This document shows, piece by piece, positions 1 to 64,000 of a stretch of 64,000 bases of DNA; the first letter of the stretch is position 1, and every line of letters starts with the position of its first letter. The DNA comes from Hymenobacter sp. DG25A. Its GTDB lineage: Bacteria > Bacteroidota > Bacteroidia > Cytophagales > Hymenobacteraceae. A model generated the notes under the pieces. It had not been told where the DNA came from. It was given only the letters and a program-made list of their open reading frames with translations, and searched no databases. The position numbers were made by a program, and so were the translations under genes. Where the stretch lies: positions 1,860,001 through 1,924,000 of the forward strand of contig NZ_CP012623.1 in assembly GCF_001280305.1 (NCBI RefSeq), written 5' to 3'.

Positions 1-334
1 CAATCATGCGGCGCAGCTGGGAGCCATCGGTGGGCTCGTCCTGCAGGCGGCCGGGCTCAAAGCCACCGGTGTTGTTCACCAGCACTTCCACCTCCCCTTC
101 CAGGCTGCGCACAAAATCAATAAAGCGGGCGGTGTCGCGGGGGCGGCTCAAATCGGCGGCCAGCGTGTACACGCTCACATCCGGATACTTCTGGGCCATA
201 GTATCACTGAGTACCAGCAGATCGGCCGCCGAGCGGGCACAGGTTACTACGGTATGGCCCGCCTGCGCAAAGCGTTCCACTACGGCACGGCCAATTCCTT
301 TGGTGCCACCCGTGACTACGATTAATTTTTGCAT
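1..334 (-). CDS. SDR family oxidoreductase, N-terminal part (runs off the window)
   Basis: Reading the minus strand from the ATG at 334 gives MQKLIVVTGGTKGIGRAVVE, a Rossmann fold start with the TGGTKGIG dinucleotide-binding glycine motif of short-chain dehydrogenases/reductases. About 70 residues later comes LVNNTGG, the family NNAG-type motif. The catalytic Ser-Tyr-Lys region would lie beyond base 1, so substrate and integrity cannot be judged. The gene is divergent from mlaE and the two share a gap of about 110 bp. Start choice is clear because the glycine motif begins at residue 8. Confidence 0.85.
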   Translation of the reverse strand, partial: MQKLIVVTGGTKGIGRAVVERFAQAGHTVVTCARSAADLLVLSDTMAQKYPDVSVYTLAADLSRPRDTARFIDFVRSLEGEVEVLVNNTGGFEPGRLQDEPTDGSQLRRMI

Positions 335-447
335 TCCTTTACTAGTTGAATCGGTTTTACGTAAGGGGAGCCAACCGCTACGGGCAACTCCCCTGCTGCC
401 GCCAGCTTCGCGCAAGTTTCCGCTTTTCTGCTATAGTTTCACATTGT

Positions 448-1179
448 ATGGTCAAAACCTTCGGCTCCTTTATTCTCTTCATGCAAAGTATGCTTACCCG
501 CAAAGAGCGGGTAAAAGTGCTTTGGGCCCGTACGCTGGATGAGGCCATTCTGATTGGGGTTGACTCCATCTTCATTGTAGCCATTGTTTCGGCCTTTATT
601 GGGGCCGTAACCTGCGTGCAGATTGCTTATAACCTCACCAACCCGCTTATTCCTAAATCCACCATCGGGTTTATGGTGCGCGAAATGACCATTCTGGAGC
701 TGGCCCCCACCATTACCAGCATTGTGCTGGCGGGCAAGGTAGGTTCCAGCATTGCGGGCGGTTTGGGAACCATGCGCATCACCGAACAGGTTGATGCATT
801 GGAAGTAATGGGCATCAACTCTGCTTCCTATCTGGTTTTGCCGAAGGTAGTAGCCGCTATTCTGATGTTTCCGCTGCTGGTGATTATGGCCATGGGGCTT
901 TCCATCTTTGGTGGCTATCTGGCCGGCACGCTGTCGGGTGCTATGTCGGCGCAGGAATATATTGGTGGTATTCGCACTGACTTTATTCCTTACAACATCA
1001 CCTTCGCGCTGATTAAGTCGGTGGTTTTTGCCTTTCTGGTTTCCGCCATTTCTGCTTATAAAGGCTACTACACCAAGGGCGGTGCCCTGGAAGTAGGTGC
1101 CGCCAGCACTGGGGCTGTAACCAACTCCATTATTGCCATTCTGATTGCCGACTACGTATTGGCCGCCTTGCTTTTATAA
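448..1179 (+). CDS. mlaE: MlaE family ABC transporter permease (phospholipid transport)
   Basis: Inner-membrane permease of the Mla/MCE lipid transport family (243 aa). Several hydrophobic segments are visible, and the stretch GKVGSSIAGGLGTMRITEQVDALEVMG is characteristic of MlaE (DUF140) permeases. The frame is open upstream to 346, but that extension is low in hydrophobicity and unlike the family; the ATG at 448 (MVKTFGSFILFMQSM) gives the usual MlaE length. The ATPase mlaF follows 91 bp downstream on the same strand, so the two form a transporter core. An MCE-domain substrate-binding gene (mlaD), often next in Bacteroidetes, is not adjacent here; a terminator follows mlaF. Confidence 0.9.
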   Translation: MVKTFGSFILFMQSMLTRKERVKVLWARTLDEAILIGVDSIFIVAIVSAFIGAVTCVQIAYNLTNPLIPKSTIGFMVREMTILELAPTITSIVLAGKVGSSIAGGLGTMRITEQVDALEVMGINSASYLVLPKVVAAILMFPLLVIMAMGLSIFGGYLAGTLSGAMSAQEYIGGIRTDFIPYNITFALIKSVVFAFLVSAISAYKGYYTKGGALEVGAASTGAVTNSIIAILIADYVLAALLL

Positions 1180-1270
1180 GTGGATGGCCGGTATTGGTTT
1201 AGGTTAGAAGCCTGCTGATATCTGACAACCACAAGCCGCTCATAGCCCACCGTTCACTGCTACCTCTCTC

Positions 1271-2080
1271 ATGATTGAAGTTCATAACGTCCAGAAATCC
1301 TTCAATGGCAACCAAGTGTTGAAGGGAATTACCTGCACGTTCGAAACGGGCAAATGCAACCTGGTGCTGGGTGGTTCCGGCACCGGCAAAAGCGTACTGC
1401 TGCAATGCATTGTAGGGCTTATGCAGCCCGACATTGGCAGCATCACCTTCGATGGCACCATCTTCACCAACAACAAGGTGCAGATCCGGCAGGAAATCCG
1501 CCGCAAGATTGGCATGCTGTTCCAGGGCGGTGCCCTCTTCGACTCCATGACGGTGTATGAAAACACGGAGTTTCCGCTGAAGATGCTCACCCCGGAAATG
1601 TCTAAAGAAGAGCGCCGGGACCGGGTGGAGTTTTGCCTGAAGCGCGTGGGCCTGGAAAACGCCGGCAACAAAATGCCCTCTGAAATTTCCGGCGGCATGA
1701 AAAAGCGCGTGGGCATTGCCCGCGCCATTGCCCCCAACTGCACCTACCTGTTCTGCGACGAGCCTAACTCCGGCCTCGACCCCGCTACCAGCATTAAGAT
1801 TGACGAGCTGATTCATGAAATCACCCACGAGTATAAAATCACCACCGTCGTCATCACCCACGACATGAACTCCGTGGTGGAAATTGGCGACCATATCATC
1901 TTCCTGCACAAAGGCTTAAAGCTCTGGGACGGCAACAAGGACGAAATCCTGAATGCCCAGGTACCGGAGCTCCGCGAATTCATTTTCAGTAGCAGCCTGG
2001 TGCGTGCCGCCAAGAAAGTAGAAGAAACCAGCGACGGTGGTATGGAGGCTCTGGCCAACGAACCCCTTTCGGAAGTATAG
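1271..2080 (+). CDS. mlaF: MlaF-like ABC transporter ATP-binding protein
   Basis: ATPase partner of the MlaE permease (269 aa), expected on the cytoplasmic face of the inner membrane and powering phospholipid movement between membranes. Walker A GGSGTGKS is at residues 34-41, the signature ISGGMKKR near 139-146, Walker B YLFCDEP at 159-165, and the switch His in VVITHD at about 197. The ISGGM signature with NSGLDP after Walker B is usual for the Mla/Ttg2A subfamily. The gene lies 91 bp after mlaE and is followed by an intrinsic terminator. Confidence 0.92.
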   Translation: MIEVHNVQKSFNGNQVLKGITCTFETGKCNLVLGGSGTGKSVLLQCIVGLMQPDIGSITFDGTIFTNNKVQIRQEIRRKIGMLFQGGALFDSMTVYENTEFPLKMLTPEMSKEERRDRVEFCLKRVGLENAGNKMPSEISGGMKKRVGIARAIAPNCTYLFCDEPNSGLDPATSIKIDELIHEITHEYKITTVVITHDMNSVVEIGDHIIFLHKGLKLWDGNKDEILNAQVPELREFIFSSSLVRAAKKVEETSDGGMEALANEPLSEV

Positions 2081-2121
2081 CTTAGCTAAATAGGCCGGTT
2101 TTCAGCCTGCTTCATCCAGAT

Positions 2122-2165
2122 AAAAAGCCCTTGACACACCAGCTGGCGTCAGGGGCTTTTTTTTT
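2122..2165 (+). terminator. Intrinsic terminator after mlaF
   Basis: A hairpin with arms AAAAAGCCCTTGAC and GTCAGGGGCTTTTT (one G-U pair) is followed by a run of T. It ends the mlaEF transcript 40 bp after the mlaF stop. The A-rich left arm means it could also serve transcripts arriving from the minus strand. Confidence 0.85.
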
Positions 2166-2193
2166 GCGGCTACTTTATACGAACAGTTACTCT

Positions 2194-2454
2194 TTAGTCC
2201 CCATGGCTGATGCCTGTGACAACGCTGTCAGGGCCAATGGTGAGGCAGATATCATCCGAAGCGAAAGGGTGAGTCCGGTAGGTATAACAGGTATGTATTG
2301 AATCAATGCAAGAGCCTTTCTCTTCTGCGGTGCCCATAATAGCCAAGGCTTGTTTTTGCGGCATGCCCAGCTTTATCCGGTATGAATTCCGTTCATTACG
2401 CCAACCAATCCAGGCCGGAGGCCCCCACGCAGACCAGACAAACAGGAGCAGCAC
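2194..2454 (-). CDS. Small membrane-anchored BamE/SmpA-like protein, start uncertain (in-frame TGA upstream)
   Basis: The frame encodes a hydrophobic N-terminal segment followed by RIKLGMPQKQALAIMGTAEE and, further on, DDICLTIGPDSVVTGI. The phrase 'LGM..q.al.imG' and the C-terminal '..v.l..d.vv..i' resemble small lipid-anchored SmpA/BamE-like domains; this is a resemblance by eye only. The frame as taken starts at a GTG (2454). Extending upstream in the same frame, an ATG at 2496 begins MRVFLLFIGVCV and is then cut by a single TGA codon (2460-2458), after which the hydrophobic segment resumes. Either the gene starts at the GTG or later, or a TGG-to-TGA change has broken the membrane anchor. 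It is on the same strand as, and downstream of, the peptide-export locus. Confidence 0.5.
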   Translation of the reverse strand: MLLLFVWSAWGPPAWIGWRNERNSYRIKLGMPQKQALAIMGTAEEKGSCIDSIHTCYTYRTHPFASDDICLTIGPDSVVTGISHGD

Positions 2455-2578
2455 CGTTCATACACATACCCCAATAAACAAAAGAAAAACACGCATATTC
2501 TACTTTCTGAAAGACTTAGTCCAGTGGCATAATGGACACTTTACTTGCCTTTTCCTAATCGATTTAATGGATTACCCA

Positions 2579-3910
2579 TTAAAGATTCAGTGGCAGGCCC
2601 TGGTAAAAATCTACTAGTCTGGTGCGCAAAATCAACTCGTACTTTGCTTTAAATAAGTCTGTTTGGGCATTCAAAAAAACCACTTTCGTTTGATTCAGCT
2701 CAAAAACGGAAATGGTGCCGTATTCATACTTTAAATTATCGGCCTCGTAACTTTTACGGGCAAACTCCTCTGCTTTGCGGGCCGCCTTCCAGCTTTGGCG
2801 AGCCGCCTCTGCATCGGCAATGGCTTGTTGTACCACTTTAGTTAACCGGTTGCGCTCTATATCGGTATCCAATAAACCCTGTTGATAACGCAGTCGGCTT
2901 TCCCGGATCAGCATATTATTTCGAAAGCTGTTGAACAGCGGGAGCGATAAGGACAGCCCCATTTCAAACTTCATGTTGTTGTTTAGCTGACTCCGGAAAT
3001 CGTAGCCGTCGCCGGTATTGCTATACTCCGAGTCCAGGTTGCCAGCTAACTGCAGGGTGGGAAATTTACTTGAGCGGGCCATCCCTATCTGATGGTAAAG
3101 CCGGGCCGCATTATGTCGTTTAGAGGCTAGCGCGGGTTGTGCTTCAATGGCCTGTTCCACCTGCTGCGCAGCAGGACGATGGAAATCTATATCCGATAAA
3201 TCGGTATCCGATAATGAGCTGATCATGATATTATCGGAGGGTTTGGCATTAATAAGCTGCCATAGGTCCAGGTAAGCCAGTGTCAGCTCATTTTTACTGT
3301 TAACCAGCTCTAACTGCTCCGAAGCCTGCTGCGACAACAGCTTAAACAACGCACTGGCCGGCACTCGGCCGGCATTCAGCTTTAGCTTCGTCAGCGCCAC
3401 CAGCCGCGTGCTTGCTTCTACTTGCTGCTCCCGGCTTTGGATCAGCTCCATGAGGTAGTTGATGCGAATATAGACCAGCGCTACATCCACCATAATGTCA
3501 TTTTTTATGGCCTGTACCTGGTAGGTATTCTGCGCAACTTCCTGCTTGGCTGCTTTGATAGCATGCGCGGTTTTGAACCCTTCAAATAGATAAACAGAGG
3601 AATTTACCGTGCCATTATGATATCTGAATTGCTCATTAATGTACTCATTGGTGAGCGGATCAATACTGCGCCCCACCACCTTGTTGCTATTTAAGGAGGC
3701 ATTGAGAACCGGCAGCAGCTCCGCTTTTTGACGCTTGAGCTGCACCCCGGCAACTTCCATATCAAGCTGCGCCCTTTTGAGCTGCAGGTTCTGTTGAAAG
3801 GCCCGGTCTATACATTCCGCATACGAAAGCCGATCCTGCCCTCTCCCGGGGCAGGCAATAGCCAGGAGCAGCACCAGCAAGGCTAAATGAGAGGCATAAT
3901 CAGGCTTCAT
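2579..3910 (-). CDS. TolC family outer membrane efflux protein
   Basis: Outer-membrane channel component of a type I-like exporter (443 aa). The N-terminus is a signal peptide (LALLVLLLAIACPGRGQ), followed by the family opening LSYAECIDRAFQQNLQLK and long amphipathic helices in two repeats, the second around QPALASKRHNAARL to the C-terminal QTKVVFLNAQTDLFKAKYELI. ATG 3910 is preferred: it puts the signal peptide at the start and overlaps the hlyD-like stop by 11 nt, which suggests translational coupling. An ATG at 3931 is also possible. With the HlyD-like protein and the C39 ABC transporter it would complete a conduit from cytoplasm to outside for the peptide encoded at 9131-9286. Confidence 0.88.
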   Translation of the reverse strand: MKPDYASHLALLVLLLAIACPGRGQDRLSYAECIDRAFQQNLQLKRAQLDMEVAGVQLKRQKAELLPVLNASLNSNKVVGRSIDPLTNEYINEQFRYHNGTVNSSVYLFEGFKTAHAIKAAKQEVAQNTYQVQAIKNDIMVDVALVYIRINYLMELIQSREQQVEASTRLVALTKLKLNAGRVPASALFKLLSQQASEQLELVNSKNELTLAYLDLWQLINAKPSDNIMISSLSDTDLSDIDFHRPAAQQVEQAIEAQPALASKRHNAARLYHQIGMARSSKFPTLQLAGNLDSEYSNTGDGYDFRSQLNNNMKFEMGLSLSLPLFNSFRNNMLIRESRLRYQQGLLDTDIERNRLTKVVQQAIADAEAARQSWKAARKAEEFARKSYEADNLKYEYGTISVFELNQTKVVFLNAQTDLFKAKYELILRTRLVDFYQGLPLNL

Positions 3911-5102
3911 TGTAAGTATCGATTTTATCAAATAGCTTTTTAACCGTGTACCGAAACAGCGTGTACTTACTGGTAATGATTTCCCCTTTCAGCTTATAGC
4001 CCGCTTTCAAAGGGAAGCGAGGTTTGCCGGTGATTTGAACAATGGTGAAAAACTGGTCATTTACATTGGCCGAGGAAATGAAAGCCACCCGCCCGTGAAC
4101 GGCGCCGTATTGATAGTGGTAATAGGCATTGATCTTAAGATTAACGGGTTGGCCCAGACGCACGTAGGCCAGCTCCCGCTCGGGTAATATCACTTTGGCG
4201 TAGAACTGCTCCTGATTAGGCGCAATAACTGCCAGCGGCTGATTCCGATCCAACAGCTCCGTTTTTTGCTGGCTGTTGTAGAGGTTAATAATGTGGCCGG
4301 CTACGGGCGCCCGCACAATGAGCTGGTTGGCAGCATCGCCTAAAACCACGGCCGAGTTACGCATGCCGGCCAGCTGAGAGCGAAGATCCAGCAGCTCCCG
4401 CTGCTTACTTTGCTCGTCCTGATGCAGCGAGTTAAGATCTATTTCAAGGCTGGTAAGCTGCTGCTGAAAGTTGTGCTGCAGCGTTGTCTGATATGCCTGT
4501 TTCTCCACATAGGCGGCCTTGCTGTCAGCAGCCTCCTTCCGTTTGATAAGGCTCCGGCTTTTCGATTCTACCGCATCCAGGCGGGAAAGCGCCTGGCGTT
4601 TGTAGAGAATAGAATCAGTCCGGTATTGGTCGCGGCTAATGGCGCTTTGCTGTTCGGCAAAGCGCCGGGCCGCCGCCAGGGCGCGCAGCTCGCGTTTGTT
4701 TTGTTCGCAGTCGGAGGCATATATCTGTTTGAGTAAGGTGCGCTGCCGCTCAATAGCCGCGCGCCGCTCCCGGGTATAGGCCAGCATGCGCTCCGCTACC
4801 GCAAGCTTTTTAGCGGTCAGACCAACCTCCTGCTGGGTAGTGGCATAGTCGTATTCCACCCGTTTGTTTTCCAGAATGAACAGGGTATCCCCCTTCTGCA
4901 CGTTGTCGCCTTCACGCGCAAACACCTTCAGCACCCGCACATCAATGGGCGTCCGAATGACGGATTGCGGGTTACGGGAGTAAATGGCGCCCTCCTTAAA
5001 ATCAATGGTTTCGTTGATTTTAAGAAAGCATAACAGCCCCACGCCCAGGACCAGAAAGCCAACCAACAGGCCGCAAAACATTTGAATCAGCCTGATAGCC
5101 AT
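3900..5102 (-). CDS. HlyD family periplasmic adaptor (membrane fusion protein)
   Basis: Links an inner-membrane ABC exporter to TolC. A single N-terminal membrane segment (MFCGLLVGFLVLGVGLLCFL) is followed by the first lipoyl half-motif (IRTPIDVRVLKVFAREGDNVQKGD), a long Gln/Glu/Arg-rich coiled coil (about residues 85-270), the second lipoyl half (LIVRAPVAGHIINLY) and a beta-barrel domain. The ATG at 5102 lies just after the exporter TAA (TAACATG); an ATG at 5129 would give 9 extra residues and overlap the exporter gene. This tight packing indicates co-translation with the C39 transporter. NHLM/bacteriocin-type adaptor function is inferred from context. Confidence 0.88.
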   Translation of the reverse strand: MAIRLIQMFCGLLVGFLVLGVGLLCFLKINETIDFKEGAIYSRNPQSVIRTPIDVRVLKVFAREGDNVQKGDTLFILENKRVEYDYATTQQEVGLTAKKLAVAERMLAYTRERRAAIERQRTLLKQIYASDCEQNKRELRALAAARRFAEQQSAISRDQYRTDSILYKRQALSRLDAVESKSRSLIKRKEAADSKAAYVEKQAYQTTLQHNFQQQLTSLEIDLNSLHQDEQSKQRELLDLRSQLAGMRNSAVVLGDAANQLIVRAPVAGHIINLYNSQQKTELLDRNQPLAVIAPNQEQFYAKVILPERELAYVRLGQPVNLKINAYYHYQYGAVHGRVAFISSANVNDQFFTIVQITGKPRFPLKAGYKLKGEIITSKYTLFRYTVKKLFDKIDTYNEA

Positions 5103-5103
5103 G

Positions 5104-7500
5104 TTAGGCCGGTGCGACAAATGTTCCATGCTCCAGGTGATAGTGCTTAGTGAAATGGATATAGTCTATCGTCTCGTGTGAAATCACAATCAGGATTTTA
5201 TTGGTAAACTCATCCAACAAACCCTCAATCTGCACGCGCGAGGCCGCGTCAATTCCGGAAAGAACTTCGTCCAGAATCAGCACATCGGCCGTAGAGAAAA
5301 GGGCCCGCAGCAGCAGCACCTTTTTGCGCTGCCCCGTGGAGAGGTTACGCCCGTTTTCATTGATGAGGAAGCCCAGTCCCTCCTCTTTGGTGGCTATGAA
5401 ATCATACAGGCCTATCTTCTTGGCCATCTTCATAATGCGGGCCGGCGACACCTTGCGGCCAAAAGCTATGTTATACTCGATACTATCGTTGAATAAAATA
5501 TCTTCGTTAGTGACCAGCAGCAGCTTTTCCTTTACTTTTTCCGGGTCGAAGAAGCGGCGGTCTGTCTCGTTGAGCAGCATCCGGCCTTTGGTTGGCTCAT
5601 AAAGGCCGGTCAGCACTTTGCTCAGCGTGGACTTGCCCGAGCCATTTTGGCCTTCAATGCGGATCTTATCGCCCAGCACCGCCTTCAGGGAGACGTTTTG
5701 TAAGACTAAATGCTGCGGATTATAGCCAAATTCCAGGTTTTGCAGCTCCAGGCTGGTTATTGAAAAGTCCTCTATGCCGCCGGCAGCCGCCGGCCGGGGA
5801 GTTTCTTCAAAATCCAGATAGCGCCGCAAAACCACCTCGTTTTCCTGCAGTTCCAGATTCTCGGACAGGATACCGCGCAGCGCAGAAAACACCCTTTCGG
5901 AGAGGGCTATATAGGTAATAATTTGCCCCAGGGAAATTTCATTGGCCGCAATGGCCTTTTTAGTCAGGATGATAATAATCAGCAGGGAGGCCGCCATGGT
6001 AATGATGGACACCACCGCGCTGTTCAGTAAGTCCACATACTTATTCCTCAGCTGCACCTTCAGCAACTGATCTACAATCTGCAGCAGCTTCCGGGAGTAT
6101 ATCTCCTCAATGCGAAATGATTTCAGAACCTGAATGCCGTCCAGCTTCTCAATCATGCGGGTGAAGAATTCGGATTTGCGCAAAAAGCGCAGGCGCTCAT
6201 TTTTCTTGAGTATGGGCGTTACCACGCGAAACCATACATAAAACACCGCCATTACAAAGCAGATAATCAGCGTCAGCTTGGCATCGATATAAAAGAGGAT
6301 GGCCAGCGAATAGAGCGACACGCATACATCGACAATAATGCTGGTGAAAAAGCGCAGGAAAAAGGTCTTTAGCCTAAAGGCATCACTCATCCTTTCGGTG
6401 AGGTCTCCCCGCTTGAAGGACTGGATGTAGGGAAGGGAATATTGGTTTAGCTTTTCATCAAAGCGGGTCAGAAAGTACTTATCCAGGATATTCCCCATGT
6501 GTACTCCCACAAAGGACACATTGAGCCGGGTTACCAGATCAAAGAGTTTGAAAACCCCCAGCCCAATGGCAAATACCACCAGGGTGTTCAGCTGATAGGA
6601 TGGCAGGATATAGTCAATAAGGATCTGGTTAATGAAAACCGACAGTTGGGCCGTCATGGCCGAAAACAAGGCCACGAAAATGTAGATATACCAAATGCGG
6701 CGGTTCTGGCCCAGATCCTGCAGCAGGGTCAGATAAGGGCTCTGCTCAGGCCGCACGCCGGCCGGCTGAAGGGGCTCCTGCCGGGGCTTCTCCGGTTGGG
6801 GTGCCACGGTTAATACCAGGGGCGTCCGGAGCATCATGCGGGTTTCTTCCTGCTGCAGCGCCCGGAAATGCTTGGGCAGCGCTCCGGCCTCCTGATTAAA
6901 GAGCAGGTCGTGCAGAAATTTTTGCTCGGCTTCGGGATCCTTCAGCCCAAAATTCTCTTTGAGATAAGAGAAATAAGAGAGCTTATTAAAGAGCGTACTG
7001 GCGTCGTTGGTGGTTAAGGCTTGTTCAATTCTGACATGGTAGGGCGCTAATTCCTGATTGCAGAGCACCATGAGCTTTTGCTCCATTTGCACCAGGTCCC
7101 AATAGCTCTTGCTGAAGTAAGCCATGTTCTTCAGCTCGGGTAGCGTCACATAATACTCATTGGCCCGGGCGGGGTCCAGTACGCGCAGCTTGTCGCCTTT
7201 TACTTTATCTACCACTACATAGTGCAGCCCATCCTCGTGCACAATGGGCATAATAAACGGCAGCAGTTCCTGCCAGGCCGCGGGCGTAGCTTGCAGATAA
7301 TGCACATCCAGCACCCGCAAACGAGTGGTAAACTCATGCTGCTGCAGGAAATTCTGTAAGTCGGTCAGGCTAGACCCCTGTTCATCTAAAAAGATGTTCT
7401 GCTGGATATACTTTCGACTAATATCCTGATCGAAAATATTGAAGATGGTTTTTACCGCGCTTACACCACAATCATTGTTTTTTAGCTGACAGTCCACCAT
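5104..7500 (-). CDS. Peptidase-containing ABC transporter (C39 peptidase, membrane domain, ATPase)
   Basis: Bacteriocin/RiPP exporter that would cut a double-glycine leader and export the core. Counting from the ATG at 7500, the C39 peptidase spans about residues 1-150 with Cys11 (NNDCGVSAVKTIF), His93 (DGLHYVVVD) and Asp109 (LDPA), so the catalytic triad is present. A six-helix membrane domain follows (about 265-560, for example IWYIYIFVALFSAMTAQLSVFI), then an ATPase with Walker A GQNGSGKS, signature LSTGQRKK, Walker B VLILDEVLSGID and ISHE. The frame is open to 7599, but the family normally starts just before the Gln/Cys motif, so 7500 is chosen (798 aa). It sits between the kinase and HlyD genes, all on the minus strand. 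Confidence 0.92.
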   Translation of the reverse strand: MVDCQLKNNDCGVSAVKTIFNIFDQDISRKYIQQNIFLDEQGSSLTDLQNFLQQHEFTTRLRVLDVHYLQATPAAWQELLPFIMPIVHEDGLHYVVVDKVKGDKLRVLDPARANEYYVTLPELKNMAYFSKSYWDLVQMEQKLMVLCNQELAPYHVRIEQALTTNDASTLFNKLSYFSYLKENFGLKDPEAEQKFLHDLLFNQEAGALPKHFRALQQEETRMMLRTPLVLTVAPQPEKPRQEPLQPAGVRPEQSPYLTLLQDLGQNRRIWYIYIFVALFSAMTAQLSVFINQILIDYILPSYQLNTLVVFAIGLGVFKLFDLVTRLNVSFVGVHMGNILDKYFLTRFDEKLNQYSLPYIQSFKRGDLTERMSDAFRLKTFFLRFFTSIIVDVCVSLYSLAILFYIDAKLTLIICFVMAVFYVWFRVVTPILKKNERLRFLRKSEFFTRMIEKLDGIQVLKSFRIEEIYSRKLLQIVDQLLKVQLRNKYVDLLNSAVVSIITMAASLLIIIILTKKAIAANEISLGQIITYIALSERVFSALRGILSENLELQENEVVLRRYLDFEETPRPAAAGGIEDFSITSLELQNLEFGYNPQHLVLQNVSLKAVLGDKIRIEGQNGSGKSTLSKVLTGLYEPTKGRMLLNETDRRFFDPEKVKEKLLLVTNEDILFNDSIEYNIAFGRKVSPARIMKMAKKIGLYDFIATKEEGLGFLINENGRNLSTGQRKKVLLLRALFSTADVLILDEVLSGIDAASRVQIEGLLDEFTNKILIVISHETIDYIHFTKHYHLEHGTFVAPA

Positions 7501-7564
7501 ATAATTCAGGATAAGAATGGATAGTATGTCGCAATTGGCTTCCGCGTCTTCCCAGAGGATTTTG

Positions 7565-8731
7565 CTAGGTAGCTTCCGCCATTGCAGCCGCGCTTTCAAC
7601 GGCCAGGGCGTGCTGCCACGTGCTTAATAGCTCCTGGCCAGAGGCATAGCGCGCGGCCGGGTCTTTCTCCAGCGCGCGCAACAAAACCTGCTCGTGCGGC
7701 ACGGAGGCGCTGAAATGCTGGCTGAAATCATAGCTGGCAATGGAGGCGGCGCGCTCCAGCCAGGTTTCGCCCGTAAAGGGCAGCCCCGTGTGATAGAGCT
7801 TGAAAATCACGAGGGCAATCTGGTACACTTCCGCCCGGAAGTCGGCGGCCTGCTTACTGAACTTGTAATTGTGATACCGGATGCGCTCCGGAGGCATATA
7901 AGTAGGTACGCCCCCACCACAGATGCACTGCTCCCGATCAGAAACGCCCACCCGATACGAAAAACCAAAGTCAATCATGGTGGCGCGGTCCTTATTCACC
8001 ATAAAGTTGCGGGCGTGAATGTCGCCGTGCACAATACCGTGGGTATGGAGATGTGCCAATGCCGCCAGAATCTGCGTAGCCAATAGCGTTTTATCAGCCT
8101 CCTGAATGCTGCCGCTCCGCACTGCCTCCGACAATGATTCTCCCGGCAGATATTCAAGAACAGCGTAGTGATATGGCTGAGTATGATAGGCATGCAGTGC
8201 GCAGATGCTTGGGTGCGCCGGCAAGGAACGCATGATATCAAACTCTTGCCGGAACTCTTCAAAGGCGTCATCCAGCCGGGTATTGCGGCGGATGCTCTCC
8301 GGTTTATGGGAAAACATTTTCAGCACCACCGCCTGACCGGATTCTTCATCGGTGGCGCGGTAGAGCTGCACCTTATTGTGCTGCATCAGTAAATCGGTAA
8401 TGAGATACTGCCCAAGGTGCGCGCCGGCTTCGTAAGCCGGTGGCAGAGGAGTTATTTCCGCTTCGCCCTCTTTTCGCACAACTTCCAGCCGGTGCAGGTC
8501 TTTCAGAAATTTGGCTACCAATGGCTCCACTACGGCCGTACTGGCGCCCTCAATCAGAGCTTGCAGGCCGCTAACCAACTCCTGAGCCGTTTTAGGTTTA
8601 TCCAGAAGGCCGATGAAAGTGGCAATTGTCCGGTTTATTTTATACTCGTGTTTAAATGTTTCGATATAAAATTCCTCTTCGTGTTCCAGCACGCTAACTC
8701 CTTGCGAAAGGTAGAATCGTTGGTCTATCAT
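7565..8731 (-). CDS. PqqD-like peptide-binding domain fused to a Ser/Thr protein kinase
   Basis: A 388-residue two-domain protein. Residues about 5-88 (YLSQGVSVLEHEEEFYIET ... INRTIATFIGLLDKPKTAQELV ... VAKFLKDLHRLEVV) match the pattern of PqqD-type RiPP recognition elements, which bind leader peptides. Residues about 105-380 form a complete Hanks-type kinase: Lys138 (VVLKMF), Glu163, HGDIHARN at 235-242 with catalytic Asp237 and Asn242, DFG at 254-256 and PPE at 280-282. Nothing key is missing, so it should be active. No LanC cyclase or lyase domain is fused. Lying between the precursor and the exporter, it is best read as a leader-guided kinase of the Ser-rich peptide; that target is an inference. 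Alternatively it could be a regulatory kinase. Confidence 0.88.
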   Translation of the reverse strand: MIDQRFYLSQGVSVLEHEEEFYIETFKHEYKINRTIATFIGLLDKPKTAQELVSGLQALIEGASTAVVEPLVAKFLKDLHRLEVVRKEGEAEITPLPPAYEAGAHLGQYLITDLLMQHNKVQLYRATDEESGQAVVLKMFSHKPESIRRNTRLDDAFEEFRQEFDIMRSLPAHPSICALHAYHTQPYHYAVLEYLPGESLSEAVRSGSIQEADKTLLATQILAALAHLHTHGIVHGDIHARNFMVNKDRATMIDFGFSYRVGVSDREQCICGGGVPTYMPPERIRYHNYKFSKQAADFRAEVYQIALVIFKLYHTGLPFTGETWLERAASIASYDFSQHFSASVPHEQVLLRALEKDPAARYASGQELLSTWQHALAVESAAAMAEAT

Positions 8732-9130
8732 AAAAGCAGAAGATTGGAAGATAATTGTAATTGAAGCGGCATAAGCAACCCTGGCAGCTACTGCTGCTCA
8801 TCGTCAGACAATTGGGAAGTAGTAGCGGAAAAGTGGCCCGGGCGCAAGCCTATAAGCCCCACCGTTGCGCAAGTCTGCGCAGCACTAATTTTGATTCCTC
8901 GCTGGGCTTATATTTTTCTATTCTTTCCTAAAGTACGTTTATATAATATGGGGTCTACTTAATTCATCCAGCTCAAGGAAAATTAAACAAAAGCTGAAAA
9001 GACAGAATTACGCTGGACTCTCCAGCTTTTGTTTAATTACCAAAACAAAACACACCTTATAATGATCAATAATTACCAACACCCTCATGCCATATCTTTA
9101 GTCAGGCAGCATTAGGGCATTGCTCCGAAC
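8732..9130. other. Intergenic stretch between precursor and kinase genes
   Basis: 399 bp with no convincing gene. Short minus-strand ATG frames here stop within a few codons, or run into the kinase gene out of frame without a Gly-Gly leader. It holds the long hairpin at 8981-9038. The promoter for the kinase operon, if separate from that of the precursor, would be here; no clear TAnnTTTG box was seen. Confidence 0.6.
8981..9038 (-). terminator. Long hairpin between peptide precursor and kinase operon (attenuator/terminator candidate)
   Basis: Perfect 16-base arms (AATTAAACAAAAGCTG at 8981-8996 and CAGCTTTTGTTTAATT at 9023-9038) enclose a 26-base loop. On the minus strand it lies 93 bp after the precursor stop and is followed by a short T-rich stretch. 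In RiPP loci such a structure often lets the precursor mRNA exceed the downstream enzyme and export genes, or protects its 3' end. That role here is inferred. Confidence 0.6.
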
Positions 9131-9286
9131 TTAGCAATGGCGACGACGACGACGGTGGCTGCTTGAGCTAGTGGTGGAGCTAGAGCTAGAGCTCTTGCTA
9201 TGCCAGCGGCGGCGACGATGGCCGCCAACAATTAACTCTACTTCCTGCACTTGCAACTCAGACACGAGGTTTTCTAAAGTAAGCAT
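9131..9286 (-). CDS. RiPP precursor peptide with double-glycine leader and Arg/Ser-block core
   Basis: A 51-residue ORF on the minus strand, ATG at 9286 and TAA at 9133-9131. The leader MLTLENLVSELQVQEVELIV ends in Gly21-Gly22, a standard C39 cleavage site with hydrophobic residues at the usual spacing before GG. The predicted 29-residue core is H-R4-W-H-S-K, then six Ser, two Thr and four Ser, then H-R5-H and a terminal Cys51. So 13 of 29 core residues are Ser/Thr and 9 are Arg, with near mirror symmetry around the Ser/Thr block. It lies directly upstream of a PqqD-kinase fusion, a C39 exporter, HlyD and TolC on the same strand. Core identity and secretion are inferred from leader and context; no homologue is known to me. 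Low complexity alone could arise by chance, but the combination with the GG leader makes that unlikely. Confidence 0.85.
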   Translation of the reverse strand: MLTLENLVSELQVQEVELIVGGHRRRRWHSKSSSSSSTTSSSSHRRRRRHC

Positions 9287-9779
9287 GGTTATTAGGGTTA
9301 AGTAGGTGAAAAAAATATTTTGGCAGCTGCGTCTGCTAAGATACAGAAGCCAGAGTTGAAATTTCTAATTTTTATAAACATGTTTATTTAATTTATAATT
9401 ATTCCAATTAAATTTAATATAAATTAAGTATTATTTTATATGATTTTACTTAGTAAGTATTACACAAAGCTTTTAAAGCAAACCTTAAATCCGCCGTTAT
9501 AGATTAAAGAATATAGCAGAATTAGTCGAGCTTTAATTATTTTTAAATTATTAATATAAGATATGTTTTTATAAAGTTTTTAGATTTTAAATTCCCGAAA
9601 TTTTATAAAATCTCAACAATTATTTTTGTTTCATTAGGCAATCAAAGATTTAGTTAAATTATTGCCGCGTTAATTATTAAATCAGTCTGATTCACAAAGA
9701 CTTGCACCCACTTACCAATGTGTATCACAGTCACCAGCAGGATGCAGCTTTATAATAGCCCAACAGGCTCCTCTGTCAA
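9287..9779. other. AT-rich non-coding block upstream of the peptide locus
   Basis: 493 bp, far richer in A/T than the rest of the window, dense in runs such as AATTTAATATAAATTAAG. No gene was found on either strand. It should contain the promoter of the precursor gene: the best -7-like element I see on the minus strand is TATCTTAG (9343-9336), without a clear -33 TTG. A small inverted repeat AGATTTTA/TAAAATCT is at 9582-9589 and 9606-9613. Such AT blocks commonly mark horizontally acquired loci or strongly regulated promoters. Confidence 0.6.
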
Positions 9780-10460
9780 TCAGCGGCCTTGGATGCCTGG
9801 GTAGAGTTCAGTTACAATATCACTCTGTACAAACTCCTTGGTGCGCACATTCATCATACTTAAGCGGCCGGAAAAGCCGGCGCCCTGATCCAGGTTCCAC
9901 ACGTTGGCCCGCTGACAGGGCACCTGGCTCCAGCTCCAGGTAGGTGTATGGCCGATAAAGCATTCTTCGTATCCCAGGGCCTCCTGCTCCTCCCTCCACA
10001 GCCTCCGCGACCAAACCAGGTCATAAGGGTCCTGCGCCCCAATAGGCTCAGCCGGATCGTAGCCGGCATGCACGTAGAGGTTGTTATGCTCGTCTTCGAA
10101 GTAAGGCCGCTGCTCGCCAAAGAAAGCGGAAAAGTGGCGCCCCAGGTCCTCCTTTGGCCGCTGCTGATACGCCTCCAGAGTAGCCTGCCCCCCCTGCCGA
10201 TACCACGCTTTGTTGACGGCCTCTACCGGCGGCTGAGTGGCCAGCCACTCAGCCGCCCACCAGTCGTGGTTGCCCTGCAGCCAAATGCTGTTAGGAATAC
10301 TGAGCAGCCGCTCCACGCAAGCCGGCGTTTCAGGCCAGCCGTCCGCCACATCTCCCAGCTGGATCAGACGGTCAATGCCCAGACGAAAAGGGCTGCGGTC
10401 CAGCACCTGTTGTAGGGCCCGATAAGCACCATGTATGTCCCCTATCACATACGTTTCCAT
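9780..10460 (-). CDS. Metallophosphoesterase (PPP-like serine/threonine phosphatase family)
   Basis: 226 aa soluble enzyme with all calcineurin-like metal motifs: GDIHG (residues 7-11), GDVADG, GNHDWW, a His in YVHAGYD and GHTP near 170. These ligands bind two metals and hydrolyse phosphomonoesters; relatives act as protein phosphatases or on diadenosine tetraphosphate. No signal peptide is present, so it is cytoplasmic. It is on the same strand as the RiPP locus but separated by the AT-rich block, so a role in dephosphorylating the peptide or its kinase is only a possibility. Such genes are common housekeeping genes in this group. Confidence 0.88.
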   Translation of the reverse strand: METYVIGDIHGAYRALQQVLDRSPFRLGIDRLIQLGDVADGWPETPACVERLLSIPNSIWLQGNHDWWAAEWLATQPPVEAVNKAWYRQGGQATLEAYQQRPKEDLGRHFSAFFGEQRPYFEDEHNNLYVHAGYDPAEPIGAQDPYDLVWSRRLWREEQEALGYEECFIGHTPTWSWSQVPCQRANVWNLDQGAGFSGRLSMMNVRTKEFVQSDIVTELYPGIQGR

Positions 10461-10634
10461 GCTTATCTGTACGGTATTACAGAAAAAGCGGGTACCAGTA
10501 TCGGAGAGGCTTTAAGCCGGGATTATTGTTTCATGCTGCTTAAGGGCAAGGCACTGCTTCTCGGGGTATACAGCTGCCTGCTCCTTTTGCACGGTGCTTT
10601 CCTTTGACTTCTTGCAACGTATATGCTGAAGCTT

Positions 10635-11174
10635 TTACCACCACCCTTCCCTATCGCGCAGGCTGGAAATGTGCGCCAGGTGGTGCCGCCCGTGCCAGGC
10701 ATACATGGCCAGAGCCTGATCCAAGGTGAATTCCTTTTGGGAGCCGGGATGGTAGAAGCAGCGGGCCCACTGCTCCTCAGTTAGCTGGCGCAGGAGCGTA
10801 GTCCAGCGTGAGTGCAGGGCATTCAGCAGGGACAGGGATACGCCTACGGAGGTGGCCGCTACATCTGGCAGCTCCGACCAGGCACCTTCATCATAGGGCT
10901 TAATAGTGGGCACATCTTCGGTGAGAGCCAGCCGGAAACGCATATAAGCATTCATGTGGGAATCGGGCAGGTGGTGCAGTACCTGGCGCACCGTCCAGCC
11001 TCCCGGGCGGTACGGGGTATTCAGCTGTTCCGGCGTCAGGCCAGCGGCGGCGGCGCGTACCTGGTCGGGCAGCATAGCTAGTTGGGCCATCAGAGCCATG
11101 CGGGCGCCTGAGGAAAGCGGGCCGGCAGGTAGTTCTGCCTGGCCAATAGGATAGCGAAGGTCGGTTTCAGACAT
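10635..11174 (-). CDS. YfiT-like DinB family putative metal-dependent hydrolase/thiol transferase
   Basis: 179 aa four-helix-bundle protein of the DinB/YfiT superfamily. The family metal-binding histidines are visible: VRQVLHHLPDSHMNAYMRF in the middle and YAWHGRHHLAHI near the C-terminus. The opening LRYPIGQAELP and GGWTVRQVLHHL are typical of YfiT/BstA (bacillithiol S-transferase) proteins; many Bacteroidetes make bacillithiol, but the substrate cannot be read from sequence. The frame is open upstream to 11267, yet ATG 11174 (MSETDLRYP) matches the family start. Confidence 0.85.
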   Translation of the reverse strand: MSETDLRYPIGQAELPAGPLSSGARMALMAQLAMLPDQVRAAAAGLTPEQLNTPYRPGGWTVRQVLHHLPDSHMNAYMRFRLALTEDVPTIKPYDEGAWSELPDVAATSVGVSLSLLNALHSRWTTLLRQLTEEQWARCFYHPGSQKEFTLDQALAMYAWHGRHHLAHISSLRDREGWW

Positions 11175-11234
11175 AAGCGAAAGAACAGTTGCGGGCGGTA
11201 AGTTACAAGGTTGCCTCAAGATGGGAATCAACCT

Positions 11235-11270
11235 AAAACAGCAATGGCTTCCTCTATAGGAAGCCATTGC
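11235..11270 (-). terminator. Intrinsic terminator downstream of the bifunctional nuclease gene
   Basis: Perfect 13-base arms GCAATGGCTTCCT and AGGAAGCCATTGC around a 4-base loop, followed on the minus strand by TGTTTTAGG. It lies 20 bp after the stop of the gene at 11291-11908 and so most likely ends that transcript. Confidence 0.75.
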
Positions 11271-11290
11271 CGGGAAATGCAGGAAGCCTA

Positions 11291-11908
11291 TTAGTCTTTC
11301 CGCTTATTGAGTTCGTCGCGAATTTTAGCGGCTTTTTCGTAGTCTTCTTTCTCGAGGGCCTGGGCCAGCATTTTAGTCAGCTCATCCAGAGAAACCTGCC
11401 CGGTGGGCTCACGCGGCTCCGTGGGGGTAGGCCGGGTGCCGGTGTCATCGTCCTCATCCTCGTCGTCCTCATCCGTATCCTCGCCGGTTTCGTCGAGGTC
11501 AGAAAGGATAATCCCGGCTTCGCTCAGCACGCTTTCTACGGTGTAAATCGGCACGCCGAAACGCAGACCAATGGCAATGGCATCAGAAGGGCGGGCGTCC
11601 AGCTCAAAGGTACTGGCCCCATCAGAGCACACAATCTTGGAGTAGAATACGCCTTCCTTCAGGTCAGATATCACTACTTCCAGAATAACCACGTGCACGT
11701 GCTCGGCAAACGACTTAAACAAATCGTGGGTGAGCGGGCGGTTGGGGCTGATTTTCTCTATCTGGATAGCAATACTCTGGGCTTCAAACATGCCGATGAT
11801 AATCGGCAGCCGCCGGTTGCCGGTCTTCTCCCCCAGAATAAGGGCAAACGAGCCGGATTGCGACTGGCTGGAGGAAAGGCCCAGAATTTCGAGCTGTATT
11901 TTTTTCAA
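11291..11908 (-). CDS. Bifunctional nuclease (DUF151) domain protein with C-terminal UVR motif
   Basis: 205 aa. The start is taken as TTG at 11908 because the family begins 'KKI.LEILGLSSSQSQSGSFAL', exactly what follows this codon, whereas the upstream in-frame extension has no family likeness. Residues about 1-135 form the BFN domain (EKTGNRRLPIIIGMFEAQSIAIQ; ARPSDAIAIGLRFGVPIY). An acidic linker (DLDETGEDTDEDDEDEDDD) leads to a UVR-type helical pair (LDELTKMLAQALEKEDYEKAAKIRDEL). This domain pair is common in Bacteroidetes; the plant and Mycobacterium relatives are linked to nuclease activity, but the physiological role here is unknown. It lies downstream of etfA with its own terminators on both sides. 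Confidence 0.85.
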   Translation of the reverse strand: MKKIQLEILGLSSSQSQSGSFALILGEKTGNRRLPIIIGMFEAQSIAIQIEKISPNRPLTHDLFKSFAEHVHVVILEVVISDLKEGVFYSKIVCSDGASTFELDARPSDAIAIGLRFGVPIYTVESVLSEAGIILSDLDETGEDTDEDDEDEDDDTGTRPTPTEPREPTGQVSLDELTKMLAQALEKEDYEKAAKIRDELNKRKD

Positions 11909-12024
11909 GGTTGTTGGGGTCTTGAGGACGTAGGGTCTTAAGGATGTGGGGGCAGGCCTGAGTAGATGATACGTGCAAAGAAAAGAAAGGCTCCGCCCCT
12001 GTACTAACAAAACCTGAAAAAGAC

Positions 12025-12079
12025 TTAGGGCCCTGGGAAAACCCGTTTACTTAGAAACAGGTTTTTCCCAAGACCCTAA
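12025..12079 (-). terminator. Hairpin terminator after etfA
   Basis: A long imperfect palindrome on the minus strand (TTAGGGTCTTGGGAAAAACC ... GGGTTTTCCCAGGGCCCTAA) begins 12 bp after the etfA stop and is followed by GTCTTTTTC. It most likely ends the etfB-etfA transcript. Confidence 0.7.
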
Positions 12080-12090
12080 ACTCCTAAAAC

Positions 12091-13068
12091 CTAGCCCAGC
12101 TCTTTAACAGCCTGGGTCAGTTTGGGCAGAACATCGAATACGTCGCCTACAATGCCATAATCAGCGGCTTTGAAGAACGGGGCTTCGGGGTCTTTGTTGA
12201 TAACCACAATTACCTTGCTGGAGTTTACCCCGGCTAGGTGCTGAATAGCGCCCGAAATACCGCAGGCAATGTACAGGTTGGGCGAAACGGTGATGCCCGT
12301 CTGGCCCACGTGCTCGTGGTGAGGGCGCCAGTCTACGTCGGAAACCGGCTTGGAGCAGGCAGTAGCCGCTCCCAAGGCCTTGGCTAGGTCCTCAATGAGG
12401 TGCCAGTTTTCGGGGCCCTTCATGCCGCGGCCACCGGATACCACACGGTCCGCTTCGGGCAGCAGAATGCCGCCGGCCTGGTCCTGCATGATTACCTGCT
12501 TGGGCGCATCGGCAAAGTCAGCATCGGAAAGCTGGGCCGAGAACGATACAACCGGAGCGGTTTTACCGGCTTCGTGCAGCGGCTCAATAGAGTTTTTCTT
12601 AACGGCAATAATTTTCCGCTCACCCTGCAGGGTAACGTCGGCAAAGGCTTTGCCCGAGAAGGCGCCGCGCTTTACCAGGAACTGACCACCATTGATCTGG
12701 GGCAGCTCTACCACGTTGGTAGCCAGGCTGGCCTGCAACCGCACCGACAGGCGCGAGCCAACGGCCGCGCCAATGTTGGAGTTAGCCAGGATAATTACTT
12801 TGGCGTCTTCCTGCTGCGCGGCGGCGGCAATGAGCTTGGTGTAAGCACCATTCACGAAATCCTTCAGGCGGGGCTCGGCGTCATACAGCACTTTGCTGAT
12901 GCCTTGCTCTCCCAGCTTGGCCAGATTGGCTTCGGTAGCCTCACCTACGGCAATGGCCGTGGCGGAAGTACCGAGCATCTGGGCTACCTGGCTCCCGTAA
13001 GAAGCCACTTCCAGCGAAGATTTTTTCACTTCGCCGTTATCACATTCTACTACTACGAGTACGGACAT
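12091..13068 (-). CDS. etfA: Electron transfer flavoprotein alpha subunit
   Basis: 325 aa FAD-binding subunit of the ETF heterodimer, which passes electrons from acyl-CoA dehydrogenases and other flavin dehydrogenases to ETF-quinone oxidoreductase. The C-terminal FAD domain is clear: VVSGGRGMKGPENWHLIEDLAKALGAA, then HVGQTGITVSPNLYIACGISGAIQHLAG and VVINKDPEAPFFKAADYGIVGD. Length and order fit the family. It follows etfB after 123 bp on the same strand and is probably co-transcribed, although the gap is wider than usual for these two genes. Confidence 0.95.
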   Translation of the reverse strand: MSVLVVVECDNGEVKKSSLEVASYGSQVAQMLGTSATAIAVGEATEANLAKLGEQGISKVLYDAEPRLKDFVNGAYTKLIAAAAQQEDAKVIILANSNIGAAVGSRLSVRLQASLATNVVELPQINGGQFLVKRGAFSGKAFADVTLQGERKIIAVKKNSIEPLHEAGKTAPVVSFSAQLSDADFADAPKQVIMQDQAGGILLPEADRVVSGGRGMKGPENWHLIEDLAKALGAATACSKPVSDVDWRPHHEHVGQTGITVSPNLYIACGISGAIQHLAGVNSSKVIVVINKDPEAPFFKAADYGIVGDVFDVLPKLTQAVKELG

Positions 13069-13191
13069 ATTTCCTGGAATTATGAATTCATCCTTCTGAA
13101 GCCATTGTTCAGTTTCAATAGTTAAACCAACTGACTTACAGCAAGTTTAACAATAGAAAGAGGCCAAACTTCAAAATTTATAATTCGAAGT

Positions 13192-13932
13192 TTAGATGAC
13201 TTTGGCTTCGTTGCGGAGGAGCTTGATCAGGTCGCCGGCACTTTCAGCGGGGATAAGCTTTACGCCTTGCTTCTTGGGGGGCAGCGCATACTCGGCTACC
13301 TCGGTGCGGGCACCTTCGCCTACGGGCTCAATAACCTTCAGGGGCTTGGTGCGGGCCGTCATGATACCGCGCATGTTGGGAATGCGGGGCTCACACATGG
13401 GCTGCTGGCACGAGGCCACGAAAGGCGTATTTACCTCCACAATTTCTTTGCCGCCTTCAATTTCGCGCTCCAGCGTGGCGGTGTTGCCGTTCATATCCAG
13501 CTTCATGGCCGGGGCTACGGTGGGGATGCCCAGCATCTCACCTACCATGCCGTGCACCTGGAAGCCGTTGTAGTCGATGCTTTCCTTACCCATCAGAATA
13601 ACATCGTAGCCGCCTTCTTTGGCTACGCTGGCAATCTGCTGCGCCACGAAATAAGCATCCTTGGGATGAGCATTCACGCGGATGGCGTCGTCGGCCCCAA
13701 TGGCCAGCGCCTTGCGGATATTGGGCTCGGTATCGGCCTCGCCTACGTTCAGCACGGTTACGGTGCCGCTGCCCTGCGCTTCTTTGAGCTCAATGGCACG
13801 GGTGAGGGCATATTCATCCCAAGGGTTAATCACGAATTGCACCCCTGCTTTGTTGAATTCCTTGTTATCGGGGGTGAAGGTGATTTTGGTGGTCGTGTCG
13901 GGGACGTTGCTGATGCAAACGAGAAACTTCAT
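13192..13932 (-). CDS. etfB: Electron transfer flavoprotein beta subunit
   Basis: 246 aa AMP-binding subunit of ETF. Recognised by MKFLVCISNVPDTTTKI, NPWDEYALTRAIELKE, VLNVGEAD, DYNGFQVHGMVGEMLGIP and the C-terminal MTARTKPLKVIEP. It pairs with EtfA (next gene) in cytoplasmic electron transfer during fatty acid and amino acid oxidation. Divergent from the small TPR gene at 14009 with a 76 bp shared promoter region. Confidence 0.95.
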   Translation of the reverse strand: MKFLVCISNVPDTTTKITFTPDNKEFNKAGVQFVINPWDEYALTRAIELKEAQGSGTVTVLNVGEADTEPNIRKALAIGADDAIRVNAHPKDAYFVAQQIASVAKEGGYDVILMGKESIDYNGFQVHGMVGEMLGIPTVAPAMKLDMNGNTATLEREIEGGKEIVEVNTPFVASCQQPMCEPRIPNMRGIMTARTKPLKVIEPVGEGARTEVAEYALPPKKQGVKLIPAESAGDLIKLLRNEAKVI

Positions 13933-14008
13933 CTACGGCTGCTTATATGGAGGGATAACTACGGGAAAACCCCAAATTTGGGGCGAAGATACTGAAAACT
14001 CACTCCCT

Positions 14009-14347
14009 ATGGAAACCGCGTCAAGCCGCCTGCAGCAACTCCTCGCCTTTTATCAGGACGACCCCAACGACCCTTTCACGATATACGCGCTGGCCACGGA
14101 GTATCGCCCCACTGATCCACAGAAAGCGCTGGGCTTCTACCAGAAACTACTGGATGAGCACCCGGATTATGTGGGTACGTATTATCACGCCGGTAAGCTG
14201 CTGGAGCAGCTGGAAAAGCCGGAAGAAGCTGAAAAGGTTTACCGCCTGGGCCTGCAGGTAAGCCGCCGCGCCGGCCAGCTGCATGCCGCCAGCGAGCTGC
14301 AGGGCGCCCTGAACCACGTACTGGGCCTGGATTACGAAGACGACTAA
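14009..14347 (+). CDS. Small tetratricopeptide-repeat protein
   Basis: 112 aa, starting at ATG 14009 (METASSRLQQLLAFY), which lies clear of the divergent etfB start; the frame is open further upstream but there it shadows etfB. The pattern PFTIYALATEYRPTDPQKALGFYQKLLDEHPDYVGTYYHAGKLLEQLEKPEEAEKVYRLGL is two to three TPR units, so a cytoplasmic protein-protein interaction scaffold is expected. It has no signal peptide or catalytic motif. Function unknown; convergent with the cobalamin-binding gene 7 bp downstream. Confidence 0.75.
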   Translation: METASSRLQQLLAFYQDDPNDPFTIYALATEYRPTDPQKALGFYQKLLDEHPDYVGTYYHAGKLLEQLEKPEEAEKVYRLGLQVSRRAGQLHAASELQGALNHVLGLDYEDD

Positions 14348-14354
14348 GCCCGAC

Positions 14355-15410
14355 TTAAAAAACTGCTTTCGCCCAGGCTACGGCGGCGGCGGGGGTAGCG
14401 GCAAAGGCATCGGCCCCGGTAGTTTTCCAAAGCTCCGGGTCGGTGCTGAACGCGGCGCCGCCTACCAGCACCTTTATTTGGCTGAGCTGCAGGTTTTGCT
14501 GCTTGGCAGCTACCAGCTCACGCACTACGGGAATGTGCTGCGGCATGGAGGCCGCCATAGCCAGCAAATCGGGCTGCAGATCCTGCAGCAGGTGCAGCAG
14601 GCTTTCCGTGGGCGTGTTTACACCCAGGTAGTAGATTTTCCAGCCTTCCATCTCCAGATAGTCGGCAATGATGCGGGCGCCCATGCCGTGCAGGTCGCCG
14701 GCTACGGTGGTCACTACGGCCATGCGGCCGTTGCGGGGCAGCATTTGCCGGAACTGGTAGAGCTGCGCGGCCGCCAGCTCGGTGGTGGCTGTGCAAAAAT
14801 GCTCCTGTGCTATATTAATGGTGCGGTTGTGCCACCGCTCCCCTACTTCCCACTGCACGGGCACAAACACGTGCTCATAAATGGTATGAATATCGGTGCC
14901 GCGGCGGGCTTCTTCTACAATCAGCTGAATGGCGGCCTGCCGGTCGGCGGCCATCAGGGCCGCCAGGTAGCGTTGGGCCAGCCCGCCCAGCGGATTATCA
15001 GCCATGGGAAAGGTTACCTGCGTCTGCTCTACCAATGGCAATGACTCACTCAGGTAGCCAATGGCATCGTTCAGGTATTTGGCAGCCAGGATATAGGCCG
15101 TAATGGGCAGGCGCTGGGAAAGCACCTGTTTCAGGGCAACCAGCTGCGAAGTCAGCTCCTGGTCGCGGGCGGGGCTACTGTCCTGCTTGCGCAATTGTTC
15201 GATATGGGTATCAAACAACGGCGCACTATCCATCTGAATGGCCAGGGCCAGCGGGTAAATCTGATTCTGGATTTCGGTCAGCTTCTCGGCTTCATCTAAT
15301 GTAGCACTACCATTGGCGGCCACCTGATAGGCACGAAGGGCAGTGTGGGCTACTTCATCGGTAGTCTCGATGAGGGTACGGGCAGTTTTTTGGGCAAGCT
15401 TGGCACTCAT
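14355..15410 (-). CDS. Cobalamin-binding protein with CarH-type photosensor motif, no DNA-binding domain
   Basis: 351 aa, soluble. The C-terminal half is a B12-binding module. The helical cap has W193 followed after nine residues by E203-H204 (WHNRTINIAQEH), the Wx9EH motif of CarH-type adenosylcobalamin photoreceptors. The Rossmann part has GDLHGMG at 238-244, with His241 as lower axial ligand (DxHxxG), and later LVGGAAF. CarH has an N-terminal MerR helix-turn-helix; here the first 135 residues are helical but show no HTH that I can recognise. It may signal light or B12 state to a partner protein, or serve as a methyltransferase-linked corrinoid protein. The N-terminal region is unassigned. 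Confidence 0.85.
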   Translation of the reverse strand: MSAKLAQKTARTLIETTDEVAHTALRAYQVAANGSATLDEAEKLTEIQNQIYPLALAIQMDSAPLFDTHIEQLRKQDSSPARDQELTSQLVALKQVLSQRLPITAYILAAKYLNDAIGYLSESLPLVEQTQVTFPMADNPLGGLAQRYLAALMAADRQAAIQLIVEEARRGTDIHTIYEHVFVPVQWEVGERWHNRTINIAQEHFCTATTELAAAQLYQFRQMLPRNGRMAVVTTVAGDLHGMGARIIADYLEMEGWKIYYLGVNTPTESLLHLLQDLQPDLLAMAASMPQHIPVVRELVAAKQQNLQLSQIKVLVGGAAFSTDPELWKTTGADAFAATPAAAVAWAKAVF

Positions 15411-15903
15411 GCGGCGAAAATTACGAAATCATTGCGTTTCCCAAAACCTGTACAAACCATATTAATATTCCTATAATCACATCTAATTCCTTTCTAAGCC
15501 TTGCTTTTGCGGGCAGTTTCCTCTCCTCTTCAGGCTCTTAAAGACAGGTACGGCTAAATCACCGGAATAGTCTTGGCTTTATGATTTTTAAGATTCAATA
15601 ACGGCCCAAGGAATACGTAAAGATTTAGGAGTCAGTTATGCAGCCATGTTTCCATACGCGGCAGATAAAAGGCCGGAGAACCTTAATCAGATTTCCGAAA
15701 ATTATGATTGGCTGTCCGAGCCCAGCCTCCCTTTGTTCCGCTACTCGGCTCATTGAATCTGCCCATTTGAGAAGCTTCAGGGGCTGATGCTTTTCAGCAA
15801 TTACCCCCGGATGCATCATCTTTAATTCATTGACATTAAAATCATTACTATGTATCTTATACAACCGCCCGGGCAGCATACCTTCCTGCCTTGGCGGCAG
15901 CAC
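15411..15903. other. Intergenic region, no confident gene
   Basis: 493 bp, somewhat AT-rich at its left end, holding the promoter of the cobalamin-binding gene (minus). A minus-strand frame of 112 codons (15963-15625) covers part of it but has no recognised motif and overlaps the plus-strand ORF at 15904; I do not call it. No RNA structure was recognised. Confidence 0.5.
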
Positions 15904-16113
15904 ATGCAACCCTTCAATTATCAGCAGGCCCACAACTTTGTTAATACGTGGCTGGCAACTCACCCCGACCGGCTTCGCTACCAGCGCAATGACCCCGCGC
16001 TGTTGCGCAACTGGTGCGAGGCCGCCGAGCGCCGCCTGCTTACGGGCATCCCCGACGATGCGGAATTTATTCTGCAGCGTTTCGCCAACAAAGCGGAGTC
16101 CTCCAGCATGTAG
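15904..16113 (+). CDS. Small hypothetical protein
   Basis: 69 aa: starts MQPFNYQQAHNFVNTWLATH and continues as a helical, charged sequence with Trp and Arg-rich stretches (RNWCEAAERRLLTGIPDDAE). No signal peptide, membrane segment or family I recognise. The frame is open to an ATG at 15850, which would add 18 Pro/His-rich residues; the internal ATG is chosen because the amphipathic composition starts there. Codon use resembles neighbouring genes, which supports coding, but a chance ORF is possible. Confidence 0.45.
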   Translation: MQPFNYQQAHNFVNTWLATHPDRLRYQRNDPALLRNWCEAAERRLLTGIPDDAEFILQRFANKAESSSM

Positions 16114-16327
16114 CCGGCAGCTGGTGCTTAGTGGTGCTGTTGTTCCTCACTGCAGGGTGCAGTCGGGAATAACAGCTTTTTTTTGGAGCAAAATATGCTG
16201 GGAATTGAGCACGAAGGATCTGAAAAAAAGTGCTTCAGTTTGCAACCTTGCTCTTGGTTAAGACGTAAAGCCAAAGTTTTGCGCAGGCCAAACTGAACTT
16301 TAGGAGCAGTTTGGTTGTCCCGTTTCC

Positions 16328-17146
16328 ATGCGTAAGACCATTCTGCTGGGGCTGGCCGTGCTGACAGGCACCGCTACCCGCACCTTGGCCCAAACATCGG
16401 GCGACGAATTAACTGACTCGCCATTCGTGCGAAACATCCGCCCTGACCGGCCGGGTGTCACCATCACCACTAACATGCTCTACCCGGGCCAGGTGCAGCT
16501 GGATGCCGGCATGAGTCAGCTACCAGCTACCGGTAGGTTTGGGGCCAGACGGACCATGTCTTCGGCCACACTGCGGGTGGGCTTCTTCAACCACATCGAG
16601 CTTCGGGCCACGCAGAACTATCTGCATGCCCAGCCCCGGCCCTCTACCCTGGAAACCCCCACTACACTCGCGGTAGCTGGCTTTGCCCCGCTAACGGTAG
16701 GCGCTAAGTTTTTGGCCTCTACCGTGCAGAATGCCCGCTCACAGGTAGTAGTGCTGGCCGAGATGACGCTTCGTAACGGCGACGCGTCTTTTCCCGCCAA
16801 AACCTATGAGCCTTCCGCACGCCTGCTGATTTCACAGATGATTGGGGACCGGTATGGCCTGGAGGGCAACTTTGGGTTTACCCAAAAAGGGTTTAGGGCC
16901 GCTGACACCAAACGCGGACAATACCTGGGGTCCCTGGCGCTGAACGGGCCTTTAAGCAACCATTTTGGCTTCTTTTCGGAAGCCTATGTGCTGGGCCGTC
17001 AAACCTGGCAGCCAGGCGTAACAACAGGGGTGTATTGGCGCCCGGTGCCTGGTTTCCGGGTAGATGCCAACGCCGGACATCAGTTTAACGCCCCCGGTGG
17101 CGGCCTGCAATTAGGGGCGGGCGTAAGCCTACGCCTACCTAACTAG
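16328..17146 (+). CDS. Secreted outer-membrane beta-barrel protein (MetA/phenol-degradation-type transporter family)
   Basis: 272 aa with a signal peptide (MRKTILLGLAVLTGTATRTLAQ). After the cleavage site comes IRPDRPGVTITTNMLYPGQVQLDAGM, a start often seen in the 'transporter / meta-pathway of phenol degradation' barrel family, then alternating beta-strand patterns ending in GGGLQLGAGVSLRLPN, a typical barrel C-terminus. The cargo is not known; the family name reflects early genetics and should not be read as phenol metabolism here. Followed by a strong terminator, so probably a single-gene transcript. Confidence 0.75.
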   Translation: MRKTILLGLAVLTGTATRTLAQTSGDELTDSPFVRNIRPDRPGVTITTNMLYPGQVQLDAGMSQLPATGRFGARRTMSSATLRVGFFNHIELRATQNYLHAQPRPSTLETPTTLAVAGFAPLTVGAKFLASTVQNARSQVVVLAEMTLRNGDASFPAKTYEPSARLLISQMIGDRYGLEGNFGFTQKGFRAADTKRGQYLGSLALNGPLSNHFGFFSEAYVLGRQTWQPGVTTGVYWRPVPGFRVDANAGHQFNAPGGGLQLGAGVSLRLPN

Positions 17147-17178
17147 CTCATTCACTTATTTTTGCGCTCATTCCTGCT

Positions 17179-17221
17179 CCCAGGGGTTCTTGAATAAGAA
17201 CCCCTGGGATTTTTTTATTTT
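17179..17221 (+). terminator. Strong intrinsic terminator
   Basis: Perfect arms CCCAGGGGTTCTT / AAGAACCCCTGGG (17179-17191 and 17196-17208) with a 4-base loop, followed by ATTTTTTTATTTTT. It ends the barrel-protein transcript 33 bp after its stop. Confidence 0.92.
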
Positions 17222-17329
17222 TATAGTTTTTATAAAAATAATTCTTCTTTAAAGACTAATTGTTAGGAAATAGCCGACAGCATCCCTAGTTTTGTTTTAT
17301 CAATTCTATAATAGTTAATAAAGTCAGCA

Positions 17330-17632
17330 ATGAAGAATATTTACCGTCTCCTATTACTATTCTCACTCCTTTTAGCAGCGCACGCTACCCTGCGGGCCCA
17401 GTCTAAACACGACAACCCCTCCCGTACCGTTACCGGCCTCGGCGACCCTGAGCCCGCTATGCCCCGGATTTTCACTAATTCTATTGCCGGGGTTAAGCCG
17501 GAGACGCTGCTCGAAGGAGGTTTATCCGACAGCAGTGAAAGCCTACCCATACGGGAGCAAATGCAGGCTACCGAAAGAAAAGATACGCCGGATTCTACCC
17601 CGGCCGGCAGTCAGCCCGGGATACCTCGCTAG
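17330..17632 (+). CDS. Small secreted protein of unknown function
   Basis: 100 aa with a clear signal peptide (MKNIYRLLLLFSLLLAAHATLRAQ) and a mature part of about 76 residues that is polar and Pro/Ser/Glu-rich (GLGDPEPAMPRIF, STPAGSQPGIPR), probably disordered. No lipobox, no recognised domain. Convergent with the M28 peptidase gene 18 bp downstream. The signal peptide is the main support for it being a gene. Confidence 0.65.
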   Translation: MKNIYRLLLLFSLLLAAHATLRAQSKHDNPSRTVTGLGDPEPAMPRIFTNSIAGVKPETLLEGGLSDSSESLPIREQMQATERKDTPDSTPAGSQPGIPR

Positions 17633-17650
17633 GCCGTTCAGGGTCAGGGC

Positions 17651-18985
17651 TTAGCGTACGATACTGCCCGCGTTGGTAATGCGCGTGGGCGTATCCTGCC
17701 CGGCTACTATACTGGTGGCACTTTGGGCAATGGCTGAAATAACAGCCGCCATGTTGTTCAGGTCCAAGCTTTCTACTTCATCATCTACGGTGTGGTAGAG
17801 CTTATCGGTCGGAATCTGGTCGGTGCTGATGGTATGGGCCGGCACGCCCAGACGGGCCAGGGTGGCATTATCGGAGCGGTAAAATAGCTGCTGCTCGGGG
17901 TATGGGTCGGGCTCGAAGCGGAAAGGACTGCCGGCCAGATTGCGCTGCAGGATTTTGCCAAAGTCCGACTTATCGTATCCCGTTATAAACGCCGTTTTAG
18001 GGCCAAACTTGGCGGGCTTGCCTATCATTTCAATGTTGAACATGGCGGCCACCTTTTGGGGCGGAAGCTGCCGGGAGAAGTATTGCGAGCCAAAGCCGCC
18101 TATTTCCTCGGCGGTGAAGGCAACAAACACCAGCGTACGGGCATTGTCATTTCGCTTCTTGAAATATTCGGCCAGGGCTACCACGGCGGAGGTACCGCTG
18201 GCATCGTCATCGGCCCCATTGGCAATAGAGTCGCCGGCTACGGCGGGTAAAAAACCCAGGTGGTCATAGTGTGCGGAGAATACTACAGTTTCATCGGCCC
18301 GCTCCGGGTTCAGGCCCGGCAAAACGCCTACCACGTTGCGCATCTCCACGGGCCGCACCGTAGTATTAGCGGCAACCCGGTAGTGAATAGGGTTGTTGCC
18401 TACGGCTACCACCGCCAGCACCGTAGAAAACGGCCCTGGCTTTTGTGACTGCAGCTGACCGCCTTTCAGATGACGACTAAGCTTCTTAAAGGATTCTTCG
18501 TGGGCCGGGTCTATGAAGACAACGGTGTTTTCGGTGGGCTCCAGCAGGGGCCGAATTGCTTTACTAAAATTAGCCTCTGCCCCCAGCACAATAACGCGGG
18601 GCGCGGGGTCATCATCCTCGGCCCAGTTCAGGTGGGGCTGGCCGGAAACCAGCACCGTTTTTTCCTTGGCCACCGGCACGTTGTTCAGTAGCACATAAAG
18701 CGCAGTGGTGCGGGTTTCGTAGGCCGTAAAGGTTTGCTCGAAGGTGGTAAGGCCGGGAAATTTTTCTATGCCAATCCGGGTGAACTCAGCAGCCAGAAAT
18801 TTGGCGGCCAACACTCCCCCTATCTGACCGGACCGGCCCTGCATAGCATCAGCAGACAGCGTTTTCGCCACCCGCTCTACCGTGGCCGCCGAAATGACGG
18901 CCGCTTCTCCGGCTTTGGTCTTTTTCTGCCCCAGACCGGTGAAAGCAGAACACGCAAATACAAGTATGAAAATAATGGATTTCAT
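17651..18985 (-). CDS. Secreted M28 family zinc aminopeptidase
   Basis: 444 aa with an N-terminal signal peptide (MKSIIFILVFACSAFTGLGQ). The M28 zinc site is complete by eye: His in FSAHYDHLGF, Asp in ADDDASGTSAVVALAEYF, the catalytic Glu and metal Glu in AFTAEEIGGFGSQYF, and the late His in KLYHTVDDEVES. A PA-like insert may lie at about residues 110-200. These enzymes remove N-terminal amino acids from peptides outside the cytoplasm. No T9SS sorting domain is present, so it is probably periplasmic. Confidence 0.9.
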   Translation of the reverse strand: MKSIIFILVFACSAFTGLGQKKTKAGEAAVISAATVERVAKTLSADAMQGRSGQIGGVLAAKFLAAEFTRIGIEKFPGLTTFEQTFTAYETRTTALYVLLNNVPVAKEKTVLVSGQPHLNWAEDDDPAPRVIVLGAEANFSKAIRPLLEPTENTVVFIDPAHEESFKKLSRHLKGGQLQSQKPGPFSTVLAVVAVGNNPIHYRVAANTTVRPVEMRNVVGVLPGLNPERADETVVFSAHYDHLGFLPAVAGDSIANGADDDASGTSAVVALAEYFKKRNDNARTLVFVAFTAEEIGGFGSQYFSRQLPPQKVAAMFNIEMIGKPAKFGPKTAFITGYDKSDFGKILQRNLAGSPFRFEPDPYPEQQLFYRSDNATLARLGVPAHTISTDQIPTDKLYHTVDDEVESLDLNNMAAVISAIAQSATSIVAGQDTPTRITNAGSIVR

Positions 18986-19210
18986 AACACAAGGTAGATA
19001 TTTTACAGCAGGAAGCTGCTCTTTATAGCGGCATTATCCCTTTTTCTACCCCCTCCGGTTTTTGATTCAAAGGCCGGAGCAAATGTGTTTCTAAACGCTG
19101 TATTTAAACTATTTCAGGCATTATTATGCGCTTATCTGCCTGTTTGGAGCGTGAAGCTGGCCGTCATTTTCTTTTGATAATTCAACAGTGGCACAGATGA
19201 GGCCAAGCAT

Positions 19211-19250
19211 AAAAAACAAACCCTGCGGGAAAATACCAGCGGGGTTTGTC
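19211..19250 (-). terminator. Intrinsic terminator of the secreted protein gene at 19276
   Basis: Arms ACAAACCC and GGGTTTGT with flanking GC pairs; on the minus strand the hairpin is followed by TTTTTTATGC. It lies 26 bp after the stop of the 19276-20052 gene. The 225 bp between it and the M28 start show no gene. Confidence 0.8.
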
Positions 19251-19275
19251 TTTTGTGATAGTCCGGCAGCCTGCG

Positions 19276-20052
19276 TTATTTTTTCGAGGCCAGCAGATTT
19301 AATTGTGATACCGCATTAAACAAGTCGTCCTCGGTGCGAAGGTTGGCTTTTTTCAGCTGGGCGCGTAGTGGCTCTGCCCATTGGGCGGGCACCGCGGCCA
19401 GTAGTGCTTTCTGGGAGGGCTTCACCAGGGTCATGGTCCCCTGGGGGTTCAGCAGATAATATTCCGGCGTATCTACCAGCTCATCATAGGGGCGGTCGGC
19501 GCTGTAGGCCTGCTGGGTGCTGGCCTTATATAGTGTCTTCACTGGCCGCTTCAGCAGCACGTAGGGGCCGGTAGGATGCAACACCTCCAGAAACTCCGGC
19601 CGGTTGGGCTGGTTGGGTAAATTGGCGAAAAGCCGAAAAATGTGGATAGCCGGCTGTCCCGGCAAAGCCCGGGCGTCCTGCAGAGTGAATTCCACAATAC
19701 GGCCCTGATCCACCCAGACGGAGTCTCCTTTGGGGCGGCGCGCCATGATCTGACGGCTGTACACATCATACTTCAGCGGCACGTTAGTAACGCGCTGTTT
19801 AGTGGACAGCAGAATGTCGCCCGTGCTCCAGGCCGGCAAAAAATACGGGGTACCCTTTACACCCTCATATAGTTTGTTTTTCACCATCACTATATTATTG
19901 AGGCCGTTGGCACCCAGCACGCGCAGATTTTCCTGCTCAGCCAAAGGGTTGCTGGACACTTGCTGGGCCAAGGCCGGCGACTGAGCTGCCGCAAGCAACA
20001 AAGCCAGGCTACCTGCCACTTTCGGGAAAACGGATTTAACCCACTTCTTCAT
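19276..20052 (-). CDS. Secreted protein of unknown function
   Basis: 258 aa from ATG 20052 (MKKWVKSVFPKVAGSLALLLAAAQSPALAQ), a textbook signal peptide. The open frame extends 43 codons further upstream, through the palindrome after pyc, and is not used. The mature part is mixed beta with no motif I know: it includes VLGANGLNNIVMVKNKLYEG and ends LRTEDDLFNAVSQLNLLASKK. It is probably periplasmic or surface-exposed. Neighbours (pyc, M28) give no clue. Confidence 0.75.
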   Translation of the reverse strand: MKKWVKSVFPKVAGSLALLLAAAQSPALAQQVSSNPLAEQENLRVLGANGLNNIVMVKNKLYEGVKGTPYFLPAWSTGDILLSTKQRVTNVPLKYDVYSRQIMARRPKGDSVWVDQGRIVEFTLQDARALPGQPAIHIFRLFANLPNQPNRPEFLEVLHPTGPYVLLKRPVKTLYKASTQQAYSADRPYDELVDTPEYYLLNPQGTMTLVKPSQKALLAAVPAQWAEPLRAQLKKANLRTEDDLFNAVSQLNLLASKK

Positions 20053-20126
20053 AAGGCCAATATTGCACTTGTTTTTACTGATATGCTTCCGATAAGCATT
20101 CCGTGAGTAAGTACGTAAAAATCCTG

Positions 20127-20175
20127 CAAAACAGGACGTCCCTGCAGGCAATGCCTGCAGGGACGTCCTGTTTTG
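20127..20175 (-). terminator. Perfect 24-base-arm palindrome after pyruvate carboxylase gene
   Basis: Bases 20127-20150 and 20152-20175 are perfect reverse complements (left arm CAAAACAGGACGTCCCTGCA then GGCA) around a single A. It lies 22 bp after the pyc stop on the minus strand and runs into TTTTGCAGGATTTTTACG, so it is probably the pyc terminator, unusually long and GC-rich. Confidence 0.75.
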
Positions 20176-20197
20176 AGACAATAGCCTCCTGTATGCC

Positions 20198-23100
20198 TTA
20201 GCCCAGCGTCACCACCAAATCATCGGCGTGTACCAGGGTACCCTCAGGCAGGTTTACGGCCTGAACCGTGGTGTCCTCCGAAGCGGTGATAGTGGTTTCC
20301 ATTTTCATGGCTTCAATAATGAACAGCGGCGCATTGCGCTTCACCTGCTGCCCATCCTTCACCAGCACTTTGGACAGCAGCCCCTGCAAGGGCGCGCCAA
20401 TCTGGCGGGGGTTGGCTTTATCGGCTTTGGGGTTTTGCACGCGCTTCACCTCCACGCTGGTATCCCTGATTTCCAGGTTGCGGGTCTGGCCGTTGAGGGA
20501 AAAGAAAATGGTGCGGCAGCCGTCCTCGTTTACCGGCCCGATGCTTTGCAGCCCCACAATGATGCTTTTGCCCCGGGCAATATCAATGATGGTTTCCTCC
20601 CCCGGCTGCAGGCCGTAGAAAAACACCCGCGTGGGAATAACCGATACTTCGCCGTACTGCTGCTGATGCGCCCAGTACTGCTCAAACACTTTGGGGTAAA
20701 GCAGCCAGGAAAGCAGATCCGTAAACTTGCCGCGCTGGCCAAATTTCTCCTCAAACTTTTGCCACTCGGCATCAAAGTCAATGGGTGCAAGGTGCTCGTT
20801 GGGACGGTCGGTGAAGGGCTGCTCGTCTTTCAGAATAGCCTTCTGCACGTCTTTGGGCCAGCCGCCTTCGGGCTGCCCGATGTCCCCACGGAACAGCTCC
20901 CGCACCGATTCCGGGAAGCTCAGGCTCGGGCCTTTTTCCAGCACATCGTCCGTCGTCAGGTTGTTGGAAACCAGGAATAAAGCCATGTCCCCTACCACCT
21001 TGGAAGAAGGCGTTACTTTGATGATGTCGCCGAACAGCTGGTTGACATCGGCAAAGGTGGTTTTCACGGTTTCGAATTTGTCCAGCAAACCTAGGGAAGC
21101 GGCCTGAGGGCGCAGGTTGGAGTACTGCCCGCCCGGAATTTCGTGCTGAAATACCTCGGAAGTACCCGCCTTCAACCCCGACTCAAACGGATAGTAATGC
21201 TCCCGCACGGCTTCCCAGTAGTTCGAGAATTCGTTGAGGGAGCGTTGGTCGAACTCGCGGTGGCGCGGCTGCCCGCGCAGCATCTCCACAACGGAGTTAA
21301 AGTTGGGCTGCGAGGTTAGGCCTGAGAGGCTACCCAGGGCCACGTCAATAACATCTACGCCGGCCTCTACCGCTTTCAGATAAGTGGCGGCCTGCAGGGA
21401 AGAAGTATCGTGCGTGTGCAGGTGAATGGGCAGGCTGATAGTTTCGCGCAGGGCCGTAACCAACTCTTTGGCCGCGTACGGCTTCAGCAGCCCGGCCATG
21501 TCCTTGATACACAGAATATGCGCACCGGCGTCCTCAATCTGTTTGGCCAGGCGCAGGTAGTATTCCAGGGAGTATTTCCGGTTGCGCTTGGGGTCTAAAA
21601 TGTCGCCGGTGTAGCAGATGCTGGCCTCAGCCAAGCTCTGGGTTTTGTTGCGCACAAATCCAATGCAGGCTTCCATGCCCGGCATCCAGTTCAGGGAGTC
21701 GAAGATGCGGAACACGTCGATACCGGTTTCCGCGGCCTGCTGCACAAAGCGTTCCGTGAGGTTATCGGGGTAGGCTTTGTAGCCCACGCCATTGGCCCCG
21801 CGAATAAGCATTTGCAGCAGAATGTTGGGCACGGCCTGGCGCAGCTTGGCCAGCCGCTCCCAGGGGTCTTCGTGCAGGAAGCGCAGGGCCACATCAAAAG
21901 TGGCCCCGCCCCAGCACTCCAGCGAAAACGTCTGGGGGTGCATGCGGGCGTAGCTTTCGGCCACCTTCAGCATATCAAAGGTGCGCATGCGCGTGGCCAG
22001 CAGGCTCTGGTGCGCGTCGCGCAGGGTGGTATCGGTGTAGTGAATATGCTTTTCGGCGCGCAGCCATTTGGCAAATTCCTGCGGCCCCAGCTCGGTGAGC
22101 TTCTGCTTGGTGCCGGGCGGGAAGGCCGCGTTGTGCGCCACAATCTGCCCATTGCCGGCAGGCGCCACAGTAGTTGGGGCATCCAGCGCCATGCGCCAGC
22201 CAGTGGCCGGGTTCACCTCGGGCAGGCGCGGCTTGCGCAAGTCCCGCTTGGCGTCAATAAGCCCTCTCACATCGGGGTGGCCGTTCACAATTACGTCGCC
22301 CAGGAAGCTGAGCACCTTGGTGGCCCGGTCTAGGCGCGGCTTAAATTTGAAGAGCTCCGGATGGTCTTTGATGAAGTCTACATTGGCTTCGCCGGCCATG
22401 AAAACCGGGTGCGCAATGATGTTCTGCAGAAACTGAATGTTGGTGCTCACACCCCGTATCCGGAACTCATCCAGGGTGCGGGCCATCTTGGTAGCGGCGT
22501 CCTGCAGCGTGGGCGCGTGGGTGGATACCTTCACCAAGAGGGAGTCGAAAAACGGCGACACTTTCACGCCGGTATACACCGAGCCCTGATCCAGCCGGAT
22601 GCCAAAACCGCCCGCCGAGCGGTAGGCGGTAATGGTACCATAATCGGGCTTGAAGTCCTGCTCAGGGTCTTCGGTAGTGATGCGGCACTGAATGGCATAG
22701 CCAATTTTCAGGGGCTTCACCTCCGGGCCCAGGCCAATTTCCGGGTCGCTGAGGTGGCGGCCGTCGGCAATGTGCAGCTGGGTTTTAATCAGGTCGATGC
22801 CCGTAATCATTTCGGTTACGGTGTGCTCTACCTGAATGCGGGGGTTTACCTCGATAAAGTAAATCCGGTCTAATTCGGGGTTCACCAGGAATTCCACGGT
22901 GCCCACGTTGTTGTAATTCACGGCCCGACCCAGGCGCAGGGCATACTCGTACAGTAGCTCCCTCATGTGGTCGGGCAGGTTGAGCGAGGGCGCCACTTCC
23001 ACCACTTTCTGGTAGCGGCGCTGCACGGAACAGTCCCGCTCATAGAGGTGCGTGAGCCCGCCGTGGTTATCGGCTACCAGCTGCACCTCAATGTGCTTGG

Positions 23101-23722
23101 GCTGCTCCACAAACTTCTCCAGGAACACGGTGTCGTCGCCGAAAGCTTTCAGGGCCTCATTGCGGGCTTCGTAAAAGCCCCGCTCCATCTGCTCGTCGTC
23201 GCGAATGATGCGCATGCCGCGCCCGCCCCCGCCGGAAGCTGCTTTCAGCATCACGGGGTAGCCGATGCGGTGGGCTTCTTCCTGCGCTATTTCAAACGTG
23301 GTCAGGTCCTGAATGCTGCTCTCAATGATGGGCACCTGGCATGCCATTGCCACTTTTTTCGCGGCTACCTTATCCCCCAACGCCTCCATCACCTCGGAAC
23401 GCGGGCCCACAAAGATGATGCCTTCCTCGCCGCAGCGGCGGGCCAGGGTGGCATTTTCGCTCAGAAAGCCATAACCCGGATGAATAGCATCCACCCCATT
23501 CTCCTTAGCCGTCCGAATAATTCCTTCAATGTCCAGATACGGCTTTAAAGGGTCATCGTCGCGGCCCACCTGGTAAGCTTCATCAGCCTTGTAGCGGTGC
23601 AGGGAGTAGCGGTCCTCGTAGGTATAAATAGCTACCGTGGTAATGCCCAGCTCAGTTGCCGCCCGCAATACACGAATGGCAATTTCGCCCCGGTTGGCGA
23701 CCAGCAGTTTGCGGATATTCAT
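20198..23722 (-). CDS. pyc: Pyruvate carboxylase
   Basis: 1174 aa single-chain biotin enzyme that makes oxaloacetate from pyruvate, bicarbonate and ATP (anaplerosis). Domains in order: biotin carboxylase (MNIRKLLVANRGEIAIRVLR; GGGGRGMR; EVNPRIQVEHTVTEMITGIDLIK), carboxyltransferase TIM barrel (YTDTTLRDAHQSLLATRMRT; HTHDTSS), PYC regulatory/allosteric domain, and biotin carboxyl carrier with the biotinylated Lys in EAMKMET near the C-terminus. ATG 23722 fits the family start; an in-frame ATG at 23764 adds 14 unlikely residues. Full length, no damage seen. Divergent from the SDR-photolyase operon. Confidence 0.96.
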   Translation of the reverse strand: MNIRKLLVANRGEIAIRVLRAATELGITTVAIYTYEDRYSLHRYKADEAYQVGRDDDPLKPYLDIEGIIRTAKENGVDAIHPGYGFLSENATLARRCGEEGIIFVGPRSEVMEALGDKVAAKKVAMACQVPIIESSIQDLTTFEIAQEEAHRIGYPVMLKAASGGGGRGMRIIRDDEQMERGFYEARNEALKAFGDDTVFLEKFVEQPKHIEVQLVADNHGGLTHLYERDCSVQRRYQKVVEVAPSLNLPDHMRELLYEYALRLGRAVNYNNVGTVEFLVNPELDRIYFIEVNPRIQVEHTVTEMITGIDLIKTQLHIADGRHLSDPEIGLGPEVKPLKIGYAIQCRITTEDPEQDFKPDYGTITAYRSAGGFGIRLDQGSVYTGVKVSPFFDSLLVKVSTHAPTLQDAATKMARTLDEFRIRGVSTNIQFLQNIIAHPVFMAGEANVDFIKDHPELFKFKPRLDRATKVLSFLGDVIVNGHPDVRGLIDAKRDLRKPRLPEVNPATGWRMALDAPTTVAPAGNGQIVAHNAAFPPGTKQKLTELGPQEFAKWLRAEKHIHYTDTTLRDAHQSLLATRMRTFDMLKVAESYARMHPQTFSLECWGGATFDVALRFLHEDPWERLAKLRQAVPNILLQMLIRGANGVGYKAYPDNLTERFVQQAAETGIDVFRIFDSLNWMPGMEACIGFVRNKTQSLAEASICYTGDILDPKRNRKYSLEYYLRLAKQIEDAGAHILCIKDMAGLLKPYAAKELVTALRETISLPIHLHTHDTSSLQAATYLKAVEAGVDVIDVALGSLSGLTSQPNFNSVVEMLRGQPRHREFDQRSLNEFSNYWEAVREHYYPFESGLKAGTSEVFQHEIPGGQYSNLRPQAASLGLLDKFETVKTTFADVNQLFGDIIKVTPSSKVVGDMALFLVSNNLTTDDVLEKGPSLSFPESVRELFRGDIGQPEGGWPKDVQKAILKDEQPFTDRPNEHLAPIDFDAEWQKFEEKFGQRGKFTDLLSWLLYPKVFEQYWAHQQQYGEVSVIPTRVFFYGLQPGEETIIDIARGKSIIVGLQSIGPVNEDGCRTIFFSLNGQTRNLEIRDTSVEVKRVQNPKADKANPRQIGAPLQGLLSKVLVKDGQQVKRNAPLFIIEAMKMETTITASEDTTVQAVNLPEGTLVHADDLVVTLG

Positions 23723-23922
23723 CTTGGAACGTGGGGTTTGGGTGGAACAGGGAAGGTGCTGCAAGCTACGGAATGGCGCGCGAAGTATTAGCGAATTTTT
23801 GCTGGAATGCTATTTTTCGCCAAGAGCATACTCCTGCTGATTCTTGAATAAAGTAAAAAACGCGCAAACCTTCTCTGCCAACCGCAGTTTGCAGAGGACC
23901 TTTCTCCATTCACCTTCCACAC

Positions 23923-24636
23923 ATGGAATTCGCGGATAAAAACATCCTGCTTGTGGGCGCTTCTTCGGGTATCGGGCTGGCTACGGCCCGCCTGCTGCAC
24001 CAGTTAAACGCCAATTTATTTACGGCCTCCCGCCACCTTTCTCCCGAGCTGGCCGAGCTGAATACCACGTTCCTCGAGCTGGATGTTACCAAGCCCATTG
24101 GTGTCGCGCTGGATGGCCTACCCGAGGTGCTGCATGGCGTGGTGTACTGCCCCGGCAGCATCAAGCTCCGCCCGTTTGAGCGCATTCCGATGGATGATTT
24201 TCGGGCTGATTTTGAGCTCAACGTGCTGGGTGCGGTGCAGGTACTGCAGGCTACCATGAAGCGGCTGAAGAAGGCTTCCGGCGCTTCCATTGTACTGTTC
24301 AGCACGGTAGCCGCCGAAACCGGCATGGCTTTCCATGCCAGCATTGCCACCTCCAAAGCGGCGGTAGAAGGCCTGGCCCGCTCCCTAGCTTCCGAGTATG
24401 CGGGCAGCGGCATTCGGGTGAATGCCATTGCTCCTTCCCTTACGGATACGCCCTTGGCCGCGGCGCTGCTCAACACCCCGGAAAAAGCCGAGGCCAGCGC
24501 CAAGCGCCACCCGCTGCAGCGCGTGGGTCAGCCCCAGGACCTGGCCTATATGGCTACTTTCCTCCTCTCCGACCACGGCTCCTTTATTACCGGACAGGTA
24601 CTGCCGGTAGATGGTGGTATGGGCCGCCTGAAGTAA
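23923..24636 (+). CDS. SDR family protein with the catalytic tyrosine replaced by isoleucine
   Basis: 237 aa Rossmann protein: GASSGIG at 12-18 (cofactor binding), Ser127 in LFSTVAAETG, Lys145 in SKAAVEGLARSLASEY and the C-terminal ITGQVLPVDGGMG. In classical SDRs the active site is YxxxK; here the position four before Lys145 is Ile141 (HASIATSK, codon ATT), so the catalytic Tyr is missing. It either uses another residue or is not a standard oxidoreductase. First gene of a probable operon: photolyase starts 36 bp downstream. Confidence 0.85.
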   Translation: MEFADKNILLVGASSGIGLATARLLHQLNANLFTASRHLSPELAELNTTFLELDVTKPIGVALDGLPEVLHGVVYCPGSIKLRPFERIPMDDFRADFELNVLGAVQVLQATMKRLKKASGASIVLFSTVAAETGMAFHASIATSKAAVEGLARSLASEYAGSGIRVNAIAPSLTDTPLAAALLNTPEKAEASAKRHPLQRVGQPQDLAYMATFLLSDHGSFITGQVLPVDGGMGRLK

Positions 24637-24672
24637 TGCCGTATTTTTCGCTGATATCTACGCTCGCAGCGC

Positions 24673-25995
24673 ATGGCTAAAATCGTATTGTTCTGGCATC
24701 GGCGCGACCTGCGCCAGCATGATAACGCGGGCCTCACGGCGGCGCTGCAAAGTGGCTACCCGGTAGTGCCCCTGTTCATCTACGACCGGGATATTCTGGA
24801 CAACCTGCCCAGCCGCCGCGATGCGCGCGTCACGTTTATCTACCAGGAAGTGGAGCGCCTGGCCCGGCAAACGGAACAAGCCGGGGGCACTTTCCTAGCC
24901 TACCACGGCCAGCCATTGGAGGTTTTTGAGCAATTGCTGCAGCAGCTGGACGTAGCCGCCGTGTATACCAACGAGGATTACGAGCCCTACGCCACTGCCC
25001 GGGACACCGCCGTGGCGGAACTGCTGAAGGCCCGCGGGGTGGAGTTTCGCGCGTTTAAGGACCAGGTAATCTTTGCCAAGAATGAGATTCTCAGCAAGTC
25101 CGGCACGCCCTCCAAAGTGTTTGGGGCCTACAGCAAAGCCTGGCAGGCCGCGCTGCGCGACGAGCACTTAGCCCCCTACCCCACGGCCGAGCTTTTTCAG
25201 ACCGGGAACCTGCAAGCCTTGCCCGCCACGCCGGCCCGCCCGACCTTGGCGGATATGGGCTTTATTCCTTTCGAGCAGTTTGTGCCCGCCGCCGAGCTGC
25301 CCGCGGAGGCCCTGGTGCGCAACTACCATAACACCCGCGACAAGCCCGGCCTGGTGAATAGCAGCACGCGCCGCTCGGTGCACCTGCGGTTTGGCACCCT
25401 GAGCGTGCGGGAGTTGATGCGGCAGGCCCGGGAGCTGAATCCCAAACTGCTGGGCGAGCTGATCTGGCGCGACTACTTCATGATGCTGCTCTGGCACTTT
25501 CCCTTCTCCGCCACCGAAAGCTACGACCCGCGCCTGCGCCGCGTGCCCTACCGCAACAACGAAGCGGAGTTTACCGCCTGGTGCGAAGGCCGCACGGGCT
25601 ACCCGCTGGTTGATGCCGGTATGCGGGAGCTCAACCAAACCGGCTATATGCCCAACCGGGCCCGCATTGCTGCCGCGGGCTTTCTGGTGAAGCACCTGCT
25701 CATTGACTGGCGCTGGGGCGAGCGGTACTTCGCCGATAAGCTGCTGGACTACGACCTGGCCCAGAACGTGGGCAACTGGCAATGGATGGCCGGCACCGGC
25801 GCCGTGGCCGCCCCCTGGTTCCGGGTATACAGCCCCCAAAGCCAGCAGGAACAGTACGACCCCACCTTCGCCTACGTGTGGCAATGGATACCCGAGTTTG
25901 GCACTTGCGAATACCCCAAACCCATTGTAGACCACAAATTTGCCCGCGAACGGGCCATTACTACCCTGCGCACGGCCTATAAAGCCATGGAGTAA
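24673..25995 (+). CDS. phr: Deoxyribodipyrimidine photolyase (cryptochrome/photolyase family)
   Basis: 440 aa flavoprotein that splits UV-induced pyrimidine dimers with blue light. The N-terminal antenna domain starts IVLFWHRRDLRQHDNAGL; the FAD domain shows ELIWRDYFMMLLWHFP, GRTGYPLVDAGMRELNQTGYMPNRARIAAAGFLVKHLLIDWRWGERYFADKLLDYDLAQNVGNWQWMAGTG with a Trp chain, and PWFRVYSPQSQQEQYDP. Full length. It lies in an operon with the SDR upstream and the TetR-like and ABC1 genes downstream (gaps 36, 47 and 32 bp), suggesting a light or UV stress unit. Confidence 0.95.
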   Translation: MAKIVLFWHRRDLRQHDNAGLTAALQSGYPVVPLFIYDRDILDNLPSRRDARVTFIYQEVERLARQTEQAGGTFLAYHGQPLEVFEQLLQQLDVAAVYTNEDYEPYATARDTAVAELLKARGVEFRAFKDQVIFAKNEILSKSGTPSKVFGAYSKAWQAALRDEHLAPYPTAELFQTGNLQALPATPARPTLADMGFIPFEQFVPAAELPAEALVRNYHNTRDKPGLVNSSTRRSVHLRFGTLSVRELMRQARELNPKLLGELIWRDYFMMLLWHFPFSATESYDPRLRRVPYRNNEAEFTAWCEGRTGYPLVDAGMRELNQTGYMPNRARIAAAGFLVKHLLIDWRWGERYFADKLLDYDLAQNVGNWQWMAGTGAVAAPWFRVYSPQSQQEQYDPTFAYVWQWIPEFGTCEYPKPIVDHKFARERAITTLRTAYKAME

Positions 25996-26042
25996 ACCCC
26001 AAAGCCGGAACCAAGCAGGCCCCGCACGGTTATAGACATACT

Positions 26043-26672
26043 ATGGAAAAGGAGCGCATCAAACAAGCCTACCTCGATTACGTACTGCGCAAAGGCAGCC
26101 CGCCGGCCTCGGTGTACAAGCTCACGCAAAAGCTGGGCCTGCCGGAGCAGGAATTCTACCGCTTCTACGCCAACTTCGACGCCATTGACCGGGAGCTGTG
26201 GGCCGATTTTGGCCGTCAGGCTCTTGCTACGGCCGAGAAAGAGCCGGTGTGGGCGCAGTACGGCAGCCGCGAAAAGCTGCTCAGCTTCTACTACACGCTA
26301 CTTGAGATTCTGAAGCGCAACCGCAGCTATGCCCTGCAGTCGTTGCGCCGCTCCCTGCACCGTATGCCCGGCCTCACGCCCCGTGTGCTCGATGATTTCC
26401 GGCAAGAGTTTGAGGCCTTTGTGACGGAGATTCTGCGCGAAGGACGCCGCACGGAGGAAGTAGCCGCCCGCCCCATCATTCAGGATCAGTACCCGCGCGC
26501 CTTCTGGCAGCAGATGCTGTTTGTGCTGGGCTTCTTCGCCAAAGATGATACCGTGGATTTTGCGCGCACCGATGCCGCCGTGGAAAAAGCCGTAACGCTG
26601 AGCTTCGACCTGGTAGGCCGCAACACCCTGGATTCCGCCCTGGATTTCGTGCGTTTTCTGGTGCGCCGCTAG
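26043..26672 (+). CDS. TetR-like transcriptional regulator
   Basis: 209 aa, all helical. Residues about 5-50 (IKQAYLDYVLRKGSPPASVYKLTQKLGLPEQEFYRFYANFDAIDRELW) fit the TetR N-terminal helix-turn-helix, although the recognition helix (PEQEFYRFY) departs from the usual 'skgtlYrhF' form. The rest would be the ligand/dimerisation domain; the ligand is unknown. It lies between photolyase and an ABC1 kinase gene with short gaps, so it may regulate this operon or act with the ABC1 protein. Confidence 0.75.
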   Translation: MEKERIKQAYLDYVLRKGSPPASVYKLTQKLGLPEQEFYRFYANFDAIDRELWADFGRQALATAEKEPVWAQYGSREKLLSFYYTLLEILKRNRSYALQSLRRSLHRMPGLTPRVLDDFRQEFEAFVTEILREGRRTEEVAARPIIQDQYPRAFWQQMLFVLGFFAKDDTVDFARTDAAVEKAVTLSFDLVGRNTLDSALDFVRFLVRR

Positions 26673-26704
26673 CTTGTCTTCCTGCTTATTCTCGTTTCAA
26701 GCTC

Positions 26705-28012
26705 ATGGAAGAAACCTCCAAGTCCCTCGACTCCCTGCCTACTACCAAAGTGGCGCGGGCGGCGCGCTTCGCTAAAACCGGCTTTAATGTGGGTGCCAAC
26801 TACGTGAAGCACTACGCCAAGCGGGCAGTTGGCGCCGAAAGCACCACCCAGGATTTGCATGAGGCAAATGCCGCTGAGCTCTACGGTACGCTGAGCGAGA
26901 TGAAAGGCTCAGTGCTGAAAGTGGCCCAGATGCTGGCCATGGAAAAGAACATTCTGCCCGCGGCCTATGCCGACCAGTTTGCCCAGGCCCAGTACCAAAC
27001 CCCGCCCCTGTCCGGCCCGCTGGTAGTAAAGGCGTTTCGGGATGCATTCGGGAAGTCGCCTTTTGAGGTGTTTGAGGAGTTCGACATCAATGCCCGGCAG
27101 GCCGCCAGCATTGGTCAGGTGCACTTTGCCCGCCAGGAAGGCCGGGAGCTGGCTGTGAAAGTGCAGTACCCCGGCGTGGCCGACAGCATCCGCTCAGATA
27201 TCCGGCTGGTGAAGCCCATTGCCCTTCGTATTCTGGGGCTGGATGAAGCCACCGTGCGGCCTTACCTGCAGGAAGTGGAAACGCGCCTACTGGAGGAAAC
27301 CGATTATGCGCTGGAGCTGCGGCGGGGCCAAGAAATTGCGGCCGCCTGTGCCCACTTGCCCCACCTGGAGTTTGCGCGCTACTACCCCGAGCTTTCTTCG
27401 ACCCGCATCCTCACCATGGACTGGCTGCCGGGTCAGCATTTGAAAGAGTTTCTGGCCACGGCTCCAGCGCAGGAAGTGCGCAACCAGCTGGGTCAGGCAC
27501 TCTGGGACTTCTACATGTATCAGCTTAACGAATTGCGCCAGGTGCACGCCGACCCGCATCCAGGCAACTTCCTACTCCGAACTGATGAAGGCGGCACCTT
27601 GGGTGTGCTGGACTTTGGCTGCGTAAAGGAAATTCCTGCCGAAGTACACCGGCTCTTCACGGCGCTGCTGGCCCCGGAAACCCTCACTGATCCGGCCTTG
27701 CTCACGTCCCTGCTGCAGGAAGCCGGCGTGGTGCGTCCGGAAGACACCGCCGCCAAGCGGGCGTTTTACGTCAGCACGATGCAGGCCTCGCTGGAGTTGG
27801 TAGGCCGCCCTTTCCGGGAGGATACCTTTGATTTCGGCGACCCGGCCTATATGCAGGCACTTTATGCCTTGGGCGACGACCTGATGCAGCAGCCTGAGCT
27901 GCGCCAGCAGCGGGAACCGCGCGGCTCCGAGCATTTCATTTACTTGAACAGAACCTACGTGGGGCTGTATGCTTTCCTGACCGAGCTACGGGCGCGGGTA
28001 CGCACCCGCTAA
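26705..28012 (+). CDS. ABC1/UbiB (AarF) family atypical kinase
   Basis: 435 aa. Family landmarks: the N-terminal motif region GSVLKVAQMLAMEKNILP, the Ala-rich nucleotide loop AASIGQVHFARQEGRELAVKVQYPG with its Lys, and the catalytic stretch VHADPHPGNFLL followed by LDFGCVKEI. The family hallmark KxGQ reads KVAQ here, a Gly-to-Ala change in the segment that gates the active site. Members support quinone or lipid metabolism as ATPases rather than protein kinases. No membrane segment is obvious at the C-terminus. In operon with TetR-like and photolyase genes. Confidence 0.85.
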   Translation: MEETSKSLDSLPTTKVARAARFAKTGFNVGANYVKHYAKRAVGAESTTQDLHEANAAELYGTLSEMKGSVLKVAQMLAMEKNILPAAYADQFAQAQYQTPPLSGPLVVKAFRDAFGKSPFEVFEEFDINARQAASIGQVHFARQEGRELAVKVQYPGVADSIRSDIRLVKPIALRILGLDEATVRPYLQEVETRLLEETDYALELRRGQEIAAACAHLPHLEFARYYPELSSTRILTMDWLPGQHLKEFLATAPAQEVRNQLGQALWDFYMYQLNELRQVHADPHPGNFLLRTDEGGTLGVLDFGCVKEIPAEVHRLFTALLAPETLTDPALLTSLLQEAGVVRPEDTAAKRAFYVSTMQASLELVGRPFREDTFDFGDPAYMQALYALGDDLMQQPELRQQREPRGSEHFIYLNRTYVGLYAFLTELRARVRTR

Positions 28013-28101
28013 ACGGATAATCAGCCTCTAACAGACCCCCGCCTAACATTTTTACCTGTTTTCGCTTAACTACTTATTCACAATCCACTCTCCTTTTTTC
28101 C

Positions 28102-28989
28102 ATGAAAAAAATCTGGACGCTTTGCCTGGCGCTGCTGGGCACAGCCACCCTGGCCTCCGCGCAGACTTCTACCACGGCCGCCAAACCGGTTATGAGCTGC
28201 TGCGCCAAGCCGGCGGCCAACCAGCAAGCCACTGAAGCCTTTGCCATGCTGGCCACCAACGAGGAATTCTCCGGCGGCCACGATGCTCCCCTGCCCTATG
28301 AGTACCAGGGCCCCGGCGAGATGATTGAATTCAAAACCACCGACGGCCAGACTGCCCGCGGCTTCGAAATCAAAAGCAACGTGCGCTCCGATAAGTATCT
28401 GTTTGTGATCCACGAGTGGTGGGGCCTGAACGACTACATCAAGAAGGAAGCCGCCCGCTTTGCCACTGAGCTGAAAGGCGTCAACGTTATTGCCCTCGAC
28501 CTTTATGATGGCAAAGTGGCGGAAACGGCAGATGAAGCCGGCAAGCTGATGCAGGCTGTGCAAACGGCCCGCGCCGAGGCCATTATTAAAGGTGCTATCC
28601 TGCATGCCGGCCCCAAAGCGCAGATTGCCAGCGTTGGCTGGTGCTTCGGTGGTGGCTGGTCATTGCAAACGGCCCTGCTGGCCGGCCCCAAAGCGGTAGG
28701 CTGCGTGATGTACTACGGCATGCCGGAGAAAAGCGTAGACCGCCTCAAAACGCTGAACACCGATGTTCTGGGCATTTTTGCCGCCCAGGATCAGTGGATT
28801 TCCCCCACGGTAGTGGCCGAATTTGTACGCGACATGGCAACGGCCAAGAAGAAGGTGACCATTAAAAACTACAATGCCGACCACGCCTTCGCCAACCCCT
28901 CCAACCCCAAATACAGCCAGGAATACGCCGAGGACGCCCACGCGCTGACGGTAGCTTACCTGCGCAAAAACTTCAAGCTGAAAGGCTAA
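28102..28989 (+). CDS. Secreted dienelactone hydrolase family protein
   Basis: 295 aa alpha/beta hydrolase with a signal peptide (MKKIWTLCLALLGTATLASAQ), so exported, unlike cytoplasmic dienelactone hydrolases. The Cys-Asp-His triad is visible: Cys181 in GWCFGGG, Asp230 in AAQDQWISP, His261 in NADHAFANP. The conserved HEWWGLN (104-110) forms the oxyanion region. A CC pair at 33-34 of the pre-protein lies in the linker after the signal. The substrate is unknown; exported members likely act on esters in the periplasm. Confidence 0.88.
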   Translation: MKKIWTLCLALLGTATLASAQTSTTAAKPVMSCCAKPAANQQATEAFAMLATNEEFSGGHDAPLPYEYQGPGEMIEFKTTDGQTARGFEIKSNVRSDKYLFVIHEWWGLNDYIKKEAARFATELKGVNVIALDLYDGKVAETADEAGKLMQAVQTARAEAIIKGAILHAGPKAQIASVGWCFGGGWSLQTALLAGPKAVGCVMYYGMPEKSVDRLKTLNTDVLGIFAAQDQWISPTVVAEFVRDMATAKKKVTIKNYNADHAFANPSNPKYSQEYAEDAHALTVAYLRKNFKLKG

Positions 28990-29026
28990 CGCTCTGCGGC
29001 AACTTTCAAATTTCAAATTACCCTTG

Positions 29027-29066
29027 CACACGCCTTCCCGGATTCCGGGAAGGCGTGTTGCTTTTA
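29027..29066 (+). terminator. Intrinsic terminator after the dienelactone hydrolase gene
   Basis: Perfect 14-base arms ACACGCCTTCCCGG / CCGGGAAGGCGTGT with a 3-base loop, then TGCTTTTATAG. It ends the upstream transcript 40 bp after its stop, so the Mpo1-like gene at 29120 probably has its own promoter. Confidence 0.85.
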
Positions 29067-29119
29067 TAGGAATTGTGAAACGCCTATTTTTAAACAAAAC
29101 TGCTCTATCCCTCCCCGCT

Positions 29120-29593
29120 ATGTCCACCACCTTGAATGCTTTATTGGCCGAATATGGTGAAAGCCACCAAAACCCTACCAACAAGCTGGTGCACTGGATA
29201 TGCGTGCCGCTGATAATGTTTTCCCTTTTGGGGTTGTTATGGTCGGTACCTATGCCGGCGGGGGTGCATGCACTTAGTCCGTGGCTGAACCTGGCTACGG
29301 TAGTAATGGTACTGGCCGTGGTGTATTATTTCCGGCTCTCCGTGCCGCTGGCCATTGGCATGGTGCTGATTACTGTAGTAATGGCAATGGGCATCCGGCT
29401 GATTGATGCCGAATCTGGTTTACCGCTCTGGACCATCAGCCTCATCATCTTCGTGCTGGCCTGGGTGGGACAATTCTGGGGGCATAAAGTAGAAGGCAAA
29501 AAGCCCAGCTTTCTGAAGGATCTGCAATTTCTGCTCATTGGCCCGCTGTGGCTGCTGCACTTTGTATACCGGCGACTGGGATGGCAGTATTAA
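29120..29593 (+). CDS. Mpo1-like (DUF962) integral membrane protein
   Basis: 157 aa from ATG 29120 (MSTTLNALLAEYGESHQNPTNKLVHWICVPLIMFSLLGLLW). The opening 'Y..sH.np.N...H.igvPl' is diagnostic of DUF962, whose yeast member Mpo1 is an iron-dependent dioxygenase of 2-hydroxy fatty acid alpha-oxidation; the His residues of the first segment (SH and VHW) are kept, and so is a late GH in FWGHKVEGKKPSFLKDLQFLLIGPLWLL. Four membrane segments. Bacterial function is inferred, not shown. Confidence 0.85.
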   Translation: MSTTLNALLAEYGESHQNPTNKLVHWICVPLIMFSLLGLLWSVPMPAGVHALSPWLNLATVVMVLAVVYYFRLSVPLAIGMVLITVVMAMGIRLIDAESGLPLWTISLIIFVLAWVGQFWGHKVEGKKPSFLKDLQFLLIGPLWLLHFVYRRLGWQY

Positions 29594-29661
29594 TATGAAA
29601 GCTGGCAAAGTATCTGCTTCCTTCGCCCTCTCATTAAAACGCCTGTCATATAAACCCTTAC

Positions 29662-29763
29662 TGTCATCATGAGTAAAGCGAAGGACCTTCTCACACTGAA
29701 ACGATAATCGTCACAACGACTCGTTCTAGCGTGATAAGGTCCTTCGCTTTACTCAGGATGACA
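29662..29763. repeat. Palindromic intergenic repeat, family 1, copy a
   Basis: About 102 bp imperfect palindrome: ends TGTCATCATGAGTAAAGCGA and its complement TTTACTCAGGATGACA, inner arms GAAGGACCTT / AAGGTCCTTC, and a centre resembling ACGATAATCGT...ACGACTCGT. Lies between the convergent DUF962 and phhA genes, where it may also act as a terminator. Other copies are at 32840, 33747, 36575 (half), 56418 and 57481. Confidence 0.88.
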
Positions 29764-29792
29764 GGAAATTTAGTGGGGGGGATAGCTCTGGC

Positions 29793-30569
29793 TTATTGCG
29801 CTAAACGGGCCTTAAGTTGAACCAGGCTTTCGGCCAGCTGGTCCATGCTTTCCAGCACGAAGTACAGCTCCTGAAAGTGGTCTTTCTCGAAGGGCGTGGT
29901 AAGTACCCCATCCAGGCTGAACTCCAGGCGGGTGGGTTTTTCGCTGAGGCTGAACTTCACTTCTCCATGTGAGGATAGCAGGCCGGCCCCGTAGATGCGC
30001 AGCCCGTCGGGCTGGCGCAGCAGGCCAAACTCGGCGGTAAACCAGTATAGGCGCGTGAACAGCTCCAGGGTGGCGGGCCAACGCTCAAATTGCTGCACCG
30101 CGGCTTCACCCAGCTCTTGCAGGAAGCAGGCAAACTCCGGGTTCATCAACAGCGGTACATGGCCAAACACGTCATGGAACATGTCGGGCTCTTCCAGGTA
30201 ATCCAGCTGCTCCAGCTTGCGCAGCCACGTGGTAGCGGGGAATTTCTTATCAGCCAGCAGGCCAAAGAAAACGGCATCATCCACAATGCCCGGCACTACT
30301 ACCAATTCCCAGCCGGTAAGGGCCCGCAGGCGCGGGTTTACCTCTGCAAAATCCGGAATGGCATGGCGGTGAAAACCTATCTGCCGCAGCCCTTCCAAGA
30401 AAGGCTCGGCCGCCCGCCCCGGCAGCAGCGCCGACTGCCGGTCGAACAGCAATTGCCACACGTGCTGGTCGGCGGCGGTGTAGTGGGCGTATTGCTGCTC
30501 CATGAGCGGCAGCGCGGCCAGCGCGGTGGCGGTATCGGAAAGCAGAAAATCGGAGGAAGAAGTCATCAT
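29793..30569 (-). CDS. phhA: Phenylalanine 4-monooxygenase (first of two tandem paralogues)
   Basis: 258 aa single-domain aromatic amino acid hydroxylase: converts Phe to Tyr with tetrahydropterin, O2 and iron. The iron ligands are in PDMFHDVFGHVPLL (two His) and the Glu of LYWFTAEFGLL; GAGLLSSHGE is also conserved. No regulatory ACT domain, as usual in bacteria. Transcribed from its own promoter (30751-30780) through a leader ORF with clustered Tyr codons and a terminator, so expression is likely controlled by attenuation that senses Tyr-tRNA, the product of the reaction. An adjacent ATG at 30566 is an alternative start. Confidence 0.92.
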   Translation of the reverse strand: MMTSSSDFLLSDTATALAALPLMEQQYAHYTAADQHVWQLLFDRQSALLPGRAAEPFLEGLRQIGFHRHAIPDFAEVNPRLRALTGWELVVVPGIVDDAVFFGLLADKKFPATTWLRKLEQLDYLEEPDMFHDVFGHVPLLMNPEFACFLQELGEAAVQQFERWPATLELFTRLYWFTAEFGLLRQPDGLRIYGAGLLSSHGEVKFSLSEKPTRLEFSLDGVLTTPFEKDHFQELYFVLESMDQLAESLVQLKARLAQ

Positions 30570-30593
30570 AAAAAATTAAAAAAGAGAAGAGCG

Positions 30594-30634
30594 AAAAAAG
30601 AAAAAGCCTGCCTCCGCTGAGCGGAAGCAGGCTT
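30594..30634 (-). terminator. Attenuator terminator in the phhA leader
   Basis: On the minus strand AAGCCTGCTTCCGC-TCA-GCGGAGGCAGGCTT followed by TTTCTTTTTT: a strong intrinsic terminator between the leader ORF (stop at 30659) and the phhA start (30569). Upstream, GAGGT at the leader end can pair with ACCTC at about 30645, giving an alternative structure. Placement after a Tyr-codon leader makes it an attenuator rather than a plain terminator (inference). Confidence 0.85.
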
Positions 30635-30658
30635 GAGAAGCATGTCGGAGGTGAGTGC

Positions 30659-30745
30659 TTAACCTCGCTGACACGCCGTAGCCGCTCCGCTCCTGGCGGG
30701 AGCGTAATAAGCGTAGGCGTAATAGCGGGTAACAAACCGAATCAT
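30659..30745 (-). CDS. Leader peptide with clustered Tyr codons (attenuation of phhA)
   Basis: 28-codon ORF. The first 16 residues read MIRFVTRYYAYAYYAP: Tyr at positions 8, 9, 11, 13 and 14, plus Phe4. It starts 5 bp after a TATCTTTA -7 box, so the mRNA may be nearly leaderless, and ends 24 bp before the attenuator hairpin. By analogy with trp, phe and his leaders, ribosome stalling at Tyr codons when Tyr-tRNA is scarce would favour antitermination and raise phenylalanine hydroxylase, which makes Tyr. Confidence 0.8.
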   Translation of the reverse strand: MIRFVTRYYAYAYYAPARSGAATACQRG

Positions 30746-30750
30746 GGAAG

Positions 30751-30780
30751 TAAAGATATTGGTGAAACCGGAATAAACAA
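30751..30780 (-). promoter_or_regulatory. Bacteroidetes-type promoter of the phhA leader
   Basis: -33 TTG (30780-30778), 19-base spacer, -7 box TATCTTTA (30758-30751), close to the Bacteroidetes consensus TTG-N19-TAnnTTTG. It begins 4 bp after the stop of the upstream paralogue, so phhA can be transcribed independently. Confidence 0.7.
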
Positions 30781-30784
30781 GCCG

Positions 30785-31528
30785 CTAGACGGTTTTCAGC
30801 TGCCAGTTGGTAGAGAGCAGGGCGGCCAGCTCAGCTACACTTTCCGTGAGCTGCTCCCAATTAGGGAGCACAAAATACTGCTCCTGAAAGCGTACTTCCG
30901 TGAAAGGCGTATGCAATACGGAAGCAAGGTCGAAGTCGCGGCGGATGGTTTCATCGTCTACGCAGTGGTGCGTTTCGCCGGCCGAGGAAAGCAGACCCGC
31001 CCCGTAGATGCGCGGCTTGCCTTCTTCCATCACCAACCCAAATTCTACTGTGAACCAGTAGAGCGCGCGCAGGCGCTGCAACCCCTGCACATCGTTCAGG
31101 TGCAGGCGGGCTACGTGGCCCAGGAAGTGGAGGAAGTTGGCAAACGCCGCGTCCGTCAGCAACGGCACGTGCCCGAAGACATCATGAAACAGGTCGGCTT
31201 CCTCAATGAAGTCGAACTGCCGCATGGGCCGGATCCAGGTAGTGGCGGGAAACTTCTTCTCGGCCAGCAAGGCAAAGAAGGGGGCATCATCTACCATACC
31301 GGGCACCGCTACCAGCTCCCAACCCGTGTAGGCTTGCAGCCGCTCGTTCACTTCTTCAAACTTAGGAATGGCGTTGCGGTGAAAGCCAATGCGCTTGAGA
31401 CCCTGCGCAAAGGCGGAGCAGGCCCGCTTGTGCAGCAGCGCAGTCTGGCGGTCGAACAGAACCTTCCATACTAATTGGTCCTGAGCAGTGTACTGGTCGT
31501 AGTGTTGCGCGAACATCGTATTGGACAT
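30785..31528 (-). CDS. Phenylalanine 4-monooxygenase paralogue (second of the tandem pair)
   Basis: 247 aa, same fold and iron site as the gene at 29793 (FHDVFGHVPLL; ALYWFTVEFGLV; GAGLLSSAGE) but clearly diverged, for example CVDDETIRRDFDLASVLHTPFTE. Start ATG 31528 (MSNTMFAQHYDQYTAQDQ) aligns with the paralogue; the frame is open to 31627 but that part is the leader region. The start codon follows directly on the U-tract of a terminator hairpin (31531-31564), so transcription must read through it. Whether both enzymes use Phe, or one has another aromatic substrate, cannot be told from sequence. Confidence 0.9.
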   Translation of the reverse strand: MSNTMFAQHYDQYTAQDQLVWKVLFDRQTALLHKRACSAFAQGLKRIGFHRNAIPKFEEVNERLQAYTGWELVAVPGMVDDAPFFALLAEKKFPATTWIRPMRQFDFIEEADLFHDVFGHVPLLTDAAFANFLHFLGHVARLHLNDVQGLQRLRALYWFTVEFGLVMEEGKPRIYGAGLLSSAGETHHCVDDETIRRDFDLASVLHTPFTEVRFQEQYFVLPNWEQLTESVAELAALLSTNWQLKTV

Positions 31529-31530
31529 AA

Positions 31531-31564
31531 AAAAAGCCCGGCTCCTGGAAGGAGTCGGGCTTTT
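31531..31564 (-). terminator. Attenuator terminator abutting the start codon of the second phenylalanine hydroxylase
   Basis: Minus strand AAAAGCCCGACTCCT-TCC-AGGAGCCGGGCTTTT (one mismatch) with the T-tract running into TTTATG, the start codon. Such placement leaves no room for another function than control of read-through. Lies 35 bp after a short leader ORF (31688-31599). Confidence 0.85.
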
Positions 31565-31598
31565 GAGGTTTTCAGCGAGTAAGTAGCATGTAGCGCTC

Positions 31599-31688
31599 TT
31601 AGCTTCCGTACCGGCAATGCAGCCCAACTCCGTTTCGCATATTGCGAATCGGGGTTAGATAAAAGCATTTCACGGATTGGTTCTGCAT
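31599..31688 (-). CDS. Putative leader peptide upstream of the second phenylalanine hydroxylase
   Basis: 29-codon ORF, beginning MQNQSVKCFYLTPIRN and ending GLHCRYGS. It contains a Phe-Tyr pair (9-10) and a late Tyr26, a weaker aromatic signature than the paralogue's leader. It starts 8 bp after a perfect TATATTTG -7 box and is followed by the attenuator hairpin, the same layout as at 30594-30780. A chance ORF remains possible. Confidence 0.5.
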   Translation of the reverse strand: MQNQSVKCFYLTPIRNMRNGVGLHCRYGS

Positions 31689-31696
31689 ACTGATTG

Positions 31697-31704
31697 CAAA
31701 TATA
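31697..31704 (-). promoter_or_regulatory. -7 promoter element upstream of the second leader ORF
   Basis: TATATTTG on the minus strand matches the Bacteroidetes -7 consensus TAnnTTTG exactly. No TTG lies at the ideal spacing upstream, so the -33 part is weak. It would start transcription about at the leader ATG (31688). Confidence 0.5.
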
Positions 31705-31791
31705 TAGGCAACAGCTAATTACTTGTATCTGAAACAGGGAATTATTTTTTCGAGAAGGCTAAAACAGCCCTTCCAGCTCAAAATAAGCCCG

Positions 31792-32805
31792 TTACTCCAG
31801 CTCCTGCCGCAGGGCATACACCCGGCGCAGGTTCCGGATCAGGCGCTCCGACTCCGCGAAGTTCAGCGTCTGCTGCCCATCGGAGGCGGCTTCTTCCGGC
31901 TTTTCGTGCGCTTCGTAGATGATGCCATCAGCACCAGCCATTACGCCGGCCAAGGCCATGGGGGCCACATGCTCTCGAATGCCAATGCCGTGCGACGGGT
32001 CTACAATAACGGGCAGATGGGTTTTCTCTTTCAGGATGGGCACGGCGTTCAGATCCAGCGTATTGCGCGAGGCCGTTTCAAATGTACGGATGCCCCGCTC
32101 GCAGAGAATCAGCTTTTCATTGCCCCCGGAAAACACGTATTCCGCCGAAGAGAGCAGCTCTTCAATGGTGCCGGAAATTCCGCGCTTAATCATCACGGGC
32201 TTATCTACGCCGCCCAGGGCATCCAGTAGGTTGAAGTTCTGGGTGTTGCGCGCGCCTACCTGGAACACATCCACGTAATCGTGCATCTCCTCTACCTGCG
32301 ACACCTGCATTACCTCCGTCACAATCTTGATGCCGCGGGCCCGGGCCATCTGGTGAAATAGCTTCAGGCCATCCATGCCCAAACCGCGGAAAGAGTACGG
32401 TGAGGAACGGGGCTTAAACACGCCGCCACGCATGATCCGCACGTCATTATCCACCAGGTGCTGCATAATCAGCTCCATCTGGGCTTCGCTCTCAATGCTG
32501 CACGGGCCGGCGGCCAGCGTGAGGCTCCCCTCTCCTATCCGCACACCGTCGCCGAGGTCCAGCACGGTGGGGCGCACGCGCCATTTGCGGCTCACCAGCT
32601 TGTAGTCGTCGGATACCCGATGAATATCGAGGATGCCCGGCAGCTGCCCGATGGCGCGCAGGTCGATATCGGCTTTGCCGATAGCCACCAGGTAGTGGGC
32701 GCGCTGGGTTTTTACATCGGTTACTTTGTATTTGAGCGCCTGAATGCGGGCTTCAATATCCGCCTGAGCAGCGGCTGAAATATTGGGTTCGAGTTGGATG
32801 ATCAT
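31792..32805 (-). CDS. aroF: 3-deoxy-7-phosphoheptulonate (DAHP) synthase, type I-beta with N-terminal regulatory domain
   Basis: 337 aa first enzyme of the shikimate pathway, joining PEP and erythrose 4-phosphate. Residues 1-70 form the ferredoxin-like domain seen in Thermotoga-type DAHP synthases, which mediates feedback by aromatic amino acids; the catalytic barrel shows LAAGPCSIES, GGVFKPRSSPYSFRGLG, GARNTQNFNLL, LCERGIRTFE and PVIVDPSHGIG with the metal Cys, His and Glu. It is the last gene of the trp operon, so precursor supply is co-regulated with Trp synthesis. Confidence 0.92.
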   Translation of the reverse strand: MIIQLEPNISAAAQADIEARIQALKYKVTDVKTQRAHYLVAIGKADIDLRAIGQLPGILDIHRVSDDYKLVSRKWRVRPTVLDLGDGVRIGEGSLTLAAGPCSIESEAQMELIMQHLVDNDVRIMRGGVFKPRSSPYSFRGLGMDGLKLFHQMARARGIKIVTEVMQVSQVEEMHDYVDVFQVGARNTQNFNLLDALGGVDKPVMIKRGISGTIEELLSSAEYVFSGGNEKLILCERGIRTFETASRNTLDLNAVPILKEKTHLPVIVDPSHGIGIREHVAPMALAGVMAGADGIIYEAHEKPEEAASDGQQTLNFAESERLIRNLRRVYALRQELE

Positions 32806-32839
32806 CGGGAGAAAAGAAAACCAAGAAGGAAAATCAATC

Positions 32840-32940
32840 TGTCATCCTGAACTTGCGAAGGACCTTCTGCATGTTGAACGACCATCGTAACAACGACTCG
32901 TGCTTGCGTGAGAAGATCCTTCGCTGAGCTCAGGATGACA
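32840..32940. repeat. Palindromic intergenic repeat, family 1, copy b (between trpA and aroF)
   Basis: About 101 bp: TGTCATCCTGAACTTGCGAA at one end and GCTGAGCTCAGGATGACA at the other, inner arms GAAGGACCTTCT / AGAAGATCCTTC and the centre GAACGACCATCGTAACAACG. It fills most of the 149 bp trpA-aroF gap and could shape or end mRNA between the two genes. Confidence 0.88.
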
Positions 32941-32954
32941 GGAGTAATAGGGAA

Positions 32955-33734
32955 TTACTGAAGCACCGACTGCACAAAGCGGCTGGCAGCGGCCGGGGCA
33001 TCTTCGGTGTCATCGAGGGCGCGGATCAGGGCGGAGCCGATGATGGCGCCTTCGGCAAACTGGCAGGCATGCTGGAAGGAAGATTTGTCGCCGATGCCGA
33101 AACCGATTAAGCGCGGGTTGCGCAGCTTCATGTCTTCGATGCGCTGAAAATAAGCATCCTGCACCCCTTCGGCCTGGGTATTGGCCCCACCCGTAGTGCC
33201 AGGGCCGGATACCAGGTAGAGGAAGGAATCCGTCAGGTCATCGATGCGGCGGATGCGCTCAGGGGCGGTTTGCGGCGTGATGAGGAAAACCGGGCGCATG
33301 TTATAGCGCTGGAAGATTTCCTGGTATTCGGCCACGTAGTCGTCCAGGGGCAGGTCGGGCAGAATGATGCCGTCCACTCCCACCGCCGCTGCTTCCCGGC
33401 AGAAGTTTTCCACCCCAAATTGCATCACCGGGTTCAGGTAGCCCATGAGCAGAATTGGCGTATCAGGCACGTGGCTCCGGATATCAGCCAGCTGGCGAAA
33501 CAGCACCCGCAGGTTCATGCCGTTTTTCAGCGCCACAGAGCTGCTCTGCTGAATGACGGGACCATCGGCCAGGGGGTCAGAAAAAGGCATCCCGATTTCA
33601 ATCAGGTCTGCGCCGGCCGTGGTCAGGGCCGTAAGCAGCGGCACCGTGGAATCCAGCGTGGGGTAGCCGGCCGTGAAATAGATATTGAGCAGGCCTTTCT
33701 GCTTTTTATCGAAGACGTTTTTTATTCGATTCAT
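32955..33734 (-). CDS. trpA: Tryptophan synthase alpha subunit
   Basis: 259 aa TIM barrel that cleaves indole-3-glycerol phosphate to indole, which is channelled to TrpB. Motifs: LLNIYFTAGYP, LIEIGMPFSDPLADGPVIQQSS (catalytic Glu and Asp), GVDGIILPDLPLDD, PGTTGG and GFGIGDKSSF. ATG 33734 (MNRIKNVFDKKQKG) is used; an in-frame ATG at 33752 lies inside the neighbouring repeat and is rejected. Confidence 0.95.
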   Translation of the reverse strand: MNRIKNVFDKKQKGLLNIYFTAGYPTLDSTVPLLTALTTAGADLIEIGMPFSDPLADGPVIQQSSSVALKNGMNLRVLFRQLADIRSHVPDTPILLMGYLNPVMQFGVENFCREAAAVGVDGIILPDLPLDDYVAEYQEIFQRYNMRPVFLITPQTAPERIRRIDDLTDSFLYLVSGPGTTGGANTQAEGVQDAYFQRIEDMKLRNPRLIGFGIGDKSSFQHACQFAEGAIIGSALIRALDDTEDAPAAASRFVQSVLQ

Positions 33735-33746
33735 TGTAATTCTTTC

Positions 33747-33842
33747 TGTCATCCTGAGCTTGGCGAAGGACCTTGTCTCGCGTGAACAATAGCGTGCGGC
33801 CGTGACCTGACGTGATAAGGTCCTTCCTTCGTCAGGATGACA
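33747..33842. repeat. Palindromic intergenic repeat, family 1, copy c (between trpB and trpA)
   Basis: About 96 bp: TGTCATCCTGAGCTTGGCGA at the left, GTCAGGATGACA at the right, inner GAAGGACCTT / AAGGTCCTTC. The centre (GTGAACAATAGCGTGCGGCC) differs from copies a, b and f, so this copy is diverged. It occupies nearly the whole gap between trpB and trpA. Confidence 0.85.
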
Positions 33843-33856
33843 GATGTTGTGAGTGG

Positions 33857-35053
33857 TTACAGAATAGTATCGGCGTACTTCAGGTAAGTTTCCAGGTCTT
33901 TGTCGCCGCGGCCGGAGAGGTTTACCACCACCACGTCATCGGGGCCGGCGCCCAACTGGTCCAGCGCGGCTAGGGCATGCGCTGTTTCCAGGGCCGGGAT
34001 AATGCCTTCCAGGCGGCTCAGCTCCGAGACGGCACGCAGGGCATCCTCGTCTTCAATGCTGATAAACCGGGCCCGGCCGGCATCGGCCAGGAAAGCGTGC
34101 AGGGGGCCAATTCCCGGGTAATCAAGCCCCGCCGAAATGGAATACGGCTCGGTAATCTGGCCTTCCTCATCCTGCATCAGAAGCGTGCGGGCACCGTGAA
34201 TAACGCCCGGCGTACCCAGCACCGAGGTAGCCGCCGAGTGGCCGGAATAAATACCATGACCCGCCGCTTCCACTGCTACCAGCTGCACCGAAGGCTCTTC
34301 CAGAAAATGGTAGAAAGCACCCGCCGCGTTGGAGCCCCCGCCCACACAGGCCACCACGTACTGCGGCAGCTCGGAGCCGGTTTTTTCCAGCAGCTGCTTG
34401 CGCATCTCCTCGCTGATGATTGCCTGCAGCCGCGCCACCAGATCGGGGTACGGGTGCGGACCTACTACGGAGCCAATGATGTAGTGCGTATCCACGGGGT
34501 TGGAAATCCAGTCCCGGATGGCCTCGTTGGTGGCATCTTTCAGCGTGCGGCTGCCGCTCATGGCGGCGCGCACCTCAGCCCCCAGCAGGCGCATGCGGTA
34601 CACGTTGGGCTTCTGCCGCTCCATGTCCACCTCGCCCATATACACGATGCACTGCATCCCCATGAGGGCACACACCGTGGCAGTGGCCACGCCGTGCTGG
34701 CCCGCGCCGGTTTCGGCAATAATGCGGGTTTTGCCCAGACGTTTGGCCAGCAGAATCTGGCCCACAGTATTATTAATTTTGTGGGCGCCGGTGTGGCACA
34801 GGTCCTCCCGCTTCAGGAAAACGCGGGTATTATATTTCTCCGATAAGCGCTTGGCCTCAAACAGCGGCGTGGGGCGACCTACATAGTCCCGGAGCAGCAT
34901 CTGGTATTCCTCCTGAAACTCCGGCTCGGCCAGAATATCGAGGTATTGCTGGCGCAGCTCCTCTACGTTGGGGTAGAGCATTTCAGGGATGAAAGCTCCG
35001 CCAAACTGGCCATAGTAGCCGCGCTCTGTGGGTTGCTGGTAGGTTGGTTTCAT
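33857..35053 (-). CDS. trpB: Tryptophan synthase beta subunit
   Basis: 398 aa PLP enzyme that joins indole and serine. Visible: [33 protein letters not shown] with the PLP Lys, [12 protein letters not shown], the glycine-rich phosphate loop [10 protein letters not shown] and [11 protein letters not shown]. Its ATG overlaps the trpF stop as ATGA, indicating translational coupling. Confidence 0.96.
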
Positions 35054-35706
35054 GACGGTATGGAGGTTGCGACGCCAGGCGTCCGGATTTCGTGGAATAG
35101 TTGCTGCAGCTGCCCGGCATCTTTCACGCCGGGCTCGGTTTCAAACCGACTGTTCAGGTCCAGTGCAAACAAGCCCGGCAGGCAGAGGTTGCGTAATTCG
35201 GCGGCATGTTCCAGCGCCAGCCCCCCGGCCAGGAAATAAGGTACCGGCAGGTGGTATTGTTCCAGCAGCTGCCAGTTGAAGGGGGTGCCGTTGCCGCCGG
35301 GCTGAGCCCCGGCCGTATCGAAAAGGAAGTAGGTAACGTGGCCCACGTAAGGCGTCAGCACCGAAAAGTCGAACCTCTCGCCTACCGCAAAAGCTTTGCT
35401 GACGGGGATGCCCACGGCTTGCAGCGCGGCGCAGGTTTTGGGTGTTTCGGCGCCGTGCAGCTGCACCAGGTCCAGGTTAAATTCCTGTACCCGGGCCTGC
35501 ATCACTTCCAGCTCTTCATTTACAAACACCCCCACTTTCTGAATCCCGGCGGGCAAAGCCGCCGTGTCAGCCGGCTGCAGATTGGTGCCCGCAAAGCGCC
35601 TGGACTTGGAGTAGAAGATGAAGCCCAGAAAATCGGGGGCCAGCGCGGCCACCGTGCGCAGGTTATCGGGCCGCGCCATGCCGCAAACTTTCAGGCGAAG
35701 GCTCAT
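35050..35706 (-). CDS. trpF: Phosphoribosylanthranilate isomerase
   Basis: 218 aa TIM barrel. Family marks: [12 protein letters not shown] with the catalytic Cys, [36 protein letters not shown] (catalytic Asp) and FLAGGL. Start overlaps the trpC stop by one base (TAATG), and its own stop overlaps trpB by four. Confidence 0.94.
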
Positions 35707-36518
35707 TAGAGTAGCGTTACGGCCTCGGTGTGGCGCAATTGCTGAACCAGCGCGGCGCAGGCTTTCTCCGGCCGACTGTTGCGCATGAACGTTTCGCCGA
35801 TGAGGAAACCCCGGTAGCCCACGGCGCGCAGGGCTTCAATCTCGGCGGCCGAAGTCAGCCCGCTTTCCGTCACTTTTACAAACTCTTCAGGAATGCGCTG
35901 GGCCAGCTCGCCGGAAGTATCCAGGCTCACGGAGAAGTCGTGCAGGTTGCGGTTGTTCACGCCCACCAGGCTCACGGCATCGGGGTGCAGGGTGCGGTCC
36001 AGCTCTTCGGCGTTGTGGATTTCGAGCAGCACTTCCAGTCCCAGGCTTTTGGCCAGGCGGCCCAGGCGCAGCACTTCTTCCGGGGTGAGCACAGCCGCAA
36101 TCAGCAGCACGGCATCAGCCCCAATGCTTTTGGCTTCCAGAATTTGATACTCATCCACCACGAAATCCTTGCGCAGGATGGGGCAGAAATTGTAGCGGCG
36201 GGCCGTGGTCAGGTCCTCATTTTTGCCGCCGAAAAACTCGGTATCTGTGAGAATAGACAAGGCAGAAGCCCCGGCCTGCATGTAGCCCAGCGTGGTACGC
36301 TCTACCGGGGCATGCGCATTAATCACGCCTTTGCTCGGCGACTTCCGCTTGAATTCGGCAATGATGCCGCTCAGATCGTCGCGCTGCAGGTAGCGGCGCA
36401 GGCTCAGCGGCTGGGCATTCATATAGAGACTTTGCTCCAGCAATTTGGCGGGCACTAGGCCCTGACGGGTAGCTACTTCCTGCCGTTTGTGGGCAATGAT
36501 TTTATCGAGAATGGTCAT
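35706..36518 (-). CDS. trpC: Indole-3-glycerol phosphate synthase
   Basis: 270 aa barrel enzyme closing the indole ring. Signature residues: IIAEFKRKSPSKGVI (catalytic Lys), LSILTDTEFFGG, CPILRKDFVVDEYQI, LLEIHNAEEL, VGVNNRNLHDF and ESGL. A stand-alone protein here, not fused to trpF. Overlaps trpF by one base. Confidence 0.95.
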   Translation of the reverse strand: MTILDKIIAHKRQEVATRQGLVPAKLLEQSLYMNAQPLSLRRYLQRDDLSGIIAEFKRKSPSKGVINAHAPVERTTLGYMQAGASALSILTDTEFFGGKNEDLTTARRYNFCPILRKDFVVDEYQILEAKSIGADAVLLIAAVLTPEEVLRLGRLAKSLGLEVLLEIHNAEELDRTLHPDAVSLVGVNNRNLHDFSVSLDTSGELAQRIPEEFVKVTESGLTSAAEIEALRAVGYRGFLIGETFMRNSRPEKACAALVQQLRHTEAVTLL

Positions 36519-36574
36519 GGTTGTATGAACTCTGGGCTCTGTTTGATTAAGTATTTAGGGCTATCTTCTTGCGT

Positions 36575-36627
36575 AAGCGCAATGGTCGTTCTGTTGTGAG
36601 AAGGTCCTTCGCAAGCTCAGGATGACA
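36575..36627. repeat. Partial palindromic repeat, family 1, copy d (between trpD and trpC)
   Basis: Only the right half is well kept: GTGAGAAGGTCCTTCGCAAG followed by CTCAGGATGACA. The left arm is mostly lost, with faint traces (GCGCAATGGTCGTTC) to its left. It looks like a decayed copy within the 131 bp trpD-trpC gap. Confidence 0.75.
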
Positions 36628-36649
36628 GTTTTGTTTTTTTATGACTGAT

Positions 36650-37648
36650 TTACTGCGCGGCTACCAGCTCACGCAGTGCCTGGCGGGCGCGGCCGGAGTC
36701 CAAGGACTCCTGCGCCGCGGCTAAGGCAGCGGCGAGGCTGAAGTCAGGTTCCAGGCAGCCAATGGCGAGGGCGGCGTTGACCGTTACCACGTCGCGCTGG
36801 GCGCGGGTAGCCCGGCCTTCCAGCACATCCAGAAACAGCTGCGCCGATTCGGCGGCTGTCCGGCCGCCGGCCAGTTCCGCGGGCAGGGTGGTAGCCAGCC
36901 CGAAATCAGCTGCCGTTACCAGCCGCTCCCCTAACGGCGTGGCCAGTTTGGCGGTGGCAGTTAAGGAGAGTTCATCGTAGCCATCCAGCGCGTGCACCAC
37001 GGCATAGCGGGTATCAGTTTGCTGCAATAAGTAGTTATACAACCGCAGCAGTTCCAGGCTGAAAGTGCCCGCCACCTGAAACTTAGGCCGGGCCGGATTT
37101 ACGAGCGGCCCCAGAATATTAAAGAAGGTGCGCACCCCCAACTCCCGCCGCACCGGACCCGCGTGGCGCATGGCCGGGTGGAAGGATGGCGCATGCAGAA
37201 AGCAGATATTAGCCCGCTCCAGCTGACGCTGCAGTACTTCATTACTGGCCCCAAACCCTACGCCCAGCTGTGCCAGCACATCCGAAGAGCCGCACACCGA
37301 GGATACCCCGATGTTGCCGTGCTTGGTTACTTTATAGCCCGCGCCGGCCACCACAAAGCAGGCCAGCGTGCTGATGTTCAGCGTGTCTTTGCCGTCGCCG
37401 CCGGTGCCTACAATGTCTACTGTGTCGCGGGTGCCCAGCTCCGGGTCGCGGCTCAGGCTGAGCAGCGCGTCGCGGAAGCCCGCCAGCTCCGGCACCGAAA
37501 TGGGGCGCATGCGGTACACCGTCATGAAGGCCGCCATTTCCGACCCGTTGGCTTCGCCCTGACCGATGCGCAGCATGGCTTCCCGCGCCTCACCATGCGA
37601 GAGCAGCTGCTGATCAAATAATTGATTGAGTATCTGTTTCAAAATCAA
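36650..37648 (-). CDS. trpD: Anthranilate phosphoribosyltransferase
   Basis: 332 aa. Transfers phosphoribose from PRPP to anthranilate. Motifs: VDIVGTGGDGKDTLNIST (PRPP binding), KHGNIGVSSVCGSSDVLAQLG, HPAMRHAGPVRRELGVRTFFNILGPLVNPARP and VHALDGYDELS. Not fused to the TrpG amidotransferase, which is encoded separately upstream with a repeat between them. Confidence 0.95.
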   Translation of the reverse strand: MILKQILNQLFDQQLLSHGEAREAMLRIGQGEANGSEMAAFMTVYRMRPISVPELAGFRDALLSLSRDPELGTRDTVDIVGTGGDGKDTLNISTLACFVVAGAGYKVTKHGNIGVSSVCGSSDVLAQLGVGFGASNEVLQRQLERANICFLHAPSFHPAMRHAGPVRRELGVRTFFNILGPLVNPARPKFQVAGTFSLELLRLYNYLLQQTDTRYAVVHALDGYDELSLTATAKLATPLGERLVTAADFGLATTLPAELAGGRTAAESAQLFLDVLEGRATRAQRDVVTVNAALAIGCLEPDFSLAAALAAAQESLDSGRARQALRELVAAQ

Positions 37649-37700
37649 ACCGCAGATGATGCGGATTAAAAGGGGATTACGCTGATTTTTTTCACCTATG

Positions 37701-37801
37701 CGTCATGTCGAGCGTAGTCGAGACATCTCGCGTGCTGATGGTGCAGTGCTAATCACTATTTACCACACTAGCGAGATGTCTCGACTTCGCTCGACATGAC
37801 G
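37701..37801. repeat. Palindromic intergenic repeat, family 2, copy in trp operon
   Basis: About 101 bp: CGTCATGTCGAGCGTAGTCG...AGACATCTCGC at the left and GCGAGATGTCTCGACTTCGC...TCGACATGACG at the right: 30-base near-perfect arms around about 40 bp. Unrelated in sequence to family 1. A second copy in inverted orientation is at 63194-63287. It fills most of the trpG-trpD gap. Confidence 0.88.
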
Positions 37802-37806
37802 GCCTT

Positions 37807-38376
37807 TTATGAAGTTAGCCAGTTGCGTAGCATCTGGTGGCCGTGCTCCGTGAGAATAGACTCGGGGTGGAACTGCACGCCGCGCACGTCATACTCGCGG
37901 TGGCGGAAGGCCAGGACCTGGCCGTTTTCGTCCAGCGCGGTGACTTCCAGCGTATCGGGCACTGACTCGGGCCGTACGCTCCAGGAATGGTAGCGGCCCA
38001 CTTTGAAGCGCGCGGGCAGGCCGGCGAACATTCTGTCTTCGGCTACCACTTCTGCTTCGGTGGCCAGGCCATGCAGCACCTGCGGCAGATTGTACAGCTC
38101 ACCGCCAAAGCTCTCGGCCAGGCCCTGGTGCCCCAGGCATACACCTAAAATGCGTTTTGTGGGCGCGTACTGGCGAATGATTTCCGGCATCAGGCCGGCT
38201 TCGGAAGGCAGACCTGGGCCGGGGGAAAGGAGGATGGCATCGTATGCGGCCACGTCTTCCACTGTCAGCTTATCGTTGCGGATGATGGTGACGTTATCGG
38301 TGTGCCCCAGCTCCCGCAGTACCTGCACGAGGTTGTAGGTGAAGGAGTCGTAATTATCGAGAACGAGGAGTTTCAT
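37807..38376 (-). CDS. trpG: Anthranilate synthase component II (glutamine amidotransferase)
   Basis: 189 aa class I amidotransferase that delivers ammonia from glutamine to TrpE. DNYDSFTYN at 7-15, SPGPGLP, nucleophile Cys80 in GVCLGHQG, RYHSWSV, and the His-Glu pair in GVQFHPESILTEHG. Length matches stand-alone TrpG/PabA. A role in p-aminobenzoate synthesis as well is possible, as no separate pabA is visible here. Confidence 0.95.
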   Translation of the reverse strand: MKLLVLDNYDSFTYNLVQVLRELGHTDNVTIIRNDKLTVEDVAAYDAILLSPGPGLPSEAGLMPEIIRQYAPTKRILGVCLGHQGLAESFGGELYNLPQVLHGLATEAEVVAEDRMFAGLPARFKVGRYHSWSVRPESVPDTLEVTALDENGQVLAFRHREYDVRGVQFHPESILTEHGHQMLRNWLTS

Positions 38377-38442
38377 AATCGGGTAGGCTTTTGATTTTTT
38401 GAACGTCCTGCCGGGCTGACCGAAGCATGACGCTACGCAGTA

Positions 38443-39858
38443 TTATACCAGCTCGGCTTCTTCCAGGGCTTTGCGCAGAGCGGCCAGCTTGTGATGCACT
38501 TCCTGCAGCTCGGAGTTGATATCTGAGGCGGCCACTACCCCGGCCCCGGCCTGGAAGTAGAGCTGATTGGCCGTGCTCAGGAAAGAGCGAATCATGATGG
38601 CGTGGTTGAAGTCGCCGTTGAAGCCCAGGTGGCCAATGGCGCCGCCGTAGTAGCCGCGGGCGGTGGGTTCCAGGCCATCAATAAGCTGCATGGCGCGGTG
38701 CTTGGGGGCCCCGGAAAGGGTGCCGGCCGGGAAGGTATCGGCTACCACCTGCAGGGAGCTGGCCTTGGGGGCCAGTTGGGCCGTTACTTCACTTACAAGG
38801 TGAATGACGTGGGAGTAAAACTGAATTTCGCGGAACACCTTTACTTCCACTTTGTCGCCGTGGCGGGCTAGGTCATTGCGGGCCAGGTCTACCAGCATCA
38901 CGTGCTCGGCATTTTCCTTAGGGTCATCGGCCAGCTTCTGGGCCAGGGCGGCGTCTTCGGCATCGTGGCCGGTGCGGCGGAAGGTGCCGGCAATGGGGTA
39001 AAGGCTGGCCTGGCGGCCTTTCACCAGCAGTTGGGTTTCGGGCGAGGAGCCGAAAATCTTGAAGGAGCCGTAGTCGAAGTAAAACAGGTACGGGGAGGGA
39101 TTGATGGAACGCAGGGCGCGGTACACGTTGAACTCATCCCCCGAAAAACCCTGCTGAAAGCGGCGCGACAATACTATCTGGAACACGTTGCCGCGGCGGC
39201 AGTGCTGCTGCCCCTGCGCCAGCACTTGAAGAAACTCCTCGTCGGTCTGGTTGGTCTGCTCCTCCCCTACGGCCTGAAACTTGAAATCCGGCAGCGAAGG
39301 GTTGCGAATCAGGTTTACCAGGCGCGTAAGGCCGCTTTCATCCGCCGGCTCGCCGGCCAGAGTGTGCTCAAATACAAACAGCTCATTGCGGAAGTGATTA
39401 ACGGCAATAACGTAGCGGTAGGTGCTGTACAGGATATCCGGAATTTCGCCGGCCGGCAGCTTTTTGGTGTTCAGCTCCAGATCCTCGAAGTATTGCACGG
39501 CCTCGTAGCCAATGTACCCGAACAGTCCGCCGGTGATGAAGTCGTGGCCGGTTTCTTCGGTCTGGAAGCTGTTGGAGAACTGCTGCAGCCGTGCCAGCGC
39601 CTGCCGGGGCTCAGCCAGCGTTTCGGTGTGGGTGGTATCGTCGGGGAAGCTCAGGGCCAGTTCGCCGCCGCGCAGCTCAAACCTGGCCAGCGGGTCAAAA
39701 GCCAGGTAGCTGAAGGCGTTCTGCTGGCCGTGGTAGTCGGAACTTTCCAGCAGCAGGCAGTTGGGGTACCGGTCGCGGAGGCGCAGGTAGAGGCCTACGG
39801 GGGTTACGGTATCGGCCAGTACGCGCTGGAAACGGGTGGTAAGCTGGAAGGTTTGCAT
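38443..39858 (-). CDS. trpE: Anthranilate synthase component I
   Basis: 471 aa chorismate-using enzyme, first step of Trp synthesis. ATG 39858 (MQTFQLTTRFQRVL); the upstream in-frame region is leader/terminator. N-terminal NCLLLESSD contains the LLES motif of the Trp feedback site; the C-terminal chorismate domain shows FQIVLSRRF, SPYLFYFDYG, PIAGTFRRTG, HVMLVDLARNDLAR and PAGTLSGAPKHRAMQLI. First structural gene of trpEGDCFBA-aroF, controlled by the trpL attenuator. Confidence 0.96.
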   Translation of the reverse strand: MQTFQLTTRFQRVLADTVTPVGLYLRLRDRYPNCLLLESSDYHGQQNAFSYLAFDPLARFELRGGELALSFPDDTTHTETLAEPRQALARLQQFSNSFQTEETGHDFITGGLFGYIGYEAVQYFEDLELNTKKLPAGEIPDILYSTYRYVIAVNHFRNELFVFEHTLAGEPADESGLTRLVNLIRNPSLPDFKFQAVGEEQTNQTDEEFLQVLAQGQQHCRRGNVFQIVLSRRFQQGFSGDEFNVYRALRSINPSPYLFYFDYGSFKIFGSSPETQLLVKGRQASLYPIAGTFRRTGHDAEDAALAQKLADDPKENAEHVMLVDLARNDLARHGDKVEVKVFREIQFYSHVIHLVSEVTAQLAPKASSLQVVADTFPAGTLSGAPKHRAMQLIDGLEPTARGYYGGAIGHLGFNGDFNHAIMIRSFLSTANQLYFQAGAGVVAASDINSELQEVHHKLAALRKALEEAELV

Positions 39859-39903
39859 ATGCGGGGTTGGTGGTTGAGAGAAGGCTCCAACGCCGGGCAG
39901 CAA

Positions 39904-39933
39904 TAAAAAAGCCCGGCGGGATGGCCGGGCTTT
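39904..39933 (-). terminator. trp attenuator terminator
   Basis: Minus strand AAAGCCCGGCC-ATCCC-GCCGGGCTTTTTTATT: a 10-pair GC-rich stem with U-tract, 35 bp after the WWW leader stop and 45 bp before trpE. Combined with the leader it is a classic transcription attenuator. Confidence 0.9.
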
Positions 39934-39968
39934 CTGTTAGGTCGATGCGAAGTTGCTACTATACAACT

Positions 39969-40046
39969 CTAACGCACGCACAGGTTGTCCCGTCCGGAGA
40001 TTCCGAGGGGCCACCACCATGCCTGCAAAGTCAATTGAGTTGTCAT
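39969..40046 (-). CDS. trpL: trp operon leader peptide with three consecutive Trp codons
   Basis: 25-codon ORF: MTTQLTLQAWWWPLGISG followed by RDNLCVR. Trp codons 10-12 are at 40019-40011. Low Trp-tRNA would stall the ribosome there and prevent the terminator at 39904-39933 from forming, as in the E. coli trp leader. It starts 32 bp after a good promoter. The run of three TGG codons in a short ORF before trpE makes this call safe. Confidence 0.9.
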   Translation of the reverse strand: MTTQLTLQAWWWPLGISGRDNLCVR

Positions 40047-40078
40047 CAGAGAAAAGACAGCCTGAGGGGCTGCGGGTG

Positions 40079-40108
40079 CAAAGGTAAGCCTGCCTTTTTA
40101 CGAAGCAA
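40079..40108 (-). promoter_or_regulatory. Promoter of the trp operon
   Basis: -33 TTG (40108-40106), 19-base spacer, -7 box TACCTTTG (40086-40079), an exact TAnnTTTG match to the Bacteroidetes sigma-ABfr consensus. Predicted start is about 40072, giving a short 5' end before trpL. Confidence 0.75.
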
Positions 40109-40147
40109 GCAGAAAGTGCTTTTCAGGCCAAAATTTTAATCAGAACG

Positions 40148-41572
40148 CTACTGCTTCATAAAAGCCTGGGAGCCAACCTCCTTGCCCGCCGCTACGCGCA
40201 GCACGTACCAGCCTTTGGCCAATCGGCTAACATCTACTGTGCCGCCGCTCCGCACTTTGGCCTTGGCTATCTGGCGGCCGGTACCATCCAGAATTTCCAC
40301 TTTGGCGTCTTTCACGGTAGCGGGCAGCTGAATGGCCAGCTGTTGCTGAGCAGGGTTAGGATAGGCGCTGAAAGCCAGCGCTGGCCGGCTACTCTTTGTA
40401 GCGGTAGGCATTGCCGCCGGAAACAGCCACTGGTACGCCGCCGGAAACTCCCGCTTCCAGAACCACTCCGCATGCTTTCCATCTTCCAGGGGCTTGAAGC
40501 TCATATCAGCGGCAGCGAAGCCCAGCTTTTGTAAGGAGTCGCGCATAGCGGCCATGAGCGGCACCATGGTTTCGTCTTCGGTGGTCCCAGATGTGAAGTA
40601 GAACTTGGTAGGCCGTTTATAGCCGGTTTTGCGCACGTATTCAAACAGTGGGTCTTTGACAAACCAGAAAGCCGGCGAAAACACCCCCACTTTGCTGTAT
40701 ATCTCCGGGTACTTCAGAGCGGCGTAAACGGAAATCAATCCGCCCATGCTGCTACCGGCCAGGCCGGTATACTCGCGGCCCGTGAGGGTGCGGAAATGAG
40801 CATCAATGTAAGGCTTCAGGGTCTGGGCCATAAAATCGACATACTTATCCCCTTCTCCTCCGGCCTTATACTTTACATTGCGCCAGGGCGAGTATTCATC
40901 CAGGCGGGAATTGTCCCCGTTATCCACGGCTACCACGATTGCGCCCGTTGGATCCTGGCCCGCCTGCTGCAATTGGCTCAGGGCTTCATCTACGCCCCAC
41001 TCCCCGGAGTAGCTGGTGCATTTATCAAACACATTCTGCCCATCGTGCAGGTACAGCACCGGGTAGCGGCGCGCGGTGGTAGCATAATCATTAGGCAAAT
41101 AAATCAGGACGCGGCGGGTGCGGCCGTTCAACTCGGGCATAGCAAAGTTGGCGCTGACTACCTGCACATTGGGTTGCAGGGCGGTGCTGGCGCAGGCGGC
41201 AGTGCCGCCCCCCAGGTCTTTCCAGTTCTGTACCTGCAGCTCTACTGTGGCGGGGGCGGCCCCAAAGGTATAAGTGCGGTTGGCTACGTCGTTGTTCCTG
41301 GCATCGGTTTCGGCTTTGTCCCAGGAGCCCCGGGTAAGCTTAAACTCTATGGCGCCGGTGCTTTTAGGCAGGGTTATCTGATAGGTGCCATCCGGGTTCT
41401 TCGCCAGGGCGGTGCTGCCGGGGTTCCAGCCATTAAAAGAGCCCGCTAGATAAATAATATCATTGGCGGGGGTGCTGGCGGGAACGACGGTAAGCTTAAA
41501 AGTAACCTGCGCTTGCGCGCTGGATACCATGAGCAATAGGGCCGAAAGGGCCAATAGGGGATTCATACGCAT
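40148..41572 (-). CDS. Secreted esterase with N-terminal carbohydrate-binding-like domain and T9SS sorting domain
   Basis: 474 aa from ATG 41572 (MRMNPLLALSALLLMVSSAQAQ, signal peptide). Residues about 20-130 contain YLAGSFNGWNPGSTALAKNPDGTYQITLP, a CBM48/E-set-like domain. The catalytic part is an esterase D/Fes-like hydrolase: YPVLYLHDGQNVFD, nucleophile Ser in GLAGSSMGGLISVYAALKYP and the late His in EDGKHAEWFW. The last 80 residues (SAYPNPAQQQLAIQL to KGWYVLRV) are a type A T9SS C-terminal signal for export and surface attachment. Near the starch locus, it may remove ester groups from glucans (inference). Confidence 0.9.
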   Translation of the reverse strand: MRMNPLLALSALLLMVSSAQAQVTFKLTVVPASTPANDIIYLAGSFNGWNPGSTALAKNPDGTYQITLPKSTGAIEFKLTRGSWDKAETDARNNDVANRTYTFGAAPATVELQVQNWKDLGGGTAACASTALQPNVQVVSANFAMPELNGRTRRVLIYLPNDYATTARRYPVLYLHDGQNVFDKCTSYSGEWGVDEALSQLQQAGQDPTGAIVVAVDNGDNSRLDEYSPWRNVKYKAGGEGDKYVDFMAQTLKPYIDAHFRTLTGREYTGLAGSSMGGLISVYAALKYPEIYSKVGVFSPAFWFVKDPLFEYVRKTGYKRPTKFYFTSGTTEDETMVPLMAAMRDSLQKLGFAAADMSFKPLEDGKHAEWFWKREFPAAYQWLFPAAMPTATKSSRPALAFSAYPNPAQQQLAIQLPATVKDAKVEILDGTGRQIAKAKVRSGGTVDVSRLAKGWYVLRVAAGKEVGSQAFMKQ

Positions 41573-41613
41573 AATTTGGGCAGGCAATAGGCCGGATAAG
41601 TTCTGGGGCAAGG

Positions 41614-42204
41614 TCACCGAATGCTGGCGCCGCGTTGCGCGGGGTCCAGAAGCCGCAGCACATATACGGCCCGCACGGAGTCGATTCCGGGCAGCACATT
41701 GGCCTGGAAATCTACCCGGGAGCCCCCATGCCCATCATTTACCAGGGAGCGGTACTGGCTGGCATCATCCAGAAAAACATAAAATACGCCCTGCTTGGGT
41801 TTGCGCAGGCGCACATACTGACTGCGGCCATCACCGGCCGGCTGGCGCTTGGAGTTGGACAGGCCATAGGAGCCTACCAGGCGTAGTTTATCCTTGTTTT
41901 TGGCGGAGCCCGGCAGTTCCCGGCTGTCAATGCCGTCGAAGTAGATATCGGGCCGGTTAAGTAGCTCCTCAAAGCTAAGTTTGGCCAGTTGGGGCAGCAC
42001 CTTGGCATCCATAACCAGCTGCTGGGCCGCATTGCCGGGAGGCTTTTCGCGGTAAAATACCAGAACCGGGTCGTCCAGCCGCACGGTTTGCATACGGGGT
42101 GCCGGGGCTGCTTTTCCACCCCGGGCTCCTGCCCGCCCCTGAGCCATAGCTCCCAAACCAGAAAGCAACGCCCCCACGAAAAGAGCGAACAAAATACGTT
42201 TCAT
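41614..42204 (-). CDS. Secreted protein of unknown function
   Basis: 196 aa, signal peptide MKRILFALFVGALLSGLGAMAQ from ATG 42204. The mature part starts Arg/Gly/Ala-rich, then has LDDPVLVFYREKPPGNAAQQLVMDAKVLPQLAKLSFEELL and a beta-rich C-terminal half ending RAVYVLRLLDP. No known motif. It lies 41 bp upstream of the esterase gene on the same strand and probably shares its transcript. Confidence 0.7.
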   Translation of the reverse strand: MKRILFALFVGALLSGLGAMAQGRAGARGGKAAPAPRMQTVRLDDPVLVFYREKPPGNAAQQLVMDAKVLPQLAKLSFEELLNRPDIYFDGIDSRELPGSAKNKDKLRLVGSYGLSNSKRQPAGDGRSQYVRLRKPKQGVFYVFLDDASQYRSLVNDGHGGSRVDFQANVLPGIDSVRAVYVLRLLDPAQRGASIR

Positions 42205-42943
42205 ACTATGCGAAGCTACACAAACCAACCGCATCCTGTATATCCTTTATGCTATAATAATACCCTGGAGTGCGGGAACCGGCTTACCGGAGCCCTGCCC
42301 CCACTGTTTTTGCCTTGCTTAGAAGTCGGTTTTGGACTGCCGCTTATTAAGGGCTGATTTAGCCGTTATTTCTAAAAACGACCCAACCCCGGCCTTTGAT
42401 CTGCCAGATGCAGATAAAAAATCTCCTGCTTCAGGGGCTTCAAAATCGGATTTACTCCCGCTTTTGCCTTCTTTTTCGCTCCGGAAGTTAGCTCTGCTGC
42501 TCCTATGCTTACTAGGGAAGACACCTTACCTTTATGGCTACGTGAACAATCATAAAATCAAGCCCCAGGCATTATAAACGAATAAATTTCAAGATTCTGA
42601 TACCTGCAGGCAGCAGAAAAATCTTGGGGACTGGGGCTGGTTTTACTTTGGCGGAAAGTGAGAACTGACTGACTGAACAGCAAACGATTGAGGAACAGCG
42701 AAATTTCGCCGGCAAAATAGACTTATTACAATACAGAGCCTAAGAAGGCCTGACATTGTTTTTGTGCCTTTCAAAACTTTATCTTGCGAAGATTCTTAAC
42801 AAATCTGAACCCGGAGGCAGGAGAATAGGATGTCTAAATATCAGTACTCTTCCAAAAAAATAGTACTTATCTAGGATACCAGACGCTCTACTCAACTGAT
42901 GAGATATGCAACTTTTTTTCCCTTACACTCAACCCCTTTCTTA
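42205..42943. other. Long intergenic region upstream of susC
   Basis: 739 bp without a convincing gene; an 81-codon plus-strand frame (42332-42577) has no family likeness and is not called. It must carry the promoters of the divergent secreted-protein gene and of susC. A possible susC -7 element is TATCTTGC at about 42781-42788, with a TTG 21 bp upstream, a weak match. No riboswitch or sRNA was recognised. Confidence 0.5.
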
Positions 42944-45900
42944 ATGAAACACCATTATCTGCCGAAACTACTGTTTCTGCTGTTGTTCTTGTGCACTGGT
43001 TTTACCAGCGCATTCGCCCAAACCGGCTCCATTAGTGGGCGGGTAGTGGACGAAAAGGCCCAAGGGCTGCCAGGCGTAACAGTGCTTATTGAAGGCACCT
43101 CCCTGGGCACCTCAACTAACTCGGATGGTCAGTTCTCTATTCAGAACATTCCGGCTGGCCCGCATGTGGTTATTACTTCCTTCGTAGGTTTTACCACTAC
43201 GCGCCGTAACGTAACGGTTCAGGCCGGGCAAAACACCGCCGTGGACGTTAACCTCGCTGAAAACACCACCCTGCTGAATGAAGCTGTTGTTATCGGTTAC
43301 GGCACTGCGCGTAAGCAGGACCTGACGGGTGCGGTGGAGCAGATTTCGGAGAAGCAATTCGTAAAAGGTCAGGTTACTAACCCCGAGCAGCTGGTGCAGG
43401 GTAAAGTGGCTGGTCTGCAGATTACCACCGGTGGTGGTGCTCCGGGCACGGCTTCTTCTATCCGCATCCGCGGTGGCTCTTCGCTGTCTGCCTCCAACGA
43501 CCCTCTGATTATCATTGATGGTGTTCCCGTTGACAACCAGAGCATTTCTGGTGCGCCCAACGCCCTGTCGATGATTAACCCGAACGACATCGAAAGCATT
43601 ACGGTGCTGAAAGATGCTTCGGCTACGGCTATCTACGGTTCGCGTGCATCGAACGGCGTTATCCTAGTTACCACCAAGCGTGGTGTTTCGGGAGAGAAGC
43701 TTTCGGTAACTGTTAGCTCCCAGAACTCTATTTCGGAGGCTACCAAATTCGTGGACGTGCTGAACGGCCCCGAGTACCGCGCCCTAGTTAACGCCCGCGG
43801 CAACGCAGAGCAGAAAACGATTGTGGGCAACGCCAACACCGATTGGCAGAAGGAGATTTTCCGCACGGCCAATACCACCGACAACAACATCAGCATTGGT
43901 GGCTCTGCAGGTGCCGTTCCTTTCCGCGTTTCGGGTGGCTACCTGGACCAGGAAGGCCTGCTGCTGAACAACGACCTGAAGCGCTACACGGGTGCTATCA
44001 GCCTCACGCCTATGCTGCTGGACAACAAGCTGCGTGTTTCCCTGAACCTGAAAGGCTCCTGGATTGACAACAACTTCTCGGCCGGTAGCGCTGTTTCGTC
44101 TGCTGTTTTCTTTGACCCGACCCAACCTGTTTACTCCAACGACCCTCGTTTGGCTAAGTACGGCGGCTACTTCCAGTTCCTGGATAAGGATGGCAACGTG
44201 AACACGCTGGCTCCCCGCAACCCGGTTGGTCTGATCAATCAGCGCCGCGACCGGAGCACGGTAAAGCGTAGCATTGGCAATATTCAGCTGGACTATCGCC
44301 TGCCTTATATTGATGGTCTGAGCGCTAACCTGAACCTGGGTTACGACATTCAGCGTGGCCGCGGTACCGTATACGTAGCTCCTAACTCGGCTACCTTCGT
44401 AGGTGCGCGTCTGGGCAAAGGCCAGAGCAACCAATACGCTGCCGACAACGACAACAAGCTGTTGGAAGCTTATCTGAAGTACGACAAGGAAGTGGGTGTT
44501 GGTCGTCTGGAACTACTGGCCGGTCACTCCTACCAGGCTTTCGACTACAAGACTTTCGTATTTGATGACCGTACCGTAACCGGAGAGGTTTTCACTCCTG
44601 CTACCATGCCCATCAGCGGTAAGGACTACTATGATCCGGGCTACCGCCTGCTGTCGTTCTACGGCCGTGCCAACTACAACATCAAGGACAAGTACCTGTT
44701 CACCGGTACCTTCCGGGCTGACGGTTCTTCGCGCTTTCCAGAAAACAACCGTTGGGGCTACTTCCCTTCCGGTGCCTTCGCCTGGCGCATCAAGGGTGAG
44801 GACTTCCTCGCCAGCTCTTCGGCTATTTCTGACCTGAAACTGCGTTTCGGCTACGGCCAGACCGGTCAGCAGGACCTGGGCCAGGGCACCAACTACTCCG
44901 GCTTGTATGGCTACCAGGCGCTTTACACGCCTAGCCGCAACACGGCGCAGTATCAGCTGGGCAACCAGTTCATTACTACCAGCCGTGCCGGTTTCTATAA
45001 CGCAGGCCTGAAGTGGGAAACTACTACTACCTACAACGTAGGTTTGGACTACGGTTTCATGGACAACCGTTTGTCGGGTTCGGTAGACGTTTACAAGCGT
45101 GACACCAAAGACCTGCTCAACTTCATTCAGGTAGCTGCCTTGGCCAACCTCTCGAACGAAGGTAACTTCAACGTAGGTAGCCTGACAAACCGCGGTGTAG
45201 AAGCCGTACTGAACGTAGACGTAGTACGCGGCGACAAATTCAACTGGTCGTTGAACGCCAACGGTAACTACAATGAGAATGAAATTACCCGCCTCAACAG
45301 CGTGGAGGTAGCCAACTCCGTTGGTAACCTTACCGGTGATGCAATTGGTGGTGGTACCGGCAACCAGGTTCAGGTAAACACGGTAGGCTTCCCTGCTCAA
45401 TCATTCTATGTATACCAGCAGGTATACGGCACGGATGGCAAGCCCCTGGAAGGTGTATATGTAGACCGTAACAACGACGGTATTGTTAACAACCTGGACC
45501 GCTACCGTTATAAGTCCTCACGTCCGAAGTGGCTGCTGGGCTTTGGCTCTAACGTGAGCTACGGTAAGGCCAGCCTGGCCTTCACTATGCGCTCCAGCCT
45601 TGACAACTATGTGTACAACAACCTGCGGTCCGCTTCCACCTTCACGCAGGGTTCTACCGGCTTCCTGAACAACACTACCCCAGAGGTTCTGGATTCTAAG
45701 TTCAGCACGGCGCAGTACTTCTCGGATTACTACATCGAGAATGCTTCTTTCCTGCGCATGGAGAACATTACACTTGGCTATAATGTGGGCAAAATTGCCC
45801 AGGACAAGGCGAACATAAATCTCTCGCTGTCTGTTCAGAATGCATTCGTGGTAACGAACTATAAAGGTCTTGACCCGGAGGTATTTAACGGCATCGACAA

Positions 45901-45955
45901 CACTATCTATCCGCGTCCCCGCACGTTCACGCTTGGTCTGAACATCGGCTTCTAA
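42944..45955 (+). CDS. susC: SusC/RagA family TonB-linked outer membrane receptor
   Basis: 1003 aa from ATG 42944 (MKHHYLPKLLFLLLFLCTGFTSAFAQ, signal peptide). Then a carboxypeptidase-D-like regulatory domain (GSISGRVVDEKAQGLPGVTVLIEGTSLGTSTNSDGQFSI), the SusC marker LNEAVVIGYGTARKQDLTGAV, a plug domain (IRIRGGSSLSASNDPLIIIDGVPVDN; VLKDASATAIYGSRASNGVILVTTK) and a beta barrel ending RPRTFTLGLNIGF with the terminal Phe. It imports oligosaccharides with SusD as lid, energised by TonB. The starch assignment rests on neighbours (SusE-like, GH13). Confidence 0.95.
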   Translation: MKHHYLPKLLFLLLFLCTGFTSAFAQTGSISGRVVDEKAQGLPGVTVLIEGTSLGTSTNSDGQFSIQNIPAGPHVVITSFVGFTTTRRNVTVQAGQNTAVDVNLAENTTLLNEAVVIGYGTARKQDLTGAVEQISEKQFVKGQVTNPEQLVQGKVAGLQITTGGGAPGTASSIRIRGGSSLSASNDPLIIIDGVPVDNQSISGAPNALSMINPNDIESITVLKDASATAIYGSRASNGVILVTTKRGVSGEKLSVTVSSQNSISEATKFVDVLNGPEYRALVNARGNAEQKTIVGNANTDWQKEIFRTANTTDNNISIGGSAGAVPFRVSGGYLDQEGLLLNNDLKRYTGAISLTPMLLDNKLRVSLNLKGSWIDNNFSAGSAVSSAVFFDPTQPVYSNDPRLAKYGGYFQFLDKDGNVNTLAPRNPVGLINQRRDRSTVKRSIGNIQLDYRLPYIDGLSANLNLGYDIQRGRGTVYVAPNSATFVGARLGKGQSNQYAADNDNKLLEAYLKYDKEVGVGRLELLAGHSYQAFDYKTFVFDDRTVTGEVFTPATMPISGKDYYDPGYRLLSFYGRANYNIKDKYLFTGTFRADGSSRFPENNRWGYFPSGAFAWRIKGEDFLASSSAISDLKLRFGYGQTGQQDLGQGTNYSGLYGYQALYTPSRNTAQYQLGNQFITTSRAGFYNAGLKWETTTTYNVGLDYGFMDNRLSGSVDVYKRDTKDLLNFIQVAALANLSNEGNFNVGSLTNRGVEAVLNVDVVRGDKFNWSLNANGNYNENEITRLNSVEVANSVGNLTGDAIGGGTGNQVQVNTVGFPAQSFYVYQQVYGTDGKPLEGVYVDRNNDGIVNNLDRYRYKSSRPKWLLGFGSNVSYGKASLAFTMRSSLDNYVYNNLRSASTFTQGSTGFLNNTTPEVLDSKFSTAQYFSDYYIENASFLRMENITLGYNVGKIAQDKANINLSLSVQNAFVVTNYKGLDPEVFNGIDNTIYPRPRTFTLGLNIGF

Positions 45956-45966
45956 AAAATCCCATC

Positions 45967-47562
45967 ATGAAAAATAAATTTGTACGCAGTATAGGAGTAG
46001 CTATGCTACTTGCTGCCTCTCTTTCACCGCTCACGTCGTGCGTGAATGAGCTGGACCAGTCGCCGGACTTCCTGACGAACACGGAAGTTGTTTACCGCGA
46101 CCCCGCCCAGATTCAGCAGGTACTGGCGCGTCTGTACGCCACACTGGCCGTAAGCGGCCAGGAAGGCCCGGCCGGCCTGCCCGACATTACCGGTATTGAT
46201 GAAGGCTTCTCCAACTATCTGCGTCAGTACTGGGGTGCCCAGGAATTGACCACGGATGAAGCTATCATTGGCTGGAACGACGGCAACCTTCCCGACTACA
46301 ACAAGCTGACCTGGAATGCCAACAACGAGTTTGTACGGGCCATTTATGACCGTATCTTCTATCAGATTTCCCTCTGCAACGAGTTCATCCGGCAGACCAC
46401 GCCGGAAAAGCTGAACGAGCGTGGCATTTCGGAAACCGAGCAGGCGAAGATCAGAACCTACCGCGCCGAGGCCCGCTTCCTGCGTGCCCTCAGCTACTGG
46501 CATGGTATCGACATGTTCGGTAACATTCCTTTCGCTGATGAAACTTCGACCGTAGGCAACACGCCTCCGCCGCAGCAGACGCGCCAGTTTGTTTTCGATT
46601 ACATCGAGAAGGAGCTGAAGGCAATTGACGGCGAGTTGCTGGCTCCCAAAGCGGTATATGCCCGTGCCGATAAGGCGGCTGCCTGGATGCTGCTTTCCAA
46701 GCTGTATCTGAATGCCCAGGTATACACCGGCAAAGAGCGCAACAACGATGCGGCTATCTACGCTGCTAAAGTGCTTGACGCTAACACGTATACTCTGGCT
46801 CCTAACTATCAGGAGCTTTTCCTGGCTGATAACGACAAAACGGCTGCCCGTGACGAAGTTATTTTCCCGGTAGCGTTTGATGGCCTGCACACCAAAACCT
46901 ATGGTGGCATGACGTTCCTGGTACATGCGGCAGTAGGTGGTAGCATGAGCCCAGCTGAGTTTGGTATTAATGGTGGCTGGGGCGGTAACCGCACCAAGAA
47001 AAACCTGGTGGAGCTGTTCCCCGGTGAGGCTGCAAGCACCGATGAGCGCGCCTTATTTTATACGCCTGGTCAGAAGAAGGAAATCAACGATATCTTCACC
47101 TTCACGGATGGCTATGCTGTTACGAAGTATAAGAACGTGACTTCAACCGGCGCTCAGGGTTCCGATACGGAAGGCAATTTCCCCGATACGGACTTCCCCA
47201 TGTTCCGTCTGGCCGATGATTATCTGATGTATGCGGAAGCTGTTCTGCGTGGTGGTGCTCCCGTGGGTGGCCGTACTGCGCTTGATGCAGTAAACACGGT
47301 TCGTGAGCGTGCCGGTGCTACTCCTCTGGCTTCAGTTGACCTGGAGGATATTCTGGACGAGCGTGGTCGTGAGCTGTACTGGGAAGGTCACCGTCGTACG
47401 GACTTGATCCGCTTCGGTAAATACACCGGTGGCGAATATGTATGGCCTTTCAAAGGTGGTGTGAAAGAGGGTGCTGCCGTGGAGAATTTCCGTGTGCTGT
47501 TCCCAATTCCTACTACTGACCTGATAGCCAACCCCAACCTGAAGCAAAACCCAGGTTATTAA
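45967..47562 (+). CDS. susD: SusD/RagB family starch-binding-type outer membrane lipoprotein
   Basis: 531 aa. Lipoprotein signal with Cys25 (LSPLTSC). Typical SusD features: LDQSPDFLTNTEVVYRDPAQIQQVLARLYATL, RTYRAEARFLRALSYWHGIDMFGNIPF and the C-terminal LYWEGHRRTDLIRFGKYTG ... VLFPIPTTDLIANPNLKQNPGY. It forms a lid over SusC and binds glycan at the cell surface. Starts 11 bp after susC. Confidence 0.95.
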   Translation: MKNKFVRSIGVAMLLAASLSPLTSCVNELDQSPDFLTNTEVVYRDPAQIQQVLARLYATLAVSGQEGPAGLPDITGIDEGFSNYLRQYWGAQELTTDEAIIGWNDGNLPDYNKLTWNANNEFVRAIYDRIFYQISLCNEFIRQTTPEKLNERGISETEQAKIRTYRAEARFLRALSYWHGIDMFGNIPFADETSTVGNTPPPQQTRQFVFDYIEKELKAIDGELLAPKAVYARADKAAAWMLLSKLYLNAQVYTGKERNNDAAIYAAKVLDANTYTLAPNYQELFLADNDKTAARDEVIFPVAFDGLHTKTYGGMTFLVHAAVGGSMSPAEFGINGGWGGNRTKKNLVELFPGEAASTDERALFYTPGQKKEINDIFTFTDGYAVTKYKNVTSTGAQGSDTEGNFPDTDFPMFRLADDYLMYAEAVLRGGAPVGGRTALDAVNTVRERAGATPLASVDLEDILDERGRELYWEGHRRTDLIRFGKYTGGEYVWPFKGGVKEGAAVENFRVLFPIPTTDLIANPNLKQNPGY

Positions 47563-47574
47563 TCGGATAATTTT

Positions 47575-47629
47575 TCTAACTGGGTGTTGAACAAAGCGCA
47601 GTTGAGTTGCTGTTCAACACCCAGTTAGA
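47575..47629 (+). terminator. 19-base-arm hairpin between susD and susE
   Basis: Arms TCTAACTGGGTGTTGAACA (47575-47593) and TGTTCAACACCCAGTTAGA (47611-47629) match perfectly around a 17-base loop, followed by GAAAATTTTTC. It may be a partial terminator or an mRNA-stabilising 3' structure, giving more SusC/SusD than SusE. No long U-tract, so termination is probably incomplete. Confidence 0.7.
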
Positions 47630-47673
47630 GAAAATTTTTCCCCATCCCACATTCGTTTTAACAATCTGCAAAC

Positions 47674-48726
47674 ATGAAAAATTGGCTTACCCAATTAATA
47701 GGGGTCTGTGCAGCCGTCTTTCTTTTTTCTTCCTGCGAGAAGGATGAAGTACAAGTAACGGCACAGCCCGGTGATGCTCCTACGCTCACGGCTTCTGTAG
47801 CCAGTGTTTCGCTGGTGCAGGAAAATGCCGGCTCGCCTGCGGTAACGTATACCTGGAAACCCGCCACTTATGGTTATGCGGCTGCCCAGACGTATACTAT
47901 CCAGTTTGACAAAAAGGACAACAAGTTTGCCAAGCCGTATAACTACAATGCTGGCAGCAGCCTGACAAAAACCTTCACAGTAAGCGAAATCAACGCTGCT
48001 ATGCTGGCGCTTGGTTTAACTCCGGGTACTGATTCGCAGGTGGAGGTACGGGTTGTTTCTAATCTGGCAACAAACGCACCCGTAAACCCTGTGAAGGCCA
48101 TGATGTCGGCTTCTACTACGCTGGCAGGTTCTCCTTATCTTTCTTTCATTACCTATCCGGCGCTTTATGTGCCAGGTAACCATCAGGGCTGGAGCCCACA
48201 AACGGCTCCTCTGTTGGCTTCGCCAGCTGATGACAAGGTTTATGAAGGTTACGTGAACTTCACCGAAGCTGGTGGTTTCAAGTTTACGCCGGCCCGTAAC
48301 TGGGATAATGACTATGGTAGTGATGGTAGCGCCTTTGGTCTGAAGCCCAAGGGCAGTGACCTGATGATTCCAGATGCCGGGTATTACAGAATCATTGTAA
48401 ACCTGAATACCAATAGCTATTCCCTGCTCAAGACTTCCTGGGGCATCATTGGATCGGCTACTGCTAACGACTGGAACAGCGATACGCCCATGACCTATGA
48501 CGCAACCAAAGGTGTATGGACCATTACTACCGCGCTGAAAGCTGGTGAGATGAAATTCCGTACCAACAGCTGGGATGCCGACAAGAACTTCGGTGACAAC
48601 GAGCCTAATGGCATGCCCGACTATGATGGCAAAAACATCAAAATTGAGACTGCTGGCACCTATACTATTACGCTGGACCTAAGCAAAGGCAAGGGTAACT
48701 ACAGCTATTCCTTAGCGAAGCAATAA
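47674..48726 (+). CDS. SusE/SusF-like outer membrane starch-binding lipoprotein
   Basis: 350 aa. Lipoprotein signal with Cys21 followed by acidic residues (SSCEKDE), fitting the Bacteroidetes surface-export signal. An N-terminal SusE-type Ig domain (PTLTASVASVSLVQENAGSPAVTYTWKPATYGYAAAQTYTIQFD) precedes two starch-binding modules: YPALYVPGNHQGWSPQTAPLL...YEGYVNF and GIIGSATANDWNSDTPMTYDATKGVWTITTALKAGEMKFRTNSWDADKNFGDN. The GNHQGW and ANDW positions are where starch-contacting Trp residues occur. Binds maltooligosaccharide at the surface. Confidence 0.88.
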   Translation: MKNWLTQLIGVCAAVFLFSSCEKDEVQVTAQPGDAPTLTASVASVSLVQENAGSPAVTYTWKPATYGYAAAQTYTIQFDKKDNKFAKPYNYNAGSSLTKTFTVSEINAAMLALGLTPGTDSQVEVRVVSNLATNAPVNPVKAMMSASTTLAGSPYLSFITYPALYVPGNHQGWSPQTAPLLASPADDKVYEGYVNFTEAGGFKFTPARNWDNDYGSDGSAFGLKPKGSDLMIPDAGYYRIIVNLNTNSYSLLKTSWGIIGSATANDWNSDTPMTYDATKGVWTITTALKAGEMKFRTNSWDADKNFGDNEPNGMPDYDGKNIKIETAGTYTITLDLSKGKGNYSYSLAKQ

Positions 48727-48747
48727 TCACTTCGCCTTATACCATAT

Positions 48748-48783
48748 AAAAAGCCCCGCTGCTGAGCAGCGGGGCTTTTTTGT
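48748..48783. terminator. Bidirectional intrinsic terminator after susE
   Basis: AAAAAGCCCCGCTGCT-GA-GCAGCGGGGCTTTTTTG: a strong GC stem with A-tract on one side and T-tract on the other, set between the convergent susE-like gene and the T9SS gene at 48802. Serves both. Confidence 0.9.
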
Positions 48784-48801
48784 TTTAATTCAGCTATGCA
48801 A

Positions 48802-49905
48802 TTAGTCAATCACCACTTTCTGGCTAGTTAGCTGGTCACCTACGCGCAGCTTCACCAGATAAGTGCCTGCACGCAGATCCGAGAGCTTGTACTCCTGCGG
48901 ACCGGTTTGAGCAGCCGCCGACAGGGTGCGTACGCGCTGGCCCAGCAGGTTCACCACTTCCAGGGCTACATTCTGCCGCCCGCTTACCGTGTAAACAACT
49001 TTGGCCTCGCGGGCGGGGTTTGGGTAAACACCAAAGCCGAGGGTGCGGGCTACTGCGGCCCGGTTAGCCGTAATGGTTGCCGTATAGTTAATAACCTGGG
49101 TTCCCGGAAGCGTAGTAAAATTGGGATTAGTACCTAGGTTACCTTCATTATTAGTGCCTATTGGAGGGGTTTGAGGGGCAGTATTTCCTGTCACTTCAGG
49201 AATAACATCAGAGGAAAAGAAGCCGCCGTCGCCGTTGTTCTGAGCAGCGAATAGCTGTATTACGGCATCATTGGCAATGCCTAAGTCAGCTTTATCCAGT
49301 TCTATTTCCAACCCTTCGGTTCCGGTATGAGCAGTGAGCAAGTTGACGTTGAGAAAAGCCATTCTGGTTTTATTCAAATTACCAGTGGTAGCTGCCGGTA
49401 CTGTTACTACTGTACCTAGGTTAGGCAAGTCTCCAATTACTTGATCTGTGGCTTTGGCATCGGCACCGGTGCCAACTAAACGGGTGTAGTCGATAATACT
49501 GCCGGTGGAAGCAGTAGTCCCCCCTTTCACCCCAAAAGCATAGTCAACTTCCATTTCCATTATCGGCTTAGCAGCCTGAAAGGAAGTGCCTGTAATGTTA
49601 CTAGCGGGTAATGCAGTACCAGAGGCTACACCAACTTTGCCAGGTATATTCAGATAAATCTGAAAAGAGTTACCATTAGTCTCCAGAGCACCGGTAAGGG
49701 CAATGTACAATTTAGTACTCGTGGTTTTTGCGTAGAGTGCAGCCAAGCCATGAGGCCCGAAGCCACGCACGGTGCTGGTATACTCTCCAATTTTCGTGTA
49801 GTTCTCCGTTGCTAGCACCCGGCCGTCTAATACAACCTGGGCTTGTGCGGTTAGGGCTGAGGAGGCTAAGGCGCCTGCCGCAGCTAGGGTAAGTAATTTT
49901 TTCAT
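48802..49905 (-). CDS. T9SS-sorted secreted protein of unknown function
   Basis: 367 aa. Signal peptide MKKLLTLAAAGALASSALTAQAQ; central region VVLDGRVLATENYTKIGEYTSTVRGFGPHGLAALYAKTTSTKLYIALTGALETNGNSFQIYLN resembles a beta-sandwich module with surface Tyr/Phe residues; the last 80 residues (GFGVYPNPAREAKVVYTV to AGTYLVKLRVGDQLTSQKVVID) are a type A T9SS signal. The middle has low-complexity TP-rich stretches. Position between susE-like and sugar kinase genes suggests a surface glycan-binding role (inference). Confidence 0.82.
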   Translation of the reverse strand: MKKLLTLAAAGALASSALTAQAQVVLDGRVLATENYTKIGEYTSTVRGFGPHGLAALYAKTTSTKLYIALTGALETNGNSFQIYLNIPGKVGVASGTALPASNITGTSFQAAKPIMEMEVDYAFGVKGGTTASTGSIIDYTRLVGTGADAKATDQVIGDLPNLGTVVTVPAATTGNLNKTRMAFLNVNLLTAHTGTEGLEIELDKADLGIANDAVIQLFAAQNNGDGGFFSSDVIPEVTGNTAPQTPPIGTNNEGNLGTNPNFTTLPGTQVINYTATITANRAAVARTLGFGVYPNPAREAKVVYTVSGRQNVALEVVNLLGQRVRTLSAAAQTGPQEYKLSDLRAGTYLVKLRVGDQLTSQKVVID

Positions 49906-50278
49906 TGGATTGGGTAAAGGTTTAGTACATGAAAAATGAAAAGGTGGTAATGGAAAATTTAATATTCGGGAAAAGCCAGAGGCAACGTTGCAGGAGCCAG
50001 AATCGGTAATGCCAGGACATGAGAAATCAAGGCAGAGAGCTACTGGTCGAAATCTAACAATCCTGGCGCATATGCTTGCAGGCTTTATGATTATGCTTTA
50101 GCAACTTATCGAGAAAAAGGTTACAACCTTCCATCATTATGTACAAACGAAACGGAAAGCCCCTCTACTGGAAAATCAGGGTATCTGTACAATCTAATTC
50201 AGCTACTGCGGTTATAAATTTTCCGGTCCTGTTATCTTTACCCCTCCTCTACTTCTGCAAACGTCCAAACCTTCCCAT
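49906..50278. other. Divergent promoter region
   Basis: 373 bp, AT-rich, between the divergent T9SS gene and the sugar kinase gene. No ORF or hairpin of note. A -7-like TATCTTTA occurs at about 50230-50237 on the plus strand upstream of the kinase start, without a clear -33 TTG. Confidence 0.5.
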
Positions 50279-51127
50279 ATGATCATTATTGCCGACGGCG
50301 GCTCTACCAAAACCAACTGGTGCCTGATTGACAATGAAGGCACCAAAATCTATTTCAACACGGAAGGCTACAACCCGTATTTTATTGATACGCCCGGTAT
50401 TGTAGCCTCTTTGGAGAAGAGCCTGCCCGACACGCTGCCCCGCGCGGAAGTGACGGAAGTATATTATTACGGCGCCGGCTGCTCAGTACCCGAGAAAGTA
50501 GAAATTGTAGAACGCGCCATGCGGCAGGTCTTCGCCAGCTCAAAGGTGTATGTGGGCCACGATTTGCTGGCCGCAGCACGGGCCCTGTTGGGCCGTGATA
50601 TTGGCTTTGCTGCTATTTTGGGTACCGGCACTAACACCTGCCTGTACAATGGCAAAGACGTAGAGCTAAACATTGATTCGCTGGGTTATTTCCTGGGCGA
50701 TGAAGGCAGCGGCTCGTTCATCGGCAAGCGCCTGCTACGCGACTTCATGCGCGGCTACCTGCCCGATGGTCTGCAGGACGCCTTCAAAGACCAGTATGGC
50801 CTGACCAACGAGGAAATCTTTGACCGCCTCTACAACCAGCCCCTGCCCAACCGCTTCCTGGCCTCGTTCAGCAAGTTTGCCTACGACCACAACAACATCA
50901 GCTACTGCCGCGAGATTGTGCTGGATGGCTTTGAAACGTTCTTCCGGAACCTGGTAACGCATTACCCCAACTTCCAGAACTACTCCTTCAACTGCGTAGG
51001 CTCCGTGGGCTACAACTTCCGGGACGTGCTGGAGCAGGTAGCCAAAAGCCATGGCATGGAAGTGGGCAAAATCATCCGCTCCCCTATCGATGACCTGGTT
51101 CACTACCACACCGTACTGACCAAGTAG
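50279..51127 (+). CDS. BadF/BadG/BcrA/BcrD-type ATPase, GlcNAc-kinase-like
   Basis: 282 aa ASKHA-fold sugar kinase homologue. Phosphate 1 motif IIIADGGSTKTNWCLID; phosphate 2 AAILGTGTNTCLYNG; GYFLGDEGSGSFIGKRLLRDFMRG is the hallmark of the N-acetylglucosamine kinase/BadF group; adenosine-side motif FNCVGSVGYNF. In Bacteroidetes this protein is common as a stand-alone gene near sugar or cell wall recycling genes. Likely phosphorylates GlcNAc or a related hexose in the cytoplasm; the substrate is inferred. Confidence 0.85.
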   Translation: MIIIADGGSTKTNWCLIDNEGTKIYFNTEGYNPYFIDTPGIVASLEKSLPDTLPRAEVTEVYYYGAGCSVPEKVEIVERAMRQVFASSKVYVGHDLLAAARALLGRDIGFAAILGTGTNTCLYNGKDVELNIDSLGYFLGDEGSGSFIGKRLLRDFMRGYLPDGLQDAFKDQYGLTNEEIFDRLYNQPLPNRFLASFSKFAYDHNNISYCREIVLDGFETFFRNLVTHYPNFQNYSFNCVGSVGYNFRDVLEQVAKSHGMEVGKIIRSPIDDLVHYHTVLTK

Positions 51128-51156
51128 GGCAGGTAGTTTCCAGAAACATACCATAT

Positions 51157-51194
51157 AAAAAAGGCCGCTCCCCAATGGGAAGCGGCCTTTTTTG
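51157..51194. terminator. Bidirectional intrinsic terminator
   Basis: AAAAAAGGCCGCTCCCC-AAT-GGGAAGCGGCCTTTTTT between convergent kinase and amylase genes; A- and T-tracts on both sides. Efficient in both directions. Confidence 0.92.
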
Positions 51195-51213
51195 TGGGCA
51201 TCTGCGGGGTAGC

Positions 51214-54090
51214 TTAGTGCTGCACCTGCAGGCGGGTGGTTACCTGCAGCTCGCCGGCCTGCAGCCGAACCAGGTAAATACCATTGGCCAGGTTTTCTAC
51301 CGGCAACAGCCGCTCATGGGCTCCGGCTGCCTGCTTGCCCGTGGTGGGCAGCGTACGAACCGTAGCCCCCAGCAGGTTCTGCACCGTTACGCGCACTACC
51401 GTAGCCTGGGGCAGCGTGTAGCGCAGCAGCGCTTGCGCATTGGTGGGGTTTGGTACTACTGAATAACCCAGCGCCATAGCGGCCCGCTCATTACGGGTAG
51501 CCAGCACCGTACCAGCCGGCTTGGCTACTTTCTTCGACAGGTACACGAAGTACTGGCCGGGAGCCAGCGTAAAGGTGCTATCCGTGTTTTTGATTTTCAG
51601 GCTGGTGCCATCCAGGTAGTTGTACCAGGTGCCGGCTTTCTGGAACTTGGGGTTCACCGTCGCCGATTTCACATCGAAGTTGCCCAGCACCGTAACGTTC
51701 TGGTCGGAGTTGTTCAGGTGAATGGTTTTTACGGCGCCGCTCACGTCCTGCGTGAAGGCAGTGAAGTTTTCAAACACCGGCTCGTCCTTTTTCAGCTGAA
51801 TCAGGCTGCGGTACACATCGTATAGGCGACGACGGTTGGCGTTGTCGTAGTAGTCCCACAGGGCTGGCTTGTTGCTGAGCTTGCAGCTCTGGTCTTTCCC
51901 GTAGTTTTTAGGATCAGTGCCATCATCACCTGGGTAGGTGCCGTCGGGGCACATAAAGATGCCTTTGTCGTAGCCTACTTCGCCAAACTGCCAGATCATG
52001 CGAGGGCCGGGCACAGTAAAGAAGAAGGCGGCCGCCGCTTCCTGACGGGCCAGGGCCGTATTCAGGTTTTTCACGGAGTAAGAGCCGGAGCTGTTACCAA
52101 AACGCAGGTTCTTATACATCAGGCGGTCCTCGTCGTGGCTTTCCATGTATGTCACCAGGTTAGGCTCCGTAAACCCGCGCTGCTTGTAATAGCCATAGCT
52201 CAGGTCAGATTTACCGCCGTCGTGGTAGCCCATGGTGGCCTCGTTGTAGTTGCCCGTCATCTTGCCCCACAGCATCAAACCAGCTGCCGACAGTGCTTTG
52301 GCTTCTTCGTTGGCCACAAAGGTTTCCAGAATGGCGTAAGAGCCGGCGCTGGCAGCCTGCTGCGTGGCATAGTAGTCTTTCCAGATATTCACCCGTGACT
52401 GGTCAAAAACCGACTCATAGGTAGCTTCCGTTTTCTGCACTTGGCTAAAGCCGCCGGCCAGATCGTAGCGGTAGCCATCAATGTGATACTCCTGCAGCCA
52501 GAATTTGATTACCTCCTTGGAGAAATAGCGGGTATACTCACTTTCATGGTTGAAGTCAGTACCCACGTTATAAGGGTGCGTAGGCGTAGCGTTGAACCAG
52601 GGGCTGTTGCTGCTGTACAGCTGCACCATGGGGCTCTGGCCGAAGGAATGGTTCAGTACCATATCCAGCACCACGGCAATGCCGCGCTTGTGGGCTTCGT
52701 CCACCAGCTTTTTCAGGTCGTTCTTCGTGCCGTAGTACTTGTCCGGGGCAAAGAAGAATGATGGGTTATAGCCCCAGCTTTCGTTGCCTTCAAACTCATT
52801 TACCGGCAGCAGCTCCAGCACGTTCACGCCCAGGCGCTTGAGATAGTCCAGGGAATCGGTTACCGTTTTGTAATCATGGCGGGCTACAAAATCGCGCACC
52901 AACAGTTCATACACCACCATGTCCGTTTTCTTGGGGCGGGCAAAGTTGGTTACCTGCCAGGCGTAAGCCGTCTGGTTGGTCTGCAGTACCGATACGATAC
53001 CGGTGGTTTTGCCCGTGGGATAGGCCTTCAGATTGGGGTACGTAACGGCCGGAATGTACTGGTCGTTGTTGGGGTCCAGCACTTTTTCAGTGTAGGGGTC
53101 GGCTATGCGCAGGCCATCTACCAGATACTGATAGGCATATTCCTGCCCGGCAGTGAGGCCGTCAATCTTCACCCACCAGCGCGTGTTCATGTCGTCGGTG
53201 GCGCTGGTCTTGCTCATCTGGTACTTGGTGTCCGGCAGCCAGTTGTTGAAGTCACCGAGCACGTAGGCATTGGTCTTGTTGGGAGCCGTCAAACTCAGGA
53301 TAACGGAAGTACCTCCATTTAAATAGGTTACCCCATCTTTTTTGGCGCCGGCCGGCAGCGCGGCCACGGTAGTAGCCGGGCTTACAAACACAGTTACTTC
53401 GTCTGTGGCCGTAGTGCCACCGTTGGTAGCCGTCAGCTTCAGCACATTGCTGCCTTCCTGGGTCAGGGTTACATCCTTGGTCAGGATGGTAGCGCTGGTT
53501 TTCTGATCTACTTGGGTCCCATTCAGGGTAAGCGTGAGCGTAGAAGCGGCCGAGGCCGTGCCCGATACGCTTACACTGGCGTTTTTATTGATGAACACGC
53601 CCGTGGTGGGGCTGGTGATGCGCACAGACAGCGCAGACGTTTGCGCCACATCCACAAAAATATCCTTACCGCCCGTATCACGGCCCGATTTGGTGCCGTC
53701 GGTGCTGCGGAACAGCATGGCCAGCTTCAGCATTTTCTCGGCCGTTGGCACCCCATAGAAGGTACGCGGCGTGAAGGTGATGGTATACAAGTCGGGGTTA
53801 GTGGCGCTACGCGTCATTTTCTCCTTTGTAATGGGCGGCGTCCATGCCTTACCAATCACATATTTCCAGTCGGAGGTGCTGGTGCTTTTATCGGTTATAA
53901 CACCCGTCCAGGCATATACATCTCCGGTAAAGCCTTTCAGGCCGGCGTCACCTTTGGTGGCATCAAACGTCAGCGTGACCTGATCATCGGCCGTGAAGAA
54001 GGGAGACTGCGCAGTAACTACCTGAGCCTGCACTACAGGCACCGTAGCCAGGCTGACCAGCCAGAGCATAAGAAGTCGAAGTGATTTCAT
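51214..54090 (-). CDS. Large secreted alpha-amylase family (GH13) enzyme with T9SS sorting domain
   Basis: 958 aa from ATG 54090 (MKSLRLLMLWLVSLATVPVVQAQ, signal peptide); the longer frame upstream is non-coding. Order: N-terminal starch-binding-like domain (about 25-170), Ig-like module (VRITSPTTGVFINKNASVSVSG), CBM48-type module (AYVLGDFNNWLPDTKYQMSK), GH13 barrel with all four regions (VVLDMVLNHSF; GYRYDLAGGF with nucleophile Asp; YAILETFVAN with acid Glu; YMESHDEDR), C-terminal beta domain and a T9SS type A signal (YSVVPNPTNAQALLRY ... NGIYLVRLQAGE). Degrades starch/glycogen outside the cell for SusCD import. Confidence 0.95.
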   Translation of the reverse strand: MKSLRLLMLWLVSLATVPVVQAQVVTAQSPFFTADDQVTLTFDATKGDAGLKGFTGDVYAWTGVITDKSTSTSDWKYVIGKAWTPPITKEKMTRSATNPDLYTITFTPRTFYGVPTAEKMLKLAMLFRSTDGTKSGRDTGGKDIFVDVAQTSALSVRITSPTTGVFINKNASVSVSGTASAASTLTLTLNGTQVDQKTSATILTKDVTLTQEGSNVLKLTATNGGTTATDEVTVFVSPATTVAALPAGAKKDGVTYLNGGTSVILSLTAPNKTNAYVLGDFNNWLPDTKYQMSKTSATDDMNTRWWVKIDGLTAGQEYAYQYLVDGLRIADPYTEKVLDPNNDQYIPAVTYPNLKAYPTGKTTGIVSVLQTNQTAYAWQVTNFARPKKTDMVVYELLVRDFVARHDYKTVTDSLDYLKRLGVNVLELLPVNEFEGNESWGYNPSFFFAPDKYYGTKNDLKKLVDEAHKRGIAVVLDMVLNHSFGQSPMVQLYSSNSPWFNATPTHPYNVGTDFNHESEYTRYFSKEVIKFWLQEYHIDGYRYDLAGGFSQVQKTEATYESVFDQSRVNIWKDYYATQQAASAGSYAILETFVANEEAKALSAAGLMLWGKMTGNYNEATMGYHDGGKSDLSYGYYKQRGFTEPNLVTYMESHDEDRLMYKNLRFGNSSGSYSVKNLNTALARQEAAAAFFFTVPGPRMIWQFGEVGYDKGIFMCPDGTYPGDDGTDPKNYGKDQSCKLSNKPALWDYYDNANRRRLYDVYRSLIQLKKDEPVFENFTAFTQDVSGAVKTIHLNNSDQNVTVLGNFDVKSATVNPKFQKAGTWYNYLDGTSLKIKNTDSTFTLAPGQYFVYLSKKVAKPAGTVLATRNERAAMALGYSVVPNPTNAQALLRYTLPQATVVRVTVQNLLGATVRTLPTTGKQAAGAHERLLPVENLANGIYLVRLQAGELQVTTRLQVQH

Positions 54091-54281
54091 TAAACAGAAG
54101 TTGAGTGGAAAAACAGAAGAAGATTTCGCGAAGCAGACGAAAACAGCGAAAATTCGTCGTAAACGCAGGGTTCTGAATCTTAAAGATACCACGGCTGAGC
54201 CCGGCGACCAAAGGACAGAGGCGGTTTTATTGTAGTTTTGGGAGATGCCTGTACCCTGTAGTGCCGGCAAAATGAGGTGTT

Positions 54282-55190
54282 ATGGCGTGGTGCACGCGTG
54301 CTTTTGGTATATGCCTGCTGCTGCTTTCGGCTTTGTGCACCACCGCGCAGGTGCCGCTGGCTACCCCCGATACGCTAAAGCCTGTTTCATCTAAAAGGTT
54401 GCCCATTTTGCTGGGCGCGGGCACGGCGGCCTACGCCGGCACGCTCTACCTGCTCAGCGAAGGCTGGTACACCGGGCCCCGCACCAGCCTGCACTGGTTC
54501 AATGATTTACCGGAGTGGAAGCAGATGGACAAAGCCGGCCACTTCTGGGGTGCCTTTCACGAAAGCCGTGGAGCCGTAGACATGCTGCAGTGGTCTGGCG
54601 TGCCGGCCAAAAAAGCCATCTGGTACGGCAGCATGGTGGGCTTTCTGCTGCAAAGCCCCATTGAGTTGCTGGATGGCCGCGACCCGCAATACGGCGCTTC
54701 CGCTACCGACTTAGCGGCCAATTTTCTGGGCACGGCGGGGGTGCTGGCCCAGCAGCTGGCCTGGCAGGAGGTGCGCCTCATGCCCAAGTACTCCTTTCAT
54801 ACCACCCGCTACGCCGGCCTGCGCCCCAATGTACTGGGCCACAGCCTGGCCGAAAAGCACCTGAAAGACTACAACGGCCAAACCTACTGGCTGTGCGCCG
54901 ATATCAGAGCCTGGCTGCCCGCCACCAGCCGCTGGCCGCGCTGGCTGCAGCCCGCTCTGGGCTACGGCGCCCAGCAAATGGTGTACAACGATGCGGATGC
55001 CAACGCCGCCCTGGGCCTGCACCCCTACCGCCAGTACTACCTCTCCCTGGATGTTGATTTGCGTCGTATTCCCACGCGCAGCAAGCTCCTGCGCCGGGTA
55101 TTCTACGTGGCCAGTATTTTTCATCTCCCCGCCCCCGCTTTGGAGTATAACAAGCGGCACGGTATGGTACTGCACGGGCTGTACTGGTAG
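54282..55190 (+). CDS. DUF2279 family envelope protein
   Basis: 302 aa with a signal peptide (AFGICLLLLSALCTTAQ). The pattern WFNDLPEWKQMDKAGHFWGAFHESRGAVDMLQWSGVPAKKAIWYGSMVGFLLQSPIELLDG and YGASATDLAANFLGTAGVLAQQLAWQE is characteristic of DUF2279 (YfiM-like) proteins, widespread in Bacteroidetes. Buried hydrophobic helices suggest membrane association. The function of the family is unknown. Confidence 0.8.
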   Translation: MAWCTRAFGICLLLLSALCTTAQVPLATPDTLKPVSSKRLPILLGAGTAAYAGTLYLLSEGWYTGPRTSLHWFNDLPEWKQMDKAGHFWGAFHESRGAVDMLQWSGVPAKKAIWYGSMVGFLLQSPIELLDGRDPQYGASATDLAANFLGTAGVLAQQLAWQEVRLMPKYSFHTTRYAGLRPNVLGHSLAEKHLKDYNGQTYWLCADIRAWLPATSRWPRWLQPALGYGAQQMVYNDADANAALGLHPYRQYYLSLDVDLRRIPTRSKLLRRVFYVASIFHLPAPALEYNKRHGMVLHGLYW

Positions 55191-55296
55191 CCGTGCCCGT
55201 TTAAAAGGAGCGTTGCTGATGCCCGGCTCAACCGCGGGCGTTTTTTGCGCGTTACCTTTGTTGTACCTATTGCATCTGATTTTTTTCTTTTTTGAT

Positions 55297-56397
55297 ATGA
55301 ACGTAGGAGACAGAGTCCGCCTACTGACCGGCCGTGAAGAGGGCATTATTACCCGCATCCTCGACAACGACCTGGTAGAAGTAGCTATTGATAACGATTT
55401 TACCATTCCCGTACTGCGCCGCGAGGTGGTAGTGGTGGCCGCCGAAGAAAACAAAGCTTTCGACCGCACCGCTCCTGTTCTCAAACCCGGCCAGATGGGA
55501 AAAGGCACCAAGCCAGCGGCCGCCCGGCCGGCCAGCGCGCCCGCTACGGCCCCGGCCAGCAATGGAACCGAGCAGCCTGCTACGCCCAAGGCTCCGGCCC
55601 CGCTGCCCGCTGCTCAGAAAGGACTTTACCTGGCGCTTACGCACCAGGCCCCGGAGTTGCTTTCAGTTCAGCTGCTGAATAATACGGAGGCCGATGTGCT
55701 GTTCACCTGCGGCGAGGAGCGCCCTGACCGCCCCTACCGCGGGCTGGTGGCCGACAAGCTGGGCCCCAAGCAGGCCAGCAAGCCATTGGCGCACCTGCAC
55801 CTGAAGGATTTTGAACAGTGGCCCGCCTATGTGCTGCAGGTGCTGCCGCATCAGGTAAACGGCGCTTCGGCGTTTGAGCTACTCACCAAGCGCGTGGCCT
55901 TCAAGGCGGCTACGTTCTACAAGAGCCGACAGCAGGCCCCACTGCTCCAGCGCGAAGCCTACCTGTTTCAGCTGGATGAAAAACCTGCCGCAGCCCTGGC
56001 CCTGCCGCCCGAAAAGCTGGCCGAAGCTCTGAAACAGCAGCTTTCCGGTGATGCTCCCGCAAAGCCTGCTGCTGTAGCACCTATCCCGGAGCCCGCCAAG
56101 TCCCTGGTAGCCCCGCCGCATGAGCTGGACCTGCACATTGAAGCCCTGCGCCCCGAGGGTGCCGAAGGCCTCTCCAACACCGCCATGCTAAAGCTGCAGC
56201 TGGATGCGTTTGAAGATGCCCTGAGCCGGGCCCTGGCCACCAACATGCACGAAATTGTCTTCATCCACGGCGCCGGCAACGGCACCTTGCGCAAGGAAAT
56301 CCACAAGCTCCTGAGCCGCAACCGCGACATCAAGTTTTTTGAAGATGCCCGCAAGGAGAAATTCGGCTACGGCGCTACTCTGGTACGCTTGAAGTAA
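55297..56397 (+). CDS. DUF2027 protein with C-terminal Smr (MutS2-type) nuclease domain
   Basis: 366 aa from ATG 55297; the frame is open earlier but only overlaps DUF2279. Residues 1-50 (MNVGDRVRLLTGREEGIITRI) are KOW/SH3-like; a Pro/Ala-rich linker follows; about 105-250 is the DUF2027 beta domain (YLALTHQAPELLSVQLLNNTEADVLFTCGEE); the last 90 residues are Smr with the DLH motif (ELDLHIEAL) and HGAGNGTLRKEIHKLL. Smr domains nick nucleic acid, in recent work at collided ribosomes; the role of this architecture is not established. Confidence 0.88.
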   Translation: MNVGDRVRLLTGREEGIITRILDNDLVEVAIDNDFTIPVLRREVVVVAAEENKAFDRTAPVLKPGQMGKGTKPAAARPASAPATAPASNGTEQPATPKAPAPLPAAQKGLYLALTHQAPELLSVQLLNNTEADVLFTCGEERPDRPYRGLVADKLGPKQASKPLAHLHLKDFEQWPAYVLQVLPHQVNGASAFELLTKRVAFKAATFYKSRQQAPLLQREAYLFQLDEKPAAALALPPEKLAEALKQQLSGDAPAKPAAVAPIPEPAKSLVAPPHELDLHIEALRPEGAEGLSNTAMLKLQLDAFEDALSRALATNMHEIVFIHGAGNGTLRKEIHKLLSRNRDIKFFEDARKEKFGYGATLVRLK

Positions 56398-56417
56398 GCT
56401 AAGTCCCTTCAAAATTC

Positions 56418-56519
56418 TGTCATCCTGAGCTGTGCGAAGGACCTTTTTACGTTAGAACGACAATCGTACCCACGAGTCATTTTAGCGTAATAAGGTCCTT
56501 CGCATAGTTCAGGATGATA
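56418..56519. repeat. Palindromic intergenic repeat, family 1, copy e
   Basis: TGTCATCCTGAGCTGTGCGA at the left, CGCATAGTTCAGGATGAT at the right, inner GAAGGACCTT / AAGGTCCTTC, centre GAACGACAATCGTACCCACG. About 102 bp, 20 bp after the Smr gene stop. With copy f it brackets the alpha/beta hydrolase gene. Confidence 0.88.
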
Positions 56520-56542
56520 TTTTTTTATCGATTTCTTACTTA

Positions 56543-57460
56543 ATGCCTATTCCTACCACCGCCCAACCGTTTACCGTTATCCTGCCCGATGGCCGCCGGC
56601 TGGGCCTTACGCGCTATGGCAATCCGGCGCACCCGGCGGTTATTTTCCACCATGGCTACGCATCATCCGGACTATCGGTGCCGGGGTGTGCGGAGTTGCT
56701 GGCGGAGTTGGGACTACAGGTGCTGGCACCCGACCGGCCGGGCGCAGGCCAGTCGGATGTGGATGAGAACCTGACGCTGGCTTCGTTCGCGGCCGATGTG
56801 GTGTATGCGGTGGAGGCGTTACGGGTGCCGGGGCGGCTGGGGGTTACGGGCTGGTCGGCGGGTGGGCTGCACGCACTGGCACTGGCCGCGCTTTATCCCC
56901 CGCGGGTAGATACGCTGCATCTGCTGAGCACGATTCTGCCCTTCGGCGACCCGGCAGCTTATGAGGACTTCACAGTAGGCTGGAAGGCCGTGCGCTACGC
57001 CAACGAATACTTGCCTTCGCTGGGCAAGTTGGCCTTCGCCGAAATCAGCGAGAAGTGGCACACCGACCCCGAGGCTACCATTGACGAATTTTTGAAGCTC
57101 ATCTTCGGCCCACCAGAACAAGTAGTGGGCTTTGAACCCACCAACCGAGCCCTGCTGCGCGACGCCGCCGTGCAGGGCTTCAACCACGAGGGGCAGGGCG
57201 TATATTTCGATAGTCGGGCCATCTGTCAGCCACTCTCCTTTTCCCTATCGGCCATTACCGCTCCCACCACTATCTGGCACGGCACCGCCGACACCATCTG
57301 GCCCCCGGAAAGCCTGCATTACCTCACGGAGCGCATCCCACATACCCACATGACGATGCTGTCCGGCGAAGGCCACATGCTGTATCTGAAGCATTGGGAG
57401 GAGATTTTGCGGCAGATATGTGCGCAAATGCAGCAAGCTTCTACAACATCCATTTTATAA
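56543..57460 (+). CDS. Alpha/beta hydrolase
   Basis: 305 aa cytoplasmic hydrolase: HG motif VIFHHGYASSGL, PDRPGAGQSD, nucleophile Ser in GVTGWSAGGLHALALAA, Asp in GTADTIWPPE, His in SGEGHMLYLKHW, so the triad is complete. A helical lid lies between about residues 135 and 225. Substrate unknown. The coding region seems richer in Gly/Val GTG/GGG codons over its first third than its neighbours, and the gene is framed on both sides by copies of the same palindromic repeat. Confidence 0.88.
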   Translation: MPIPTTAQPFTVILPDGRRLGLTRYGNPAHPAVIFHHGYASSGLSVPGCAELLAELGLQVLAPDRPGAGQSDVDENLTLASFAADVVYAVEALRVPGRLGVTGWSAGGLHALALAALYPPRVDTLHLLSTILPFGDPAAYEDFTVGWKAVRYANEYLPSLGKLAFAEISEKWHTDPEATIDEFLKLIFGPPEQVVGFEPTNRALLRDAAVQGFNHEGQGVYFDSRAICQPLSFSLSAITAPTTIWHGTADTIWPPESLHYLTERIPHTHMTMLSGEGHMLYLKHWEEILRQICAQMQQASTTSIL

Positions 57461-57480
57461 CCTCCCGCATCATTACATTA

Positions 57481-57581
57481 GTCATCCTGAGCCCAGCGAA
57501 GGACCTTCTCACCGCAGAACGACTATCGTAACAACGACTCGTTCCAACGTGAGGAGGTCCTTCGCTGGGCTCAGGATGACA
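57481..57581. repeat. Palindromic intergenic repeat, family 1, copy f
   Basis: The best-preserved copy: GTCATCCTGAGCCCAGCGAA ... GGACCTTCTCAC at left, GTGAGGAGGTCCTTCGCTGG ... GCTCAGGATGAC at right, centre GAACGACTATCGTAACAACG ACTCGTTC, whose ends GAACGA/TCGTTC pair again. 20 bp after the hydrolase stop. Confidence 0.9.
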
Positions 57582-57660
57582 GAGTGGTTTTGGTAGAAAG
57601 TATAATCCATATCAGGCCTAAAGGTGCAGGGTGTTACTTTGCAGAAACCTTCTGCCTTTT

Positions 57661-59523
57661 ATGACTCTGAAGCTTCTTGCCGCGCTGCTGTTGGCTAGCG
57701 CCCCCGTTCTTGCCCAGCAAGCTTTGCCTATCCCGCGCAATCTGCAGGCCACCTACCAGAAAGGCACCCGCGCCGAAGACGGTAAACCCGGCCCCAAATA
57801 CTGGCAAAACACCGCCGACTATACCCTCAATATCAACTTCGACCCTGCCACCCGCCTGGTGCAGGGCACGGTGGATATTGCCTACGTGAACAACAGCCCC
57901 GACTCACTGCGGCAGATCTGGTTTAAGCTATACCCCAACTATTACCAGAAAGGTGCGCCGCGCACCTCTTCGGTGAAGCCGGAAGACCTGCACGATGGAG
58001 TAAAAATTGCCCAAATGAGCGTCAATGGCGAGGCCGAAGATGTAGCCAAGTTGAAGATTGATGCCACCAATATGCCCGTGAGCATTAAGCCACTGGCGCC
58101 GGGGCAAACGGCCCGCGTGGCTCTCAGCTACTCCTACACGCTCAACAAAGGCTCGCACATGCGGACCGGCGAGGTGGAGGAAGGCGCGCATTTCGTGGCG
58201 TACTTCTTTCCACGCATCACGGTGTACGACGACATTGATGGCTGGAACCGTCTGCCCTACATCGGCTCGCAGGAGTTCTACAACGACTTCAGCAACTTCA
58301 AAGCCGCCATTACGGTGCCCAAAAACTTTGTAGTGTGGGCCACCGGCGACCTGAAAAACACCGACCAGGTCCTCCAGAAAAAGTACGCCAAGCGCCTGCG
58401 CGACGCCGAGAAGAAAGACGGCATTATCAGCATCATTACCCAGGCTGACGCCAACCGCCGCGACATCACCGCCCAGAACGCCACCAACACCTGGCAGTTT
58501 GAGGCGCAAAACGTCACGGACTTTGTGTTTGCCACCGCCGACCATTACGTGTGGCAATCTACCAGCCTGGTAGTGGACCCCGCTACCAAGCGCCGCACCC
58601 GTGTAGATGCCGTGTACAACACCAAGCACAAGGACTACGAGGAGGTGATTCACTTCGCCCGTAAAACGGTGCAGGCCATGAGCTACGACTTCCCCAAGTG
58701 GCCCTTCCCCTACTCCCACGAAACCATTTTCGATGGCCTCGACCAGATGGAGTACCCCATGATGGTGAACGACAACCCCACCGAATCCCGCGCCGACGCC
58801 ATTACCCTCACCGACCACGAGATATTCCACACGATGTTCCCGTTCTACATGGGCATCAACGAAACCAAGTACGGCTGGATGGACGAAGGCTGGGCCACCA
58901 TCGGCGAGTGGATTATCTCCAAAATGATTGACCCCACCCTGGACGACGACTACGGCATTGCCCCCTACGCCCGCGCCGCCCATACGGAGCAGGATATGCC
59001 CATCGTGACGCTGACGACCCAGCAAAATGGCACCCCGTTTTTCCTCAACTCCTACCCCAAGCCCGGCCTGGGCTATCTGTATGTAAAGGATTTGCTGGGC
59101 GATGAACTGTTCACGAAGGCGCTGCACACCTACATCCGCAACTGGAACGGCAAGCACCCCATGCCCTACGATTTCTTCAACTCCATGAACGCCGGGGCCG
59201 GCCGCAACCTCAACTGGTTCTGGCAGCGCTGGTTCTTCGATGGTGGCTACCCCGACTTGGCCATTGCCAGCGTAACCAAGCAAGGCAATGAGTCCCAGAT
59301 TGTAGTGGAAGCCAAAGGCACCAAGCCCGTGCCGGTAGACCTAACCGTAACGTTTGCCGATAACTCCACTCAGCAAATTCACCGCACCATTGCCGTGTGG
59401 GAAACCGGCGCAAAGACCGTCACTATTCCTGTGCCTTCGGATAAAGTGGTGACGAAGGTGAAGATGGGTGCTACACTGGTGCCGGACAGCAACCCGAAGG
59501 ATAATTTGTGGGAGGGGAAGTAA
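57661..59523 (+). CDS. Secreted M1 family zinc metallopeptidase
   Basis: 620 aa from ATG 57661 (MTLKLLAALLLASAPVLAQ, signal peptide). Gluzincin site: TLTDHEIFHTMFPFYMGINETKYGWMDEGWATIGEW, that is HExxH followed 18 residues later by Glu. The N-terminal beta domain (QNTADYTLNINFDPATRLVQGTVDIAYVNNSPDSLRQIWFKLYPN) fits the Bacteroidetes M1 group; the GAMEN-type loop appears as FDGLDQMEYPM. Probably a periplasmic or secreted aminopeptidase. The next gene starts 2 bp after its stop. Confidence 0.92.
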   Translation: MTLKLLAALLLASAPVLAQQALPIPRNLQATYQKGTRAEDGKPGPKYWQNTADYTLNINFDPATRLVQGTVDIAYVNNSPDSLRQIWFKLYPNYYQKGAPRTSSVKPEDLHDGVKIAQMSVNGEAEDVAKLKIDATNMPVSIKPLAPGQTARVALSYSYTLNKGSHMRTGEVEEGAHFVAYFFPRITVYDDIDGWNRLPYIGSQEFYNDFSNFKAAITVPKNFVVWATGDLKNTDQVLQKKYAKRLRDAEKKDGIISIITQADANRRDITAQNATNTWQFEAQNVTDFVFATADHYVWQSTSLVVDPATKRRTRVDAVYNTKHKDYEEVIHFARKTVQAMSYDFPKWPFPYSHETIFDGLDQMEYPMMVNDNPTESRADAITLTDHEIFHTMFPFYMGINETKYGWMDEGWATIGEWIISKMIDPTLDDDYGIAPYARAAHTEQDMPIVTLTTQQNGTPFFLNSYPKPGLGYLYVKDLLGDELFTKALHTYIRNWNGKHPMPYDFFNSMNAGAGRNLNWFWQRWFFDGGYPDLAIASVTKQGNESQIVVEAKGTKPVPVDLTVTFADNSTQQIHRTIAVWETGAKTVTIPVPSDKVVTKVKMGATLVPDSNPKDNLWEGK

Positions 59524-59525
59524 TT

Positions 59526-59990
59526 ATGAGTGTTTTGCTCTTCCCTCAAATTTTGTTCTTGGTTTTTAGTCTAAGCTCCTATCAACCCCAAAAATTCACC
59601 ACTTGCATTCCTTACTCTGTTAATTATTTGAAGCATGATGTTGAGTCCGCTTCAATGATATTTTCAGCCACTTTATTGAATGTATCAACGACAAAAGAAA
59701 AAAGCGACCTTTCTCATGACTCAATAAAAGTTAATACCTATAAATTGCCTGATAGAATATGGCGAGGTATCAGCCCAGATACAATTCAATTGAAAAGTAC
59801 ACCCCGCTATGATGACCTATCAGTTCTAGTGAAAGGGGGCAAATATTTATTTCTAATTGATAGCTCTTGGATAAATCAATGTAGCCCCATTGTTGAAGAT
59901 TTCAGTGATATGGCTAAAGAGCTAGACAGGCTTTCCAAAAAGAAGAGCTTCAAAAATTTCAAGCTCCAAACTAGTACCTTTGCCCCGTGA
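59526..59990 (+). CDS. Small secreted protein, possible NTR/TIMP-like fold, low GC
   Basis: 154 aa, signal peptide MSVLLFPQILFLVFSLSS, mature part with two Cys (27 and 119) and the pattern YKLPDRIWRGISPDTIQLKST ... VKGGKYLFLID ... INQCSPIVEDFSDMAKELD. This layout (exported protein, 'v...wKG..s..i.l', 'f..G..Yl.y', late Cys, C-terminal helix) resembles NTR/TIMP-like secreted proteins of Bacteroidetes; no domain search was possible. The coding region is clearly richer in A/T than all neighbours, suggesting recent transfer. ATG 59526 lies 2 bp after the M1 peptidase stop, and its own stop codon lies inside the RNase P RNA P1 stem. Confidence 0.7.
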   Translation: MSVLLFPQILFLVFSLSSYQPQKFTTCIPYSVNYLKHDVESASMIFSATLLNVSTTKEKSDLSHDSIKVNTYKLPDRIWRGISPDTIQLKSTPRYDDLSVLVKGGKYLFLIDSSWINQCSPIVEDFSDMAKELDRLSKKKSFKNFKLQTSTFAP

Positions 59991-60385
59991 TGGGTCGCCC
60001 CACCGCGGCGCCTTACGCAAGTAGGGCGACGAGGAAAGTCCGGGCAACGCAGAGCACCCTGCTTCCTAACGGGAAGGACTGGTGAGCGTAAAGCAAGCCA
60101 GGACAGCCAGTGCCACAGAAAACTACCGCCTACGTGGCCCCTCGGGGCCGCCGGTAAGGGTGAAAAGGTGCGGTAAGAGCGCACCAGCGGCCGGGCAACC
60201 GTGTCGGCTGGGTAAACCTCAGGGGTTGAAAGACCAAATAAGCTGGTACGTGGGCCTTCGGGCCTGCACCGGGCGGCTCGTCCGGCGCCAGCGGGTAGGT
60301 TGATGGAGCCTTTCCGCGAGGACTGGCCTAGATAAATGGTGGGGCCGCGGCAACGCGGACAAAACCCGGCTTATAGACTCATCAC
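59987..60385 (+). ncRNA. rnpB: RNase P RNA component, bacterial class A
   Basis: About 399 nt catalytic RNA that matures tRNA 5' ends. Conserved core: GACGAGGAAAGTCCGGGC near the 5' end (P4 5' side, CR-I), GGTAAGAGCGCACCAGCGGC and GGGCAACCGTG in the specificity domain, AGATAAATGGT, and ACAAAACCCGGCTTATAGAC near the 3' end (P4 3' side, CR-V). P1 is GTGATGGGTC (59987-59996) paired with GACTCATCAC (60376-60385), with one G-U pair. The 5' end overlaps the stop codon of the preceding gene by 4 nt. Confidence 0.95.
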
Positions 60386-60393
60386 CCACAGCA

Positions 60394-60428
60394 AACGGCC
60401 GTCGCACAATCCTGCGGCGGCCGTTCTG
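60394..60428 (+). terminator. Hairpin after rnpB
   Basis: AACGGCCGTCGCA-CAATCC-TGCGGCGGCCGTT, a strong GC stem 9 nt after the P1 3' strand. Only a weak T-tract (CTGCGTTGT) follows, so it may act as a terminator with some read-through into the downstream glycosidase gene. Confidence 0.65.
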
Positions 60429-60465
60429 CGTTGTAGCCCAGTGTTTCTTCGCGTAGCTTTCGCTC

Positions 60466-63105
60466 ATGAATTATTTATTCCCTTCCAGGTCGGTTGGCCT
60501 TCCCCGTAAAAGTTATCTATTCTATCTACTGGCTGGCCTTTTTCTGACCCTGGGTCTGCCCAAAGCCTACGCCCAAAAAGCCCCACCCGCTACCGCCGAT
60601 ATTTATATTGACCCCGCCGGGGTCATTCGCTGGCAGGGCAGCCGGCAGGAAGTAGCCCTGTTTGGGGTGAACTACACCACGCCCTTTGCCTACTCCTACC
60701 GCGCGCACAAAAAGCTGGGCGTAAATCTGGAGCAGGCCATCGACCAGGATGTGTACCACCTTTCCCGATTGGGCATTGATGCGTTTCGGGTGCACGTCTG
60801 GGACGTGGAAATAACCGACACGGCCGGCAACCTGCTGGACAACGAGCACCTGCGCCTCTTTGATTACCTGATTCAGAAGCTCAAGCAGCGCAACATCAAA
60901 ATCCTGCTTACGCCCATTGCCTACTGGGGCAACGGCTACCCCGAGCCCGACACGGCCATGACGGGCTTCTCCAGCATTTATCCCAAGAACAAAGCCTACC
61001 GGATTCCGCGCGCCATTAAGGCTCAGGAAAACTACCTCACGCAGTTCCTCAACCACCGCAACCCCTACACCAAGCAGCTCAACCGCGAGGACCCTGACAT
61101 CATTGCCTACGAGGTGTGCAACGAGCCACACTACAGCCAGCCCGAAGCGGAAGTAAGCAGCTTTGTGCAGCGCATGGTGGCAGCCATGCGGGCTACCGGT
61201 TACCGCAAGCCCATCTTCTACAACATTGCCGAAAGCCCGGCGGTGGCCAACGCCATTCTCAGCAGCCCAGTCGATGGCTTCACCTTTCAGTGGTACCCCT
61301 CGGGGCTGGTAAACGGGCACACGCTGCGCGGCAACCCCTTGCCGTATGTACAGCAGTACCCCACTCCGTACCGCCAGGACCCACGCTTTACCAGCAAGCC
61401 CCGCCTAGTGTATGAGTTTGAATCCGGTGATATTTTGCAGCCGCTGATGTACCCCATGATGGCGCGCAGCTTCCGGGGCGCAGGCTTCCAGTGGGCCACC
61501 CAGTTTGCTTACGATCCGCTGGCCATTGCCTACGCCAACACCGAGTACCAGACGCACTACCTGAACCTAGCCTACACGCCAGCCAAAGCTATCAGCCTGC
61601 TGATTGCGGGCCGGGTTTTCCGGCAGGTAAAGCGTGACCAGCAATTTCCTGCCTTCCCCAAAGATTCCGTGTTCAACAACTTCCGGGTGAGCTACCGCGC
61701 CGGCCTGAGCGAGCTGAATGCTGACGAGGAATTTCTGTACACCGGCACTACTACTACCAGGCCACGCAAACCAGCAGCGCTGCGCCGCGTAGCTGGCACG
61801 GGCTCCTCGGCAGTAGTGAATTATGAAGGCACCGGCGCTTACTTTCTGGACCGCCTGGCCAACGGCGTGTGGCGGCTGGAAGTGATGCCTGATGCCATTG
61901 CCGTGCGCGACCCGTTTGACAAAACCTCCCTGCGCCAGACCGTCACGCACATCTTCTGGAACACCCAGCCCATGCGCCTTTCGCTGCCTGGTTTAGGGGC
62001 AGATTTCATGGTGCGCGGCCTGAACCAGGGCAACACCTTGCAGGCTCAGGCCAGCAACGGCACCGTGCGCCTGCAGCCAGGCGTGTACCTGGTAGCGACC
62101 CGGGGCAAAAACACCGGTTCCTTCACCGCGCAAACCAGGCTGGGTGCCATCCAGCTGGGCGAGTTTGTGGCCCCAGCCCCCACTACCCAGCAGGTGCAGG
62201 TAGTGCACACGGCCCCGGCGCAGCTGCAGGCTGGCCGGGCAGCTACGCTGCAGGCTACCATTGCGGGGGTGGAGGCCGCTGACTCCGTGCTGCTGGTGGC
62301 GCAGCACTTCTACGGCCCTACCCGCACGCTGCCCATGCGCCGCCTTACCCTGACCACTGCCGAAGCTACCGTGCCAGCCGAGCAGCTGTACCCCGGCTTG
62401 CTGCGCTATTGGGTGGTAGTAAAACACCAGGACAAGAGCACCACTTTCCCCGGCCCCCTTACCGGCTCGCCCAAAGACTGGGACTTTGTGCCTCGGGAAT
62501 ACTGGGAAGCGCCCATAGTGGCAGCTGATGCCGCCCTGCCGCTGTTCCAGGCCGCCCAGGACCAGCCCAGGATAGAAGCCGGCGGTATAACCGGTGGCGG
62601 CTGGGCCGATTACGTAACCACCCCAACCGGCGCCATAGCCCTGCGCCTGAGGCAAAGCCCACCCGCTACCAGCGCGGCAGCCCCCACCACCCCTGCTAAT
62701 GCCCCCATTGCCTTCCTCCGCACCTACTTCCGCGACCGGCTGACTCTCCGCGCCAGCGACTTAGCTAACATAAAGGAGTTGGTAGTACGGGGCCGGAAAG
62801 GCGCCGGCGCCGGCCGCGTACAACTGGTACTTATTACCCGGGATGCTGCCGCCTACGTGGCCAACGTAGAGCTAGGCGCTGATATGCAGGAAGTAAGCGT
62901 GCCGCTCAGCTCCTTCCAGCCGGGGAGCCAGGTGCTATTGCCGCGCCCCTACCCCGGCTTTCTGCCCTTCACCTTCCAGGCTCCCGGCCCGGCCACGCTG
63001 CCGCTTGCCGAAGTAGAAGTGTTACAGGTGCTGCTTCACCCCAGTACTGCCACCGGCTCCGATGCCCGCCCTTTCCTGGATTTTGAATCGATAGTGCTCC
63101 GCTGA
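60466..63105 (+). CDS. Secreted GH5-like glycoside hydrolase (cellulase/mannanase superfamily)
   Basis: 879 aa. Signal peptide near residues 15-37 (SYLFYLLAGLFLTLGLPKAYAQ). Catalytic barrel about 40-400: GVNYTTPFAYSYRAHKKLG, LSRLGIDAFRVHVWD, acid/base Glu in IIAYEVCNEPHYSQP, GFTFQWYPSGLVNGHT, nucleophile Glu in LVYEFESGDI. The C-terminal 450 residues hold beta domains: a barrel-associated domain, an Ig-like segment (VQVVHTAPAQLQAGRAATLQATI) and a jelly-roll-like end. No T9SS signal. Clan A retaining mechanism is expected; substrate (beta-mannan or beta-glucan) unknown. Confidence 0.88.
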   Translation: MNYLFPSRSVGLPRKSYLFYLLAGLFLTLGLPKAYAQKAPPATADIYIDPAGVIRWQGSRQEVALFGVNYTTPFAYSYRAHKKLGVNLEQAIDQDVYHLSRLGIDAFRVHVWDVEITDTAGNLLDNEHLRLFDYLIQKLKQRNIKILLTPIAYWGNGYPEPDTAMTGFSSIYPKNKAYRIPRAIKAQENYLTQFLNHRNPYTKQLNREDPDIIAYEVCNEPHYSQPEAEVSSFVQRMVAAMRATGYRKPIFYNIAESPAVANAILSSPVDGFTFQWYPSGLVNGHTLRGNPLPYVQQYPTPYRQDPRFTSKPRLVYEFESGDILQPLMYPMMARSFRGAGFQWATQFAYDPLAIAYANTEYQTHYLNLAYTPAKAISLLIAGRVFRQVKRDQQFPAFPKDSVFNNFRVSYRAGLSELNADEEFLYTGTTTTRPRKPAALRRVAGTGSSAVVNYEGTGAYFLDRLANGVWRLEVMPDAIAVRDPFDKTSLRQTVTHIFWNTQPMRLSLPGLGADFMVRGLNQGNTLQAQASNGTVRLQPGVYLVATRGKNTGSFTAQTRLGAIQLGEFVAPAPTTQQVQVVHTAPAQLQAGRAATLQATIAGVEAADSVLLVAQHFYGPTRTLPMRRLTLTTAEATVPAEQLYPGLLRYWVVVKHQDKSTTFPGPLTGSPKDWDFVPREYWEAPIVAADAALPLFQAAQDQPRIEAGGITGGGWADYVTTPTGAIALRLRQSPPATSAAAPTTPANAPIAFLRTYFRDRLTLRASDLANIKELVVRGRKGAGAGRVQLVLITRDAAAYVANVELGADMQEVSVPLSSFQPGSQVLLPRPYPGFLPFTFQAPGPATLPLAEVEVLQVLLHPSTATGSDARPFLDFESIVLR

Positions 63106-63415
63106 TAGTTGGCAGGCCACAACTCTTTCCCTGAAAAGCGTAGAACCTGCTGGTAAGCATACTACATTGAAACTATTCAGGAGGTCGAAAGAACGTCATG
63201 TCGAGCGTAGCCGAGACATCTCGCTAGTGTGGTAATTAGTATAGCAACGTCAGCACGCGAGATGTCTCGGCTCCGCTCGACATGACGTTCCGGAGTACTT
63301 TGGGCATATTCCTAAATAGCTTCTTTAACATTCATCCGGGTTTCCGGCGAAGAGTCACCTGTTTGCGGCTGGCTTTTCGTTACTTTGATTTCCTTCATTC
63401 GCTCTTTCTCCGCAC
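63106..63415. other. Intergenic region upstream of the response regulator
   Basis: 310 bp containing the family 2 repeat (63194-63287) and presumably the promoter of the gene at 63416. A weak -7-like TACTTTGA is at 63381-63388. No ORF. Confidence 0.5.
63194..63287. repeat. Palindromic intergenic repeat, family 2, inverted copy
   Basis: CGTCATGTCGAGCGTAGCCG ... AGACATCTCGC at left; GCGAGATGTCTCGGCTCCGC ... TCGACATGACG at right. The middle (TAGTGTGGTAATTAGTATAG) matches the reverse complement of the middle of the copy at 37701-37801 with a few bases missing, so this is the same element in the opposite orientation. Confidence 0.88.
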
Positions 63416-64000
63416 ATGCCCCGCATTCTCATAATTGACGACGAAAAAGCCATCCGGAATACCCTCAAGGAGATTCTGGAATACGAAAATTACCAGGTAG
63501 ATCAGGCCGAGGACGGCCCCACCGGCCTGGATATGCTCATAAAAGACAAGTACGATGTAGTGCTCTGCGACATCAAAATGCCCAAGATGGATGGCATTGA
63601 GGTGCTGGAGCGCGCCCGCATTGTAGCCCCCGATGCCGCTTTCATCATGGTCTCGGCCCACGGCAACGTGGAAATGGCCGTGGATGCCACCAAGAAAGGC
63701 GCCTACGACTTCCTGCAAAAGCCACCAGACCTCAACCGCCTGCTGGTGACCGTGCGCAACGCCCTGGACCGCACCAAGCTGGTAGCCGAAACCAAAACGC
63801 TGAAGAAGAAAGTGGCCAAGAGCTCCGAAATGGTGGGCTCTTCCAAGGCCCTGGAAGCTGTGCGCAAGGCTATTGAGAAGGTGGCTCCTACGGATGCCCG
63901 CGTGCTTATTACCGGCCCCAACGGCGCGGGTAAGGAAATGGTGGCCCGGCAGCTGCACGAGCTCAGCAACCGGAACAACGGCCCCCTGGTGGAGGTAAAC
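63416..64000 (+). CDS. NtrC-type sigma-54-dependent response regulator, N-terminal part (runs off the window)
   Basis: 195 codons visible. Receiver domain: ILIIDDEKAIRNTL with acidic pocket (Asp8, Asp9), phospho-acceptor Asp in VVLCDIKMPKMDG, Ser/Ala switch in MVSAHG and Lys in FLQKPPD. A linker leads to the AAA+ domain start MVGSSKALEAVRKAIEKVAPTDARVLITGPNGAGKEMVARQLHEL with Walker A GPNGAGKE. The GAFTGA loop and DNA-binding domain would be beyond 64000. Activates sigma-54 promoters; its kinase and targets are not in view. Confidence 0.93.
   Translation, partial: MPRILIIDDEKAIRNTLKEILEYENYQVDQAEDGPTGLDMLIKDKYDVVLCDIKMPKMDGIEVLERARIVAPDAAFIMVSAHGNVEMAVDATKKGAYDFLQKPPDLNRLLVTVRNALDRTKLVAETKTLKKKVAKSSEMVGSSKALEAVRKAIEKVAPTDARVLITGPNGAGKEMVARQLHELSNRNNGPLVEVN

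Follow-up and report, generated by a model that had tools for sequence, protein, structure and literature searches.

The present locus raises the question of what an operon makes when it pairs a short Gly-Gly-leader peptide with a kinase and an exporter. Our reading, to which we give a probability of about 0.74, is that the operon makes an exported RiPP which is phosphorylated at multiple sites and probably linear. The window, that is, the whole stretch of 64,000 nucleotides that was analysed, contains the five genes in one minus-strand operon, with the following features:

9131-9286, minus strand: precursor gene, 51 aa (ORF)
9221..9286, minus strand: precursor leader, residues 1-22, MLTLENLVSELQVQEVELIVGG (leader matches and leader profile)
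9131..9220, minus strand: precursor core of 29 residues plus stop codon, HRRRRWHSKSSSSSSTTSSSSHRRRRRHC (ORF)
8978..9041, minus strand: RNA hairpin in the precursor/kinase interval (-29 kcal/mol, z -6.2)
7565-8731, minus strand: kinase gene, an RRE-kinase fusion (Pfam)
8483..8731, minus strand: RRE-like (PqqD-like) domain of the fusion, residues 1-83 (Pfam and structure model)
7592..8437, minus strand: Hanks-type kinase domain, about residues 99-380, with Lys138, Glu163, Asp237, Asn242 and Asp254 (Pfam, alignment)
5104..7599, minus strand: C39-peptidase ABC exporter (ORF rule and Pfam)
3900..5129, minus strand: HlyD-family adaptor (Pfam)
2579..3931, minus strand: TolC-type outer membrane channel, OEP (Pfam)

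The operon and its kinase

The order precursor, PqqD-kinase, C39, HlyD and TolC, as claimed in an earlier note on this DNA, is borne out by the open reading frames and by Pfam, with E-values of 2.8e-29 for Pkinase, 7.2e-16 for Peptidase_C39, 6.1e-28 for ABC_membrane, 1.6e-21 for ABC_tran, 1.7e-13 for HlyD_3 and 4.6e-45 for OEP. The exporter has a C39 domain with its Cys and His as well as the ABC membrane and ATPase domains, and the Cys followed downstream by a His is seen in 23 exporter ORFs, which were selected by a DCG string rule. Its true start is probably near 7500, downstream of the ORF-rule start at 7599, because homology begins only at residues 19-34. Among the ten flanking window proteins and a phosphoesterase at 9780-10460, Pfam finds no RiPP-modifying enzyme, just as the note had it. 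This calcineurin-like phosphoesterase adjoins the precursor gene and was considered as a further operon member, but rejected; it is without a match in six relatives (L008-L013). That the kinase is the only candidate modifying enzyme holds within the window, while six related loci add a PP2C phosphatase.

The N-terminal domain of the fusion resembles RiPP recognition elements. Its PqqD Pfam score is 22.1 bits (1.9e-4), slightly below the cut-off of 23.4 bits. When modelled alone, it is predicted to be a winged helix with a three-strand sheet, as in RREs, and its best structural matches are leader-binding RREs and PqqD. These matches are modest, with a best Z of 6.3 and the unrelated chain 8hkr level with them at 5.6.

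The kinase domain has the Hanks-type fold with the catalytic Lys, Glu, Asp, Asn and Asp, and is PknB-like. Lys138, Asp237 and Asp254 are kept in 112/112 aligned kinases, and Glu163 and Asn242 in 111/112. The description of an intact Ser/Thr kinase is therefore right for the catalytic residues but not for the glycine-rich loop, which is degenerate throughout the family and lacks the GxGxxG pattern. Profile matches of the domain include LanL (1.7e-20) and LanKC (1.1e-15); LanKC and LanL structures are absent among the structural matches listed for it, which does not speak against kinship.

The pseudokinase SelO transfers AMP, and the kinase fold might likewise transfer a group other than phosphate here. 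The degenerate glycine loop and the catalytic loop HGDIHxxN, with His where Lys is usual, both speak for this option, which we nevertheless hold to be very improbable. Another option is that the kinase regulates the exporter or some other process, for example as a defence kinase, and that the peptide is exported unmodified. Defence profiles do match (PD-T4-6, 9.9e-37), but these matches are generic and cover only the kinase domain, so that a defence identity was rejected. Regulation would also leave unexplained the fused RRE-like domain, the leader gene adjoining the kinase in every testable locus and the Ser/Thr-rich cores, and we regard it as the least credible of the alternatives.

Precursors in related loci

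From the initial 44 loci, 23 (L054-L076) were left out as partial kinase matches, and duplicates were merged (L033-L035 are L008, L010 and L011, and L077 is L051). The analysis covers 27 loci including the window, and in 26 of them the contig extends upstream of the kinase, which makes them testable for a precursor. A short peptide ORF with a GG or AG leader is found upstream of the kinase in all 26, which share kinship and are not independent samples. The earlier note had named related loci without a GG-leader ORF as a finding that would overturn it, and this is not what is seen. A precursor gene with a conserved leader and a variable core thus lies beside the candidate modifying enzyme, as in RiPP systems, in 26/26 testable loci. 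The 22-aa leader of the window has matches in same-position ORFs of four same-genus genomes (68-82%, with E from 1.2e-8 to 3.3e-5). Because of these matches and the leader ORFs of the testable loci, the precursor ORF is not a chance one. The leader profile yielded no accepted additional precursors near the 27 loci, with two weak matches at E 0.39 and 3.9.

The order kinase, C39, HlyD is constant in the 22/22 non-Spirosoma loci with enough contig, and the hairpin computed between precursor and kinase is present in 26/26 loci. An exporter of the window's type occurs in 5/150 family genomes, with the kinase adjacent in all five. At 1e-40 the kinase profile matches in 76/395 genomes of the phylum sample and 26/395 of the class sample. 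These were not accepted as further family members, as the listed matches are to the kinase domain and most of them begin at profile positions 80-125; the exceptions are the organism's own genome and G213 (21-396, with two in-frame stops). A single-protein search across named genomes gave no match. The existing names of these kinases are generic (serine/threonine kinase, Bud32 and similar), and the family is easily missed for this reason.

While the leaders are similar across loci, the cores are almost unrelated and yet mostly Ser/Thr-rich, with repeats of SR/SK, KT or acidic SSE/SSD type. They contain 5-22 Ser/Thr residues each; the window's core has 13 in 29 residues and a charge of +10. The mean Ser/Thr fraction is 0.37, compared to 0.16 in 2341 short ORFs from the same loci, which served as the control instead of other C39-type precursors, and 15/26 cores reach at least 0.30 as against 7.4% of the control ORFs. 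Four cores (L043, L048, L037 and L044) are at control level with 0.14-0.18, and that of L011 is short, partly hydrophobic and has just 7 Ser/Thr. In ten related precursor pairs the Ser/Thr sites are not clearly better conserved than the remaining core sites; in L009/L010, for example, 9/15 are kept versus 19/27 of the others. An electrostatic match between kinase and core was rejected, since kinase-domain charge shows no correlation with core charge over 25 rows (rho -0.05, p 0.81). For the full protein the relation is weak (rho -0.37, p 0.07), and that of the N-terminal part (rho -0.56, p 0.004) comes from related rows and is not relied on.

Counting against the main reading are the degenerate glycine loop, the modest RRE Z, the four cores low in Ser/Thr together with that of L011, the conservation of Ser/Thr sites, which is no better than elsewhere, the lack of a kinase-core charge correlation and the kinship of the loci.

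Possible fate of the proposed phosphate

If phosphorylation were no more than a preparatory step, the phosphates could be eliminated by a lyase whose gene lies elsewhere, to give a dehydrated, Dha/Dhb-rich peptide, as in class III-V lanthipeptides; class V is described in the part of PMC9486802 used here as working by kinase plus lyase. No lyase or cyclase was found in the kinase protein, the window flanks or the recurrent neighbours scanned. In 14/15 genomes LanC is below the cut-off, and LanB-N likewise in 14/15; the single genome above it for both, Spirosoma G1477, has LanB and LanC genes on contigs other than that of the kinase. HopA1 lyase was found in 0/15 genomes. A cyclase or lyase as a standing partner, a further finding that would have told against the earlier note, is thus not observed. 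A search for VRP3 (OspF-type lyase) also gave 0/15, but the control genomes were equally silent, which leaves room for an OspF-like lyase. On the other hand, Cys for rings is absent from 12/26 cores (2/26, including the window's, have one), and the companion in six loci is the PP2C phosphatase and not a lyase. The combination typical of class III/IV/V lanthipeptides, lyase and cyclase with the kinase and core Cys for thioether rings, was not found in the loci and 15 genomes covered, and we consider elimination quite unlikely.

The phosphate could instead be a temporary mask, with which the cell keeps a strongly basic and possibly membrane-active peptide soluble and unable to do harm until it is dephosphorylated later. 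The net charge is at least +5 in 18/26 cores, and six operons contain the PP2C gene, with its motifs kept. However, these are precisely the six acidic-core loci, where masking of basic charge makes no sense; the PP2C has no export signal visible by eye, and one machinery is common to acidic and basic cores. Masking is therefore an unlikely explanation.

For a multiply phosphorylated end product, the steps can be pictured as follows. The RRE-like domain would bind the conserved leader, as its fold and the leader conservation suggest, and the tethered Hanks-type kinase would phosphorylate many of the core Ser/Thr with little sequence demand around each; we infer this multi-site, low-specificity phosphorylation from the core composition and the kept catalytic residues. 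The C39 domain would then cleave after GG/AG and ABC-HlyD-TolC export the phosphopeptide, in line with the established roles of these families. The hairpin that follows the precursor gene probably holds the level of precursor RNA above that of enzyme/exporter RNA, and in the acidic-core branch the PP2C of the same operon may edit or reset the phosphorylation. The multiply phosphorylated, exported peptide proposed in the earlier note is in this sense supported, with its chemistry deduced.

Relation to known systems and possible role

The nearest published kind is the linear polyphosphorylated peptides (LPPs) of Bacillota, published in May 2026 (PMC13381572). As far as the available part of that paper goes, they share with the present case a linear RiPP, an RRE, a dedicated kinase, the absence of a cyclase and phosphate as the main modification, here presumed. 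They use an HprK-like kinase, a separate RRE, a SpI-type leader peptidase, an NTP transferase and an MsbA-like exporter, and bear multiple phosphates on a single Ser (S3). In the present operon, a PknB-like Hanks-type kinase, unrelated to HprK-like ones, is fused to the RRE, the exporter is of C39-ABC type, and many Ser/Thr are the proposed sites. None of the LPP genes (HprK-like kinase, SpI peptidase, NTP transferase, MsbA-like exporter) is among the window proteins scanned. The statement that no family with this gene set has been described thus stands for the literature searched, but linear polyphosphorylated RiPPs with another kinase type are now known.

LanKC/LanL (class III/IV) and class V LanK are similar in that a leader-guided kinase acts on core Ser/Thr (parts of PMC10604976 and PMC9486802), as is presumed here. 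They differ by the lyase/cyclase, for which there is neither a domain nor a linked gene in the present case, and many cores here are without Cys. According to the section of PMC10604976 consulted, none of the class II-V lanthipeptide enzymes has an identifiable RRE, whereas here one is fused to the kinase. Paeninodin-type kinases, as cited in PMC13381572, are also RiPP tailoring kinases, but have an HprK-like fold, and their action on a lasso peptide is an accessory one; lasso genes are absent here. The Bacteroidales C39 (PCAT)-exported RiPPs share the GG-leader precursor, C39 exporter, adaptor and outer membrane protein, but in the accessible portion of PMC10352776 their clusters have radical SAM and other enzymes, and the kinases mentioned are regulatory histidine kinases.

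With phosphates packed among Lys/Arg or Glu/Asp, the peptide may well behave outside the cell as a polyelectrolyte that binds ions or surfaces. Pertinent to this, 3/6 acidic-core loci (L042, L051 and L078) have a neighbouring gene for a lipoprotein-like protein that contains 15-24 consecutive Asp/Glu; the homologues encoded next to basic KT cores (L041, L046, L050 and L052) have no such run of at least 8. Silaffins, dentin phosphoprotein and SR proteins are heavily phosphorylated in low-complexity SK/SR or SSD repeats, and the cores are like them in composition only, with no claim of homology. Speculatively, and with the odds against it, the family may secrete densely phosphorylated low-complexity peptides as extracellular polyelectrolytes that bind divalent ions or minerals or build matrix, and would then be the bacterial equivalent of phosphopeptides of the silaffin and dentin type.

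To our knowledge, secreted bacterial peptides with phosphate as the main decoration are very rare. If the main reading is true, this would be a RiPP group with phosphate on many residues as the end product, attached by a eukaryotic-like kinase that holds the leader through a domain of its own, and the enzyme could be used as a tool for phosphorylating chosen low-complexity peptides. It would also mean that bacteria secrete phosphopeptides similar to the repeats in animal and diatom phosphoproteins.

A five-gene unit

The five-gene locus described in the earlier note was correctly observed. The genes lie on the minus strand at 9286-2579 of the window (bases 1860001-1924000 of a one-contig genome of 3.78 Mb), and in transcription order they are:

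9286-9131, minus: first, the gene of the 51-aa precursor
8731-7565, minus: second, the gene of the 388-aa kinase, a PqqD-like RRE domain fused to a Hanks-type Ser/Thr kinase
7599-5104, minus: third, the gene of the C39-ABC exporter (limits by the ORF rule; homology starts at about 7500)
5129-3900, minus: fourth, the gene of the HlyD adaptor
3931-2579, minus: fifth, the gene of the TolC-type channel

No RiPP-type enzyme was found among the ten flanking window proteins scanned (MlaE permease, ABC ATPase, DinB, bifunctional nuclease, ETF alpha, ETF beta, a B12-binding protein, an outer-membrane-type protein, M28 peptidase and one unmatched). A calcineurin-like phosphoesterase is encoded at 9780-10460, upstream of the precursor, and is not conserved in six relatives.

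Scanning named genomes yielded 44 loci, of which L033-L053 were retained, and after removal of repeats the studied set consisted of 27 loci, namely the window, L008-L013, L036-L053, L078 and L079. The kinase, C39-ABC and HlyD genes are consecutive on the same strand in all 22 non-Spirosoma loci with enough contig. The channel gene comes next in 19 of these; the exceptions are L046, where the contig end cuts HlyD, L038, where the channel is on the opposite strand about 2 kb further, and L036, where none was found. In L039, two other ORFs stand between the kinase and the C39 gene, inside which the contig ends. Three Spirosoma loci (L043, L044, L079) have C39-ABC divergent from precursor and kinase, with the channel beside C39-ABC in each and, in at least L043 and L079, a nearby adaptor-like protein unrecognised by Pfam; the fourth, L048, is cut by the contig end. 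At E<=1e-80 the exporter occurs in 5 of 150 genomes of the window's family, directly adjoining the kinase every time. Read from sequence, the operon genes form one unit. Frame breaks at L052:7172-8665 split the kinase and C39 genes of this MAG and are perhaps sequencing errors.

Distribution and kinship of the kinase

The close relatives of the window kinase are from Hymenobacter. The kinase is rare, being present in 7 of 204 genomes of its own family at E<=1e-20 and, at 1e-52, in 6 of 196 genomes of the family of G497 (Cyclobacteriaceae, going by names) and 4 of 200 of the family of G437, which includes Spirosoma; one of these last four matches, in the genome G1404, covers the kinase domain only. 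By record title, the loci come from Hymenobacter, Segetibacter, Ilyomonas, Lunatibacter, Cyclobacterium, Pararhodonellum and Spirosoma, and Adhaeribacter was added by protein search. The search with eleven second-branch kinases returned 93 proteins at 1e-45, a number that includes several of the queries. The kinase alignment comprised 112 proteins (107 window and database proteins of at least 350 aa and 5 from loci). In the kinase tree, L012 and L013, which belong to the window's own family, group with Segetibacter and not with Hymenobacter (fork support 92/94), a placement that hints at transfer between lineages. The record of L039, a 3.6-kb contig, is titled Heimdallarchaeota and that of L049, a MAG, Williamsia; both look like misplaced Bacteroidota contigs.

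Precursor peptides

An in-frame peptide gene of 45-99 aa is found just upstream of the kinase in 26 of 26 loci with upstream contig (L039, whose contig begins 92 bases before the kinase, was left out); longer starts are possible in L037 and L050. The common leader is approximately MITLEKxxxELxxxxxNEIVGG, with GG or AG preceding the core, and leaders are longer in the Spirosoma loci, L036 and L038. The window core is HRRRRWHSKSSSSSSTTSSSSHRRRRRHC, and those of L050, L045 and L051 are KHGKTKTRTKTKTKTRTRTRTRKHGTKYY, SSASSMSGESSESSESSLSSVSSESSSSS and SSSSSDSISSDSSLSSESSLSSDSSESSFSS; the cores of L008, L012 and L048 include ...SNSNSRSKKNKRSKKNKRSHSRSRSNSCGC, ...SYSKSHSRSCSKSKSRSHSHHGKKRRKNKKCKY and ...SKKSKKSKKSNKSNK..., respectively. 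The 26 cores contain 5-22 Ser/Thr each (median 11.5), and their net charge is at least +5 in 18, -3 or lower in 6 and intermediate in 2. Their mean Ser/Thr fraction is 0.37; the control, the C-terminal portions of 2341 further short ORFs from the same loci, has 0.16 (Mann-Whitney p 1e-11, for rows that are not independent). The cores of L043, L048, L037 and L044, at 0.14-0.18, are not above the control mean, and three of these four are regular KS repeats, while that of L011 is short, slightly acidic and partly hydrophobic. The six acidic cores correspond to one kinase clade (support 100/98). The KT-repeat cores of L041, L046, L049, L050 and L052, from several lineages, all finish with Tyr-Tyr.

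Over the whole precursor, synonymous to nonsynonymous codon differences are 16:6 for L045/L042, 16:6 for L041/L052, 9:3 for L051/L078 and 2:1 for L045/L047, and these ratios suggest selection on the peptide among closely related pairs. More distant pairs give 18:14, 11:9, 16:14, 19:16, 22:23 and 5:16, and in the pairs compared the Ser/Thr positions show no clearly higher conservation than other sites; it may thus be composition, rather than position, that persists.

A stable hairpin lies between precursor stop and kinase start in 26 of 26 loci, its sequences being unrelated outside close kin, which adds support for the peptide ORF being a genuine gene. In 23 of the 26, all 40 dinucleotide shuffles fall short of the hairpin energy; for the window, 1 of 40 reaches it in this all-loci count, and its 86-base stretch taken alone has -29 kcal/mol (z -6.2, 0 of 200 shuffles). 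T-rich tails follow in many loci, not all. The hairpin would fit a leaky terminator that holds precursor RNA in excess.

Companion genes and the reading of the system

Directly 3' of the channel gene, the six acidic-core loci (L042, L045, L047, L051, L053, L078) carry a PP2C phosphatase gene. The L042 protein matches PP2C_2 at 6.4e-12, and the other five, which share 39-64% identity with that protein, have NED, DGxGG, GDS, DG and DN motifs; no PP2C was found at E<=1e-4 in the remaining loci. A lipoprotein-like gene stands beside the operon in seven loci, with a CHAT-TPR gene in six of them (the L078 stretch ends too early to tell) and an ECF-type sigma factor common to four:

L042:16701-20454: lipoprotein-like/CHAT-TPR stretch
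L051:7494-11277: the same
L078:2427-3380: the lipoprotein-like gene
L041:3446-7156: lipoprotein-like/CHAT-TPR stretch
L046, L050, L052: also present

The lipoprotein has an Asp/Glu run of 15-24 in L042, L051 and L078, and no run of at least 8 in the homologues beside basic cores.

There are at least 25 recurrent neighbour clusters; of the 25 covered, six outside the operon genes were scanned with Pfam and gave no RiPP-modifying enzyme, and the others were assessed by eye. Across 15 genomes, LanC is above cut-off in one, with one further weak match below it, LanB-N occurs in one and HopA1 in none; the VRP3/OspF search, which had no working control, gave none. The Spirosoma genome G1477, which has the operon, carries class I lanthipeptide-type LanB and LanC on contigs C215, C224 and C225, which are not those of the kinase.

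The best explanation of the operon is that an exported peptide is phosphorylated at multiple sites, because the kinase carries a fused RRE-like domain and has a leader peptide adjoining it, the cores consist largely of Ser/Thr and charged residues, there is no second modifying enzyme, the exporter is of a cleaving type and one branch has a phosphatase. The tethered kinase would phosphorylate many core Ser/Thr, and the exporter would cleave the peptide and carry the phosphopeptide out. The proposal of a multiply phosphorylated, exported peptide, made before these searches, survives the tests run, with the phosphate being what we infer from sequence.

No description of the gene set was found in the open PMC literature, a coverage that leaves out bioRxiv and most subscription papers. 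An HprK-like kinase adds several phosphates to Ser3 in the linear polyphosphorylated peptides (LPPs) of Bacillota (PMC13381572), CaoK adds up to four when the lyase is absent (PMC9486802), an identifiable RRE is said to be absent from all class II-V lanthipeptide enzymes (PMC10604976), and the kinases mentioned in Bacteroidales RiPP mining are histidine kinases (PMC10352776). The operon would represent a RiPP variant whose one recent neighbour is close in chemistry and differs in machinery.
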